Source: Phyto melanocephala (lineage: Eukaryota; Arthropoda; Insecta; Diptera; Rhinophoridae). From it: 64,000 nucleotides of DNA. The position numbers and the translations under genes were made by a program. The notes below the pieces were generated by a model that saw only the letters and a list, made by a program, of their open reading frames with translations, was not told the DNA's origin and searched no databases. Where the stretch lies: the NCBI GenBank assembly GCA_941918925.1, contig OW799233.1:137766223-137830222 (forward strand). The letters run 5' to 3'. Of the stretch, positions 1 through 64,000 are shown piece by piece (position 1 is the first letter of the stretch; every line of letters begins with the position of its first letter).

Positions 1-512
1 AAATAATAATAAAAATATATATAATATATTAAATAAAAAATAAAAAAAAAATAAAAAAAAAATTTTAAAAAAATTTAAAAAAAAATTTTTTTGCCTCAGC
101 TGGGATTCGATGCCACGTTTTCTCTAACCAGTATACACGTTTGTATGTATGTATGTTGTTGTTGTAATATTGTTTTTATGAAAAGAAAATCGAGGTGGTC
201 GTGGGTTTTTGCTCATATCTCAGTTGTTTATGTACCGATGTTTCTGATTTTCAATACCGATCTACTCCCGAATATTTCTGATGTTTTAATACCTTACCCG
301 GGTCCAACCTATGTCGGGGGGCTTCAAAAAGTTGATTTCAACATACACACGGACAGACGGTCAGACGGACAGACGGTCAGGGCTTAATCGACTCCTCTAT
401 TCATAAGCTTTCAGAAAATATATACTTTATGGGGTCGGAAATGAAAATTGTAGAAATTTCACACGGAATGACAAACCTATATATACCCTTTTTCACTGTG
501 TGAAGGGTATAC
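1..512 (+). repeat. Dispersed repeat family A, copy A1 (truncated by window edge)
   Basis: The left 90 bases are A/T homopolymer runs. From about 91 the unit reads through a conserved body containing repeated GGACAGACGG words, then ATACTTTATGGGGTCGG, and ends in a short hairpin (ATACCC...GGGTAT) at 483-512. The same body occurs at 2244-3064, 32863-33937 and 50447-54233, so this is a high-copy mobile element. The 98-codon open frame inside it at 91-387 recurs in other copies only because the DNA is similar; no known domain is visible. Confidence 0.8.
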
Positions 513-780
513 AAATTATACATACTCATGTACATTAGGGTATAACTTTTTTTTAACAATTTTTAAAAAAATCAAAATTGGCATAGCACAGTCTAAAAGA
601 GCATAAAAAACTATTAGGTAACGTATATTTATTTTTTCGCAAAGGCCAAAAAATTCACACACCAACCGCGATGAAGTTTTGAAAATTTTTAATTTTCTTT
701 TTGTTTAAAAAAAATTAATATTGATATTGAGGCACGTAATGAATGAGTTGCTCGGTGATAAGACATCCTCTCCAGATATA

Positions 781-1039
781 TCGACCCCTGTGCGCGAAAT
801 TATCGTATGTTACGTTTTTTTATAAATCGACTATTTTATGCAAATTGGTTCTACATCCACAATCCATCTGCTGATAAAATATTATAGCGATAACTGTTCT
901 AGTTATGGAGATAACACCGTGTACATTTTATCGTATGTAGCAGTGTTATTTACGTTTTTATTTATTTAAAGGTAATAAAAACCCTCTCCTGTAAAATTTT
1001 GTTTTTGTAACATACGACAATTTCGCGCACAGGGGTCGA
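781..1039. mobile_element. MITE with ~34-bp inverted ends and TA duplication
   Basis: The left end TCGACCCCTGTGCGCGAAAT is matched in inverted orientation at about 1006-1039, continuing inward to ..GTATGTTAC with one mismatch. TA flanks both ends (779-780 and 1040-1041), which is the hallmark of Tc1/mariner-type insertion. The 259-bp interior has no coding capacity. Confidence 0.8.
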
Positions 1040-1059
1040 TATGTTACAGTTTTGTAAGG

Positions 1060-1601
1060 ACATTGATGTCGAATTACAAGAACTTAAAACAAAGCTACAT
1101 TCAAAATAGTGAAATGCTTGATATTAAAAATATTAAATGGCGTGACGACATGCAATATTTGTTTACACTAGGAACTGCATTTAGTTTCTTTAAAGAAACC
1201 AAAAAATTTCCATATATAAATTTTAAACCTATACCCCCAATAAGTAACGCTCGTCGAAACTCAAAGAGTCTTTTTAGCGATTTCAGCTTTTACATTAATA
1301 CCAAAATATCAAAAAGACTTGTATGCGATATGAGAGTTAATCTGCGGAAAATCTGCGGTTTGACATATGGTTTTTAGACCAAAGATTTCGCGACGATAAC
1401 TTTGAAGTTTTATATCAATCACTTTCAAGATTTGAAGTTGCTAAAAACTGCTTTATTAAGCATTGGAAAAAAGATGATTCAATAATCCGAAACTAACAAA
1501 AAAGTAATATCTGTGCGATGCGTGACATTAAAGTTGTTCAGGATACTTATTGTTTTTGTAAATCTTCTCAAACTTTACATCTAAAATTTTTAACTTTTAA
1601 T
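1060..1601 (+). pseudogene. Broken coding relic of an unidentified insect element-type ORF
   Basis: Three blocks in two frames read as one decayed protein. Block 1 (1063-1377) includes KWRDDMQYLFTLGTAFSFFK and PPISNARRNSKSLF. Block 2, in another frame (about 1369-1496), includes WFLDQRFRDDNF and KNCFIKHWKKDDSII. Block 3 (about 1501-1601) reads KSNICAMRDIKVVQDTYCFC followed by KSSQTLHLKF. From memory these resemble an unnamed protein family repeated in several invertebrate genomes (NARWNSRAIFA and RSNQCAERAIK type motifs), probably transposon-encoded. A frameshift near 1370 and a stop near 1497 make it non-functional. It lies directly right of the MITE at 781-1039. The family assignment is a recollection, not a search result. 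Confidence 0.5.
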
Positions 1602-2243
1602 AACTAACTCATAATTTTTCTTGTTTTTGTTATACATATACATATGTAACTTTGAGTAATTTAAAAAATAATAAGTTATTTAATAATTTTTCATTCACCT
1701 GTTTAGAAAATCCAGTTGGTGCGTGAACTTTTTTAAGAAAAATTAGAAAAAGATTATGATCTTGGTAGTTACTAGGACAGAGGTTGACCTCTTGGTTCTA
1801 TGCCAAAAAAAATTGGTTATACCCCTTATGTACATACATATGTGTAAATTATTTTAATTTAAAAAAATTTTCTAGTTTCCAGTAATTTGGATTTTTTAAT
1901 TGATCAATTAAAATTAAGTAAAAATACAACATTCAAATTTTAAATGTAATCGGCCAATGAATTGTATTATTTATTATCACAGTACTATACCCAAATAATC
2001 TAGAGGGCAACCCGTTAAAAATTCATTTACCTTGAAGCTACACTTATAAGTCTGGAAATAATAACTTGTTAACTACTTTTGAAATTGTGCCATAAGTTAG
2101 TCTACCAACATATTAACGAAGAGTTCATTGACGGTTAGACGCTTATCGAATACCCTTACTAATACATTATTTTTTTTACTTTTGTTTTATCTTTTATACA
2201 TTCTCGTTGCTTGCGCTCCATACAATTAACCTTGTGTGTTTTT
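1602..2243. other. AT-rich stretch, nothing recognised
   Basis: Short A/T runs and stop-dense frames on both strands. No inverted ends or conserved protein words were seen. Confidence 0.6.
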
Positions 2244-3064
2244 TATACCCTTCACACAGTGAAAAAGGGTATATATAGGTTTGTCATTCCGTGTGAAATT
2301 TCTACAATTTTCGTTTCCGACCCCATAAAGTATATATTTTCTGAAAGCTTATGAATAGGGGAGTCGATTAGGCCCTATCAGTCTGTCCGTGTGTATGTTG
2401 AAATCAACTTTTTGAAGCCCCCCGACATAGGTTGGACCCGGGTAAGGTATTAAAATATCAGAAATATTCGGGAGTAGATCGGTATTGAAAATCAGAAACA
2501 TTGGTACATAAACAACTGAGATATGAGCAAAAACCCACGACCACCTCGATTTTTTTTTTACAAAAACAACATACTTACATACAAACGTGTATACTGGTTA
2601 GAGAAAACGTGGCATCAAATCCCAGCTGAGCCAAAAAAATTTTTTTTTTAATTTTTTTTAAATTTTTTTTTAAATTTTCTTTTATTTTTTTTTTTTATTT
2701 TTTATTTAATATATTATTTATATTTTTATTATTATTTTTTTTTAAATTTTTTTTTTTAAATTTTTTTTTGTTTTATATATATTATATACATAATAATTTT
2801 TTTTTAAATTTATTTTTTAAATTTTTTTTTAAATTTTTTTTAAAATTTTTTTAAAATTTTTTTTTTTGTTTTTTTTTTGTTTTTTTAACATACATGCGTG
2901 AATTTATAATTTTACAATGGGATGTTTTTATATATGTATGTTTTTATATGTATGTACGTATTTCATATGGGATGAATGGTGACACAAACCACTGTTATTG
3001 CATGACTACACGTTGTGAAGGGTATATAAGATTCGGCACGGCCGAATATAGCGCTCTTACTTGT
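2244..3064 (-). mobile_element. Dispersed repeat family A, complete copy A2
   Basis: It starts with the hairpin ATACCCTTCACACAG/TGAAAAAGGGTAT (about 2245-2273) and carries the conserved body inverted relative to A1. A long T/A-homopolymer segment follows (about 2630-2885), and it ends with GGGTATATAAGATTCGGC, the perfect palindrome ATTCGGCACGGCCGAAT minus one base pair at its centre, and GCTCTTACTTGTTT. It contains no coding sequence. It is the clearest end-to-end example of the family and shows that both termini can fold. Confidence 0.82.
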
Positions 3065-3465
3065 TTAATTTTTTTTTTTTGATTTTTTAAGTTTTGTTTG
3101 CTGAAAAGCTTTCAGCCGTATGAACAGACGACAACATCAGTTAACTGTGCAACAATAACATACATATATGTATGTACATATGTATATATTATATATTTTT
3201 TTTAAATATATTTTCAGCGGAAAAAAGCTTGTCATACTTGACATCATTGAGTTGTTAAGTAAATGCGAAGTTTAAGGCAATTAATACATTTCTATTTGAA
3301 CAGTGTTTTAAAAAGAAGAGTTTTTAAGCAATATTATACGTTTTATCAAACATAAAGAAACAATTCTCACTCTTACGTACCAAAACACATTTACAAGGTA
3401 GTCTTGTCGCAACAGCTGATTGGGAATAATGTAAAATGTAAAAATTTGTTCAATTTCGTCTTGAT
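3065..3465. other. AT-rich stretch with TACATA/TATGTA runs
   Basis: Holds a short TACATATATGTA-type microsatellite patch near 3158-3190 and otherwise anonymous AT-rich DNA. Confidence 0.55.
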
Positions 3466-4123
3466 CAAGGCATATCCATAAGGTATATGCAACGGCGAAT
3501 TGATACAACAAAGCAACTTTTCATGGGATGTTTTATGTCAAGGCCAATTCGTATATCAGGGATGGAAAAGTTGTTTTTACATATTAAATATAATAAAATT
3601 TGATTAAAAAAAAGGATATAAATTTTTTAAACACATTATTAATGACGCAAAAGCAACAAATATACATAAATTTAGCACATTTATTATCAAAAAAGTACAC
3701 GTAACATAATTGTTTAATACCGAATCCAAAATCACAATTTCCTTCCCTGCATTAATAAATGAAATCAAGGCGAATTAAACCAATTTTGACAAAAAGTTTC
3801 CCCATCAGCTGGGCTGATAATTTCACCTGTATGAATTCGCCTTGGTCTTGATTTTATTAATTTGTGCAGGTATGGGAAATGAGATTTTTCTTTCGATATT
3901 AACAAATTTGTTTAAATGTGTGTTTTTTATGCAAATTAACTAAACTTACTTATATTTATTGTTTTTATACCCTTTACCATGAGATTCACAGACAAACATC
4001 TTTTTGGTACAAACAATATAAATCCATCCCTGGTATACGAATTCGCCTTGACAGAAAACATCTACGAAATAGTTGCTTTGTTGTCAATTCGCCGTTGTAT
4101 ATACCTGTCTGGATATGTCTTGG
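3466..4123. mobile_element. Compound foldback element
   Basis: About 100 bases at 3466-3569 (CAAGGCATATCC..., then GGCGAATTGATACAACAAAG) reappear inverted at about 4022-4123, ending CAGGGATGGA in the same frame of reference. Inside, a second inverted pair built on ATCAAGGCGAATT occurs at about 3765-3780 and 3833-3852. The same CAAGGCGAATTC word therefore appears in both nested pairs, which suggests self-insertion or a rearranged family of foldback elements. Confidence 0.65.
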
Positions 4124-4429
4124 TATTTAGAGGTACACTAAATTAGGTAGCAGGTTACAAGATACGCGTAACTGCTTTCTAATGTGAATGTCAAAATCTA
4201 TAAAAAAAAACCCTTTTCAAATATTATTTTTACATAAAATTTGACATTGATGAGACAGCGAACTAAGAGACACGAATTCGAAGATGCATGTACCTTAAGT
4301 GTACCCTGTTTGATAATTTCAATTCATAAGCTGATCGTCAGCTGTTCCTTCCCAAATGTCAAAATTTCATAAATTTTCCCTTTTTTTTTAAATGTGTCAA
4401 ACTTCATTTAAAAAAATTCTTTCTGTAAT
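4124..4429. other. AT-rich spacer, nothing recognised
   Basis: No open frame, inverted ends or conserved words were seen. Confidence 0.5.
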
Positions 4430-4685
4430 TCAGGTCAGGTCAAAAGCTCGCGCGCGCCATTGCCGTTATTGTTGTCGAATAAGGACAATCAGGCCGCACC
4501 TTTTCATCTGACTTCGAGAGTTTTGCGTCTCACTCTCGTTAATTGCATGGCGTTGGTTAGCGGTACCGAGGTACAGTTACCCGGAGTCTCAATTAACCTC
4601 TGCAAAACTTTTAAGAAGAATATTTTTTGCCGTTCAGCTCCGACTTCCTATATAGATTGACTTACGGATACTGAACTATCGTGGG
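4430..4685. other. Isolated GC-richer segment of unknown origin
   Basis: Base composition changes sharply to near 50% GC in an otherwise roughly 25-30% GC landscape, including GCTCGCGCGCGCC near 4447. The 66-codon plus-strand open frame (4460-4660) has no recognisable motif. The other frames do not read as a known transposon, rRNA or snRNA. Probably a fragment of a foreign or mobile sequence. Confidence 0.35.
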
Positions 4686-6050
4686 ATACACTGGCAATTT
4701 GCGAACCTAAAAACTCTGGTTCAAAATTTTAGAACCAAAAAGAAAAAATTCTTTCCGAAAGAAAAACCGTTTTATTTTTACAAGAAAAATTAACCAATAA
4801 AAATAAATGTACGTTTATAATATAATGTTCTTGTTATATAAAAAAGTTGTCGCATGTAGTAAGAGCAAAACTTAAGAACGGCTTAACCGATTTCGCTTAT
4901 TCTTTTTCGTCTGTATAAATAATTACTAGAACAATATTAAAAAAAAATATGGGCACACAAGAATATATATTTGTAAATGAGTTTTTCATTAGTAAGTTCT
5001 ATCTATATGAAATCAGATCGGGTAGTTACTACTAAATCAAAGTGGGCATGACACAGAGTAAGATCATAAATTCAGAATGACCCGATCGGTTTTACTGATT
5101 CCTTTTAACACTGCTAGAAATATTTGATAATATTTCTAAAAATATTTGCGAAATGTATTAAAAAATTTCGAAATATAGAATTCAAAGTTAGAAAATTTTC
5201 GTTTTAATTTGTAGAAAATTTTATGAAAATCTATTTAAATTTAGAGAAGTTTATATAAGATTCAATTTGCATGTGATTTATTGTTAAGTAAATAATATTA
5301 ATTGAACTGCTGTAAACAAGTGGCAGTGAGAATTAGCAGCCTTCTTTGAATCTTTCCATAAATAGATAGCAATTGTTTATTAGTGGGTAGATAGCGATAG
5401 AGATAAATAAATATTCAATACTTTCGCGTGGGAGTAGACAAACACAAACAACAAACAGTTAAAATAAGAATATTCATACTCCACTCAGTCATCATAAACT
5501 CAGTTTTTGCTATTTTTAATATTTTTATGGGATTTTTCCAACAATCGATTAGTGCTTTTTTTTTTTTCGTTAAACTTGCTATTATCATTATTATTGTCGT
5601 CAGGGTGTTGTTATTTTTTTTTTTTTTAAATGCCTATTTTATTTTTAACAACGCCCTTTTCGCTGTCAAATGTTTAAGAGTTTAATGTTTTAATGAGATT
5701 TAGTTCAAGTGTTTCTGTAATAAAATTAATTGAAGTACCAGCAATATGGTTACTTCATTTCTTTTTTTCTTTGACACAATATTTTTTTATTATAATATCG
5801 TGCTTCTACATCTTAACTATTAAAAATAAAATATTGAAACCGCTTTTTAATGAGCAAAAAATAATGCCTAAGTACCATCATCATACTAAATAACAGATGC
5901 TGCGCCGTCTAAGCGACTGTCTGCCTGTATTTAAATATTGAGGGTTTTTCCATTTGTTTAATTTTAATATTTGATGATTCATCACAGTATGGCAAAGATG
6001 ACTGTGTTTTGACTAAAGTGTGAAGGGTCACCAATGATGAGAACTTAATT
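4686..6050. other. AT-rich intergenic DNA
   Basis: Hydrophobic poly-T-derived open frames at 5428-5685 and 5693-5893 are low-complexity translations with no motif and are not called as genes. Nothing else was recognised. Confidence 0.55.
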
Positions 6051-6159
6051 GTCGTTCGTAAATTATTGTGTTCTATATGTGTGTATGTGTGTATGTGTGT
6101 TGTGTTCTATATGTTCTATGTTTTATGTGTCACATAGAATAAAATAATTTACGAACGAC
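6051..6159. mobile_element. 109-bp foldback MITE with internal GT-rich loop
   Basis: GTCGTTCGTAAATTATT at 6051 is matched by its reverse complement ending at 6159. The arms continue inward (TGTTCTATATGTG against CACATAGAAT) around a TGTGTATG microsatellite loop. Confidence 0.7.
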
Positions 6160-9100
6160 GAAATGTCGCCTTAAAATCGCTAGATTATTTATATTAAAAC
6201 ATGTGTTTAAATTTTAAAAGATAAACTGTTAAAATTGTTAAAAAGTTAGCAAGTCCACCTTTACTCTTGAGAATTTGAAAACACAAAAGAAGTGGTAGTG
6301 TGTTTGGTACTCGACAACCTGTACTCTACACTCTGTATTTAGCGAGTTTCAACAACCCAAAAGACGCATTATTGTTGGTCAGAGCCTTTTTGAAAAAAAG
6401 GGCTACATAATACCCTGTTCAGACACATATATTTTTAATTGTTTCAATTTAGTGTTGATTGAGCAATTAAAATAAGTGTTCACACATACTCAATTTATCT
6501 TATTCCATTAGCATTTAAAGTTGTAAAAATACGATGTATTTATACCAAATCAAATAATGCATTCTCTTCAGTTTTTTTTTCCTGTTCATAAAGTATATTT
6601 ACAATTATATTTATATATAAAAATATGTTTTTAACTTTATTCAAACATAAAATTTCCATCAAGCATTTTCCATTTTCTTACTTTTTATTTTTTGTATATT
6701 TATTTGTTTGACATTAGAAATGCCACCTATAGAATTTTCTTTTCACTGAACATACTTCTCATTAGTTGTATTTCGAGTTTTTGACAATTAGTGAAACAAT
6801 TAAGTATATATTGCTCAATTTAGAAGTAATTCTTAGTATGGTAAATTGAGCTCAATAAAGGCCTTTAATTGCGAGCATATTATAAATTGACATTTAAGGC
6901 GCGTGTGTGAACATGGTATTAAGTTGTAAATCAAATTGTCGTTATCTTAATTTAAAAAGGCGTATATAACTTTTTAGAGAAATGCACAACAAACCAAAAA
7001 TTACGAGCAGACCTATTAAAAATGTATAAAAAGCTTTAAGCTTTAAGTTTTCCATAGTTTTAGACTACAGACATGACAATTAGAATTTTCAATTATTTTA
7101 CTTAGTTACTTGAGCTATTCTAAAACATTTTTAAAAATTTTAGATACGCCTTTTCAAAATTAACGTAACGGTTTGAGTATCACATAGTAGTGTCATAAAG
7201 GTTTGTCTCTAATGTATTCCCTATAACCGCGATTTTATTCAGAGACCTTGACAGCAAAGTTTTAGGTTGTTAAACAAAAATTTTAATCTTTTAAAAAAAA
7301 TTATTTGCATTTAAATATAAATTTTTTTGCATTATATTAGACTCAAACATTATCTTCAAGTTGGATTTCTCTCATATACTATACAACTTTAAAGGGCATT
7401 CAAATCACGAATTGAAATAAATTTCAATTGTTTTTAAATAATAAAAATCAATTTTCCTGCAAGTATTTTGAGATCTTTATCTTTCAAGGGTTTGTTAGCA
7501 AAAACACAATTCACACAATTCATTTTATTTTTATTTTTTATTATGAGATAAATTTTTATTTTTCTCACTGTTTTCTTACTTACCTTTAATTGTTATAAAT
7601 CCATGGACATAAGACGAACGAACCTCTGTCTAAATGTAACGCAATTGTTAAGATTTTCAAAATGAGAAATTTTCCATATTTTTGTATTAATGAAAGCTGT
7701 ATCGTATCGTAATATTGGCTAAATAGAGCTGTTGGTGTTGGTTGGTGGTACATATGCATTTTATATTTACCATTAAACTAACTGTAACTAAGATTTAGAG
7801 CTTAATCGTTACGAATCGCATTGCAGCAAATTTGAATACTTATTCGCAGTAGCAGTCGATTTTCTTTTATTCTTTTTTTTTTAATTTATTGTTATAAGAC
7901 AAAGTAGCGTCAGAGAGTTGGAGGAGACGACTGATGATGACAACAAATGGTGGTTAATGTGTTCACACTTTTCGGGCAAAGGTGCGGCGTCATTAGCAAA
8001 AAAAAAATCGAAAAATCTTGATAGTGTAAGTTTCATTCTGTAGCGCATACCGTTTTTCATCAAGTGCAATAAAAAGTGATGGATGTAAATTAGAAAAAAC
8101 TTATTTGTGGCTGCTGCATACTTTTCCAGTTGTTGCAGTACAATTAAGGAGCAATATGTTTAACAAAGTGTGGAATAGTAGATTGTTGTTGTAGGTGTTT
8201 TCAATTTTTTTTATTTTAATTATCATAAATATATAGTAAATGTTGAAAATATTTGTTGTTAGTAGTAGCAATCAAAAGAAAGTGCTTTTCATAATGCGTA
8301 ATGATGGGCGGCCAAAAAAAAAACATTCCCTTTGGCGTACGTTACATAAAAATGCAATTGATTTAATAATAAAACGAGCAGGTTGACTTTTTTTCTTAAA
8401 TTTTCGTTATTTTTTTGTCGATTTTTTTTAAACGAATTTTTCGATTGTGAAAGGTACATAATTATGCTTTATAAATGTTAATTATAGTTGTTTTTTTTTT
8501 TGTTGTTGTTGAAATGAAAAATAAATAAGTAAAAATAATAACAAATTTACATAAATAAAAATTGCCAATCAACTACGTATGGATGTATAACAAATTCTTC
8601 GTATTTATATCACAAAAAAAAAAGGACAACTTAGAATAAAAATCACAATAAATATTTTAAAATACTCATGAGTTGAACAAAATATATAAATTGCACTACA
8701 TTAACATTTAAGGGGAAAAAAATACAAGCTTAACAAGATTAAAACTAGATATTTTTATGTAACAAATAAAATAAAACCAGGTCCTTGCAACACAACAGCA
8801 TTTTGTCTAACCCATTATGTTTAATTAGATGGATAGATTTTCTCAAGCATACTTTAAGGGTGATGGTTTAAAGTAAATCCCTTTAAAATAATTTGCTATT
8901 TTTTAGACATCATGCTATTTAAGTTTAATGATCCATTTTTTATTTTTTTTTTTTTTTTTGTTTAAGAAATTTTGGCAGCAATAGCAGTTTTATGTTTAAG
9001 CAGCAAACAGATTTTTAGTGTTTAATTCGTTTGAAATTAAAAATGAGCAATGGTAACACAAAACAGCATGCAGTTGAGGATTTGTGTGTCAGAGTAATAA

Positions 9101-9261
9101 ACCATAAAATGTAATTTAAACCAAAAAGAGAACAAGAAATAAAAAAAAAAAACAATTATTAGGTTATTAAAAAAAAAAAAAGTGAAATGTTCAAAATGCT
9201 CACTTTTTACAAAATGAAAACAGTTAAGTGATTTTGAAACCAAAAAATAACTGAAATATTT
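6160..9261. other. AT-rich intergenic DNA, ~3.1 kb
   Basis: Stop-dense on both strands, with many A or T homopolymers. No gene, complete mobile element or RNA gene was recognised. The short minus-strand open frames at 7881-8069 and 9037-9243 are homopolymer-derived. Confidence 0.5.
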
Positions 9262-9387
9262 GCCTGTGTTCTATATTCCGAGTGAAATGAAATCGCTCAG
9301 AATTGCCATTGTTGTGTTATTGTTTATAACAACAATATCATGGCAATTCCGAATGATTAATTTTCATTCGGAATGCAGAACACAGGC
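9262..9387. mobile_element. 126-bp foldback MITE
   Basis: GCCTGTGTTCT at the left end is matched inverted at the right end (AGAACACAGGC). Inner arms containing ATTCCGA/TCGGAAT and TTGCCAT/ATGGCAA extend almost to the centre. No clear target duplication was found. Confidence 0.75.
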
Positions 9388-9991
9388 GATTTAGAAAAAC
9401 CCAAATATAAGTCAATATCGTATTTTCTGTATCAAAACGTTCGAAATGACCATAGCATTATTGTGATAAATATATATTAATTTGATTGCGTTTGACATAC
9501 ATATGTAGTATGTATGTATAGAACAGCAGGTATGATGTCAGAATTTTTGTAAACAATTTTGTCAGTAGAGAGTTTTCTAAAGACTGTATTGTACAAATTT
9601 GTACAAAAAAAAAAACTGTCATAATAGTATAGCACATAATAAACCGAAACATGTAAACTTCAACTTAGTATAATTTGAGGTCAAAATATTATTTAATGTC
9701 AATAGTTTGAGAAGGATAAGAAAATATGCAGAAGAGTTTTTTATTTGTGAAATAGTTTTCGTGTTGTCGCAGATATACAAGATACCACAATTACAAGTAA
9801 CAACAACAGACATTAGTTGTAATTTTTTGAACAAGTTAACAATTTAACAAAAGTTTTGTCAAACTAATTTAAAGTTTTGTATTGTATACGCATATTTTAT
9901 TTCGGCAATTTATGTAGTTTAATTTGCAGTGACGTTAGTCATATCCCTAATGACACATAAAATTATTTCATTTAATTTTTATAATTAACCC

Positions 9992-10120
9992 AAGGCAATT
10001 TATTCATCAGGCAGTATTTATTCATCCGCTGATTATCATTTTCATTTATTTTAAACTTCACCTGTCAAAGTTCATAGATAAAAAAAATCAATTCTCTCTC
10101 TCTCTATTTATTTTTTTTTA
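9992..10120 (+). repeat. Dispersed repeat family C, partial copy
   Basis: AAGGCAATTTATTCATCAGG followed by a body with TTTTAAACTTCACCTGTCAA is shared with the complete copy at 37310-37513 and the copy near 63320. The right inverted end is missing. Confidence 0.6.
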
Positions 10121-10368
10121 CCATTTTTACATAGACTTGTTTGTAAAAAAAAATCAATAGACTTTGTAGGTAAATAAGAAAAAGAAGCAAACATTTTTGG
10201 GAAATTTATTTACGATTATTATTTTTGTTGGCATAAAAAAAGTATTTCGAGTGGAAGATTTATTCACGATAGTGGTGAATATTAATTTATCTGACCTCAC
10301 ACATACCGTTTGAAATTGTTTAAATTTTGTACTTGCAATACCGATCGTTTTTGCTTTACCTTCCTAAG

Positions 10369-10396
<28 letters not shown>
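10369..10396. repeat. (AT)14 microsatellite
   Basis: Uninterrupted AT dinucleotide run of 28 bases. Confidence 0.95.
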
Positions 10397-10399
<3 letters not shown>

Positions 10400-10503
10400 G
10401 TTTTTAACCACAAGATTTTAAACAGTCTGTATATATTTAAAACAGTCTGTATATATATATATTTAAAGCCCCTAAAAGTATGCACATGAAATGCTATGTA
10501 ATG

Positions 10504-10674
10504 CGAGACAAATATGTGTGTTTGTCGGCAATAGCATCGGTATCAGTGAGTGTAGCGTTTGGTTTTCTATAAACAAATTAATTTTAAATTTATCTGTCCA
10601 AACTACATGATTTTAATCATCAAAAAATAAAATTGGGAAATAAAATCATATAACAAACACACATATTTGTCTCG
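10504..10674. mobile_element. 171-bp MITE with 20-bp perfect inverted ends
   Basis: CGAGACAAATATGTGTGTTT at 10504 is matched perfectly by its reverse complement ending at 10674. The interior is AT-rich and non-coding. No convincing target duplication is visible. Confidence 0.75.
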
Positions 10675-11066
10675 AACTGTAAATGGAATGGCCTATTCGA
10701 AATGAGAAAAAAAACTCATTTCAATTGTATCTCTGTTTCTGCACGAAACCGTCTTTAGTTTGTGAATAGTTTAAAACAGTTTGTATTGCTTAACAAAAAT
10801 ATCACAGTATTCTGCTCTGGTTCGTAATTCGCTTCGAAACTAAAATTTTTTAAATTTGTATGCTCAATACATTGCAATTCGAAAATGTTTTCTTTCTAAT
10901 CGAATTACGGAGTAAACCCACTACTGTCTAAATTGGCAACAGTTTTCTGTGTCTTCTCAATAAAAAAAAAATATATATCAACTATGGAGTGTTTTTTTTA
11001 TATAGAAATCTCTAAAATAATTAACGGTTTTCCACATTTCTTGTATTTAGCACAAAAGGTTATAAC

Positions 11067-11888
11067 TAGCGTGATCGACTTGGTTTTACAACCGGTGGAA
11101 AACCCGGTTTTTTCCTCTATCTGCTGACGGTTCTTCTAAATGTTGATTATTCGAATATCGAATACATCGGTTTTTTTATCCGAAAAAGACGGTTTTTTAT
11201 GTTTTTAAGTTTATTTTCATATATCTTTGTAACCAATCGTACCGTAGTATATTTAGTACGCGAAAAGTTTCCAAAAATCAGAAAATAAAAACTATTAAAT
11301 ATTCTCCCATAATATTGTAAGAAATTTATTTGTTGTTTAAAAAACAAATGCAAAATAAGAAAAATAATTGAGCTTAATTATTATTTTTTTATAGAACACA
11401 AAACTAATGTTAAAAGTTAAAGGTAATTGAAGCATAAACTTAGCTGATCGATCACCTTTAGGTAAAAAGTGTAGTTACAATAAAGAAAAACCAATAAGCT
11501 CTCCTTCCAGATCCTAATTTTAAATTTCAATTAAACCATCGAACAAACTAGTTTATGCCTATATTTGTATGTCTGTCAGAGGTACAAGAAAGACTTTTCA
11601 AAATGAAATTTTAAAGATTTTCTTCCTAGCCTTTTAAATGTATTTTAAGTTACAGAAATCATTTCAAACAAAATACGTTAATGCATATTAGTTTAAATGA
11701 TCTATTTAACATTTAAAAAATTCAAATTTTTTTTATTTTTTTCTTTAAATATTATATTTTATATATTCGAACCGGTTAAGGGTTTTTTTTTTTAAATTTT
11801 CAAAACAGCAACCGGTTTTTTTTTAAATTCTAAATTTCAAACTATTTGAAACCGGTTTCTTAAAAAAGTCGAATAATTGATCACCCTA
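11067..11888. mobile_element. hAT-like non-autonomous element with 8-bp target duplication
   Basis: The ends TAGCGTGATC and GATCACCCTA are inverted with one mismatch. Both are flanked by the 8-bp direct repeat GTTATAAC (11059-11066 and 11889-11896). An 8-bp duplication with a short TAGGGTGATC-type end is typical of hAT elements. The 822-bp interior has no transposase but carries several ACCGGT/AACCGGTT words that may be transposase-type or host-protein binding sites. Confidence 0.72.
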
Positions 11889-11896
11889 GTTATAAC

Positions 11897-14800
11897 TTAA
11901 ATATTTTCGAAAAATTCTCTTTATTTTATTTTCTTCTTTAATTTAATAAAATTCGCCTTAACTGCTTTTCTTTTTGCTATAATTAAAAGTGAACATTTTG
12001 CCTTTCAGTTGTAATGAGTGTTTAATTAAAATTATAATAAAGTTACATGGGAGTGAAAAGCTAAAATCAAACTAAAATTAAACTAAGTGTGTATTATAAT
12101 ATAAAAAAAAGTAAATTGTTAGTAAAACGTAAGAGAAATTAAAAGAGATTCTTAAGTACTTAAAATACACTTAAAGAAATTTATTTGCTAAAATTGTGTT
12201 TCATTTTTAATATTAGTCGTATTTAAGTACATTAATAAATTGTATGTTAGTTTGTAGTTAGTTATTTTGTTTCTAAGCTTTAAATTGTTATTTTATTAAA
12301 GTGGTGGTGATTATTGTTAATATAAAACTAGAATTAAAATTAAAATATTGTTTCTTTGTTTAAGAATGAAAACTTTATACAACAAAAAAAAAAATATATA
12401 CAAAATATGGGTGTTAAAGAGGTAATGAAATTAGCATTTCTAATAAGGACTTCAAAAAAAATTGTTTATAAAAATACCAACTAAAAAGTAAAAATATTTT
12501 TAGTAAATAGTGGGGTAGTGTTGTTGTATTTTGTTAAAGGAAATTTTAGCTTGTTGCTGTGTTGCCTGCTGTATTATTATCGGCTACACTGTCAGTCTAA
12601 TTTTGAATAGTTTTTTAATTGCACTCGGAATAAATAACAGCGGCTATTGTGGCAGTTTTTAAAACAAAAGTTAAAAAAAAGTTTTCTAACTTTCAAAGGT
12701 TTTTTAAAAACCTTTTTCAGTAATACTGTAATAATTTATAGCAATTTCTTTTTAAATTATACAAAAAGGGACAATAATAATGCCAGTACTTGAAGTTATT
12801 GCTGTCTATTTTATAACATGTAGCATTTTTGCTTGAAGTTTTAAACGTATTCTGCTTTATTATTAAAACTGCTCTAATTAAGCAGTGCGGTTTTAAAAAA
12901 GGTTAGAAAAATGCTTAATGCCATTATTAAGTTTTTTGTTTTTTTTTTTTTCAATTGATGTGAAAAATTCGATCTAAATCCTCAAAAACTACATTATTAC
13001 AACAATATGAAAAAAGTTGAATGCCCCAAAAAAAAAACACATTAGAAACATATATTAACTGAAAGTAAGAGTTATTCAATAATTTCCATGGAATTTTCAA
13101 GAAATTACAATAAATTTACATAAACAATGTAATAAGAAAGAGAAGAATTATAAATGCAAAACCAAAAAGTGAATATTATATAATTTAGTTGTATTTTTTA
13201 CCTGCATGATAATGATGATACATTTTTAAAATTCAAATGATTTCAAAAATATTTATTCCAATTTTTTACATATAGATACTCGTACAATAAATCGTTGGAT
13301 TGAGGACAAAAAACAAAATTAAATAAAGAATGAAACCAATTCATATGTTTTATTTTAACAATAAAAAACCCATCAGTTTTAAAACTTTATTGAAATATCA
13401 AGAATTAATTTATATTATATATTATTTGTTTTTTATTAAATTTTTAATATTCATTTGTTGTTGTTGTTTTGTTTACTATTAAATTTCGAGTATATTTTAT
13501 TTTCTTTTTTCTTCACAAATACAAAAAAAAACAAACTAAAAAAAAATTATTAAACAACTCAAAAATTCTATGAATTTTAAATTATCTACTAAAAACTAGT
13601 TTTTAATAATATTCATTTTATAATTTTTTGTTAATTTTTGTTTCATATTAGCAAAAATTTAATAATGCTTGTCAAAAGGAAGCATTTGAGTTTTTTTTAT
13701 TGAATTTTTCTTTTTTATTATACATATTATTTTATAAATATTTTTTTTTTTATATAAATAAATGTGATAACTACAATTTAACATACAATCTAATCACGCA
13801 CAATTAACTTATATTTATATAATAAAAAAATATATGTTATAATACAAATTCATAAAAAAATATTACTTAATAAAATAAATTTATTAAAGAGAGGAAGAGG
13901 GAAGTAACAAAGAGTAAAACAAAATGAAAGAAACTTTAAAAGTATTTTCTTTTTTTATTTTGAATTTGTTTAAATAATAAATAGTACATACAGCCAAAAG
14001 TTTATTTAAATTTTGCGACTTTATACAAAACTGGCGCTTTTTAATAATGCCTGAACGTCTTGTGACATTTTTCTTAAAAAAAATTAGAATTGTAAAATGT
14101 AGGGAGAGCAGAGTTGTGTTGGAAATTTCAAATTTCGAATTTTTCGTAATTACAATTTTTTTTTTTTTTGCGAAAAATACAATAATATTTTAATATTTTT
14201 TATCTTTAGTAATAATTTTTATAGAAATATTTTTTCTTAATTTTTTTAAGAAATTTTAATTTTTTAAAAAATTTTCCATAAATTAAGATTTAAAATTATT
14301 TTGAAAAGTTTTAATAGAGATTAAAAATCATGTTTTCAAAAATTTTTTTTATAAAGTATAGCCCGTACAAAATTTGGCAGCGTAAAAAAATATTACAGCG
14401 CCCCTAGTGTGAAAAATTTGTAACACTTAGCCAATGTTGTTAATAGGACATCTACTGTTACTAGTTGTAACAGCTCTGCTGTTTAAAAAGGTTCCTTACT
14501 GGGAAATTAAACTAAAGCAGCTGTCACTGAGTTGGCAATCTTTGGCCGAGTTGAACTTGGTTCTCCCAGAACGTAGATTTAATTGTCATGGGCACGATCT
14601 TTACTAGTCTTACAAGATGATTGATTGTTTTATATAAATATGTACATAAGACGCGCAAAAATTATACTAAAACTCAACATCCACGTAGTAGTTGTATTAA
14701 AATTGTTAGATTTGTTAAAAACAAAAAGTGAGAAAAATATTGGAGTATAAATGCAAAGTTGAAAAACAAAAAATTATTTCAATAAGAAAAAATAATCTGT

Positions 14801-15527
14801 TATGGCTGATCACATGTAAAAGTTTAACACAAGTAGAAACACTGTGTAACTTTTACGGCCAGACAGAGAATAAAGGTATAACATAGCGATCAAATATGTT
14901 GGCCAAAGAAAAGCAAAAATTTCTTACTTTTTCATTTGTAATATGGAAAACATAATTGAGGTTTTATTGGCTCGTTAAGGTTGTATGTATAATAAAATAT
15001 AACTACGAACATTACTACTATTTTTATGCGTCCAGATTTTATGCGCGCCATTTTTGTGTATAACGAAAATTTTCTAAAACTTAATACATATTGAAAAAGT
15101 AATACAAAAAAGTTTACTTTTAAATTACTCTTGCCTAATAACATTTATTCAATTCACATATCCATCCCTGTTTGTATTTTGACTTACTATAAACAGTGTT
15201 TTGTTGCATCAGCTGTATTTTTATAATGTTTGACGACTAATTATAACAAATTTTATCAAATAATAAACGACAAAAAAATATTAAAAAAAAATCTTATTGC
15301 TTTATGTGAAAAGAATAACTTTAAAATGTTAATTATTGATAGGCATGCTCATAAGATTATTGGCATGATGTACAAAACAACATTTCATAAAGATTTATAA
15401 TTAATTGCATAGTTGTATCACGTTTTAAAAAGATTATCAACAATAAGTGTACAGTTACTATATACAAAGTAAAGTAAAAATACAACAATACAACAATAAT
15501 TTGGCAAGGGAGCTGTGAATTGATCTA
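11897..15527. other. AT-rich intergenic DNA, ~3.6 kb
   Basis: Dense A/T homopolymers and stops. A less AT-rich patch at about 14380-14620 has no recognisable frame. No gene was supported. Confidence 0.5.
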
Positions 15528-16304
15528 CAGTTGACTCGCGGTAACAAAAACACTGCCTTACGTGAACACCGTATAACACGAACATAATTTTTTTTATACT
15601 GACTACTCTGTAGCGAGAACAAAATGAGAAAGTCTTTGTCGATTATCCAAATCGTTTTCATAAAAAAGGGGAACCACGTAAATGATTGCTCAGGTTTAGT
15701 TTAGTGCGCGCTGCTGATTTAGCATGATCTAATCTAAAGTTTTTCGTGAAAAATGTCACAAAAAATACCAAAATTCTAAAGTTAAACTTCTTGTAATTGA
15801 AAAGGCAAAAAATCCTCGCTCTTTAAGAAATTTTGAATCTCCTGTGGACTACAATTGCTCCAAATCGTAATGGATAACAGCTGTAATTTTTAAAAATTGA
15901 CTTGACCATTAATGGACGCTATAGGCTATTAAAATTCAACTTGGCAAGGTTTTGAAAAGAAAAAAAAAAGTAGCAAAATGCTGGCTAAACATTTTTAGCT
16001 CTTTAGGAGATGAATATTGTGAAGAGGATACCCGTTACATTTTTCAAAAAAAAAAATAAAGAACTGGTCAGCAATTAAAAATCAAAAAATCAAAAAAAGG
16101 TAACACATTTTTTAAATTAATTCTAACATACTTTTTCTTCTTAACAAAACGTATGTATATAACAGTCCGAAACACAAAAAAAAAAAAAAAATGTATATGA
16201 ATTTGAGTTAAAATACACGTTTAATTTATTTGGAAATTTCGCAACAACTTCGCAAACGTGAACACGCTCGGTTTTTAATAGTTCACGTTACCGCGAGTCT
16301 ACTG
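15528..16304 (+). mobile_element. pogo/Tigger-like deletion derivative
   Basis: The inverted ends CAGTTGACTCGCGGTAAC and GTTACCGCGAGTCTACTG differ at one position and are flanked by TA on both sides (15526-15527 and 16305-16306). The end sequence type and TA target match the pogo/Tigger branch of Tc1/mariner. The interior is 777 bp and carries only broken frames (for example MSQKIPKF near 15753 and KCWLNIFSSLGDEYCEEDTR near 15980), so the element depends on a transposase supplied elsewhere. Confidence 0.72.
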
Positions 16305-16306
16305 TA

Positions 16307-18888
16307 TTATTAAAAAAAAAATCTATTTTTATAAATGTAGAAAAACTAAAGCAGTTTAAGATAAAATACATATTGAAATTAAGTAAATATTGTATAAATA
16401 AATAATAAAATAAGACTCTTTGAAAATTGCACTATAGTTTTTTTTTTGTTTTTGTTTTTCATAAAAGCTAAAAAATAATATTACAATTAAAAAAAAAACA
16501 AAAATGGGTTTGAGAGAAAAAAATAATATAAAATTATTTGATTGTATGTTTTGTAGGAGTGTGTGTATAATTTTATTTAAATATGCCTTTTAGTTGTTAT
16601 TTGTTTAAGTATATAGTTGTGGTTTTTTTTATTGTGTTTATTTGCTCTTGTTTTTTTTTATTTAATTTATTAATATACATACTAAATAATTTGTTTTGGG
16701 ATTCAATTGTGAATTTTTCGTTTTTTTTTTATAAATATCAAATATTTAGTTGTCTAAATTGCAAAGTGTGTGTTTATTTTTAATATTTATATATTATATG
16801 TAGATATAGATTTAAATAAGTTTTTAAACAAAATTTTTAATTTTTTAGTGAATTTTTTTTTACTAATTAATTGACTATAATACAAAAGTAAATGCGCTCT
16901 TAAATTTGTTTTTATATTAAATGGAAAAAAGGGTAGTGATAGAGATTAAAAAATGTGTAAGATTATTAGAGAAATCTAAAACTCAAAAAAAAAATAAAAA
17001 ATAATAGCTTTAAATGTAATGGTGTATAGACAAAACTCTAGCATTTTTTAAATGATTTCTTACTATTAAATAATATATAAATCTTTTATTTATTTAAATA
17101 TAAGTTTTATATTAATTTAGAAAATAGTTTGGATTTGAATTAAAATCAGTATGTCATTTTAGACAACCTCTTTCAAGGGAATACTTGATGTCTTATAGAG
17201 AAAGTTAAGAGATCTTTTTTTAAATTAAATTGCCTAAGCATGATTTAATTTTTTGTCAAAAATAATGAAGTAAAAAGTAAAGAAATAATTCAAATATTTA
17301 AAAAAAAATTTTAAGTAAAAAATTTAACATGAAAAAATATTAAATATTGATCTTGTTAATATGTCGCTAAAAGTTTAAAAACATTTTAAAAGCTTTAATT
17401 TTAGAATTTTTTTATTTAAACTAAACAACGACAATTAGCCTGATCTAAATGTTGAGGTTTAAGAAAATGTTTAAATATTAATAAAACTATGTTTGTAAAT
17501 ATGGACATGCCTAAAGCTGATATATTTAGTTGATAAGAAGCTTTTAAATTAGTTCCTATATTAACATTATAAAATAATTTCAAAGACAATATTAATTTGT
17601 CGGAAATGGTAAAAAAAACTTTTTTCAAACAACGTGTATATTTTTAGTAGGTATAAATTGAAATATTAATTTGTATTTTTTCACTCGTGTCAAATATTTT
17701 TTCCGACACAAATAAAAACTTTTAAATAAAAGATTTTGTATTCTAAATATTTTATTGTGAATATTATCAGATATTCGAATATAGTTAAGATCTCTTAGTT
17801 TTAAAATGACATACTGTTAAAAAATAAAAATAAAAAATAAATGAATTTTTATATTATGGTGACAAGAATTTTCAAAGTTTTCAAATATGCATTTTGTTTT
17901 AATTTTTACGAGATTCTACTTTATTTTATAACAATAAATAGGAAAAATTTCATGTTTTTATATCTTAATACAATTAAGTGTAAAAAATAAAGATTTAAAA
18001 AGAAATAAATATATTTATATTTGAGGAGTATGTATGAAAAAACAACTTGAAAAAATTATACACAGTTTTCGCACACATAAAAATAAATTAAAAAATGTTT
18101 AGAAAGAAAAAACGGAAGAAAAAGGCCTTAAAAATTTAAAGAAGTTTAAGAAGAAGAAATAGTTATGAAAACATATAAACAAGAGGCATTTTAAGATTTT
18201 GAAGAGTTAAATTTAAGGCCTTTTATGGCAGGTTAATTATTTTTTTTGTTTGCTGTTTAGTTAATTATTACCTATTAAGATTTTATCATTTTTAATAATT
18301 TGCAAGAAATTGATTTTTGTTTTTTTTTTTCAACAAACTTAATTTAAAAAATTTTACTTTTTTAATTTTGAAAAACTTTTTTTGGATTTTGTTATTTTTG
18401 TAGCTAATAGTTAAATTTTAATTATGTTAAATATATTTATAAAGAACTTTGTTTTTAGTTTAAGAAATTGTTCTACATTTATTTGTATTATTTTTTTTTT
18501 TTAAGTAGAATGATTAATAATTATTTTTGTTAAATATTGTATATAATATAATATATAAGAATAATTTATTTGCTTTCATTTAAACAATTTCATACTGTCA
18601 ATTTGATCTTTTATTTATTACTTTGCTATTATTAATATTAAATTGTTTTTATGACTTTATTTAAGGAGAAACTAATTAATATTAAGTTAATTGTAAAAAA
18701 CATACCTACATACATACATATGTATGTATGTATGTACGTAAATAATTATGATAACAATAACTAGTCTAAACTAAGAAAATGAATAACTAATAATGACAAT
18801 GACAAAACAATTATTTATTAACTAAAAAAGAAAAAAATAAATAAATTAATTAAATAAAAGTTAAAAAATAAAATAAAAAACATGGTAT
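16307..18888 (-). other. Probable 3' UTR and downstream region of Syx1A
   Basis: The 2.6 kb beyond the Syx1A stop is extremely AT-rich with many potential AATAAA signals on the minus strand and no mobile element ends. From memory Drosophila Syx1A has a long 3' UTR, so part of this is likely transcribed. The cleavage site cannot be fixed from sequence alone. Confidence 0.4.
18707..18736. repeat. Palindromic TACA/TGTA microsatellite
   Basis: (TACA)n turns into (TGTA)n at a central ATAT, giving a self-complementary 30-base run. The same motif recurs near 3170, 9499, 32528, 56996 and 58994 in this window. Confidence 0.85.
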
Positions 18889-19767
18889 TTACATGAAATA
18901 ACTGCTAACATATGAAGCAGCTATGATACCCAACACAGTCAAGCATATCAAAATCATAATCTTCTTTCGTCGGGCTTTACTCTGATATTTCAAAGCTTTC
19001 TTTGTATCCTGAGTTGCAGTCTGCACATAGTCCATAGCGTGCTCCACATGGTACTCAATGCGATCGATCATTTCACCCTGTGATTCCACCAACATAGCCA
19101 TATCCATGAACATGTCGTGCAATTCCTTTATCGATGTCTCCAATTTCATAATATCGGCATGACGAGCCTCTATATCAGCCAACGTTTGTTTGGCCTGTTG
19201 TGTTTCCATTATAATGCCCTGTGTAAAGACAGCTGGATTGCCCTGCTCCAACATATCCTCAAGTTCCTCGTTTGTTGTAGCGCGACCGGTGATTTCCAAT
19301 TGACGTTGTATTCTACCCTTACAGCGCTCACGATAATCAGTTTGGGTACGATTGTATTCGGTCATGACCTCAACGAATTTACGTGACAAAGTTGAGTGTT
19401 GAGTTTTACGTATACGCAAATCGGCCGATGATTTATTTTGTTGTTCTTCCTGCTCGATGTTCTGTTCGATGCCTTTTAGTTTGCCTCGCACACGATTGGC
19501 ATTCTTTTTTATGTCGGCCATTAAATCTTCAAGTTCCTGTTTGGTTTTCTCGTCTGACTGTGGGGCGGACAAAATAGCCGAGTGCTTCTTCTTAACTTCT
19601 TCGACATTTTCCTGCACCTTGTCGATCATTCCACGAATTTCTTCGACCTGAGCAAAGAAATCATCCATATACGAGTCATGGGTAGTATCGACATTAACAG
19701 CCACCTCTTCAGCCTCTTCATCATCGGATTGGGCGGCGTGCAAAGCAGCTAATCTGTCTTTTGTCAT
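18889..19767 (-). CDS. Syx1A: Syntaxin-1A (plasma-membrane t-SNARE)
   Basis: This is the Qa-SNARE of the presynaptic membrane. It pairs with SNAP-25 and synaptobrevin to drive vesicle fusion and is controlled by Unc18/Rop, synaptotagmin and Unc13. The ORF gives 292 residues, against about 291 in Drosophila as I recall, and is uninterrupted. Visible parts: an acidic N-terminus; the Habc helices at about 30-155; the linker [20 protein letters not shown]; the SNARE motif at about 195-258 with zero-layer glutamine Q230 in [20 protein letters not shown]; the basic juxtamembrane patch KARRKK at 264-269; and a C-terminal membrane anchor at 270-292 ending SYVSSYFM. The start is supported by family length and the context AAC before ATG. 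GC content is far higher than in the flanks. It lies about 7.7 kb 3' of the last 4EHP exon found, on the same strand. Confidence 0.98.
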
Positions 19768-21510
19768 GTTGCCGGTTAACTTTTACAAATTTCTTATATG
19801 TTTAATATTAACGATTCGTTTTGGAAACGAATTAATTGGTGTTTAAGTTATTTAGGAAAGGTTTTTATGATGTGTTAAAAGTTTCCTATCTTAATAATTG
19901 GGTTTATCTCTATATTAATAAATTTTAGTTATCAATGCCATTTAAACACAGCAACAGAAACAACTTCTTAAAACACTTGCTATTAATTTAGTTTTTTTGA
20001 TTTATGTATTTCATTTTTATTGAATTTTTAATTTTCGTTTATTGATGAAAAGTTTGAGGGAGGGAATTTTTGCAGGTGGTAGTTGTGTTATTGCTGGTAC
20101 TGCTATTTCCAATTGTTTCACTGCCGGGCTTTAAATGTAGAAGGTATTAGTTTTTTTCTGTATTAAAAAACCACACACACACACAGAAAATCTAGACAAA
20201 CGTGACTCACTTTTCTTTTATTTAAATGTAGTTTAATTTTACTTTTTTAACTTTACTAGTTATTTTTTGTAATTCTATTTATGTGTTACGTTACTTCATT
20301 TTTCTAAATTTTTATTTAATTTTACATTTAAATAATTATACATGTATGAATACTTTTTGCTTTATTTTTGAAGTATATTTTATATTTTTGTTATGGTACT
20401 CTTAAACACTCACTGAAAAGAAAATGCTCTTGAAAATTATACATTGACAAACTCTCTCTTAATTTTATACCATTTAGCACTCTCTCTCTTATTATTTACG
20501 AACTTTTGCCTAATTTTTGTTAAGAAATTAACAGAAGTTTTTTATTTATAAAGAATTTATTGAAATTTATATATCAAATATTTTCCTTTTGAAATTATTT
20601 AACTATTTTATGTTTTAAACTTTATAGAATAGAATAACTGCACGTATTAATTTATATTTATCGGTTTGTAATCCAATTTCTTTTTATTTCGTCAATCTTA
20701 TGTTTGTGTATGTTTTAAAGGGATTTTTATCTTTTTTCTTTTTAATATTCTTTATTCAGACTTGTAACAAACACCCAGGGTTGTATTGTTTTAGTATTCA
20801 AAAATTTTCAATCAAATTAATTTTATCAATTAATATATATGGTTAAGGTATTAAATACAATTCTATTATAAATTAATTAGTTTACACGTTTTTAAGCTAT
20901 GTCATTTATATACACATATTATATATGTATATGTGTACATGTTTGCATGACCCAAAGCTGAAATTTTTATGGTGTTGTTGGGCCTTTTTAATCAATGTAA
21001 AAAATCGATTTTCTGCGCAAAGGCTTCGTTCGTTAAGGCAAAAAAAAATAAGATTTTTTTCAGACGGCCGTTTTTTATTTAACAATGTTATTTTTCATTA
21101 ATAAGGGGAACGATATTACGATTTTTTTTATATTTACGCGCGTAGGATCTATTTAATAATTTTTTTTATAAAATTGATACAACGGTGGGTGTTTAATATA
21201 CTTGATAATTATACTTTCAAACAAAAATTTCCTTTATTACTAAAATTTGCACCACTTTTTTAAGGAAAGTAAGCAGCAAATTTTTTGTGTATTAATCAAT
21301 TTTTATTATTATTTTACTACACCCGTTTGTATTTAGAATTATTGTTTTAGGTATTTTACTTTTTATCTCTTTTTTTAGATTTCTAGCAACGCTGCTTTCG
21401 TTGTAAAGGCTTAATCACGACTAACTTGGGGAGCTCTGGTGATGGAATAACCAACTAGAAGAGAAACTTTTTGTTTAAAAAATATATATGAAAATATGAA
21501 CTCTCACAAT
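19768..21510 (-). other. Region upstream of Syx1A (5' UTR/promoter side), no element fixed
   Basis: AT-rich, with a (CA)n tract near 20171-20183. A possible 5' UTR donor (GAAAA then GTGAGT, near 20207 on the minus strand) is too weakly supported to call. The minus-strand stretch 21383-21454 is open for 24 codons behind a good acceptor-like tract and is discussed as a finding. Confidence 0.35.
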
Positions 21511-22692
21511 CAGAGACCTGCGCCGAACACTTTCGGTCGGCAGCGGCGACTTCTGTAAAAATGATCGGCGGCGGCTAAGATTCGGCAGTGAGCCTGCTAA
21601 GTTTCATACACATCAGTAATTTGTTTAAAAAGCAGTTTTATATATGACTTACAATTAAATTTACACAGTTTTATATCAAATTTAATTAATTCACAAAAAA
21701 GACATACACGCTTTATCTTAAATTCATATAATTTCTTTATGGACAAAGTTTTTTGAAGAATAAAGGACTATATTGAATTATTTAAGTTGCATTTATTAGC
21801 AGAAACTATATTGACACGCCTACTTTAACACCCTCTGTCATTGCAAAACATTTTATTAGCAAATCGAAATTACACAAAGAAAGTGATACATATTTTATAT
21901 AAAGAGATTATTCCATAGCGATCACTGCTAATAACAATATTATAAATTTTGTGCTATAAAAGTACATAAAATTGGTGGTGGGTAAAAAAAATTCCGCACA
22001 GCCGAATATAGTGCTCTACTTGTTATATATTAATATTAATATTCATATATATATATATTATATATATTAACTACCGTATTCATAAAAAATATTTAAGGTT
22101 ATTTAAGTCATAGTTGACTAATGTTGTGTAGAAATTTGTCAAATAAGCCTTCAATAAACTTAATTATTTTTTTATGAACACACAGTTATTTTATTTTCAT
22201 TATAATTAACTTATTACACAGAGTAAAAATTATTTTCATAAATTTATTTATTTTTTTTTTAAGCTTCGCTTTTGTAAATTAACATAATTAAGAGTGTTAC
22301 CATAAAAAACGGTGAATAACAGTAAACTTTTCATTAGAATTAGGAATTACCATACTATATTTTAGTTATAATCAAAAAAAGAAAAATTATAACGGTGACA
22401 AAGTTTAAGCCGACACAAAGTCGAAAAATCATCATTGACGGCGACTTTATACGAATGCTCGGGTCAGGTGAGACAGCACTCATGCTGTAATAACATAAGG
22501 TGATAGCGTAAAGGAGAGCAATTTTTCTCTCTCTTTTTTTATGTATGGAGTTTGACAATTTCCGGAGTTGAAATCATTTTTTATATATGTAGTTTGACAT
22601 GCTCCAGAGAACAAAAAAATAATCAGCTGGGCTGGCACCGCCACCTTGTATAATAATTACACCATGATTCAGCCGTTAGGCGCAGGTCTCTG
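21511..22692. mobile_element. hAT-like element with nested family B fragment
   Basis: The ends CAGAGACCTGCGCC and GGCGCAGGTCTCTG are perfect inverted repeats. Both are flanked by CTCACAAT (21503-21510 and 22693-22700), an 8-bp target duplication typical of hAT. The interior left half is GC-richer (GGCAGCGGCGAC), and a family B terminus interrupts it. No transposase frame is visible, so it is a non-autonomous derivative later used as an insertion target. Confidence 0.83.
21690..22023 (-). repeat. Dispersed repeat family B, truncated copy B3
   Basis: Carries the family B words TTGACACGCCTACTTTAACA and AAGAAAGTGATACATATTTT, then GGTGGTGGGTA, the CCGCACAGCCGAATATAG hairpin and CTCTACTTGTT. Only the end carrying the terminal hairpin is present. 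It sits inside the hAT-like element. Confidence 0.75.
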
Positions 22693-22700
22693 CTCACAAT

Positions 22701-24755
22701 ATCACCAATATAAAAAGTTGTGTGGACAATTTATCATTTAAAGTAGTACACAAAAATACAAATAACAAGAATATGATCACAAAGTATATGTCAAATTTCT
22801 TTTAATCCTGCATGTTTACACAAATTTCATTATGTATGACATACTCCATTTTTAACAGGAGGTCTCCACGAACAATAACCTGTGCTCAACTGTCAAATTC
22901 TATTTCCATCACCATATGATTTCGTGTGGAAAGCAGAAACATTAATTTGCAAATATATTTCTTTCGAACTTATTCTCAAAAAATAAAGTTGAAATAATGA
23001 ATATTACATTTTTTATTTAATGGAGCTACTTTTTTCCTTTATGTTGCTGTAGCTGCATCCATGCTTTTGTTTTATTTTATTTCACTTGTTAAACAATTTT
23101 TTTTAATCGGCCCCACGTAAGATCAGCTTTTTTTAAATTTTTTTTACGTGGCAGTTTAAAATTTAGTACACCGTAGGCAAGGTTGTATTTCATAGCATCT
23201 ACTTAAGCCCAAAACAAAAAAAAGATTTTAAGATGGTTTTAACGAAATTATTTGGTTAAAACCAAGTTTTTATTATTGGCTTTACGGTTAAAACCGAATT
23301 TAGCATTAAAACATTAAGTGTGAAAACACTATGAGCACAACGTTATTTTAATGATTTTAATTTATGTTCATTATGAATTTATAACAGATGTTTAAGAAAT
23401 GTAAAAAAATATATATGTAATTATAATACTAAAAACTTTTTACATTGTAGAAATAAATTCCCTTTAGTTACATTAAAATGAGTTACTATTTCTAGAAAAT
23501 TGTTAGTTTTCTTTTGTAACAAAAATGGAAGCATGAAAATTAAATTAATCTTAAAAAGCGCTAAGTTTACATATTGGTAACAGTTGTATAATCAAGTATG
23601 TAATAAGAGTACGAAATTTTTATATTCTTTTGAATGCATGAGACACCTATAAGAGCATAGTTTAAGAGCTGTTCTTCCTTTTATGTAAATTTCTCTTTCG
23701 GTCTTTATAAATTCTCAGTAAAAAGTGAGGGAGTGTTTGTTTTTTCTTATTTTGTTGTCCGTATTTGGTTTTTTTAATTTTTCGTTTTTTACTAGATTTC
23801 TTCAAGTTTACACTTTTTGTAACACTTATCACGTTGAATAATTTTTTTCCGGCTTTCATTTAAACTTTATATTAATATTATTGTTTAATTATATTATTTT
23901 GTTTTTGAGTTAATAGCACTCTCCATTTATTTATTTTTTTAACAAATTTAACACTTTTCAAACCACTTGCAATACATTACGTCAAATAAGCTCTTATTTT
24001 TGTTAATTTTCTTGTTTTAGCTTATTATGGTTTGTGTTCCTTTTTAGTTTTAAGTTTCCTTTTTGTATATTTTTCTTAGCTATCATGTCTTTCATTTGTA
24101 CAATAGGAAATTTGGGATCAAACATAAATATATGTGTATAAAAACTTAATTTTTGGTACAACATGTCGGACCAACCACAAACAATACAACCACATTACAC
24201 TAGTGCAATAACTTTTACAAATTTTCATTACTCGATCCTTTTTATTTGAGTATTCAATATTTTTATTTAACAGATGTTTTCAATTCAAAAACAATAAAAA
24301 TTTTACTACGAATGAGGCAATATTTCAAAAATACTTTTATTGTTGTGTTAAGTGCATACATCACATATTTAAACATTAAACAGTCTTGATTCGTTAGCAA
24401 ATTATTATATTTTGTCTTTATTTTAAACTTCAGCTCTCGAAGTTAAAATAAAAAAAATTCTTTACTTTCATTAAGGCCAATAAGGTGATAATAGTTTTAG
24501 GGCCATTACTACACTTAATTAATTAATTAAAGGCAGGATTTTGTCGGACCGATATACATACATATATGTAGGTAGCTTTACACTATTTCAACTTAAATTT
24601 TTTATTGTAATTATGAATAATAATAAAATTTTTTGAATAAAAAAATAATAACTGAAACCTTTATAATGCAAAGCCATTTATCATTAACATTGTTTACATG
24701 GTTAATTTGAAAAAGACCATAACTTAATAGCGAGTAAATAAATTCATTTGTAACT
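22701..24755. other. AT-rich intergenic DNA
   Basis: Contains a lysine-rich 65-codon minus-strand open frame (23662-23859) that reflects A-rich DNA and has no motif, and a family C-like fragment near 24415-24470 (TTTTAAACTTCAGCTCTCGA). No gene was supported. Confidence 0.45.
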
Positions 24756-25240
24756 GCAGAAATTTGGTAATTTACTTACAAAGATTTATTCCACAATATG
24801 TTAGGTAGATTAAAATCTCCCAATACAATAAATAAATCAGATGGAATAGAATGTTTTAAAACAAAATCAATTGCAAAGATGTGATTATTGTATAATCCAA
24901 TGAGGTATGTGGAAGAATATGTGAGCAATTAATGTACAAATTTGTATTTCTAAGTCGAATTTTAACAGTCACAAATTCTATGTCATCATTAATAAAAAAA
25001 TAACTGATTTTTTCACAAGAAAAATTGGTAAGTGCGACAATGAGGACACCTCCACCAGATTTTTTTGTTCGATCATGTCTGAACATTTAGTATTTTGCAG
25101 AGAATATTTCGATATGAATATTTGTCTTATCATTTAACCAAGTTTTTATGATAATTTTTGAAAAACTGCACACAGGTAAAACATCTACAAGAGTTAATTT
25201 TTAACAGAATTCCAGAAACAGAACATAGAAATTCCGCTCT
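24756..25240 (-). pseudogene. LINE endonuclease-domain relic (Jockey/CR1-like)
   Basis: On the minus strand the pieces read in the order expected for an apurinic-type endonuclease of a non-LTR retrotransposon: IIIKTWLNDKTNIHIEIFS; then FRHDRTKKSGGGVLIVAL with the family's glycine-rich turn; a strand with EFVTVKIRL and INCSHILPHTSLDY; and the catalytic-type motif IVLGDFNLPNILWNKS at about 24775-24830. Frame changes and stops break it, and no reverse transcriptase part adjoins. It is an old 5'-truncated or internally cut copy. Confidence 0.8.
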
Positions 25241-26260
25241 CTTAATACCAAGTAAATATTTTAGAGTTGAATACCCAATTAAGCGCAATATTTGATATTT
25301 GGTACAAAATTACTTAAATATTTTTTAGACACTATGTTACACTGTCAGGAATATATGTAAGTAATAAAATTAATATAATTATCATATTGTAATACAGGTC
25401 GATTGGACTTTATTTATTTTTTATATGCAGTAAAATTGCAGAACTGATATAAAATCATGATGATTAAAAATTTCACCACCATTTCACCAATATTTTCAAG
25501 CACATTATAATAGCTTTTAATTACACTATATATCTTACGGATTCAGTAAAATCTAATTTGCATAAACTACTTTGAAAAAAAAATCAAAATTGTTGCAACA
25601 TAACCAGCTTAATTGTCTGCTATGCAGATGGAAGATATTTTAATACATCCATCCCCCGTTGTCTTTTCTATTTACATCCATCACTTTTTATATAATAATT
25701 TCACTATCAAATAAAAAAATACGAATCAAATCCAGAAACACGTGGAAAACTTAATACATTGACTTAATTTAATTTAATAACTTAGTTGAAGTAGATACAA
25801 ATATATGTTCTACTATGCAGTTACCTAACCAGTACAAAACTTATGGATCAAGTATTTAGGAAAATTATTATTTTTTAAATTTTTAAGTAAGAATAAAATA
25901 ACTGCGATAAAATCAAAAAATCTGTAAGAATTTGTAAATAAACAAAGTTAAACTTCATATTTATAATTAATTATAGTCGCTTTAACAGATCAATCATTTC
26001 AATTATGAGATTTTTCAGTGACCTAGCAAGCACTATACATTATATTTTAAAAAATATTAAAAAAATATTGTAATTTTAGGAATAATTGTAGCATGTATAT
26101 GATATACATATATATTTTTAATAGAAAGTGTAATTTTACAAATAAAAAAATAAAACAAAAATATAAATTAAAAAATTTTTATCACTTAGTTTTTATTGAA
26201 TTTATCGTCTATTTTTTGTTATTTTTCAAATTTGATTTTTTTTTTTAGTTATTGCTAATA
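25241..26260. other. AT-rich DNA downstream of 4EHP, nothing recognised
   Basis: No conserved frame, splice-flanked exon or inverted ends were identified on either strand. The missing 4EHP C-terminal exon was searched for by eye here and not found. Confidence 0.5.
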
Positions 26261-27260
26261 CACTGTATAAAAGCAAAATAAATGCAGCCGCGGCTAACAA
26301 CTTTACAAAGGTGAGCTTTTTCTGCAGCACGATTCATTAATTTTGGAAAATGGTTCGAAATGCAAAGCTGCCATATGAAAAACGTGTGAAGAAACTGCAT
26401 ATTAATTTTGCGAATTAACGATTTTTACAAAAAAATTAAACAATGCAAGTTGACAATAAAATCTTAAAAACTGATTTCCACTAAATTCGCTTTTTGCTAA
26501 GTAGATTAAATTTTATATAAAAACAATATTCAAACGCAAATTCATATTTTTTATTTTAGGATTTGACATTCACTTATGAAAGCAAAAATTCTGTTTTTAA
26601 CTTGATTTAGCCTGGTACAAGATTATTATTTTCTACATAAGATAATTAAAATTAACTTTATCCAGAACAAACAAATAAATACTAACCCCCATTAAACACT
26701 ATTTATAATTTACAAAAGGTTTTTAAACACACAAGTGTTTGCATTTTTCTTTTACAAAATTTAGGTTAAACTTGAAATATAGGAATAGTTTTAAAAATAT
26801 TATGAATGTGGCAAAAAAAAAAAAATTAAAACACTAATATGTTGAAGTAAGGTTTTGAAGTAAAGTGATTTATTCTATTCGTGCATTTATATTTTTGTTA
26901 TTGAAAAATATTGATACAATTAATCTTTATTCGATGCAATTTTACTATGAGATACCAACAGTGGTCCGATAAATTGAACTGAATTGCTATATTTTTACGT
27001 ATTAAAATTGTAGGAATCTTTATTATAAATTAAGACTTTTATGCGGCAGCTATAATTTTCCAAAATGAATGAATCTAACTGCAATCCTAACAAACTTGAG
27101 GTAACAATTTACTTTGGCCAAAAATTTTACTCAGAACAAAGAATAAATTATTCTTTAAATTTATGTAGTAATTAAAAAAATTGTTGTTATTATTACTCTA
27201 TAAAACTGTTTGACAATTTTTAAAGCTCACTATTAATTATTTTTATATTGTAGCACAGTG
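26261..27260 (+). mobile_element. Decayed Tc1-like element (tentative)
   Basis: CACTGT at the left and ACAGTG at the right are inverted and flanked by TA (26259-26260 and 27261-27262), enclosing 1,000 bp. An ATG at 26350 opens MVRNAKLPYEKRVKKLH, which resembles the start of Tc1-type transposase DNA-binding domains, but a stop follows after 22 codons and later motifs are unreadable. The inverted ends beyond six bases are weak. Confidence 0.4.
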
Positions 27261-27472
27261 TATTATTTATATATTTACATTATTTTGTTACGTAAGTTGT
27301 TCTTTTTTTTTTTTTTTTTTTTTTGTATTTCAGTAGTTTAATAATTGAAAAAACACTTTAATTTTATCTCCTTTGAAACTGCAAAAATCTTGTAGATTTA
27401 TTTTTATCGCTTTGTTTCCAAAATGTTTCAGAAAAAAGTAATATAGAATAGATAAACATAAAGTGGACTTAC
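27261..27472. other. 4EHP intron after the main exon
   Basis: Starts with a GT donor on the minus strand at 27472-27471 and contains a long poly-T run near 27306. Its far end is not known because the next exon was not found. Confidence 0.5.
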
Positions 27473-30400
27473 CTGAACTTTTGTTGTTAACACTACACCG
27501 CATATCTCATCGCCGACCAAAAATTGTTCACCCAACATGGCCATGCAGACATTCTCCCACGCACGATCAATTTGATGTTTACGTAAACGTATTACCCATT
27601 GACCACCTTTCGAATTGGCTGGATCCTCCCACATCGGTTTAATGCCCTGTTTGAAAACACTCAATTCCAGGTACAATGATAAGGCTGTGGGACGTTTCAG
27701 ATGCGAGTACAGTGACCACCACTGTTGTACACTGGCACAACGTCCCACCACACGCAACGACTTACTATAATCCATGGCGCGATGTGCGCCTTTGCGTGAG
27801 AACCACAACCAATATGTGTGTTGTAAACGATTCTCATGGGGACCCACCTCAAGAGGTGGCAACTTTTCAACTTCAATATCAGTTTCGGCGTCACTATCAT
27901 CGCTCTCTGGATCTTGCCATGATGGCTTAGACGAATTATAATAGCTGAAAAAAACGCAATATTAGTAAATGAGTTAAATTAAAAAATGACTAACCCCCAA
28001 ATTTTTTTTGTTAGAATTTTTCCAATTAAAAAAAAAATCTAAAATTATATGTGTCTGGTTCACGCTGTCTTCAACAGAAAAGAAAAGTTTTTTTTTTTGA
28101 AAAATTAAAAAAAAAACTTCCAAAAGTAATTGCTTCTCTTTAAGTTGGAAATATCTATTTCGAACTGAAAAACTAATTTAAGTTGTATTGAACAATAAAC
28201 CTTGGGCTATCTCCATCACAAGAAGATTTTTTTTATACTTAAAAATTTGGTGTCAATATTTAAAAATAATTGTTTAATAAAAAAACGTACCTATTAACAA
28301 CATAAAATGTATGTACATATAAAACACTAAATACAATAACGTCATAACTCAAAAATTTTCCAAAATTTACTTTTTTGCAAAAATTGATTTACACGTTACA
28401 CATATCCACCTATTTTAAACATTTCTCTCTCAAAAATAACGTTATGCTTGGTTTTTAGTTAATTGTATTGCTTCTGCACGTCAACTTAAGAGACTTATTT
28501 TTAGATGCGCTAATCTGCTGAAGAGAAGCTTATTACTTTTATTTCAAATTTAGTGAAATTTCGAGTTTTAACACTATTACTGTAAAAATATCAATTTTAT
28601 GGTATTTTTGTAGTGACTGAACAGAGTATTTATGGTCCTTTTTCCTACAGTGGCCATACTTTGATCAAAAAATATCTGAGATTCCAAAAAATGTTGTTTC
28701 TAGAAATCTTATCCTATTTTATAAACTCTAGTTAAACAAAACTAGTAATAAAAACTACTGCCGACTTTAGGACAACAATTGTCCTGTTCTCGGCAGGTCG
28801 TAGAGAACTCATTATAAACTATGCCGACTACTGGGTCAACTTGTTTTAAACTCATTTTTTTACATCCAATGGCATGTAAAGTGATTAATAAGTAATTTTC
28901 TCAAATTTGAGCTAAATTGGGCAAAAATTATAATTTGCCAGTAGTCGGCATTGGGGTGTCGACTACTGAAAAACTTAATTTTTTTCGTTCCTAATGTCGG
29001 CATCAATTAAAATGATAGAAAAAAAGTTATTTTTATTTTTTTTTCACATTTATAAGGTTCTTTAAACAGTTTTTAACCTTTAAAAATCTATTTCAATTTA
29101 AAATTTCTTCATTTAACATAATTACTTACATTACAACGTTAACTTTGCCACTAATTTTTCACTAAAAAAACTAACACTAACGCACGTGTTGGAAGACAGT
29201 CACTGAATAAAGGCAAAATACTGCCAAAATTACTCATCTAAACTCAATTTTTTCTTTACATATAGAAAGCTAAGAACACTTACATATGAAGCTTATTCGT
29301 TTTTATATTAATAAAAAATTACCGTCATTCTTATTTATTTGAGATTAAATAAAAAAAATGCCGACTACTGGTACATGCCGAACTTAGGAGCACTTACCCT
29401 ATATCACTATTACAAAATTCTATTTTATTTTCAAAAACATAATTGCCTAATTAACAACCTATTGCAGAAGTTGTACGTCGTAGTAGATGTACACATTTTT
29501 TTGAAAATTTCTTCACTAGTTTTTTATACAACACTTACAACATTTTTTAACTACGTTTATAGAATGTCGTCTTAATTAATTATTGCTGGAATATTAAGCA
29601 CTTTCGTGGTTTTAATATGTATAAATAAATTTCTTATAACTTCTACGACAGGTCGTAAATTGAGAAAATATAAAAATAGTATGGGAAAAAAAATATTCAA
29701 AATTAACATTTTTCATAATGGATCTAAATTTTTTATAAATAGGTACTTTAAAACATAAACAGTTTTATGCCTTTGCTAAAACTTTGAGAATTATGAGCTG
29801 TTACGTTATTGTATTTAAAAGGATTCTTCTCGTTTTCTATTTTACAACTACTGTGTGTAACATACCTAGGCCTGGGCGTTTTTGCCTCCATGCTTGGTGG
29901 ATCGTAAATCATTTCATTTCTCGGTGGCGTTTCAGATTGAGGTGATTGCCCAATTCTTTTTGCTTGCATGGGTTTATGTGATTGTTGCATTGATTTAGCT
30001 GATGAATTCATACTGGAAGAAACAAATATGTTAAAAAGAGACATACAAAATCCTCTATAGAATAAAATTTATATTAAAATTAAATTATGAATCTTATATC
30101 AGGTGTCATACTTCCTAATTATCTATACTTGCAATAGTATCGAGAGAAAAACTGTGCTGTAAATATATTTAATATTTTCTGAAATTTTTTATGGCGGTGT
30201 TCGTTGGTATATATGTATGTGTATATAGCCAACAATCTAGAATAAAAGATACCACTTTTTAGTTTTTTCCGGTCTATCATTCTGAACTCGATAAACTCGA
30301 AAACTACAGTAGTTATGTAGTTAATTTGTAAAAACTTAGTATGAAAGTTACCTTCTTATACCTGGGTTAACATAAAGAAAGGCTGCTTTTTTATTGCGAA

Positions 30401-31282
30401 CTATGTATGTATTATCTTATTTTAAAAAATAAAATAGAAAAATAGGACAAATGGTTAATAAAAGAATTTGCACTTATAACAATAAACTATGAATTCTTTT
30501 TTACTAACAAATATCAGAATTTATCTTAAAATGAATACCTTTTAATACAAAAATATTGTTGGAGTCAGCAATATAAATAATATAAATTTTTGATGTTTAA
30601 ATCTTTGTTACTTAATCAGGCAAAAACGGCTTAACGAAGTCAAATTGAATTTGCCGCACAGATAGATAACAAACCGTTTTAGCTTTTAGGATACTTTTTA
30701 TACCGATAAACTAGGCAGTCGCGGGCATACGCTAGTATTTCACAATTAAATACAAAATTCAAGTAACTTTTAATAGTTTATTTAAATGTCTGTTTTTCAC
30801 TTTTAATTTTTTACAATGTCACTTCAATTTGAAAAAATTTAAAAATTTTTTCATTACATATGTATGTACATAGGTAGGCACTTCTTTCACATTTATTAAC
30901 ACTTTTGTTTACATCTTTAAGATTAAAGAAAATTAGATTTCATGATTGCATTAATTATAAAAAAAATTGTTATAATTTCAATATATTATGCATGTTTGTA
31001 TGTTGCGTCATGTCCCTCAGTCAACGTAGACCTTAATTCATTCACGTACAATCAAAACATAGTGTTAAACATAACCTAACATAATAATAGTTTTAGATGC
31101 AACCAATAAGAAAAATCTAATAAATTTGCATACAGTAAATACTGGTGTTGTTGTTGGGGCTATTATGATCTTCAAAGCTTAATAGTGCAATAAGAATAAC
31201 TTAACAGCCTTTGGTTCATAATAACCAAACTGTGAGTTAGATCAACTTACGTTTCATACTGTTTTGCTGGTTGTTTCTCCAT
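27473..31282 (-). CDS. eIF4EHP: 4EHP / eIF4E-homologous cap-binding protein (3' end not found)
   Basis: 4EHP binds the mRNA cap but recruits repressors instead of eIF4G, blocking translation (in flies with Bicoid or Brat/Nanos complexes). Exons on the minus strand: 31251-31282 (MEKQPAKQYE plus AC), optional 29866-30012, and 27473-27944. Joining AC to the C at 27944 restores a codon. The main exon gives an acidic linker (DPESDDSDAETDIEVEKL), then PPLEVGPHENRLQHTYWLWF, SVQQWWSLYSHLKRP, MWEDPANSKGGQWVIRLRKH and AWENVCMAMLGEQFLVGDEI. These are the eIF4E fold up to GVVLTTKVQ, where the donor CAG|GTAAGT ends it in phase 0. That totals 168 residues without the optional exon. The usual last 45-55 residues (RIRDTLRR region) are absent from any sequence I could read, so the gene model is incomplete at its 3' end. 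Intron retention would add only VSPLYVYLFYITFF. Confidence is high for identity and moderate for exon set. Confidence 0.93.
28755..29395. repeat. Cluster of GCCGACTACTG words in a 4EHP intron
   Basis: GCCGACTACTG or its complement recurs at about 28822, 28941, 28968 and 29361, with relatives at 28757 and 28998. The copies at about 28820 and 28940 are inverted relative to each other. This looks like a decayed foldback element or nested MITEs within the intron between the optional exon and the main exon. Confidence 0.5.
29866..30012 (-). CDS. eIF4EHP: Candidate cassette exon of 4EHP, 147 nt, in frame
   Basis: The acceptor TTTGTTTCTTCCAG precedes 30012 and the donor CCTAG|GTATGT follows 29866. 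Phase matches both sides: it takes AC from exon 1 to make ACT and gives AG to the main exon to make AGC, so inclusion adds exactly 49 residues. These are rich in Ser, Gln, Pro and Met (MNSSAKSMQQSHKPMQ, then RIGQSPQSETPPRNEMIYDP), with no stop. It would lengthen the flexible N-terminal tail in front of the cap-binding domain. Exon skipping is equally in frame. That this insert is absent from the Drosophila protein is my recollection. Confidence 0.7.
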
Positions 31283-32014
31283 TGTTATTATTAACAAGTT
31301 GTTATTTGCCGCAAATACAAATATAAAAAAAAACTTTACAATAGTTATTTTAACTTTTTATAGGTCTCTTTTGAAATCCTTTTAGTTGGTTTGTTTTCAA
31401 TTGGAAACTAGTTGACTTCAATAGTTTCTTTCCTTTTTTTCTTACGTCTCTTGTTTTCGATTTTGTTCTTAAATTCACTGCTTTAGCTAGCTATGCACAA
31501 TGTGTGTATTTGTGGCTCTTCGTCTATTTGACTGCCTGTCTGTCTTTCCACCGCTATATGTTGTGGAAGTTTGTAAAACGATGTGTTTAAGTATGAAATA
31601 AACACTTGAAATCCTTCCCTGTAGTATGATTTAAATCTTTGGATAGATTGTTAAGTGACTGCTCGTTAATAAACACACTTTTTAATAAATGATAATATGG
31701 GTAAAAAGTTAAAATTCCAATAGTAAAATATGACCAAAAAAGATTCTTCTACGAGTTCTGATGTTCAGTTTGCGTTTTCCTTTACAAATTATATTTTTAT
31801 TGAATGTCACAATTTTGACGTTTTGTTTTCAATTTGCTTCTCTCACAACATGTTCTACGCACACATTCAGGGTTGCCTCAAATAGGAATATTTGTAAAAA
31901 TTTCAACAACAACAGCAAAAAGCAGATGTTATTAACAATTTTAGTAAATGTTAATATGGTTAATAAATTGTTTATAGTTTATAGTTAATATCATATAAAT
32001 TTGTTTATCTTTTT
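31283..32014. other. 4EHP 5' UTR/promoter side
   Basis: Lies upstream of the 4EHP start codon. Pyrimidine-rich stretches (CTGCCTGTCTGTC near 31530) are present, but no TATA or initiator could be assigned. Plus-strand open frame 31761-31988 has no motif. Confidence 0.35.
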
Positions 32015-32160
32015 AGAGCTTCAGATCACTTTTGTTTTTTAATAAAAAAAATTTGGTTAATATAATTTGTATATTTAAACTGATTAAGCTACCCATTGTT
32101 TGGTAACGAAATATTGGTTATTAATAAAACAACAAAACTGATCTTAAGCTCAGCAAAAAG
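32015..32160. repeat. Decayed copy of the 39734-40000 foldback family
   Basis: GAGCTTCAGATCACTTTT at the left, GCTACCCATTGTTTGGTAAC in the middle and AACTGATCTTAAGCTCAG at the right correspond in order to diverged words of the foldback element at 39734-40000. It is shorter and mutated. Confidence 0.6.
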
Positions 32161-32862
32161 AAGAAATTATTGCTTATAGTTAATTATGTAATAAATAATT
32201 TACTTTAATTTCACTTTCTTATCAAGATAGAAATTCACATATTAAAGTTAGAGAGTAACCATACTAAAATTTATGGTTGGAAAACATCTCATACATTATC
32301 TTTTTTAATTTTAATAAATGTTTAAGCTTTTTAAACAAAAATATCAATTATTCAAGTTATATTGAAGCAGAGTAGTAAAAATGTAATATATTTTTTAGAA
32401 AATTTTATTTGAATAGTAAGGTTTTAGCCGTAATTAAAACTTCGTTTCCGGTAAAACCAACAGAACAGTGTTGTTAACGTTTCAAAATGAACATATGTAG
32501 AATAAATGAATTTGACAGTCTTTTAATATACATACATATGTAGTATGTAATACAATTTCATACAAAATACGTTATTTTCTTAAGAGCTTTCAAAAATGAA
32601 TCATACAATTTAATTATTAATTTATTTTAGTAAATTGATGCCATGTTAAATGTACTAAAATTTTTAATATGTATGCTAATTATATAATAAAATTTGTACA
32701 TATTAATATAAAATGTAGTTCACCCCAATATTCCCTGATAATGTAAAAAATATATTTTCCGACCTTCATTTTAATAATTAAATTTTTCTTAAACTACAAA
32801 ATTTTGTACAAAATATTTTATTATAATATGTATACAGAAACGTGTTGAAATAATATCAATTT
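32161..32862. other. AT-rich spacer between 4EHP and family A copy A3
   Basis: No feature except a TACATACATATGTAGTATG microsatellite patch near 32530. Confidence 0.5.
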
Positions 32863-33937
32863 TAACAAGTAAGAGTGCTATATTCGGCCGTGCCGAATCT
32901 TATATACCCTTCACAATGTGTGGTCATACAATAACAGTAGTTTGTATCACCATTCATCTCATATGAAATACGTACATACATGTAAAAAACATACCAAAAA
33001 AAAAAAAAAAAAAATTAAAAAAAAAATATATTAAAAATAAAAAAAATAATAAAAATAATTACAAAAAAAAATAAAAAAAAAATTAAAAAAAAATTTAAAA
33101 AAAATTTAAAAAAAATATAAAAAAATAATAAAATATAAATAATATATTAAATAAAATAAAATGAAATTTTTTTTTGCTCGATTCCACGTTTACTTTAACC
33201 AGTATGTAGGTTGTTATTGTAATTGTGAAAAAAAAACGAGGTGGCCGTGGTTTTTTGCTCATATCTCAGAAAGTTATGGGGCGATTGTGCTTACTTTCAA
33301 TAGCGATTCATTCCTGGATATTTCCCAGAGATTGATACCATATAGACAACACACGGACAGACGGGCAGACGGTCAGGGCTTTATCGACTTCTCTATTCAT
33401 AAGCTTTCAGAAAATATATACTTTATGGGGTCGGAAATGAAAATTGTAGAAATTACAAACGGAATGACAAAGCTAAATATACCCTTGTGCACCACAGGTA
33501 AAAAAAAAAGTAAAAAAAATTTTTTGGCTCAGCTTGGATTCGATGCCATGTTTATTCTAACCAGTAAACATGTTTGTATGTATGTATGTTGTTGTTGTAA
33601 TGTTGTTTTTGTGAAAAAAAAAATCGAGGTGGTCGTGGTTTTTTGCTCATATCTCAGTTCTTTATGTACCGATGTCTCTGATTTTCAATACCGATCTACT
33701 CCCGAATATTTCTGATATTTTAATACCTCACCCGGGTTTAGGCAATATCGGGGGGTTTCAAAAAGTTGATTTCAACATACACACAGACAGACGGACAGAC
33801 TGACAGAGCTTAATCGACTCCCCTATTCATAAGCTTTCAGAAAATATATACTTTATGGGGTCGGAAATGAAAATTGTAGAAATTTCACACGGAATGACAA
33901 ACCTATATATACCCTTTTTCACTGTGTGAAGGGTATA
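32863..33937 (+). mobile_element. Dispersed repeat family A, copy A3 with duplicated body
   Basis: Begins AACAAGTAAGAGTGCTATAT and the hairpin ATTCGGCCGTGCCGAAT, then an A-rich segment. Two related bodies follow in the same orientation (about 33165-33495 and 33520-33937), each with GGACAGACGG words and TTTATGGGGTCGGAAATGAA. Only the second ends in the CACTGTGTGAAGGGTATA hairpin; the first ends CCTTGTGCACCACAGGT, as does the copy near 56264. The element is therefore a dimer or a recombinant of two subfamilies. Confidence 0.78.
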
Positions 33938-34650
33938 AAAATTAACTATGTATGTACATTAGGCATATAATTTTTAAAATTTTTTTAAATTAAGACGGCA
34001 TAGCATAGTTGGATATAGCAATATTTCCATATATTTTTCATCTTCCACTTTTATGTAAAAGACCTTAAATGTGGAATTCAGATTCATCTAAATCCGTCTT
34101 ATAAAACATCTTATATTGTTACATTTTTGGAATCTCATTCATTGCATACTGAAGTTATTAATACATTTAATAATTTTAATTATAAAAGTGATTTAATTAA
34201 TTAAAACTATTTTAAAGTTATAGAAACATTAATTTATTTGCAAAACTAATTCATTTAAAATTTTTTTCAATATTTTTTTTATTCATAGTATTAATTTTTA
34301 TTTATGTAAATTATTAAAAATTAATATAATCATTTTGATGATTGGAGCAAAATCAAATAAATTTTTGTTAAAAATATTTATTTTTAATTAAATTAATATT
34401 GAATTTTTTCTGTATTATAGTTGAAACATTACTTCAAAAGAACTAAAATGCATTAATGCACAATCCAAATAAAACCAAAAGATTTTCATATAATGAAAAC
34501 ATGTGTAACATAATATAACGGTACTTTTTTATAAGTTCACAAAAACACGTGTTGCAGTCGTTGGCATTACTGTCATCAGCAATTTTGAAAAAAAATAATA
34601 AACCCAATTTTTAAAAAAATGTTTGACTTATACCATTTTCATAACTAACA
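33938..34650. other. AT-rich spacer, nothing recognised
   Basis: No conserved frame or inverted ends were noticed. Confidence 0.5.
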
Positions 34651-35215
34651 CTAAGCGAATTCAGGACAAATATGGCGAGGAGGGACAGAGAAGACTGCAA
34701 AGTGTCAAGGGCTTTATGGCCCAAGTTGACAGGATACTGTCCTCTGAGAGCTAGGATTAGTAGATGCAATCGCGGCACTCCGGATTGTTGTAGGATGTAT
34801 GAGGATAAGCTAGAGACTGTGAAACACATTGTCTGTCACTGCCCGATGCTACAGAATCACAGGTTTAAGTGGTTAGGTAGACGATTCCACGATGAGTTGG
34901 GTGATGTTTCGGAGTGCAAAGTGTGGAATATCATCGGATTCATCATGGGAGTCGGGTGGCTGGTGAACATACAATGGGGCTCGTAGGGAATCTGTATTTC
35001 TTTCTTCTATTATATTTCGTACTAACTATTTCTTATTTGTTTTTTATTTACTATATTTTTAGGAAATTTCTATCTCTGTTTTTCTAATAAATCCTTTTCT
35101 ATCTTTCCTTTATAAGGAGGAAGTGGCTCTTGCTTCCTGCATCCCCCTTTCCTACCTACCTGCCACCGTACTGAGCCCCGTCCCGAGCGAGTCCGACAAT
35201 TAAGTTTCAACTGTA
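34651..35215 (+). pseudogene. LINE 3'-end relic with zinc-binding tail (LOA/R1-like)
   Basis: The frame 34672-34986 reads SRALWPKLTGYCPLRARISR, then TPDCCRMYEDKLETVKHIVC with HCPML, then LGRRFHDELGDVS and IIGFIMGVGWLVNI. This is the typical region after the reverse transcriptase/RNase H of fly LOA- or R1-type non-LTR elements, where a C-C-x..-H-x4-C cluster forms a zinc motif. A GC-rich 3' UTR continues to about 35215 (GCCACCGTACTGAGCCCCGT). The 5' part is missing, consistent with 5' truncation during reverse transcription. Confidence 0.82.
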
Positions 35216-35470
35216 GCAAAAAACAAATATACATATGTATGTCAATTTAAAAATAATAGGTATTTTGATCATCAAATAAATTTATCTGCAAGATTTGTAT
35301 CAGTTTATAACGGGATGATTTTTTGCAATTGCGTTTTCAGTAGAAAGATAAATATTAGTGGCAATGCTAAAAATTCTCAGTAGAATTTGCGATATCACCA
35401 CAAATAGACTAACAAACGAACATTGCTTACAAATCATGACTCAATGACTCAATGTGTACTTCAACAAACA

Positions 35471-35601
35471 GGGGCCGAATTACGGCATTCGATATCGATC
35501 GAAATTTTAATCGAACGATCGAGTTCGCTGTGCTTTAGGTATAGAGATTCTAATAAGAATTTTCAAATTTCGATGACGTTCGAATGCCGTAATTCGGCCC
35601 C
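35471..35601. mobile_element. 131-bp MITE, first of a tandem pair
   Basis: GGGGCCGAATTACGGCATTC at the left is matched inverted at the right (GAATGCCGTAATTCGGCCCC). The interior contains CGAACGATCGAGTTCGC and AGGTATAGAGATTCTAATAA. No coding capacity. Confidence 0.85.
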
Positions 35602-35629
35602 AGAATTGTCGAATTTGGTGTAAAGAACA

Positions 35630-35760
35630 GGGGCCGAATTACGGCATTCGATATCGAACGAAATTTTACTCGAACGATCGAGTTCGCTGTGCTTTAGGTA
35701 TAGAGATTCTAATAAGAATTTTCAAATGTCGATCACGTTCGAATGCCGTAATTCGGCCCC
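35630..35760. mobile_element. 131-bp MITE, second of a tandem pair
   Basis: Same length, ends and interior as the copy at 35471-35601 with a handful of substitutions, same orientation, separated by 28 bases. The divergence is small, so the two probably arose by local duplication or repeated insertion. Confidence 0.85.
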
Positions 35761-37309
35761 AGCTAGAAGAAATTTAAGATCTGCATCCGATTGATCCCCA
35801 TTAATTTTTCTTTTTGTAGGAATACGTGATGTCTCTGTATTGAGGAAAAGCAGTCAAAATTCCAGGCCTGAAAGTCAATGGTGAGATTCCTGCCGAAATA
35901 CTGTAAAAGTATCCCGAAATTTAGGATGCAGGCAAGTAGTAGTAAATTGCAGGTATTTATTTATCGCTCCAAATAAATATTTCATTCACTTTTGCGAATT
36001 TTCTATGTTCTTGTTTTTAAATTTGCCAAAGGGCTTTAAAATCAGTGAATAGTTTTCATTTCAAAGTGAGTAAAGTAACATCCCTCAAACATGCCTATCA
36101 ATGCCAATTACTTTATATCAGTTTAAAGAAAACGTTTTTATATTAGAGTGAATTGTGGGCTCAAACGTAAAAAATATATATTTTTCTTTACATTAAGTTA
36201 AATTTAGTTTTTTGTTTGAATTTAAATTGTACATCTTAAAAAGCTTACCATGAGAAAGCAGTTTATAAAGCTCTCAGTAGCAGTAAAATATGGCCGATTT
36301 TTATACTATAATGTCATTATGAGACATTTGTTTTTGGATGTTACAATCTTTAACATAAACCTTAAAATGCCACTCTCACCTGTATTGGATTTATGTATAA
36401 AAATCACACACTATCATTTTTGACGGCCAAGGTTTTTATACAATTGCATAGATAAATATATATAAATTTTTTTAGACACACATGCACGCACACATACAAA
36501 ATTTAATACATGCCGCGTTTTTTACAACTTCTTTGTTCTAATTTTTTATGATTTTTTTTTATTAAAAACTAAGAAAATATATTACGAAGGCAGTTTGAAA
36601 AGTTGATTTAAAATAGTTTCATTGACTTTAAATTGAAGAAAATTTTGAAGATCGGTGCAAAGTTGTCTCTAACATTCATATGAATATCTCAATTAAAAAT
36701 CACCTTAACGCTTGTATATCTGTTGAAGTTAGGATACAATTTACTAAAATAAAGTTCTATGTGAACTCAAACCTCTATTAGAAGCGATGTACAATTTACC
36801 ACAAGTATGTTTAATAGGGATATAAATTTCCATAACGAACAATAAGTAATAGTTAAGTAACTGTATTACATATATACTAAATAAAGTGAAAAATATTTTT
36901 GTCGAACATTTAAACCTTCTAGATCCTTAATTAATGAGTAGTTTTTGTTTTATACTTTAAAAGAGGGGAAAAAACATTAGGAGCAGGGAAAGGACGGCTT
37001 AAAACAAAAATATTTGCCACAAAAGTCTATTACAAGTTCTTACAAGTTAACTTAAAGTTGCCAAAAAAAAAAAATCTGCGTTAATTATTAACAAATTTAA
37101 AATTCCGCCCACATTTCTTTCCAGCTGCCTAATAGCAAACTTGATTTTTTAAACCTGCTCTTATTTACTTATGGTTAAATTTAACTAAAATCGTTAAAAA
37201 AGTATTTAAAGCCGAGTTTATATTTTTTTTATAGAATTTGACATTGATAGTAGCAAGGCATATTTATACAGGTATATGCAACGGAGTATATGCAGTTACG
37301 GGTACCTAA
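35761..37309. other. AT-rich intergenic DNA
   Basis: No recognisable frame or element ends. Confidence 0.5.
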
Positions 37310-37513
37310 AGGCAAGTTTATTCATCAGGTAGTCTTGATTCGTCAACTGATTACATTTTCTTCATTTATTCTTAACTTCAGCTGTCAAAGTCCACAGATA
37401 AAAAGCAATTCTCTCTCTTCTTTCATTTATTTAAGATTTCAAATTTCATACATAAGAAACATAAGGAAAAAAATTCTCTCCGAGCAGCGATTACCTGATG
37501 AATAAATATGCCT
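37310..37513. mobile_element. Dispersed repeat family C, complete copy
   Basis: AGGCAAGTTTATTCATCAGG at the left is matched inverted by CCTGATGAATAAATATGCCT at the right with two mismatches. The body has TTCTTAACTTCAGCTGTCAA and CTCTCCGAGCAGCGATTAC. Related copies lie near 9992, 24415 and 63320, so this is a 204-bp MITE family. Confidence 0.75.
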
Positions 37514-38634
37514 GGGGTATCTTTTTCGGTATACCTTGTTTTTTTATATAACTATATTTTTACCATTAAATTGCTGATTATTTTTTAGTGAAGCCCTGCA
37601 ACATTGCAAAAGATTTTAAAATAACTTCTCAAACTATCCTCCACTAGCCGATGACCATCACTATATGAGCACAACTTAAAAATGTCCTGTACAATGTATG
37701 TAACTTCTTTGTTATCCATTCATTACATTACTAAACGCAGTCATTTAGTCAGTCAGCGAGTTTATGATTTTCACAAACAAACAGCAAAAAAAAAAACACT
37801 CAATAAGCAAAAGTTAATAAAGGAGGGGTATAACGACTGTCTTTTGAAAAAAAAAAAAAAACGTTTAAAATGAACTTAAATACATTGGAAGTTTGTATGA
37901 TTTTTTTATTATTATTGAGCTATTTAATGCCCTACCTGTATGATATGTTTGGAACAGGGTATGTAATTAATCGAATGTTATTTAATGGATAGTCGAATAG
38001 GATACTAAAGGATTTCTAGCGTGCAGGTGTTTTAAAAAAGAGAATAAAACTATTTGTGTATATTTGAATTTAAAAAACTTGTGTGAATTTTGTATATACA
38101 TATTAAGATATTGTTAAAATGATTACCGCAATTTTGCACGGTGCCACGGATTCAATAAATTTAATGGCTTTGCTGCATAAATCGTTCTAAATTATGTTTA
38201 CTTTTAGGCTATCGGTCAACTGCATGTTAAATATGTATTGGCTTTGTAAAAACCAAAAAAAAAATTGTTTGTTTTATTGCTGCCAACAATATTTTTTATC
38301 AAAAGAAAAAATTTGGTTTAGTTTCCTTTATAAGTATTTGCAAAGATTTAATAACAGAATAAAAAAGAAAACGTATTTTGTCACAACCATTCGCATCCTT
38401 ATGAAATATAAAAAATATGACTCCTTTAATATTTATACTACGTATAGAAAAATTTAAATTTTGTGTTGCCTGTAAATACCATGGGAAGAAATTCAATTCT
38501 GTATCTACAAAAAATATATAAAAATTACTAAATCAGTTAATTTTTCTTCTATGCTTGTTACCTTAAAATACTTCGAAAGTGTGGTGAATATCTTTGAATA
38601 AAAAGGTTAAAAAAATCCTTTTCAAACGAATCAA
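37514..38634. other. AT-rich intergenic DNA
   Basis: Homopolymer-derived short frames only; nothing supported. Confidence 0.5.
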
Positions 38635-39605
38635 AGGCTGTGCTACATTGTTAAATGTGGTATCATGGGAACCATATCAACAATGGGTATAGAGAATATA
38701 CCATCAATTCGGCTGTAAAAGATACAGGTAAAATTAAAGCGGTCACTGCGAGGACAATGGCTGGTAAATATGAATTATGGTAAGAATATGATTAAGTAAT
38801 CGATCTTTATAAGGACGAATCGAATATTGGTGATCAAACTGAAATAGGTTTGCAGAACAAAAGCCGAAATAGAGATAAACACTTTCGTGTACTAGATCAT
38901 AGTACTGATTTCCAGGCATTAAAAGGATAAAAGAGACTAATAACAATTTGTTTCTTTATGGATAGCCAATCAGTTATTTACACTCTAATTGTTGAATCTC
39001 GAAATTTCCTGCATTGCAAGAGTGAGATAAAATCGCATGCGAATTGTGGATGTCTAGAGACAATATGGATACCATGCCATTACGGTATAATTGGAAACGA
39101 GAAGGCCGACAAATTATCAAAAATGAGATAATTTTTGAAAACCATTTCCTTGGAAACTGCTAAACCCTTTTAGAGGTTCAAAAATTAATTTAAAGTTTGG
39201 TCGATGGAGGAACACATCAGAAAGTGGCAAAATATTGCTGTCGGTAAGGTGACCCAAGTCTTGGAAAATCGAAGGAGATTCTGAATTTAAGTAAACCAAC
39301 ACCTAGGAGACTTACTACAATAACAGGTCACATGGAGATAAGAACTCATTTAGCTCGGGACTGTCGGATGAAAAGACATGTGGAGCATACAAAGAAGAGA
39401 TGAGACTTTGGAACGTTTGGGTGTATTAGACCAGAGAACTATAACGTTGACCTAGACCTAGTTGATATATTAACGGAATTCGGATTATTGTTTATTAGGT
39501 GATTAATTTGCCTTTAGAGCGCACAACATACCAATTGGGCATACGTGTATACATGTCATGGGTTTAGGCTTTTAATGCCCCTCTTTTTAAACCTTACCTA
39601 TGTAT
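38635..39605 (+). pseudogene. LINE RNase H and 3'-end relic (I/LOA-type)
   Basis: Broken frames read RLCYIVKCGIMGTIST (the linker after reverse transcriptase), FMDSQSVIYTLIVESRNFL and TIWIPCHYGIIGNEKADKLS. The last is the RNase H signature H-x-G-x-x-G-N-E-x-A-D. The 3' part ends with GGGTTTAGGCTTTTAATGCC and a degenerate AACCTTACCTA tail. The same family in opposite orientation is at 54352-54998. Several stops and frameshifts make it inactive. Confidence 0.8.
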
Positions 39606-39733
39606 ATGAACTTGGTACTAAGATTAGTTTAACATTAACCGAAAAGTAAGCTTTTAAAGTTAAAGCATCAATTAACCAAGGCAACCTGTATTAATAAATT
39701 TATTAATTATTTATTATAAATTTATTTGTATAG

Positions 39734-40000
39734 ACAGTTTTTTCTATTGAGCTTGAGATCACTTTTCGTAATAAAAAATAGTTTTAATTTTATTTTCCGA
39801 TGTTTCGCTACCACATTGGGTAGCTTCTTCAGGGAAAGTTTTAACAATTAATAATTAAAATACTAGAATTGTTAAAAAACAAATTTAAAAAAAAACTTTC
39901 CCTGAAGAAGCTACCCAATGTGGTAGCGAAATATCGGAAACTAAAATTAAAACTATTTTCTATTAAGAAAAGTGATCTCAAGCTCAATAGAAAACACTGT
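39734..40000. mobile_element. 267-bp foldback element with ~109-bp arms
   Basis: The left arm 39734-39842 (TTCTATTGAGCTTGAGATCA ... GGTAGCTTCTTCAGGGAAAG) is matched by its reverse complement at 39891-40000, with about 50 bases of loop that can itself pair (AACAATT/AATTGTT). There is little room for anything but hairpin structure. A decayed relative is at 32015-32160. It lies about 950 bp upstream of the TMEM26 start codon. Confidence 0.85.
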
Positions 40001-40953
40001 TAATATAAATTAAAAAGATCGAAAACATTCATTTATTATATTTTTTTGTGTAGGTTTTAACGTAAAATAACATACATATATTTGTTCTCAAAAAGTTGTT
40101 AAACATAGAAAATGGCCGCCAAACATGGACTGTTGTGATTAAGAAACGCTGTTGTAAATATATTGATTTTCTAAATCAGCTCTAACTTTCTTTGGAGCTT
40201 AGACACAGACATTTTAATTTAATAAATTTAAACGTGTGTGTTTATTTTATCATGTTTTTGTGTGAATATTCGAATAAGAAAAACAAAAGGAACTTGTAAG
40301 TGCAAATAACTCTGTACTCCATCCCTATTCCCTCTTCCTCATAGCAAACTTTAGTTTGTACGTGTGGGAGCTGTCTAAGCTTGTATCGTAATAAAATTCT
40401 CAGTCCACAAATTTTGCTTTAACACAGCTAAACTAAGAAACCTTTAGCGCTTAATACTTAGGTTTTTTAAAATATTTTATTTGTAGAAATTTTCTTTTTA
40501 AGAGCAATGAATATAAATATTTTTTATAAATACTTCTTTTTAAATTCCTTACGCATATTTTTAACATATTGTTTCCAACATTAGAAAAATTATTTGCAAT
40601 TAAATATTCTTTGTTAACAAAAATTTGTAATCGAATATTTTTGCTATTAAAATTAAATATCTTTCAAATATCCACAGCACTTACTCTCATTTCAATTTGT
40701 GTTAATAATGAACTTTCCAAGTTAGATCCTGTGCTAAAAATTAATTTGACGATTAGTCTCTGCATTTAGTTGCGTTTTGTGATTCCTCGAGTAAAGTTCT
40801 TTTTCAATAAAAAAAAAATGTTAAAATAAAGTGAAAGTGATTAAAAAAAAATACACAAAAATCATCATCATGCTTTAAAAATTAAACTAATATATTTAAA
40901 AAAATTTAATTAATTTTATTTTTCAAAAATTATGAAATTGTATTTAAGCGAAA
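40001..40953 (+). other. TMEM26 upstream region / 5' UTR
   Basis: AT-rich with no mobile ends. A GC-richer pocket at about 40320-40440 (TGTACGTGTGGGAGCTG) could be near the promoter, but no TATA/Inr could be assigned. The 66-codon frame 40569-40769 has no motif. Confidence 0.35.
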
Positions 40954-43900
40954 ATGGCGAAAATTATTTCAACAATTAAAGCGACATTAACGCGTATAAT
41001 TTTTAGTGCCCATAGCATTATAGCGATATATCAAGTGGTCGATAATAAGAATGACATTATCTATTGGTCCCTGACAGCACCTTTACTTTTACTACTCTTT
41101 GAGGGTATATTCACCATTTTTATAAAAAAAACCCAGGAATGGAGATGGTAATTAATTTAGAAAAAAACTAATGGATTTAAACTATTTAAAAAAAAAAAAA
41201 CTTCCTTAAAGGTACAATTTTTTTCTGTAAAGTAAACAATCGGTTGACGTCATGTTTTTTTTTCAATTTTAGAGGGCTCTTATTACTTTTTTGATTATCA
41301 ATTTAGCGTTAAAAATCATATAAATTTCTAACCACCATTTCTAATACCTTCACTACTAAATAGATGAGACACTGAATGATTACATTTTGTCTTTTGTCTT
41401 TTTTTACTCTCTTAGAACGTATTAAAAAAAAAACAACAATGTTCATTAAAACGCACTTTCCAATCGCTGTCAATTCCTTAAAATTTAATTGAGTTTTGAT
41501 TTTGTTAACGAGGTCTATCTTTTTCTTAACTTTTATTTATTTTCCTTAAATGATTTTGTTTTCGTTTTTTTTCGCGATAGTTAAGGTTCATTGTTTGTAA
41601 ATAAGGTTTATTATTTATAGTAAAAGTTTAACGCGTTTATAAAATGTGTGGAATGATGTGTTAACTTTAATTATTTTCTATGGAATGTCATAATTCTCAT
41701 GACGTAGAATATTTTTCTTCCTGTACATGTATGGATTTTTTACTAGTTATCAGGTATCAATGTTCTTCCACGAAATCCATCAATCCATAATTAATATCAA
41801 AATCCATCCAGTACTTTATGTGCCAATCGAGCTAAGAAGGACAGACAAAAAAGTTTTTAATTAACTAGCCGCCCGTTACGTGCTTCGCTACGTATCAAGT
41901 GAAATAATAAAAAAATTTAATTGGAACATCAAAATCATTTATTCAAAAAAAAATTTATTTTATTTATTGCTAGATAACTGAAATTAAAAAAAAAGTAGCA
42001 AAATTATTTTTTCCCTCCGTTTTTTTAGTCCCTTTTGAATTTTTGTGATATCTTAATTTAGCCCAGAGATACTGAGTTACCTATTTTACTCGCTTTTATC
42101 CCTTTACACCGCCCAAAACACCATATTAAACAAAGAACTCTAACCTGCATTTATGAGCATTTTAGCGGAAGAAAAATGTCGTTTAAATATTTTTGTTCCG
42201 CTCATCCTTTTTACAGATAACTGATATTGAAAAAAAGTATCAAAATTATTTTTTTACCCATTTTATCACCGTGGAACACCAACTTCCAAAAAGTGCCATT
42301 AGCCTTCGAGGATCTTATTGAATTTTTATGCTACATGCATTAGGTCCGAAGATTTAATATTACCAATTTTACCCGTTTCTAACCCTTTTCCCCTTAAATT
42401 ACAACATTTCGAAAAAGTTGAAAAATTCATTATAGATTGTATTAAGGAGAGTAAAACTACGTTTTTATTTTTTTCCTATTGCTATCCCTCTTAAAGATAA
42501 ATGCTGTTCAAAAAAGTACCAAAACACAGTTTTTACCCGTTTTATCCCTTGAAACTCAAAACTTCCAAAAAGTACCAGACACCTATCCAATTATTTTTAA
42601 CAGGCTCTTTGGTCCTTTATGAGTTTTTGTGTTATCTTTATTAAGCCCGGAGATACTGAGTTACCGATTTTACTCTTTTTTTACCCGTACATCGCTCGAC
42701 GGATTTTGTGCAAACATCACATAAAACATGAAGTAAATAGTCCTAACAAAGCCTAAGCATTTGGTTCGGATAGGTGAGCCCGTTCTTAAGTTATAAAATT
42801 ACAACGAAATGTGGCATTGATTTTTATATATACAGATGTTTTGTATTCTAGATCATTGACTGTATATACCGCCACCAATTTATAACAAGTTTGTACCAAC
42901 GTGTAATGACAATTATTGACTATTCTATGGTGCAACTGTGACCAAAACTTATTTAGGAAATCGATAATTTTAACTAAAAAATTACATTTTTTACCAAAAA
43001 AAAATTTTTCTCCGATATGTTTGTCGGTAACTGAACCATGATTTTCTGCAAGTGTAACCAAAGGTTAATGTTTTATATATATGTAACAAGTGTTACAAGA
43101 AGTTTTATAGAAGCTATAAAAATTTGATTTTGTTTTTGTGTTCTTTTGTCCATATCTCAGCTTGTAGTGTGCTGATTTTAAATAGCAAAATTATCGACAG
43201 CATATTTGATAAAATGATGCCTTATAAGACTCTGAAGTGTAAGTGGAGGCTTCAAAAAGTTAATTACACACGGACAGACGGACTTGATTTAATTAAATTC
43301 TCTATCTATAAGGATTTAGATTAAATATACTTTATAGGCTCTAAAAAGAATATTGTAGAAATTTAAAATGGAATGATTATTTTATAAATATCCACCAGTA
43401 TCAACTGATTTTGCAATTTAATTAAGCAAAATTAAGAATTAAGATAATTTTTAATTAAATGAACATTCAATTATTAGAACAAAACTTATTACAATTTAGA
43501 GGTTACGTTTTTGTTAAATATTTATCTAATGCGAACATATCTTTAGTCTGTTGTCCACAAAGCACAGCATACATACCTGAAATCTTCTTTTTTATGTAAG
43601 GCCAATTTTTTTGGAAACAAAAAATATTTTGCTAGATTTAGATCTCTATTTCTGAAAAAAGCAGTTTTAAGCAAAACCATCTTGCGATTGGAGATAGAAC
43701 ATTATTATTTTTAAATAAATAACTATCTGTTAACTCTTTTCTCTTTATGCGATTTGATGTGTCATATGTAAGTTTTGGAACTTCATGTTGCCTTAGTTTT
43801 GCTTAGTTTTGTTGATACATATTGTTTTTGCAAAACTAGTGCTTAAGGTGTATATACCATATAAAACAAAAACAAAACAAAGAGAGTAAAACTTGAAAAA

Positions 43901-46900
43901 TTATTGTCGGCGTATAAGTAATATTATTTAGCTAACAAGCACTTGGTGGAAATAAAAATATTGTTATAAATTTTGAACTGAATAAAATTTGATGTGAATG
44001 TTTCTACTAGCAACAACAACAAATAAAGCGTGATATTTTTAAGCGTAGTTTTTTTTTTAATCTAAAAAAACACTTAGATTTTAATCATATATTCAAAATT
44101 TGTATTGGAATCGATAAATTTGTCTTTGCCATTTACTTTTTAAAAATAACTTCATGTTAATGTTGCTCGCGACTCCGGATCCAATTTCGCACCACTTTTT
44201 CGAGCATTACGGCCTGTATTCCATGAATAACACGTGTTGTGTTATACTTTAAGGATTCAATCGTATTTGGCTTGTCCACATAGACCAACGACTTTACATA
44301 ACCCCACAAGAAATAGTCAAAAAGGCGTCAAATCACATGATCTTGGCGGCCAACTCACAGGGCCATTTTGAGAGATGAACTGCTTACCAGATTCATTCTT
44401 CAATATGTCCATTATTTCACGAGCTGTGTGGCATGTGACACCGTCTTGTTGAATCCACATATCAACCAAGTCCAACTCAGCCAATTGGGGCAAAAAAAAA
44501 GTCGCGTATCATGGCTCGATATCGTTCGCCGTTGACGGTAACGTTTCTTCCACGGTCGTCTTTAAATAAAAATTTACCGATGATGCCACCAGCCCATAAA
44601 CCACACCAAACTGTCGTTTTTCGAGATGCATCGGTAACTCGTGTACGTCATGTGGCTGTTCTTCACCCCAGATGCGACAGTTTTACTTGTTTATGTATCC
44701 ATTTAGCTAGAAATGAGCCTTATCGCTGAACACAATTTTTCGATAAAACAGTGGATTCCATCGTGCTGTTGTATGGCCCATTCACCGAAAATTCGACGTT
44801 TTGGTAGGTCATTCGTTTCTCCAAGATGAAATGAAAGAGTATACTGAACACTTTTCACTTTCACAGATGTAGTTTGGACACAATTACCAACCAGTGCTAC
44901 CAGCCCGAAAAACTTGTTTCAGAAAAAATTTCCCTTTAGATAAACCGTTTTTAAAATTGTAAAATTTAATCGCAGATTTCTAAAATTTTCAACGAAAAGG
45001 ATATATGCATGAATTTCAAAATTTCAGAATAGCGTCCATATACGGAGAATTACTACAAAGTTTCAAAATATTTTCTCGTATTTTACGTATTTTTAATAAG
45101 CTGCCAGTTGAAATTGGTAACAAATGACTTACGATAGATTCTACATGTCCCGGTTTTAGTACAACATCATTGTGAGTAAACAGTTATTGAGTTTTGAAGA
45201 GCATTCCACATTGTTAACAGATTTGATGTTCTGAGTATTAGAGTCTGTAAGGAACTTGCTGCTATATGTCTGAAGATTTTGTGCGGATCGCAAAAGGGAG
45301 AACATTTTGTTTTAATAATAGAATATTGCAAATAACTGACACTAAACCGCTAGTTATAAACAAGTCATAAAAATTATGTTAGTTATTATTGTTATTCATT
45401 TAAGAGCTCTTCATTCTATTTTTAAGGTTTTGTCCTTCAGTTTTCCTGTATTTAGCCAGTATTGTACCAGCAATATGGCTTTTAGAATTCGACAAAGTCG
45501 AGCGACGTTTGCATGGTCTAAGAAGTTCAGAGTCCAATGATAACGACGATTCGACCATAACGGATGTGCTGGGTGTGCCAAAGATTAACAAAGACACTTG
45601 GATAACATTAATTGAACAGTTTTTAATGTTAATACTCATAGTGGGTAGATGGATGTTGCCTAAGGGGGACTTGACGAGAGATCAACTAAGTCAATTGTTG
45701 TTGGTATATATAGGTAAAATTCGATTTTATGTAGGAAATAAATATGTATATACATACATATGTACATATGTATTTGTAGTAATTTTAATAAAATATAATT
45801 TAACCAACTAGGTACCGCTGCTGATATTATAGAATTTTTTGATTCATACAAAGATGAATCGATAGCGAAAATACCTTTGTTGGTGTATTTAACTTTGGGC
45901 ATATGGTCCTGGAGTCTATTGCAATTTACCATAGTTTTGTCAGCCACTAGGGCACGCAGATCACGTGGTGGTGGTTCAAATCATAAGAACGAGTAAGTAA
46001 TTATATGTTAAAATAAAATTGTATAATAAAGTTAAGTAAAATTACATATTTTGTTTGTTTGTAGACCTCCGACCGATTGTTGCAATAATTGTTGTTGCGG
46101 CATTGATGTGTGGGGCATTGTACTTAACGTCATATTGCAGGATGCGCCATTTCTAACATTTCGTTTGCTCATCATTTTTCAATACGATATTATCAGTTAT
46201 ATGAATGTTTTCTTTACTTGTAAGTTATAAAATTTAGATTTGCTTAATATTTCTGTTGTACAAAAAAGGGTGTCTCAGTAAAAATGCAGTTTTTAAAATT
46301 TGTGTCATTGTTTTGTGCAAGTGACAACTCTGAAACTAAAAAGCTGTCACTAATTTATTTCCGATAATTAAGAACAATGCTTTATAATTGTGAAAACTTT
46401 TTACAATATTTGTAAAAGTTATGCTGAGACTGCCTGCAGACTTCATAGAATTTTCAGTCGAGAAAGTGCAAATGATGTGTTAACTTTCAAAGAGTGGTCA
46501 ACAAATTTTTCAAAAGACCTCCACCCTCATGCGTACAAAATTCAAACCAGCAGACTACAGAAAACAATGGCAATGCGTTTAATGGATATTGCAGCAAAGT
46601 GAAGTCAATTAAAATTTTTCGAAAAACATTATCTTCTCCCATGAAGCGCATATTCATCTGAATGACTTCGTGAATACACAAGATTGTCGAATTTGGGGTG
46701 CAAATTTTGGACAGATGACGTGAGTGGGCCTTACTTTTTTTAAATGAGTCGGAAATTTCAGTGATTGTGGAGTTCTTGCAGCCTTAACTGGACGGCATGG
46801 ATCTGGATGACATGTGGTCACCTGAAACACCACTGTTGAAATAATTTAATTATTGCAGCAACGATTTTCAGAACAAATTATTTCAAAACATCTAATATCA

Positions 46901-48000
46901 ATTGGCCACCAAGATCATGTTATTGAAAGCCGTGTGATTTTTTTCTTGGGATTTTATGAAATCTCGGCTTTATGCGAATAAACCAGAAATAATTCCGGAG
47001 CCCAAATCCATGATTCAATGCATCAGGGATGAGAAACTGCCTCATCTCTGTTAAGAAATACGTGTTTTTATTTTGAAATTAAAAAGTGTGTTCCTACTGA
47101 GACACCCTTTATTAAATACTTTGCATGTATTTTATAATTTCAGGTAAAAATTCTCTGGTGATTGTTTTACAATTGTACCGTTTGTACGTTGTAAATGCTG
47201 AATTTTGGAAAAATCGCCGAGAACAAAAAGTTGCTTCCAAGCAACGTCAATACAAATCAAAACGTCGCAATAATGATGATCCAAATGGTATTTATATGAT
47301 CTCATCGGATCGTGGAACTGAAATGAGAAGAAAGATTAAGAGGTATTAAAACGTAATTATTTAAAAGTTTTAAGAGATCTTTTTACACATTGTTTCTTTC
47401 AGAGCTAAAGAATATTCAGACGATGAAGTTGTCTATAAAAAGAAAGCCAAAAAAGATAAGTAAGTTTTGTTAAAAATTTAATTCTATGAAATCATAACAA
47501 GAATTACAATTCTCAAATTACAGGAGTAAAAAACGCAAACGTAAGGATACTGGCTATTCTACAGCTAGTTCGCAAAATCTTTACTCCACTAAAGTTGCGC
47601 AGGAGAAGGGATCTCGAAGAAAGGATAAAAAGGGAAAGAAAAGTAAAAGAGATCGCAGTAAATCGCCATGTAGTAGTGATATTGTAGAAGCACGAAAGTC
47701 CAAACATGCCAAAAAGTCTGATAAATCAGAAAAGAAGTAGGTATTCTGATAATAAACTTGTGCACTACATCTAGAATTAACACAATAAATTCATTTTTAA
47801 AATTTAGAAAATCTAAACGAATTGAAGCCGTTATCGAAGAATCTAGTAGTTCCAGCAGTACATCGGATTCTAGCAACTCTACTCTACCCAGTTATGAAGT
47901 CATTAATGAAAAAAAATCCAAATCGAAACGACGCAAACACAATTCGAGTTCCTCGTCAACATCAACGGATTGTTCTGATAATTCAACTTCGGATTCTTAA
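40954..48000 (+). CDS. TMEM26: TMEM26-family multipass membrane protein, 8 coding exons
   Basis: Exons: 40954-41147, 45427-45713, 45812-45992, 46065-46219, 47144-47342, 47403-47459, 47524-47736 and 47808-48000. All junctions are GT-AG, phases agree at each join, and the sum is 1,479 nt (492 residues plus stop). Segments in the order of vertebrate TMEM26: IIFSAHSIIAIYQVV; YWSLTAPLLLLLFEGIFTIF; WRWFCPSVFLYLASIVPAIW followed by LLEF; QFLMLILIVGRWMLPKGDLT followed by RDQLSQLLLVYIGTAADIIE; VYLTLGIWSWSLLQFTIVL; WGIVLNVILQDAPFLTFRLL; and FFTCKNSLVIVLQLYRLYVV. About eight membrane helices are predicted within residues 1-300. The remaining roughly 190 residues are a charged tail with Lys/Arg clusters and Ser runs (EESSSSSSTSDSSNST) not found in the human protein as I recall it. 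Cellular function is poorly known. Introns 1 and 4 carry mobile elements. Exons 6-8 rest on splice signals and phase only. Confidence 0.92.
41868..42845 (+). repeat. Dispersed repeat in TMEM26 intron 1 (CTAGCCGCCCGTTACGTGCT type)
   Basis: Starts ACTAGCCGCCCGTTACGTGC and TTCGCTACG, and ends with GGTTCGGATAGGTGAGCCCG, TTCTTAAGTTATAA and TTTTTATATATACAG. Inside, a block with GAGATACTGAGTTACC...TTTTA(C)TC recurs about three times (near 42065, 42345 and 42650). I recall similar start and end phrases from dispersed repeats of many insect genomes, but the class is uncertain. Confidence 0.55.
43100..43390 (+). repeat. Degenerate dispersed repeat family A copy in TMEM26 intron 1
   Basis: Shares ordered words with family A: CATATCTCAG, GGCTTCAAAAAGTTAATTAC, ACACGGACAGACGGAC, CTATCTATAAGG, ATACTTTATAGGCTC and TGTAGAAATTTAAAATGGAA. 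Both terminal hairpins are lost. Confidence 0.6.
44163..44800 (-). pseudogene. mariner-like transposase relic in TMEM26 intron 1
   Basis: Read on the minus strand: RKIVFSDKAHF, LNGYINK.NCRIWGEE, an interrupted middle, VDMWIQQDGVTCHTAREIMD, then QNGPVSWPPRSCDLTPF and VVRNWIR. These are the catalytic blocks of the same Tc1/mariner-type family as 57412-58046. Stops and frameshifts are frequent, so it is an old copy. It is antisense to TMEM26. Confidence 0.85.
46265..47110 (+). mobile_element. Decayed mariner-like element in TMEM26 intron 4
   Basis: The terminal inverted repeats AAAGGGTGTCTCAGTA and TACTGAGACACCCTTT are perfect over 16 bases. The interior holds broken transposase-like pieces: FYNICKSYAETACRLHRIFS near the start, MDLDDMWSPETPLL near 46797, and KSRLYANKPEIIPEPKSMIQ near 46960, the last matching the family's C-terminal KD.VYADKPQTID region. 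The 70-codon frame at 46390-46602 is part of this relic and not a host gene. Confidence 0.78.
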
Positions 48001-48112
48001 AAAAAAAACAAAACTTGTCTTAAGGTTACTTTCTAAATGAGAGTTTCTTTTATCAAACTAAAAATTTTGTATTGGAAAAAATCTCTTTTAAAATTGGAGA
48101 TTTAAATTTGTC
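48001..48112 (+). other. TMEM26 proximal 3' UTR without polyadenylation signal
   Basis: No AATAAA or ATTAAA occurs between the stop codon and the flanking direct repeat of the palindrome that follows. The nearest AATAAA lies inside the palindrome near 48288. Confidence 0.55.
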
Positions 48113-48127
48113 ATATAAATCGTAAAC
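48113..48127. repeat. Left 15-bp direct repeat flanking the large palindrome
   Basis: ATATAAATCGTAAAC, identical to 49885-49899. Interpreted as a target-site duplication. Confidence 0.75.
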
Positions 48128-49884
48128 ATTTAATAATATTTATTTGGTTGTTGGGTTTAAGCTGGTTTATATGCATTTCACTGGTGCTTATGCCAGATCA
48201 TCAGTAAACCTTTACCCAAATTCTTGAAAAAGTTTAAAATGTTATAAGTTATATTTTCAAATTCTCATTAACAAAATGAGAATTCAAAAATAAAACAAAA
48301 AACTATAAAAAACTTTTTCAAAAACCCAACCAACAATTTTTCAATTTTAATTTATTTTATTTTTCTAATCCCCTCTGCATTTGGCTAACCGTTGGTTAAC
48401 ACTAAATGCCTAGAGGGACAACCGAAAAATAAAATCTTCTTTTATTATATATTTACTAAATTATTCGGGATATGCTCCCTTAATTTTTCAATAATATTTA
48501 TTTGGTTGTTGGGTTTAAGCTGGTTTATATGCATTTCACTGGTGCTTATGCCAGATCATCAGTAAACCTTTACCCAAATTCTTGAAAAAGTTTAAAATGT
48601 TATAAGTTATATTTTCAAATTCTCATTAACAAAATGAGAATTCAAAAATAAAACAAAAAACTATAAAAAACTTTTTCAAAAACCCAACCAACAATTTTTC
48701 AATTTTAATTTATTTTATTTTTCTAATCCCCTCTGCATTTGGCTAACCGTTGGTTAACACTAAATGCCTAGAGGGACAACCGAAAAATAAAATCTTCTTT
48801 TATTATATATTTACTAAATTATTCGGGATATGCTCCCTTAATTTTTCAATAATATTTATTTGGTTGTTGGGTTTAAGCTGGTTTATATGCATTTCACTGG
48901 TGCTTATGCCAGATCATCAGTAAACCTTTACCCAAATTCTTGAAAAAGTTTTTTATAGTTTTTTGTTTTATTTTTGAATTCTCATTTTGTTAATGAGAAT
49001 TTGAAAATATAACTTATAACATTTTAAACTTTTTCAAGAATTTGGGTAAAGGTTTACTGATGATCTGGCATAAGCACCAGTGAAATGCATATAAACCAGC
49101 TTAAACCCAACAACCAAATAAATATTATTGAAAAATTAAGGGAGCATATCCCGAATAATTTAGTAAATATATAATAAAAGAAGATTTTATTTTTCGGTTG
49201 TCCCTCTAGGCATTTAGTGTTAACCAACGGTTAGCCAAATGCAGAGGGGATTAGAAAAATAAAATAAATTAAAATTGAAAAATTGTTGGTTGGGTTTTTG
49301 AAAAAGTTTTTTATAGTTTTTTGTTTTATTTTTGAATTCTCATTTTGTTAATGAGAATTTGAAAATATAACTTATAACATTTTAAACTTTTTCAAGAATT
49401 TGGGTAAAGGTTTACTGATGATCTGGCATAAGCACCAGTGAAATGCATATAAACCAGCTTAAACCCAACAACCAAATAAATATTATTGAAAAATTAAGGG
49501 AGCATATCCCGAATAATTTAGTAAATATATAATAAAAGAAGATTTTATTTTTCGGTTGTCCCTCTAGGCATTTAGTGTTAACCAACGGTTAGCCAAATGC
49601 AGAGGGGATTAGAAAAATAAAATAAATTAAAATTGAAAAATTGTTGGTTGGGTTTTTGAAAAAGTTTTTTATAGTTTTTTGTTTTATTTTTGAATTCTCA
49701 TTTTGTTAATGAGAATTTGAAAATATAACTTATAACATTTTAAACTTTTTCAAGAATTTGGGTAAAGGTTTACTGATGATCTGGCATAAGCACCAGTGAA
49801 ATGCATATAAACCAGCTTAAACCCAACAACCAAATAAATATTATTGAAAAATTAAGGGAGCATATCCCGAATAATTTAGTAAAT
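48128..49884. mobile_element. 1.76-kb palindrome built from five or more 358-bp units
   Basis: The left half holds two full direct copies plus a partial third of a 358-bp unit (starts at 48132, 48490 and 48848; recognisable by TGGTTGTTGGGTTTAAGCTG and CCTCTGCATTTGGCTAACCG). At about 48951 the sequence flips: the right half is the reverse complement, again two units plus a partial. Arms of about 820 bp (48132-48951 and 49028-49845) surround a 76-base centre that is itself the unit's central segment in inverted orientation between short GAAAAAGTT/AACTTTTTC repeats. The copies look almost identical. No coding sequence. It begins 127 bases after the TMEM26 stop codon. Confidence 0.9.
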
Positions 49885-49899
49885 ATATAAATCGTAAAC
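49885..49899. repeat. Right 15-bp direct repeat flanking the large palindrome
   Basis: Exact copy of 48113-48127, ATATAAATCGTAAAC. Confidence 0.75.
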
Positions 49900-50277
49900 T
49901 TTTAAAACGATTTTAAAATTATTTTTAGACAAATTGAAAATTTGTATTAACGCACTTTGGCGTTAAATTTGTATAACTTATTAGAAAATTTGCTATTAAA
50001 GTTATTTTGTAAAGTTAAATTAACGAAAAAATTTTTAATAATTATAGGAACTATACTAATAAACAAATTTTAACAAAATTAATAACCAAATTTTCAGTTT
50101 TTAATTTTTCGTAAATGCTTCTCTTTAGTTGTATTTATTTAATATTAGAGTTCACACTTCATTCGACGGTTGTCATTTGATTATTTATTGTTTAAAAAAA
50201 TACAAACTAACGGCTTAATTTTTAAAAATTATCAACAGCTTTATTAAACTTAATAAATTAATTTAATTTTCGTTTTA
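49900..50277. other. AT-rich spacer
   Basis: Possible distal TMEM26 3' UTR; an AATAAA occurs near 50059. Nothing else was recognised. Confidence 0.4.
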
Positions 50278-50376
50278 ATGAAAAAGACCGCAAAACTTTT
50301 TATTCGTTTGATCACTGCAACATCGGCAAAGGAAACATTTCACGAATCAGTCACAGATATTGAAAGTGAAATCTAA
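50278..50376 (+). CDS. Candidate 32-residue small ORF (unrecognised)
   Basis: ATG at 50278 gives MKKTAKLFIRLITATSAKET followed by a short acidic end (SVTDIESEI). The N-terminal half is basic and amphipathic, like a mitochondrial presequence. The ORF is richer in GC than its surroundings, and a stop follows in all frames soon after. I recognise no family. It could be a short mitochondrial protein, a first exon, or chance. Confidence 0.25.
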   Translation: MKKTAKLFIRLITATSAKETFHESVTDIESEI

Positions 50377-51457
50377 AATTCAGTTTTAGATAATTGTATT
50401 GAATGTTAAATTGTAGAAAAATCAGAAATTTGAACTAAATATTTTTTATACCCTTCACACAGTGAAAAAGGGTATATATAGGTTTGTCATTCCGTGTGAA
50501 ATTTCTACAATTTTGATTTCCGACCCCATAACCGACCGTCTGTCCGTGTGTATGTTGAAATCAACTTTTTGTAGCCCCCAGACATCGCTTGGACTCGGGT
50601 GAGGTATTAAAATATCAGAAATATTCGGGAGTAGATCGCTATTGAAAATCAGAAACATCGGTACATAAACAACTGAGATATGAGCAAAAACCCACGACCA
50701 CCTCGATTTTTTTTTCACAAAAACAACATTACAACAACAACATACATACATACAAACGTGTATACTGGTTAGAGAAAATGTGGCATCGAATCCCAGCTGA
50801 GCAAAAAAAAAATTTTTTTTATTTTTTTTTTAAATTTTTTTTTATTTTTATACCCGCCACCAAAAAAATGGTGGGGGTATATTCATTTTGTCATTCCGTT
50901 TGTAACACATCGAAATATCCATTTTAGACCCCAGAAAGTATATATATTCTGAATCAGGGTTTGATTTGATGACGATCTAGCTATGTCCGTCCGTCTGTCC
51001 GTCTGTTGAAAGCACGATAGAGGTCGCACCGAAAAAGCTAGGGGGCTCAAATTTTGCCAGAATCTTTCTTATAGACAAGGTTTGTTTGGTATTGAAAATG
51101 GGCTAAATCGGAATATTAGGAAGAGAGTTATAGCTCGAAAAGCAAGAGTAGGTCGAAAAAACCGTGTCCTTCGAACATCGAATAAAATGGAATTGTGTCC
51201 AAACGCCTTAACGGAGACTCATGAAACTTCGAATATATATTTCCTACGTAAAAACAATATTTTTCCCCGAAAATTATCTAAATCTATGCATTAGGAGAGG
51301 AGTTATCGATCAAAATGTACGAAAATTTATACCGCACAGTGTATTTTTCGGTATATTTAAAAACAAAAACGTCATAAAAGCAACAAAATTGAATGTACGA
51401 CTCTGAAATTTTGCGCACTTTGCTTTTTGGTGAGAGGCTTTTCTGTAACGGAAAATC

Positions 51458-52340
51458 AATGTGCCACGCCCACTTTTACGCCCACCTCCCATATAACGTT
51501 TTACTCAAAATTCATATAATTTCTCTATTAATAAAGATTTTGGAATTATAAAGGGCTATATTGAAACTCCTAAGTTATACTCATTCGCAAAAATAACTTT
51601 GACACGCCTACTATAACGCCCACTTTTCACGTTACAAACCGTTAATGTAATTTAAAAGCTCATAAAACCGCCAAAATAAGAGGTATGATGATCAAATTTG
51701 CTACGTATATCCCCCTCGGCATTGTCATTGCTATGCCAGAAAATTAAGGTGCCACGCCCACTTTTACGCCCACCTCCCATATAACGTTTTAACTAAAATT
51801 CATATAATTTCTCTATTAATAAAGATTTTGGAATAACAAAGGGCTATATTGAAACACCTAAGTTGTACTCATTCGCAAAAATAACTTTGACACGCCTACT
51901 ATAACGCCCCCTTTTTACGTTATAAGCGGTTAATGTAATTTAAAAGCTCATAAAACCGCCAAAATAAGAGGTATGATGATCAAATTTGCTACGTATATCC
52001 CCCTCGGCATTGTCATTACTGTGCCAGAAAATTAAGGTGCCACGCATACTTTTACGCCCACCTCCCATATAACGTTTTAACTAAAATTCATATAATTTCT
52101 CTACTAATAATGATTTTGGAATAATAAAGGGCTATATTGAAACACCTAAGTTGTACTCATTCGCAAAAATAACTTTGACACGCCTACTATAACGCCCAGT
52201 TTTCACGTTATAAACCGTTAATGAAATTTCAGAGCTCATAAAACCGCCAAAATTAGAGGTATGATGATCAAATTTGCTACGTATATCCTTCTAATCAATG
52301 ATATTGTTGTGCCAAAAAGTTTAGGTGACACACCCACTTT
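51458..52340. repeat. ~287-bp tandem repeat array inside family B copy B1
   Basis: Three well-matched units start at about 51461, 51750 and 52037 with GTGCCACGC followed by TACTTTTACGCCCACCTCCC or a close variant, and a diverged fourth starts at about 52322. Each contains GGGCTATATTGAAACACCTA, TTTGACACGCCTACTATAAC and GAGGTATGATGATCAAATTT. Copy B2 carries the same array in inverse orientation. Confidence 0.85.
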
Positions 52341-52480
52341 AACGGTTTATCTTAAATTCATGTAATTTCTCTATTGACAAAGTTTTTGGGAAAATAAAGG
52401 ACTATATTGAAATATCTAAGTTGTATTTATTAGCAGAAACTTTATTGACACGCCTACTTTAATGCCCACTTTCATTGAAA

Positions 52481-53752
52481 GACTACATTTACAAAAGCAT
52501 TTTAGTAGCATATCGAACTTATAAAGGGTGGTTACATTTTAAGGGCCGATGTTGATTTTAAATAAAACACAAATTATTTAAGAAATTTTTATCATTTCTT
52601 TTAATAATGATAATATTTGTATGGTTCAATTATGTATTTAACAAAATATCGGCCAAATGGCCCCCCATCCTTGGCGCCACTCCTCTATCTGATGGTCCGA
52701 ATTTTCAATGATAGTGTTGATGTTCAATTGTTGGGCATGATGATGAGGCGAGGTTGACTGCTCTTTTGCCACACTATCGCAAAAACCAGCAGTGGTTCCC
52801 ATTCAACGAACTAAGAAGGCATTCACAGATTTTCTAATATTTTATACAGACCTGTTTTGCAGAAATTTAAATATTTTTTACAATTCTCCCGATTGTGGAC
52901 GAATTTGAACGATTATGTTGATCAAAAGAATTACGAAGTGCACAAAATGCATTTTGATTTGAACGCCCATTTTTATAAAAAACCTGAATAACTTTAAAGC
53001 GTTGCTCATTTGCGTATCTTTCCACGGATCAAATTGAGTAAGTTTGAAATTGAGAAATGTCAAGTGAAATGCAGAAAACAAGTTTAAAGACTAGGTGTAG
53101 TTCACCTTCAACATGGGACTACATTTACAAAAGCATTTTAGTAGCATATCGAACTTATAAAGGGTGGTTACATTTTAAGGGCCGATGTTGATTTTAAATA
53201 AAACACAAATAATTTAAGAAATTATTATCATTTCTTTTAATAATGATAATATTTGTATGGTTCAATTATGTATTTAACAAAATATCGGCCAAATGGCCCC
53301 CCATCCTTGGCGCCACTCCTCTATCTGATGGTCCAAATTTTCAATGATAGTGTTGATGTTCAATTGTTGGGCATGATGATGAGGCGAGGTTGACTGCTCT
53401 TTTGCCACACTATCGCAAAAACCAGCAGTGGTTCCCATTCAACGAACTAAGAAGGCATTCACAGATTTTCTAATATTTTATACAGACCTGTTTTGCAGAA
53501 ATTTAAATATTTTTTACAATTCTCCCGATTGTGGACGAATTTGAACGATTATGTTGATCAAAAGAATTACGAAGTGCACAAAATGCATTTTGATTTGAAC
53601 GCCCATTTTTATAAAAAACCTGAATAACTTTAAAGCGTTGCTCATTTGCGTATCTTTCCACGGATCAAATTGAGTAAGTTTGAAATTGAGAAATGTCAAG
53701 TGAAATGCAGAAAACAAGTTTAAAGACTAGGTGTAGTTCACCTTCAACATGG
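52481..53752. repeat. 636-bp tandem duplication
   Basis: 52481-53116 and 53117-53752 are direct copies with only a few differences (for example near 52576 and 53335). Each begins GACTACATTTACAAAAGCAT, which is family B sequence, and runs on into the MITE, so the duplication boundary lies inside an already nested structure. Confidence 0.92.
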
Positions 53753-53775
53753 GCCCTTAAAATTTAATCACTCTC
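52524..53775. mobile_element. Non-autonomous mariner-type element, internally duplicated
   Basis: AAGGGTGGTTACATTTTAAG at the left and CTTAAAATTTAATCACTCTC at the right are imperfect inverted ends flanked by TA (52522-52523 and 53776-53777). The uninterrupted family B copy near 21870 supports TA as the insertion site. No transposase; the 67-codon frames at 52878-53081 and 53514-53717 are identical because of the duplication. Confidence 0.7.
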
Positions 53776-54351
53776 TACAAAGAAAGTGATACATATTTTA
53801 TTATAAAGAGATTATTCCATAGCGATTAACAAAATAATAAATATTGTGCTTTAAATGTACACAAAATTGGTGGTGGGTATAAAAGATTCGGCACAGCCGA
53901 ATATAGTGCTCTTACTTGTTTTTTTTTTTTATTTTTTTTTATTTTATTAATTTTTATTATATTTTTTTTTTTTTAATATTTATTATATATATTTTAATAT
54001 TTTTAAAAAAAATTTTTTTTTTAATTTTTTTTTTAATTTTTTTTTTTTTTTTTTTAAATACATATGTACGTAAATTTATAATCTTACAATGGGATGTTTT
54101 TATATATGTATGTTTTTTATATGTATGTACGTATATCATATGGAATGGTGATACAAACTACTGTTATTGCATGACTTCACGTTGTGAAGGGTATATAAGA
54201 TTCGGCACGGCCGAATATAGCGCTCTTACTTGTTTATTTTGCAATCAGTGACTAGAGTTATTAAAACCGGTTTCTAAATTATTCTAAAAACCGATTTCTT
54301 TATAATAGGTAATTCATCGTGAGGTTTGATTTATAATGTAAAATAACACAG

Positions 54352-54998
54352 ATAGGGTTAGGTTAGGTTAGGTTGAAAAGGAGGGGCACTAAAAGCCCAA
54401 ACCCATGACAGGTATACACTTATGCCCAGTTGGCATGTTGTGCGCTCCATGTGGAAACCGGAATTCCCAATTTAAAACCATAATCATAATTTCCCATAAA
54501 TAAATATCGGACTAGTTCAAAAACTCTCCTCAATGTAATTCCTTATGGATCTCTAGTTTGAGTTCCCCAGGTACTCTAAATTCGGCATAGTATCCACTGT
54601 AAAATTTTCGCGTCTAATATGCCCAAACGCAGGACAATGACAAAGATAGTGTATCAAAGTCTCATCCTCTTCCTCGCATGCTCTGCACGTTGTCTCTTCA
54701 GACAGTTTCATGCGAGCTAGATGAGTTCTCAACTCCGTATGACCTGTAATCACACTGGTTAGTCTCATAAGTGTTGGTCTATTCAGTCTCAGATTTTCCA
54801 TTTCCATTTCTCAAGATTTGGGTCACCCCATAGTATTCTTATCACCTTACCGACATCAGCGCTTTGCCATTTTCTGACATGTTCCTCCATCGCCCAACGT
54901 TTAAGTTCATCCTTAAATCGTTTAAGGGGTTTGGCGTTCCCCAAAGTTTTAGTACTCAGAAGAGCTCCCGTTTGGATAATTTGTCGGCTAAAACACAT
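54352..54998 (-). pseudogene. LINE 3'-end relic with zinc motif (I/LOA-type)
   Basis: Minus-strand frames read ADKLSK at the RNase H end, LKRWAMEEHVRKWQSADVGK, IRILWGDPNLEKW, RLTSVITGHTELRTHLARMK and CRACEEEDETLIHYLCHCPA. The last is the C-x2-C-x..-H-x4-C zinc-like cluster that ends many fly LINE ORF2 proteins. The 3' UTR (GGGTTTGGGCTTTTAGTGCC) ends in AACCT repeats at 54374-54354. It is the same family as 38635-39605. A mariner relic abuts its 5' end exactly within the ADKLSK region. Confidence 0.85.
54358..54374. repeat. (TTAGG)3 tract at LINE 3' terminus
   Basis: TTAGGTTAGGTTAGGTT on the plus strand, i.e. AACCT repeats at the 3' end of the minus-strand LINE. TTAGG is the ancestral insect telomere repeat, lost as a telomere in Diptera. 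Confidence 0.85.
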
Positions 54999-55057
54999 AT
55001 AAATTTGAAAGTAAATTTAAAATTTTTATTTTCGATTGAAAGAACAATTTATGACAT

Positions 55058-55700
55058 TCACTGTTTGTAAATTATATCATGTAAATGTTGGACACGGCTT
55101 CTTTCGAGCATGGCGACAAAAGCGTCAATCGTATCTGGCTTATTTCTAAAGACCTCAGACATTACATATTCCCAGAGAAAATAGTCCGAATGTGCGAAAT
55201 AGGTAGCCAATTTACCATAGCAAAACATAAAATAAAGTGCTGACCAAAATGATTTCTCAACAAGTAGCATCGTCTTGTTGAAACTGCAGTTGACCGAGAC
55301 CATGTGCTTAAATTTCACTAAGCATACAGTCTGTTAACATGGTGCGATAACGGTTACCATTTACGCTAACATTCTGATTTGCCCAATTTTTTAATAAATA
55401 TGGAACAATGATTCCACCAGCCCATAAACCATACCATACCCTTGTTTTAAATGGATAAAATTGTAGCTCTTGGTACTCTTTGGGTTGCTCATCAGCCATT
55501 GAGCAATGAAATGAAATGTGCTTCATAACTTAACAAAATTCCGCATTAAAGCACCGAAAAAACGTTTCTCACAGAACACTGTTTTTCGTATTACAGTTGA
55601 ACAATTTGGAGACGCTGTTGTGGTATGAGTCTTTCCATGATGACTTGCCAAACGATACTGAATAAAAATATGAAAGCAGGTAGATATGAGTCATGCTTGA
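55058..55700 (-). pseudogene. mariner-like transposase relic
   Basis: Minus-strand pieces: TVFCEKRFFGALM; WYGLWAGGIIVPYLLKN with NVSVNGNRYRTMLTDCML (equivalent to the FHAGGIIGPYFFKN...VNGDRYRTMI block at 57560-57670); and HSDYFLWEYVMSEVFRNKPD followed by TIDAF, equivalent to the third catalytic block. The second catalytic aspartate block is lost and stops interrupt. It lies next to the LINE relic, which it probably invaded. Confidence 0.82.
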
Positions 55701-56079
55701 GCTGTCAGAAAGGCGTATTGTAAATAAATCTCACGATGAATCTCCTAATATTTTTCCGAGTTCTTCAAACCGTTTTTTTTTTTTAGTTTTTGTGAATAGT
55801 TTGATTCGCTTTATACATATGTTTAATTTTGCATTATATATAAAAACTAAGTGTTTGAATAATTAATCAAACCGTATAAGAATGAAAGTAGAATAGAATG
55901 ACGATCTACATATACTGTATATGATATACAAACGTAAGTAAAGATGGATTTGGCAAGCAAATGACCAAATTAGTAGTTAGGAAATGAACACCAAGGGGAT
56001 TTAGGCGATAACTATCAACTGGGATCCTTGACGAAGCACTGGTCGAGGCTTACGGGTGTTTCTTTCTTAATGACTGCTT
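55701..56079. other. AT-rich spacer
   Basis: No feature recognised. Confidence 0.45.
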
Positions 56080-56263
56080 CTAAAAGTTGATTTCAACCAA
56101 CACACGGACAGACGGACAGACGATCTGGGCTTAATCGACTACTCTATACATAAGATTTCAGAAAATATATACTTTATGGGGTCGGAAATGAAAATTGTAG
56201 AAATTACAAACGGAATGACAAAGCTATATATACCCTTGTGCACCACAGGTGAAGGGTATAAAA
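56080..56263 (+). repeat. Dispersed repeat family A, 3'-end fragment (GTGCACCACAGGT subtype)
   Basis: Contains CACACGGACAGACGGACAGA, ATACTTTATGGGGTCGGAAA and ends ACCCTTGTGCACCACAGGTG then AAGGGTATA. The terminal phrase equals that of the first body in copy A3 and differs from the CACTGTGTGAAGGGTATA subtype. Confidence 0.75.
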
Positions 56264-57232
56264 ATAACTAAAACTTCTTTGTATGTACTATGTGTGTATG
56301 TAAGTATGTATGTACGTATAATTTTTTTAATTTATAAAAACCAGACACTGTAAAAATTAAATTAATTAAAAATTCCAAAATACCCCAAACCTACTGATAT
56401 AAATTTTTAAATACGTAATGACTCTGTAATACGCACATTTATGTATATATACTTTTTCTGTATAATAAACATTATTGTAGATACATCTGGTTACCTTAAT
56501 CGCACAACCTCAAACTTTGGGCAAAAAGCTTTTAGTATTTATAAAAATACTACTCACAGACGTTTCAACATTAGTTGTGCGTGAGAAATCAAACAAGTGG
56601 GAAGTGGATTGATACGTAGTTTGTTTATTTTCTTTATTTTTGTATTTACATGCACATTTATATCAACAAGTTTTATTTTAAATCACATCTACTAAAAGTA
56701 TAATAAAAAATTAATTGTTTTTTTTTAATAAAAGTATTTAAAAAATTTACTATTTAGTTAAAAAAAAATATAAAAATATATATAAAAAAAAATAGTGATA
56801 AATCCTTATGAATGAAAAGCTCAAAACTACAACAACAACCAGATGTAATAATAAATAGAAAATTGAACGCAACGATCAACAATCAAACAAAATTAATAAC
56901 AAAACAAAAGCAGTTTTTGTTTTATGTGGATTAATTTAATCATTTAAGTATCATTCTTGCTGTTGTTGTTTTTATTATAATTTATGTAAATATAATACAT
57001 ACATATGTATGTACCTGTGAGTGTGTGTGATTACTTTTTGTGATAACTAATTAAAATTATGGAAAAAAAAAATAAATAAAAAAAAACTACGCAGAAATTT
57101 ACATATTTACCCCCATTTACAAATGTACATGTACTTGAACCAATTTGTTTGTCAACATGCCAGTGATGCCGCTGGGTTACATTTGTTATACACACACATT
57201 TTTCGTAACTTTTAACCCTATATGTGATAATA
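56264..57232. other. AT-rich intergenic DNA
   Basis: Includes a TACATATGTATGTA patch near 57000. No gene supported. Confidence 0.5.
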
Positions 57233-58152
57233 AAGGGTGTTTTTTTAAGCCCGATAGAACTTGAAATTGTAAAAAATAACACAAAAAATTAAATTGTAAT
57301 CAAAATTTTTTTTTTATTCGAAAGATCAATACGTGACATTAACATTTGAAAATGATTTCGGGCATATGGGCACCGCGGCTGTTCTTGACGAAGCGCATTC
57401 TGGACGTCCAATTTTATCGCAAAATTGTGTTCAGCGATGAGGCGCATTTTTGGCTTAACGGGTTTGTTAATAAGCAAAATTGCCGCATATGGAGCGAGAC
57501 CAATCCACAAGAGACCCTACAGACTCCATTACATCCAGAAAAATGCACCGTTTGGTGCGGTTTTCACGCTGGTGGCATCATCGGACCTTATTTCTTCAAA
57601 AATGAGGCCGGAGCTCGCGTTACGGTCAATGGAGATCGTTACCGCACCATGATCAATGATTTTTTGTTTGAAAATATGGATGACATTGATCCGGAGGAGA
57701 TGTGGTTTCAACAGGATGGCGCTACGTGCCATACGGCGAACGCAACCATCGACTTATTGAAATCAAAATTTGGCGATAAGTTGATTTCGGGAAATGGACC
57801 AGTCAATTGGCCTCCAAGGTCGTGCGATTTGACACCTCTCGATTATTTCCTGTGGGGCTACGTGAAGTCACTGGTTTATGCTGATAAACCAGCAACAATT
57901 GACGCCTTGGAGGCCAGCATTGTTCGTGTTATTCGTGACATACGGCCAGCAGTGCTCGAAAAGTGGCCCAAAATTGGACGTCCAGAATGCGCTTCGTCAA
58001 GAACAGCCGCGGTGCCCATATGCCCGAAATCATTTTCAAATGTTAATGTCACGTATTGATCTTTCGAATAAAAAAAAAATTTTGATTACAATTTAATTTT
58101 TTGTGTTATTTTTTACAATTTCAAGTTCTATCGGGCTTAAAAAAACACCCTT
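57233..58152 (+). mobile_element. mariner-type element with 183-bp inverted ends made from its own 3' end
   Basis: 57233-57415 and 57970-58152 are near-perfect inverted copies, starting AAGGGTGTTTTTTTAAGCCC and flanked by TA (57231-57232 and 58153-58154). The right arm is the natural 3' end of the transposase gene (ASRGGH-type ending, here KNSRGAHMPEIIFKC) plus the 3' UTR. The left arm is the same sequence flipped, replacing the gene's promoter and N-terminal DNA-binding half. The element is therefore a 920-bp deletion derivative with a foldback-like structure. Confidence 0.88.
57412..58046 (+). pseudogene. Tc1/mariner-type transposase, C-terminal catalytic part
   Basis: A DDE transposase that would cut and paste DNA at TA sites. 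Visible blocks: FYRKIVFSDEAHFWLNGFVN with the first catalytic Asp, KQNCRIWSETNPQE, FHAGGIIGPYFFKNEAGARV, MWFQQDGATCHTANATIDLL with the second Asp, NWPPRSCDLTPLDYFLWGYV with the third Asp, then VYADKPATIDALEASIVRVI. I count 36 residues between the second and third Asp. One base is missing near 57964 (GAAAAGTGGCC), shifting the frame. The next frame then ends NWTSRMRFVKNSRGAHMPEI and IFKC, stop at 58044-58046. The N-terminal helix-turn-helix half is absent. Confidence 0.88.
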
Positions 58153-59490
58153 TACTTATAATTTCAATATTTTGACCTTAATTTTGTAACATTTCATACC
58201 AGCAACAATATAAAATAATATGTATCAATCCCGTCATTGGTATTATTATCTTAAGGGCAGGGATTGCTGGTTTTTTAGTTTTTAGGAATTTTACATTTTA
58301 CATTTTTAGGAACCTTTGATAAATAAGAAAAAAAAATTATTACTAATATATCCATAAATATACGCAATAAATCATGCAGGGGAAAAAGTATAACTAATAT
58401 TGGAATTAAACGCTGAAATAACAATTACAAATAACTAATGTTTTTAGTTTTTGACAGTAATTATAATATTGTTAGTTTTAGGTATTCTATAATCAAAAAA
58501 AAAAAAGATTATATTAGCCTTTTGTCACCAAAACAAAAGAATTTTTCTATGGAACTAAGTACATCCATCATAAGAGATTTTTATTTTAAATCTACATTGT
58601 TCTCTTTTACCAAAACCTTAAAAACAAACAAACAAAAATATATTTGTTGGTGCAATCTAAACAATGTGGCATCCCTAATTTTATTCTTACATGGTGGATT
58701 CAAATATACATACGCTTAGAATGAAGATCTTGTTTATGTTTCTATTTGAAGTTAGACAATTTAAAACAGAGCAATATAAAATATATTTATTTTTTTTTTA
58801 TATACGATGTTTAACAGAAATTTAAAAAAAAACATAATTATTCTTTGTTAAATTTTTTTATAATTTTTTTTTTCTACTGACCTTTTTGTTATTAATGGAA
58901 AAATTAAAAATAAATAAAAAAAACAAACTAGTTCAATTATTTTAAAGTGTTACTAAGAGTGTTTAATCGACATCAATTATAGTGATAATAATTACATACA
59001 TATGTATGTATGTATGTACATAAAAAAGTTTAAAACTATTTTGTGATAAAAATATTTATTTTGTTGTTCAGTTTTTTATTATCCGTATCTTCACTATTAT
59101 ATAAAAATAGAGTGCCATATAAACAAATAAAAAAACACATCATGTTTCCAAATGACTGTCAATTTTACAACTTTATATGAAACACATTGCAATGTAGGTA
59201 TGATAAATAAAAACTAAATTTAAGAAATTAAAATAACATTAAAGTGCAAAATAGTAATTCCACCGTTTATTTTTCATATTCCGGCAACCGAATTTTCGTA
59301 AGTACTTTAAAAATAAAAAAAAAACTTTGTATTATTTAATTTTTTTTAATTTTTTTAATATAAAAGAAAAAGTTTTCTCCAGTTTTTTTATTAATCTAAA
59401 ATCATTATAAAATTTTATATATTCTTATCTTTTTTTTTGCTTTTTTCAATGAATTTAATCGAACTCCGACAAGAGCACGCCCCTAGTTAA
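58153..59490. other. AT-rich intergenic DNA
   Basis: Includes a palindromic TACATATGTATGTA microsatellite at about 58994-59021. No gene was supported; plus frame 58438-58719 has no motif. Confidence 0.5.
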
Positions 59491-61450
59491 AACAAGTAAG
59501 AGCACTATAGTAGGCTGTGCCGAATCTTTTATACTCACCACCAGTTTTCCGTTCTTTTGTAGCTAGGTTTTTTTTCCGAAAATTTTTGTTTCCCGGAAAT
59601 GCGAGATTTATTTTTTAATATCCCGGGATCCCGCAACAAAACAAATAAAAAGTAAATTTGTTTTTATTAAAAAAAAACTTTTTATTAAAAAGCATAAAAT
59701 AGTTTATAATGTAAAAGAAACACTTCAAAACTAAAAAAACCAAAAACGAAACTTGAATTTAAAATATAAATTGAGTAAAAATATTTTTTATTGAAAAAAA
59801 TATTATTCTCTAGATAAGAGATCAAATATGAGCACAAAAATACAGGTACTTTAGCTATGAGATCAAAAATAAAATCATTATAATTCAATTTTAATATAAA
59901 CAATAAAAACATCTGCTTTCGAATCGTAGCCACCGTTTTTATTTCCCGGGATCCCGAAATATAATCCCGGGAAATCAGGAAGATTAAATAACTCAAAATC
60001 CTGGAAAATAACCCAATTTATAGCACAAAATGTATTTGTTTGTTATTAACAGTAATCGATATGCAATAATCTCTTTATACTAAAATATGTATCACTTTAT
60101 TTGCACAACTTCGATATGCTAGTAAAATGTTTTCGTAAATTTAGTCTTTCAATGGAAGTGGGCGTTAAAGTAGGGGTGTTGAAGTTGTTTCTACTAATGA
60201 ATGTAACTTAGATGTTTCAATATAGTTCTTTATTATTCCAAAATCTTTTTTCATAGAGAAATTATATTTAGGCGTCACCTAAATTTTCCGGCGTAACAAT
60301 GACATTAACTAGAAGGATATAATTAGCAAATTTCATCATCATACTTCCAAATTGGTCGGTTTTATGAGCTTTTATATTTCGTTAAGAGTTGATAACGAGA
60401 AATGTGATCGTAATAGTAGGCGTGTCGAAGTTGTTGTAGTCTTTCAATGAAAGTGGACGTTAAAGTTGGCATGTTGAAGTTGTTTCTACTGATGAATGCA
60501 ACTTAGATGTTTCAATATAGTCCTTTATTATTCCAAAATCTTTATTCATAGAGAAATTTTATGAATTTGAGATAAACCGTTATATGGGAGGTAGGCGTTA
60601 AAGTGAGCGTGTCACCTAAATTTTCCGGCATAACAATGAAATTAACTAGAAGGATATCTGTAGCAAATTTCATTATCGTAGCTCTAATTTTGTCGGTTTT
60701 ATGAGCTTTTAAATTTCATTAACGGTAGATAACGTGAAAAGTGGGCGTAATAGTAGGCATGTCGAAATTATTTTTAATATTGAATGCAACTTAGATGTTT
60801 CTATATAGACCTTTATTATTCTAAAATCTTTATTCGTAGAGAAATTATATGGATTTAAGTTAAGACGTTATATGGGAGGTGGGCGTAAAAGTGGGCGTGT
60901 AACATCTATTTTCAGTTAGAACAAAGAATTTGACCAAAAAGCCATGTGTGCAAAATTTCAGAGTCGTACATCTAATTTTGTTGCTTTTATGAAGTTTTTG
61001 TTTTTAAATATACCGAAAAATACACTGTGCGGTATAAATTTTCGTACATTTGATCGATAACTCCTTTCCTATGGAATAGATTAAGGTAATTTTTGGGAAA
61101 AATATTGTTTTTTACTTAGGAAATATATATTCGAAGTTTCATGAGTCTACGTTAATGCGTTTGGACACAATTCGATTTATTCGATGTTCGACCTACTCTT
61201 GCTTTACGAGCCATAATTCTCTTCCTTATATTCCGATTTAGCCCATTTTCAATACCAAACAAACCTTGTCTATAAGAAATATTCTGGCAAAATTGGAGTC
61301 CCCTAGCTTTTTCGGTGCGACCTCTATCGTGCTTTCAACAGACGGCGAGACGGACGGACATAGCTAGATCGTCATCAAATCAAACCCCGATTCAGAATAT
61401 ATATACTTTATGGGGTCTAAAATAGATATTTCGATGTGTTACAATGTGTT
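59491..61450 (+). mobile_element. Dispersed repeat family B, copy B2 with internal insertion
   Basis: Begins AACAAGTAAGAGCACTATAG, then GGCTGTGCCGAATCTTTTAT and ACTCACCACCAG, i.e. the shared A/B terminus in reverse orientation to B1. Diverged tandem units follow (GGGAGGTGGGCGTAAAAGTG, ATATGGGAGGTAGGCGTTAA), then CGGTGCGACCTCTATCGTGC, GACGGACGGACATAGCTAG and TTTATGGGGTCTAAAATAGA. The far hairpin end is missing. More diverged than B1, so older. Confidence 0.78.
59561..60012. repeat. Segment with TCCCGGGATCCCG words inside family B copy B2
   Basis: CCCGGGATCCCG occurs near 59623 and 59946, with TTTCCCGG/CCGGGAAA relatives at 59591, 59943 and 59965, surrounding an AT-rich interior of about 300 bases. 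The words are palindromic, so orientation cannot be given. It appears to be a separate repeat inserted into family B. Confidence 0.5.
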
Positions 61451-61617
61451 TAATTAAATAAAAAAAATAATAATTGAGATTGATGAATTTTAGTTAGCCA
61501 AAGAGAAAAAACGTTTTACCAGAATCCCGTTAATATAAAAAATGTTTATTAACCGTTAATTAATATTGTATAAATTATGATATCGTATAAAAGAAAATAA
61601 TTATATTTACTAAAATG

Positions 61618-61888
61618 CAGGGAAATCAACTTTTAGAAGCAACCATATGTTCCTCAGATCTGCGTATGGTATCAATCTTTTGGAAATATCCGGGAATGAA
61701 TCGCTATTGAAATTCAGCATAATCGCCCCATAACTTTCTAAAATATGAGCAAAAAACACGACTGCCTCTGTTTTTTCCCATATTTTTACCACTAAAATTA
61801 AAATTTTCCAGCCATAGAAAAATGTATGCGTACCTTTGCTACTATTTGTAGATTCGGCCCGGCATGTATACTACTCTTACTTGTTTTT
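61618..61888 (-). repeat. Dispersed repeat family A, diverged terminal fragment
   Basis: Shares AAATCAACTTTTAGAAGC, GGGAATGAATCGCTATTGAA, ATGAGCAAAAAACACGAC and the end GATTCGGCCCGGCATGTATA then CTACTCTTACTTGTTT. The middle is deleted. Confidence 0.65.
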
Positions 61889-62440
61889 ATTATATATTTG
61901 TTTAATTCAAGCAATAGAGAAGCATTAAAAGGGCACAAGCCTAGGTTTTAAAGTATTCGAGTTTCGTTCATTTATGCGAAATTTAGTTTTTCAAACGTTT
62001 TCTATATTTTCTATTTCCGCTTAACAAAATTCGTCTGTAAATATTATTTTCTGCGGTAAAGTAAACCTTGGTTTTTTACAATAGTTTTATTAAATTTATG
62101 TATGTATTTAGTTCTTTACAAATAGCAAAATAAACAGAAAAATCTTGTACTTAGAAATTAAAACACACTACTAATGTTAAATGGCTCGGTACTGTAAGTG
62201 GTATAATTTTTTTTTAGAAAGATACAAATAAAAAGGTAGAAATACATTGTATCTAAATTCCAACCTAAGAAAAAAAATCAGTTATATATTGTATTTATAC
62301 TGCCAAACTTCTATACAATGATTATTTTTATAACGAATGAATGGAAAAAATTCATGTTGTTCGAATCAATTCCAATTAGTGAATTTTCTTTTACAATGAC
62401 TAAATTTTGCAGTTGTAATAAATTATTACAAAAGGTTATA
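61889..62440. other. AT-rich spacer
   Basis: No feature recognised. Confidence 0.45.
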
Positions 62441-62732
62441 ATACACGGCATGTTTTTTACATCTGACTTTAAAATTTGTGAGGCATATGTAAATCTACAT
62501 GTCTGTCAAAATTGTTCTTTTACGCTGACTGCTTTGCAGTAGCAGAGATTTCTGCCAACTACTGATGTCACATGTTTTGACAGAAGAAAATAGAGCGCAC
62601 TCTAATTAAAAATTTTTCAGATGTCTCAACACATGTTTTTTTACAGAAGTAATGTTTTAAAGGTAACACACGACATGTTTGTATTAGCACTGGAGAATTT
62701 GACAAGTCAGATGTAAAAAACATGCCGTGTAT
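62441..62732. mobile_element. 292-bp MITE with ~30-bp inverted ends and TA duplication
   Basis: ATACACGGCATGTTTTTTAC plus ATCTGACTT at the left is matched inverted at the right (AAGTCAGATGTAAAAAAC then ATGCCGTGTAT). TA flanks both ends (62439-62440 and 62733-62734). The interior has a second inverted pair around ACATGT words. No coding sequence. Confidence 0.82.
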
Positions 62733-63319
62733 TAGCTCCTTAACAATTTTTTTTACTTTAATCAAGTCATATTTCTGCGGTTTTCATGGGTTACCGCGTA
62801 TGTCTGTTTTAAGTCATTGATGCTTTATTTTAAATGCTTTAAACATGGTTGTAAGAATTTTGGAAATAAGATGTACCAATTCCGATTTATTTAACCGAAT
62901 TACAATGTAACTTTTATATGTTAACAAAATGCATTCAGCACTAACGAAGTATGTATGTTGGCATACGTTCGCTTGCTGACAAATTATTTTTGTTTTTAAT
63001 AAAACACTAAAACGCATACGTTGTTATACAAGTATATGAAAACATTTAGAAATTATTTTTGATTATTTTCCAGTTTACAAGAACTGATAATTACTTGTGT
63101 ACAACCTGAATTTCATTAGCTGGTTGCATTCCAAAATTTTTATTCATTGAGGACCTACTGTTCTTCGTTTCACTCTTTTAATTTTGGTCTTCATTAGAGT
63201 CTGAAAGTGTATGACCTATACTCACATGACTTTTAAAAGCAAAATTTATAACCAAACCCATAATTGTATCTAGAACGGGGTTTTGACACTCCTGAAAATT
63301 TTTATTCTAAGACATATGA
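62733..63319. other. AT-rich spacer
   Basis: No feature recognised. Confidence 0.45.
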
Positions 63320-63500
63320 TCAACAACAGATTTATTCTTCATGTAGTTGATTATATCTTTCTTCACTTATTTTAAACTTCAGCTGTCATACTCTGCATAT
63401 TAAAAAACAACATATTTTTTCTTTGAATATTTATTTCAAAGCTTCATATATAAAAAAAACCAAAAATTACCTTCGAAGTTCGATTACCGGATGAGTACAA
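63320..63500. repeat. Dispersed repeat family C, diverged copy
   Basis: TTATTCTTCATGTAGTTGAT, TTTTAAACTTCAGCTGTCAT and the end TTCGATTACCGGATGAGTAC correspond in order to the complete copy at 37310-37513. Confidence 0.65.
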
Positions 63501-64000
63501 CTCTGTGAACCGAAAAGGAAGTAAAATGTAATTTTGGATTTAAAAGAAGAAGAATATGAAATTCACATCGATAACAATTTTGACAGCAAATGCCTATGTC
63601 CAGCATACAAAAGAAAAATGAAAGTATGTAATTAAAACTAAAATACCTAAATATTTTTAATGAAGCTGGAAAACCAATTTCTATATAACGAAGTTTCTAT
63701 ATAAAAATTAACTAATTTTATGATTAATAGCTAATTTATAATAGAAAAATTTGACTGCACTTAAGATTACATATTAAATATTTGTAATAAATTTATTTCC
63801 ACATATAAAGGCTGTTAAATATTAATATTAACATATGTATTCCTTTAAGAAATTATCGAAATACAATAATATGTAATAGATGAGACCGATGATAAAACTC
63901 TTATCGTAGTTCTTTATTAATATACAACATTAATTGTGCCACTAGAAATCTAACTACACACATATTTCAACAAAAAAGCTTTTAATTTTTTTGTTTTTTA
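63501..64000. other. AT-rich DNA to window end
   Basis: Nothing recognised. Confidence 0.45.

Follow-up and report, generated by a model that had tools for sequence, protein, structure and literature searches.

How can a short stretch of DNA come to stand in a genome as tandem units followed by the same units in the opposite orientation, with one and the same 15-bp sequence on both sides? This question is raised by positions 48113–49899 of a 64-kb stretch of the Phyto melanocephala genome, the whole of which is hereafter called the window. Penelope-like elements (PLEs) are a third large class of eukaryotic retroelements, and it is their route of insertion that is at stake here. What stands in the window as a palindrome is a tiny non-coding element that was inserted recently. 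We consider it probable that this element is a metazoan retrozyme, which a PLE moved in trans by rolling, target-primed reverse transcription of a single circular RNA from both strands of the target. With less assurance, but on balance in favor, we read the insertion as the fossil of a two-armed PLE reaction, in which the 3' ends of a staggered cut engaged the same circle at fixed sites about 43 nt apart.

Anatomy of the Palindrome

The block contains two inverted arms of 823 nt (48129–48951 and 49026–49848), which differ at a single position and are separated by 74 nt; the palindrome is real and far beyond chance. A preliminary description had reported 358-bp units within a 15-bp flanking repeat, and both are confirmed. 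Direct units of 358 bp make up both sides, about 2.29 on the left and 2.66 on the right, and at a lag of 358 no mismatch is found except at the array edges and just beyond the inner junction. Unit positions are numbered here from the first nucleotide past the predicted ribozyme cut on the sense strand, which is the plus strand of the right half.

The left target-site duplication, ATATAAATCGTAAAC, occupies 48113–48127 and is followed by four additional nucleotides (48128–48131) before the first base of the unit; within the window this 15-mer occurs only at 48113 and 49885. The left array (48132–48951, minus strand) lies antisense to the ribozyme, and its outer end is at unit position 38 (start site 1). 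It carries three antisense hammerhead copies, with putative extents of 48149–48221, 48507–48579 and 48865–48937 and cores at 48204, 48562 and 48920, respectively. At the inner junction (48940–48951), a 12-nt microhomology, TTGAAAAAGTTT, is common to the ends of both arrays. The right array (48940–49890, plus strand) runs in the sense direction as far as start site 2, where its outer end falls on unit position 83, and contains hammerhead copies at 49040–49112, 49398–49470 and 49756–49828, with predicted cuts at 49091/49092 (GAAATGCATA^TAAACC), 49449/49450 and 49807/49808. The right target-site duplication (49885–49899) shares its first six nucleotides (ATATAA) with the unit. The 15-mer marks the boundaries as first described, apart from these six shared bases and the four extra ones on the left. 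Two further points of the first description need correcting: the two arrays overlap by 12 nt at the inner junction, and the block is not a symmetric palindrome, because its outer ends sit at different unit positions (38 and 83).

Elsewhere in the window, Syntaxin-1A is encoded on the minus strand at 18892–19782, with 97–98% identity to proteins named from Stomoxys and Glossina, which points to a calyptrate fly as the host. A 288-bp tandem repeat with GTGGGCGT-like motifs is found at 51451–52344, 60156–60992 and 21708–21836, the copies at 60 kb being inverted and about 69–85% alike. A 238-aa open frame at 57343–58059, presumably resembling a mariner transposase, gave no Pfam match at an E-value of 0.1.

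The 358-bp Unit and Its Hammerhead Motif

The unit is 358 bp long, has a GC content of 26.5% and is non-coding. Among frames of at least 40 aa (translation table 1), the longest from stop to stop in the insertion spans 58 aa, and since no frame exceeds this length the insertion is not itself a PLE. By our own reading of the sequence, each unit appears to carry a type I hammerhead-ribozyme motif, consisting of CUGAUGA, a CUGG/CCAG stem with its loop, GAAA, a very short stem III made of the palindrome AUGCAU, and a two-part stem I formed by the flanking halves (GGUUUA/UAAACC and UUGGGU/ACCCAA). In this same reading, the base of stem II shows a U.U opposition, and stem III has only 2 bp. A descriptor requiring at least 5 bp in stem I, at least 4 bp in stem II with a free first pair and at least 2 bp in stem III, with G-U pairs allowed, matched only the six unit copies on both strands of the window, and one of 20,000 first-order Markov sequences of 458 nt. 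An Rfam scan of 47000–51000 returned no hammerhead at E-values up to 1, and a single irrelevant weak match. Across the window piece and 38 further loci, 185 of 186 copies keep an intact core, a count that decayed copies escape because it requires one of four exact seeds and at most eight differences.

The isolated ribozyme is not predicted to be unusually stable (minimum free energy z −0.73). Folded as a circle, the monomer reaches −93.1 kcal/mol, compared with −57.3 kcal/mol (sd 5.2) for 100 shuffles (z −6.8). The predicted circle holds a short hairpin at about 49–61, between the two start sites, and a strong hairpin at about 108–160. The 358-nt unit may be cleaved by its ribozyme and exist as circular RNA; self-cleavage and circular monomers are reported for other metazoan retrozymes.

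Copies in the Genome and Their Two Fixed Outer Ends

A search of the genome (739,753,867 bases in 9 contigs) gave at least 406 matches to the unit, with 40 of 1,074 candidates scored. The window and 38 other loci were read; as the latter were drawn from the best-scoring matches listed, old copies are under-represented. Antisense-then-sense pairs are present in 29 of the 39 loci (window included), on six contigs, and number 30 by seeds and 31 by BLAST; ten loci lack an inverted pair by the seed method. The opposite order, sense then antisense, occurs between neighbors only once, in the rearranged locus L062. In the seed pass, the two halves of a pair are unequal in length, and each holds from 0.23 to 12.61 units. 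Three loci at 67.64–67.69 Mb of contig C1 (L033, L034 and L035) carry arrays in a single orientation and look like segmental duplicates, because their left junction is identical (unit position 320).

The outer ends of the pairs are not scattered over the unit. When BLAST ends were trimmed to eight exact bases, 29 of the 31 pairs had one outer end near position 38 (site 1) and the other near position 80 (site 2), with site 1 on the left in 20 pairs and on the right in nine. If each end had picked its site independently with a probability of one half, 29 mixed pairs among 31 would be expected with P = 2.3e-7, the site ranges (25–60 and 65–105) having been chosen after the ends had been seen. The exceptions are L049, with site 1 at both ends and lacking a duplication, and a degenerate pair of L062 that fits neither site. 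The seed-based pass agrees, with 26 mixed pairs among 28 classed and two unclassed. In that pass L067 had appeared to have two site-2 ends, owing to a stray seed, and the trimmed BLAST ends were used instead. As part of the two-armed reaction, we lean towards the view that each target strand uses one start site.

Target Duplications and Putative Primer Pairing

Of the 31 pairs, 26 are bounded by an exact repeat of 12 bp or more, as opposed to 21 of 930 mispaired flanks, in keeping with the earlier proposal of a single insertion with target duplication. The sequence of this repeat varies from locus to locus, so that the 15-mer is not part of the element. Nor is its length unusual, as had been supposed: gross duplication lengths in the 26 pairs are 13–18 bp, plus one of 24 bp, and 23 of them fall within 13–16 bp, which makes such a duplication ordinary for this family. 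A staggered cut of 13–16 bp is proposed because the duplications have that size. At each end of these 26 pairs, a median of 3 nt is common to target and unit (means 2.1 and 3.1, range −5 to 10, negative values denoting extra bases), compared with a chance mean of 0.54. We read these shared bases as the place where the tip of each target 3' end paired with the RNA.

A Probable Single Template, Copied over Many Turns

Single insertions bear their own variants throughout both halves. In L032, C>T at position 61 is present in every covered unit of the two arrays (17 in all); in L061, A>G at 80 and T>C at 110 in all 21; and in L063, A>G at 78 and A>T at 85 in all nine. All substitutions were compared in 25 of the 31 pairs, at least 12 nt from the array ends and with L042, L049, L062 and L065 excluded, and every one that is fixed in at least two covered units of one half recurs in the other half (19 of 19, from 12 insertions). 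In the same comparison, 24 substitutions form the majority on both sides of the junction, whereas 68 are confined to one half. The latter include 23 from the BLAST piece of the window, which overruns the junction, as well as 15 from L056 (positions 248–345) and seven from L068, which we read as alignment failures; the remaining 23 are borne by one unit or a minority of units, or lie in halves where just one copy is covered. This comparison supersedes an earlier count on 14 sites picked post hoc, with 23 concordant and 4 discordant cases within insertions and 83 and 1033, respectively, between insertions. The single-unit signature favors a circle over a multimer as the template, though not decisively.

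The units of the two arrays in the window are identical, which bears out the recent date first assigned to the event. Gene conversion, then offered as a means of keeping the arms alike, is unneeded, because each arm can be read as a copy of one and the same template.

Certain private variants are repeated in only a few units, namely at a spacing of three in L060, in three adjoining units of L061 and in two units of L032, and could reflect later duplication or a multimer template. In the left array of L060, 225+T and 157G>C appear together every three units, a spacing that could stem from a trimeric template or from later duplication.

Inner ends cluster as well. Positions 149–179, which adjoin the strong hairpin at about 108–160, hold 26 of the 60 inner ends, compared with 5.2 expected. 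At the 30 inner junctions the halves overlap by 1–12 nt in 12 cases, meet flush in three and are separated by filler of 1–23 nt in 15.

Penelope-Like Elements in the Same Genome

A search for the GIY-YIG domain at E-values up to 1 gave 118 matches, many of them weak, with open frames of up to 859 aa; the best match is presumably the host gene SLX1. Several of these frames follow each other at tandem periods of about 3.06 kb. Among 28 neighboring pairs within 10 kb, 18 are minus-then-plus, six minus-minus, four plus-plus and none plus-then-minus, and hence all 18 inverted neighbors among these putative PLEs stand head-to-head, a layout that the unit pairs share. The pLTR-ORF start has at least 40 matches (40 of 756 candidates scored), all 40 of which are full length, hence they offer no end statistics; neighbors within 15 kb among them include five minus-then-plus pairs and no plus-then-minus pair. 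A protein search with the PLE N-terminus found one 99-aa relative, and Pfam gave nothing for it at an E-value of 0.1. In L058, no PLE pLTR was found next to a GIY-YIG match.

A solo-pLTR insertion in L042 (3605–4071) belongs to the same family as the PLE stretch L069 (95.9% identity over 74 nt). It has perfect arms of 158 nt and a 13-bp duplication, TAAACAAATCGTC, and ends at L069 positions 25 and about 67–70, that is, about 42–45 nt apart; the spacing of the start sites in the unit is about 43 nt. It also contains a hammerhead-like motif, whose cut would fall about 58 and about 100 nt before the two ends. Between the unit and the single L069 stretch compared (401 nt), a short motif is all that is common, and it is out of register with the start sites. 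This motif, TTGAAAAA..GGGAGCA, had been considered as homology of the start sites and was set aside as evidence, because L042 puts it out of register, PLE site 2 corresponding to unit site 1. Its controls were weak as well, since matches as good or better occurred in 30 of 2000 Markov sequences and 3 of 305 window segments, or, under a simpler scoring, in 54 of 2000 Markov sequences and 196 of 2000 flank windows. We infer that a PLE is the mobilizer of the retrozyme units.

Further traces of PLEs were observed in the window and beyond it. An older head-to-head solo-pLTR copy of the same family lies at about 39714–40048, with a possible 10-bp duplication, ATTTATTATA, two hammerhead-like cores near-identical to that of L042 and BLAST pieces of 78–87% identity, and a decayed relic of the same PLE pLTR (about 71% identical) at 32040–32160. 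At G000:C2:133170364-133181710, seven minus-strand pLTR-ORF starts are followed by seven on the plus strand at a spacing of about 0.82–0.93 kb, which looks like a large head-to-head array of a non-autonomous PLE derivative. At G000:C1:71691598-71715935, nine plus-strand starts stand in tandem, about 3.02 kb apart.

Proposed Mode of Insertion and Competing Explanations

The preliminary description had set the insertion apart from hAT, mariner and standard LINE elements and had proposed nick priming or template switching; its negative part stands, and of the two modes it is nick priming that is supported. On the whole its interpretation was right in part; neither the hammerhead ribozyme nor the pair of fixed start points was noticed in it, nor the connection with PLEs. 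In the sequence of events that we propose, transcripts of an existing array would be cut at the ribozyme, and the 358-nt monomer would close into a circle. The reverse transcriptase/GIY-YIG endonuclease of a PLE, the presumed enzyme, would cut AT-rich DNA with a stagger of 13–16 bp and so provide two 3' ends. Both of these may then prime on one circle by pairing over a few nucleotides, giving rise to the ends observed at about 38 and 80. Each cDNA would run inward, for the 0.2–12.6 turns now seen in the arrays, and often halt at the edge of the hairpin at 108–160; the stops themselves are observed, and the hairpin is their probable cause. Finally, the cDNA ends would be joined by microhomology or filler, which may be how the observed order of antisense units, junction and sense units within a target duplication was reached.

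The same structure might arise from a single cDNA, primed at the target, that folds back where it has a native inverted repeat and, by self-copying, yields the inverted half. Self-priming of this kind on an antisense template has been proposed for rotifer PLEs (PMC3846280); the inner junction in the window falls on 12 nt that also occur, inverted, within the native unit, and 12 of 30 inner junctions overlap by 1–12 nt. Such folding predicts a variable second outer end, whereas both ends are fixed and different in 29 of the 31 pairs, and filler at 15 of 30 inner junctions, with three more flush, also speaks against it. Because the second outer end is fixed, we regard self-copying as very improbable. 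It is less far-fetched, yet still unlikely, that two-sided priming used a linear multimer RNA, left uncleaved after its transcription from an array already in place, in which case the ribozyme would not be needed. RNA of the Anolis PLE with a dead ribozyme inserts equally well in vitro, and unprocessed RNA is taken there as the dominant substrate (PMC11167929); the repeated private variants of L060, L061 and L032 accord with a multimer, which could yield the same arrays if the source array were uniform. On the other side are the insertion-specific variants found in all covered units of both halves (19/19), as predicted for a template of one unit, and the intact ribozyme core in nearly all seed-bearing copies (185/186). 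That a satellite array was inverted by recombination after insertion, or that the palindrome is an artefact of assembly, is scarcely credible. Palindromes and tandem arrays are in general prone to both, but inverted pairs recur at 29 loci, spread over six contigs; their arms are unequal, their outer ends fixed and their target duplications mostly locus-specific, many of these loci have variants of their own, and a fold-back read artefact yields neither a target duplication nor unequal ends. The two-armed reaction on one circle thus remains the reading that we prefer.

Comparison with Known Systems

As described in the portion of PMC7229834 used here, metazoan (non-LTR) retrozymes have a type I hammerhead, tandem units of 150–450 bp, low GC and no long ORF, as well as target duplications of more than 4 bp, PLEs in the same genome and a highly paired predicted circle. 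The 358-bp unit fits this class (Cervera and de la Pena 2020) in hammerhead, size, GC, lack of coding, duplication, presence of PLEs and fold of the circle. Tandem arrays are described there; head-to-head palindromes, a fixed pair of ends and a single-template signature for each insertion are absent from that portion. The word 'inverted' is absent from the main text of PMC7229834, in which insects appear once, in a list. The class of element is already known. The rule of one start site per strand is absent from the literature examined and unstated among the matches listed for retrozymes and PLEs, which are mostly open-access and are represented by titles and the openings of abstracts.

The insertions also resemble PLEs of the Penelope/Poseidon type: repeats stand head-to-head inside a target duplication, only one end has a 'tail' (about 30–45 nt), a hammerhead motif precedes two internal start sites, and the targets are AT-rich. 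They differ in that the unit encodes no reverse transcriptase or endonuclease, that its ribozyme is distinct in sequence from that of the local PLE pLTR, and that its duplications measure 13–16 bp, compared with 8–10 bp in rotifer PLEs (PMC3846280). There, the PLE 'tail' is described as optional and located at one of the inverted pLTRs, antisense self-priming is proposed, and the choice between this and sense RNA is left to future work (Arkhipova 2013). The Anolis PLE protein cuts and extends both target strands, uses two adjacent internal start sites and forms its 'tail' from the stretch between them (Frangieh 2024, PMC11167929); the later steps of insertion were left there to be validated. 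As no strand difference in start-site use was seen for the Anolis enzyme in vitro, the rule of one site per strand is not predicted by that work (PMC11167929).

The inverted form of the present insertions, found in 29 of 39 loci with both start points fixed, distinguishes them from the products of LINE-1 twin priming. In twin priming, two cDNAs are initiated from both target strands on one RNA and joined head-to-head with microhomology, but this is a minor side product that inverts the 5' end and uses a linear polyadenylated RNA.

Because the unit is short and repeated, each insertion reveals both cDNA starts, the lengths of the runs and the common template. The question of how PLEs insert thus becomes testable by counting in genomes that carry retrozymes, and in the purified Anolis PLE system. 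If the reading favored here is true, the optional 'tail' of PLEs and their head-to-head structure would be the outcome of one asymmetric reaction of a dimer, in which neither self-priming nor an antisense template would be needed.
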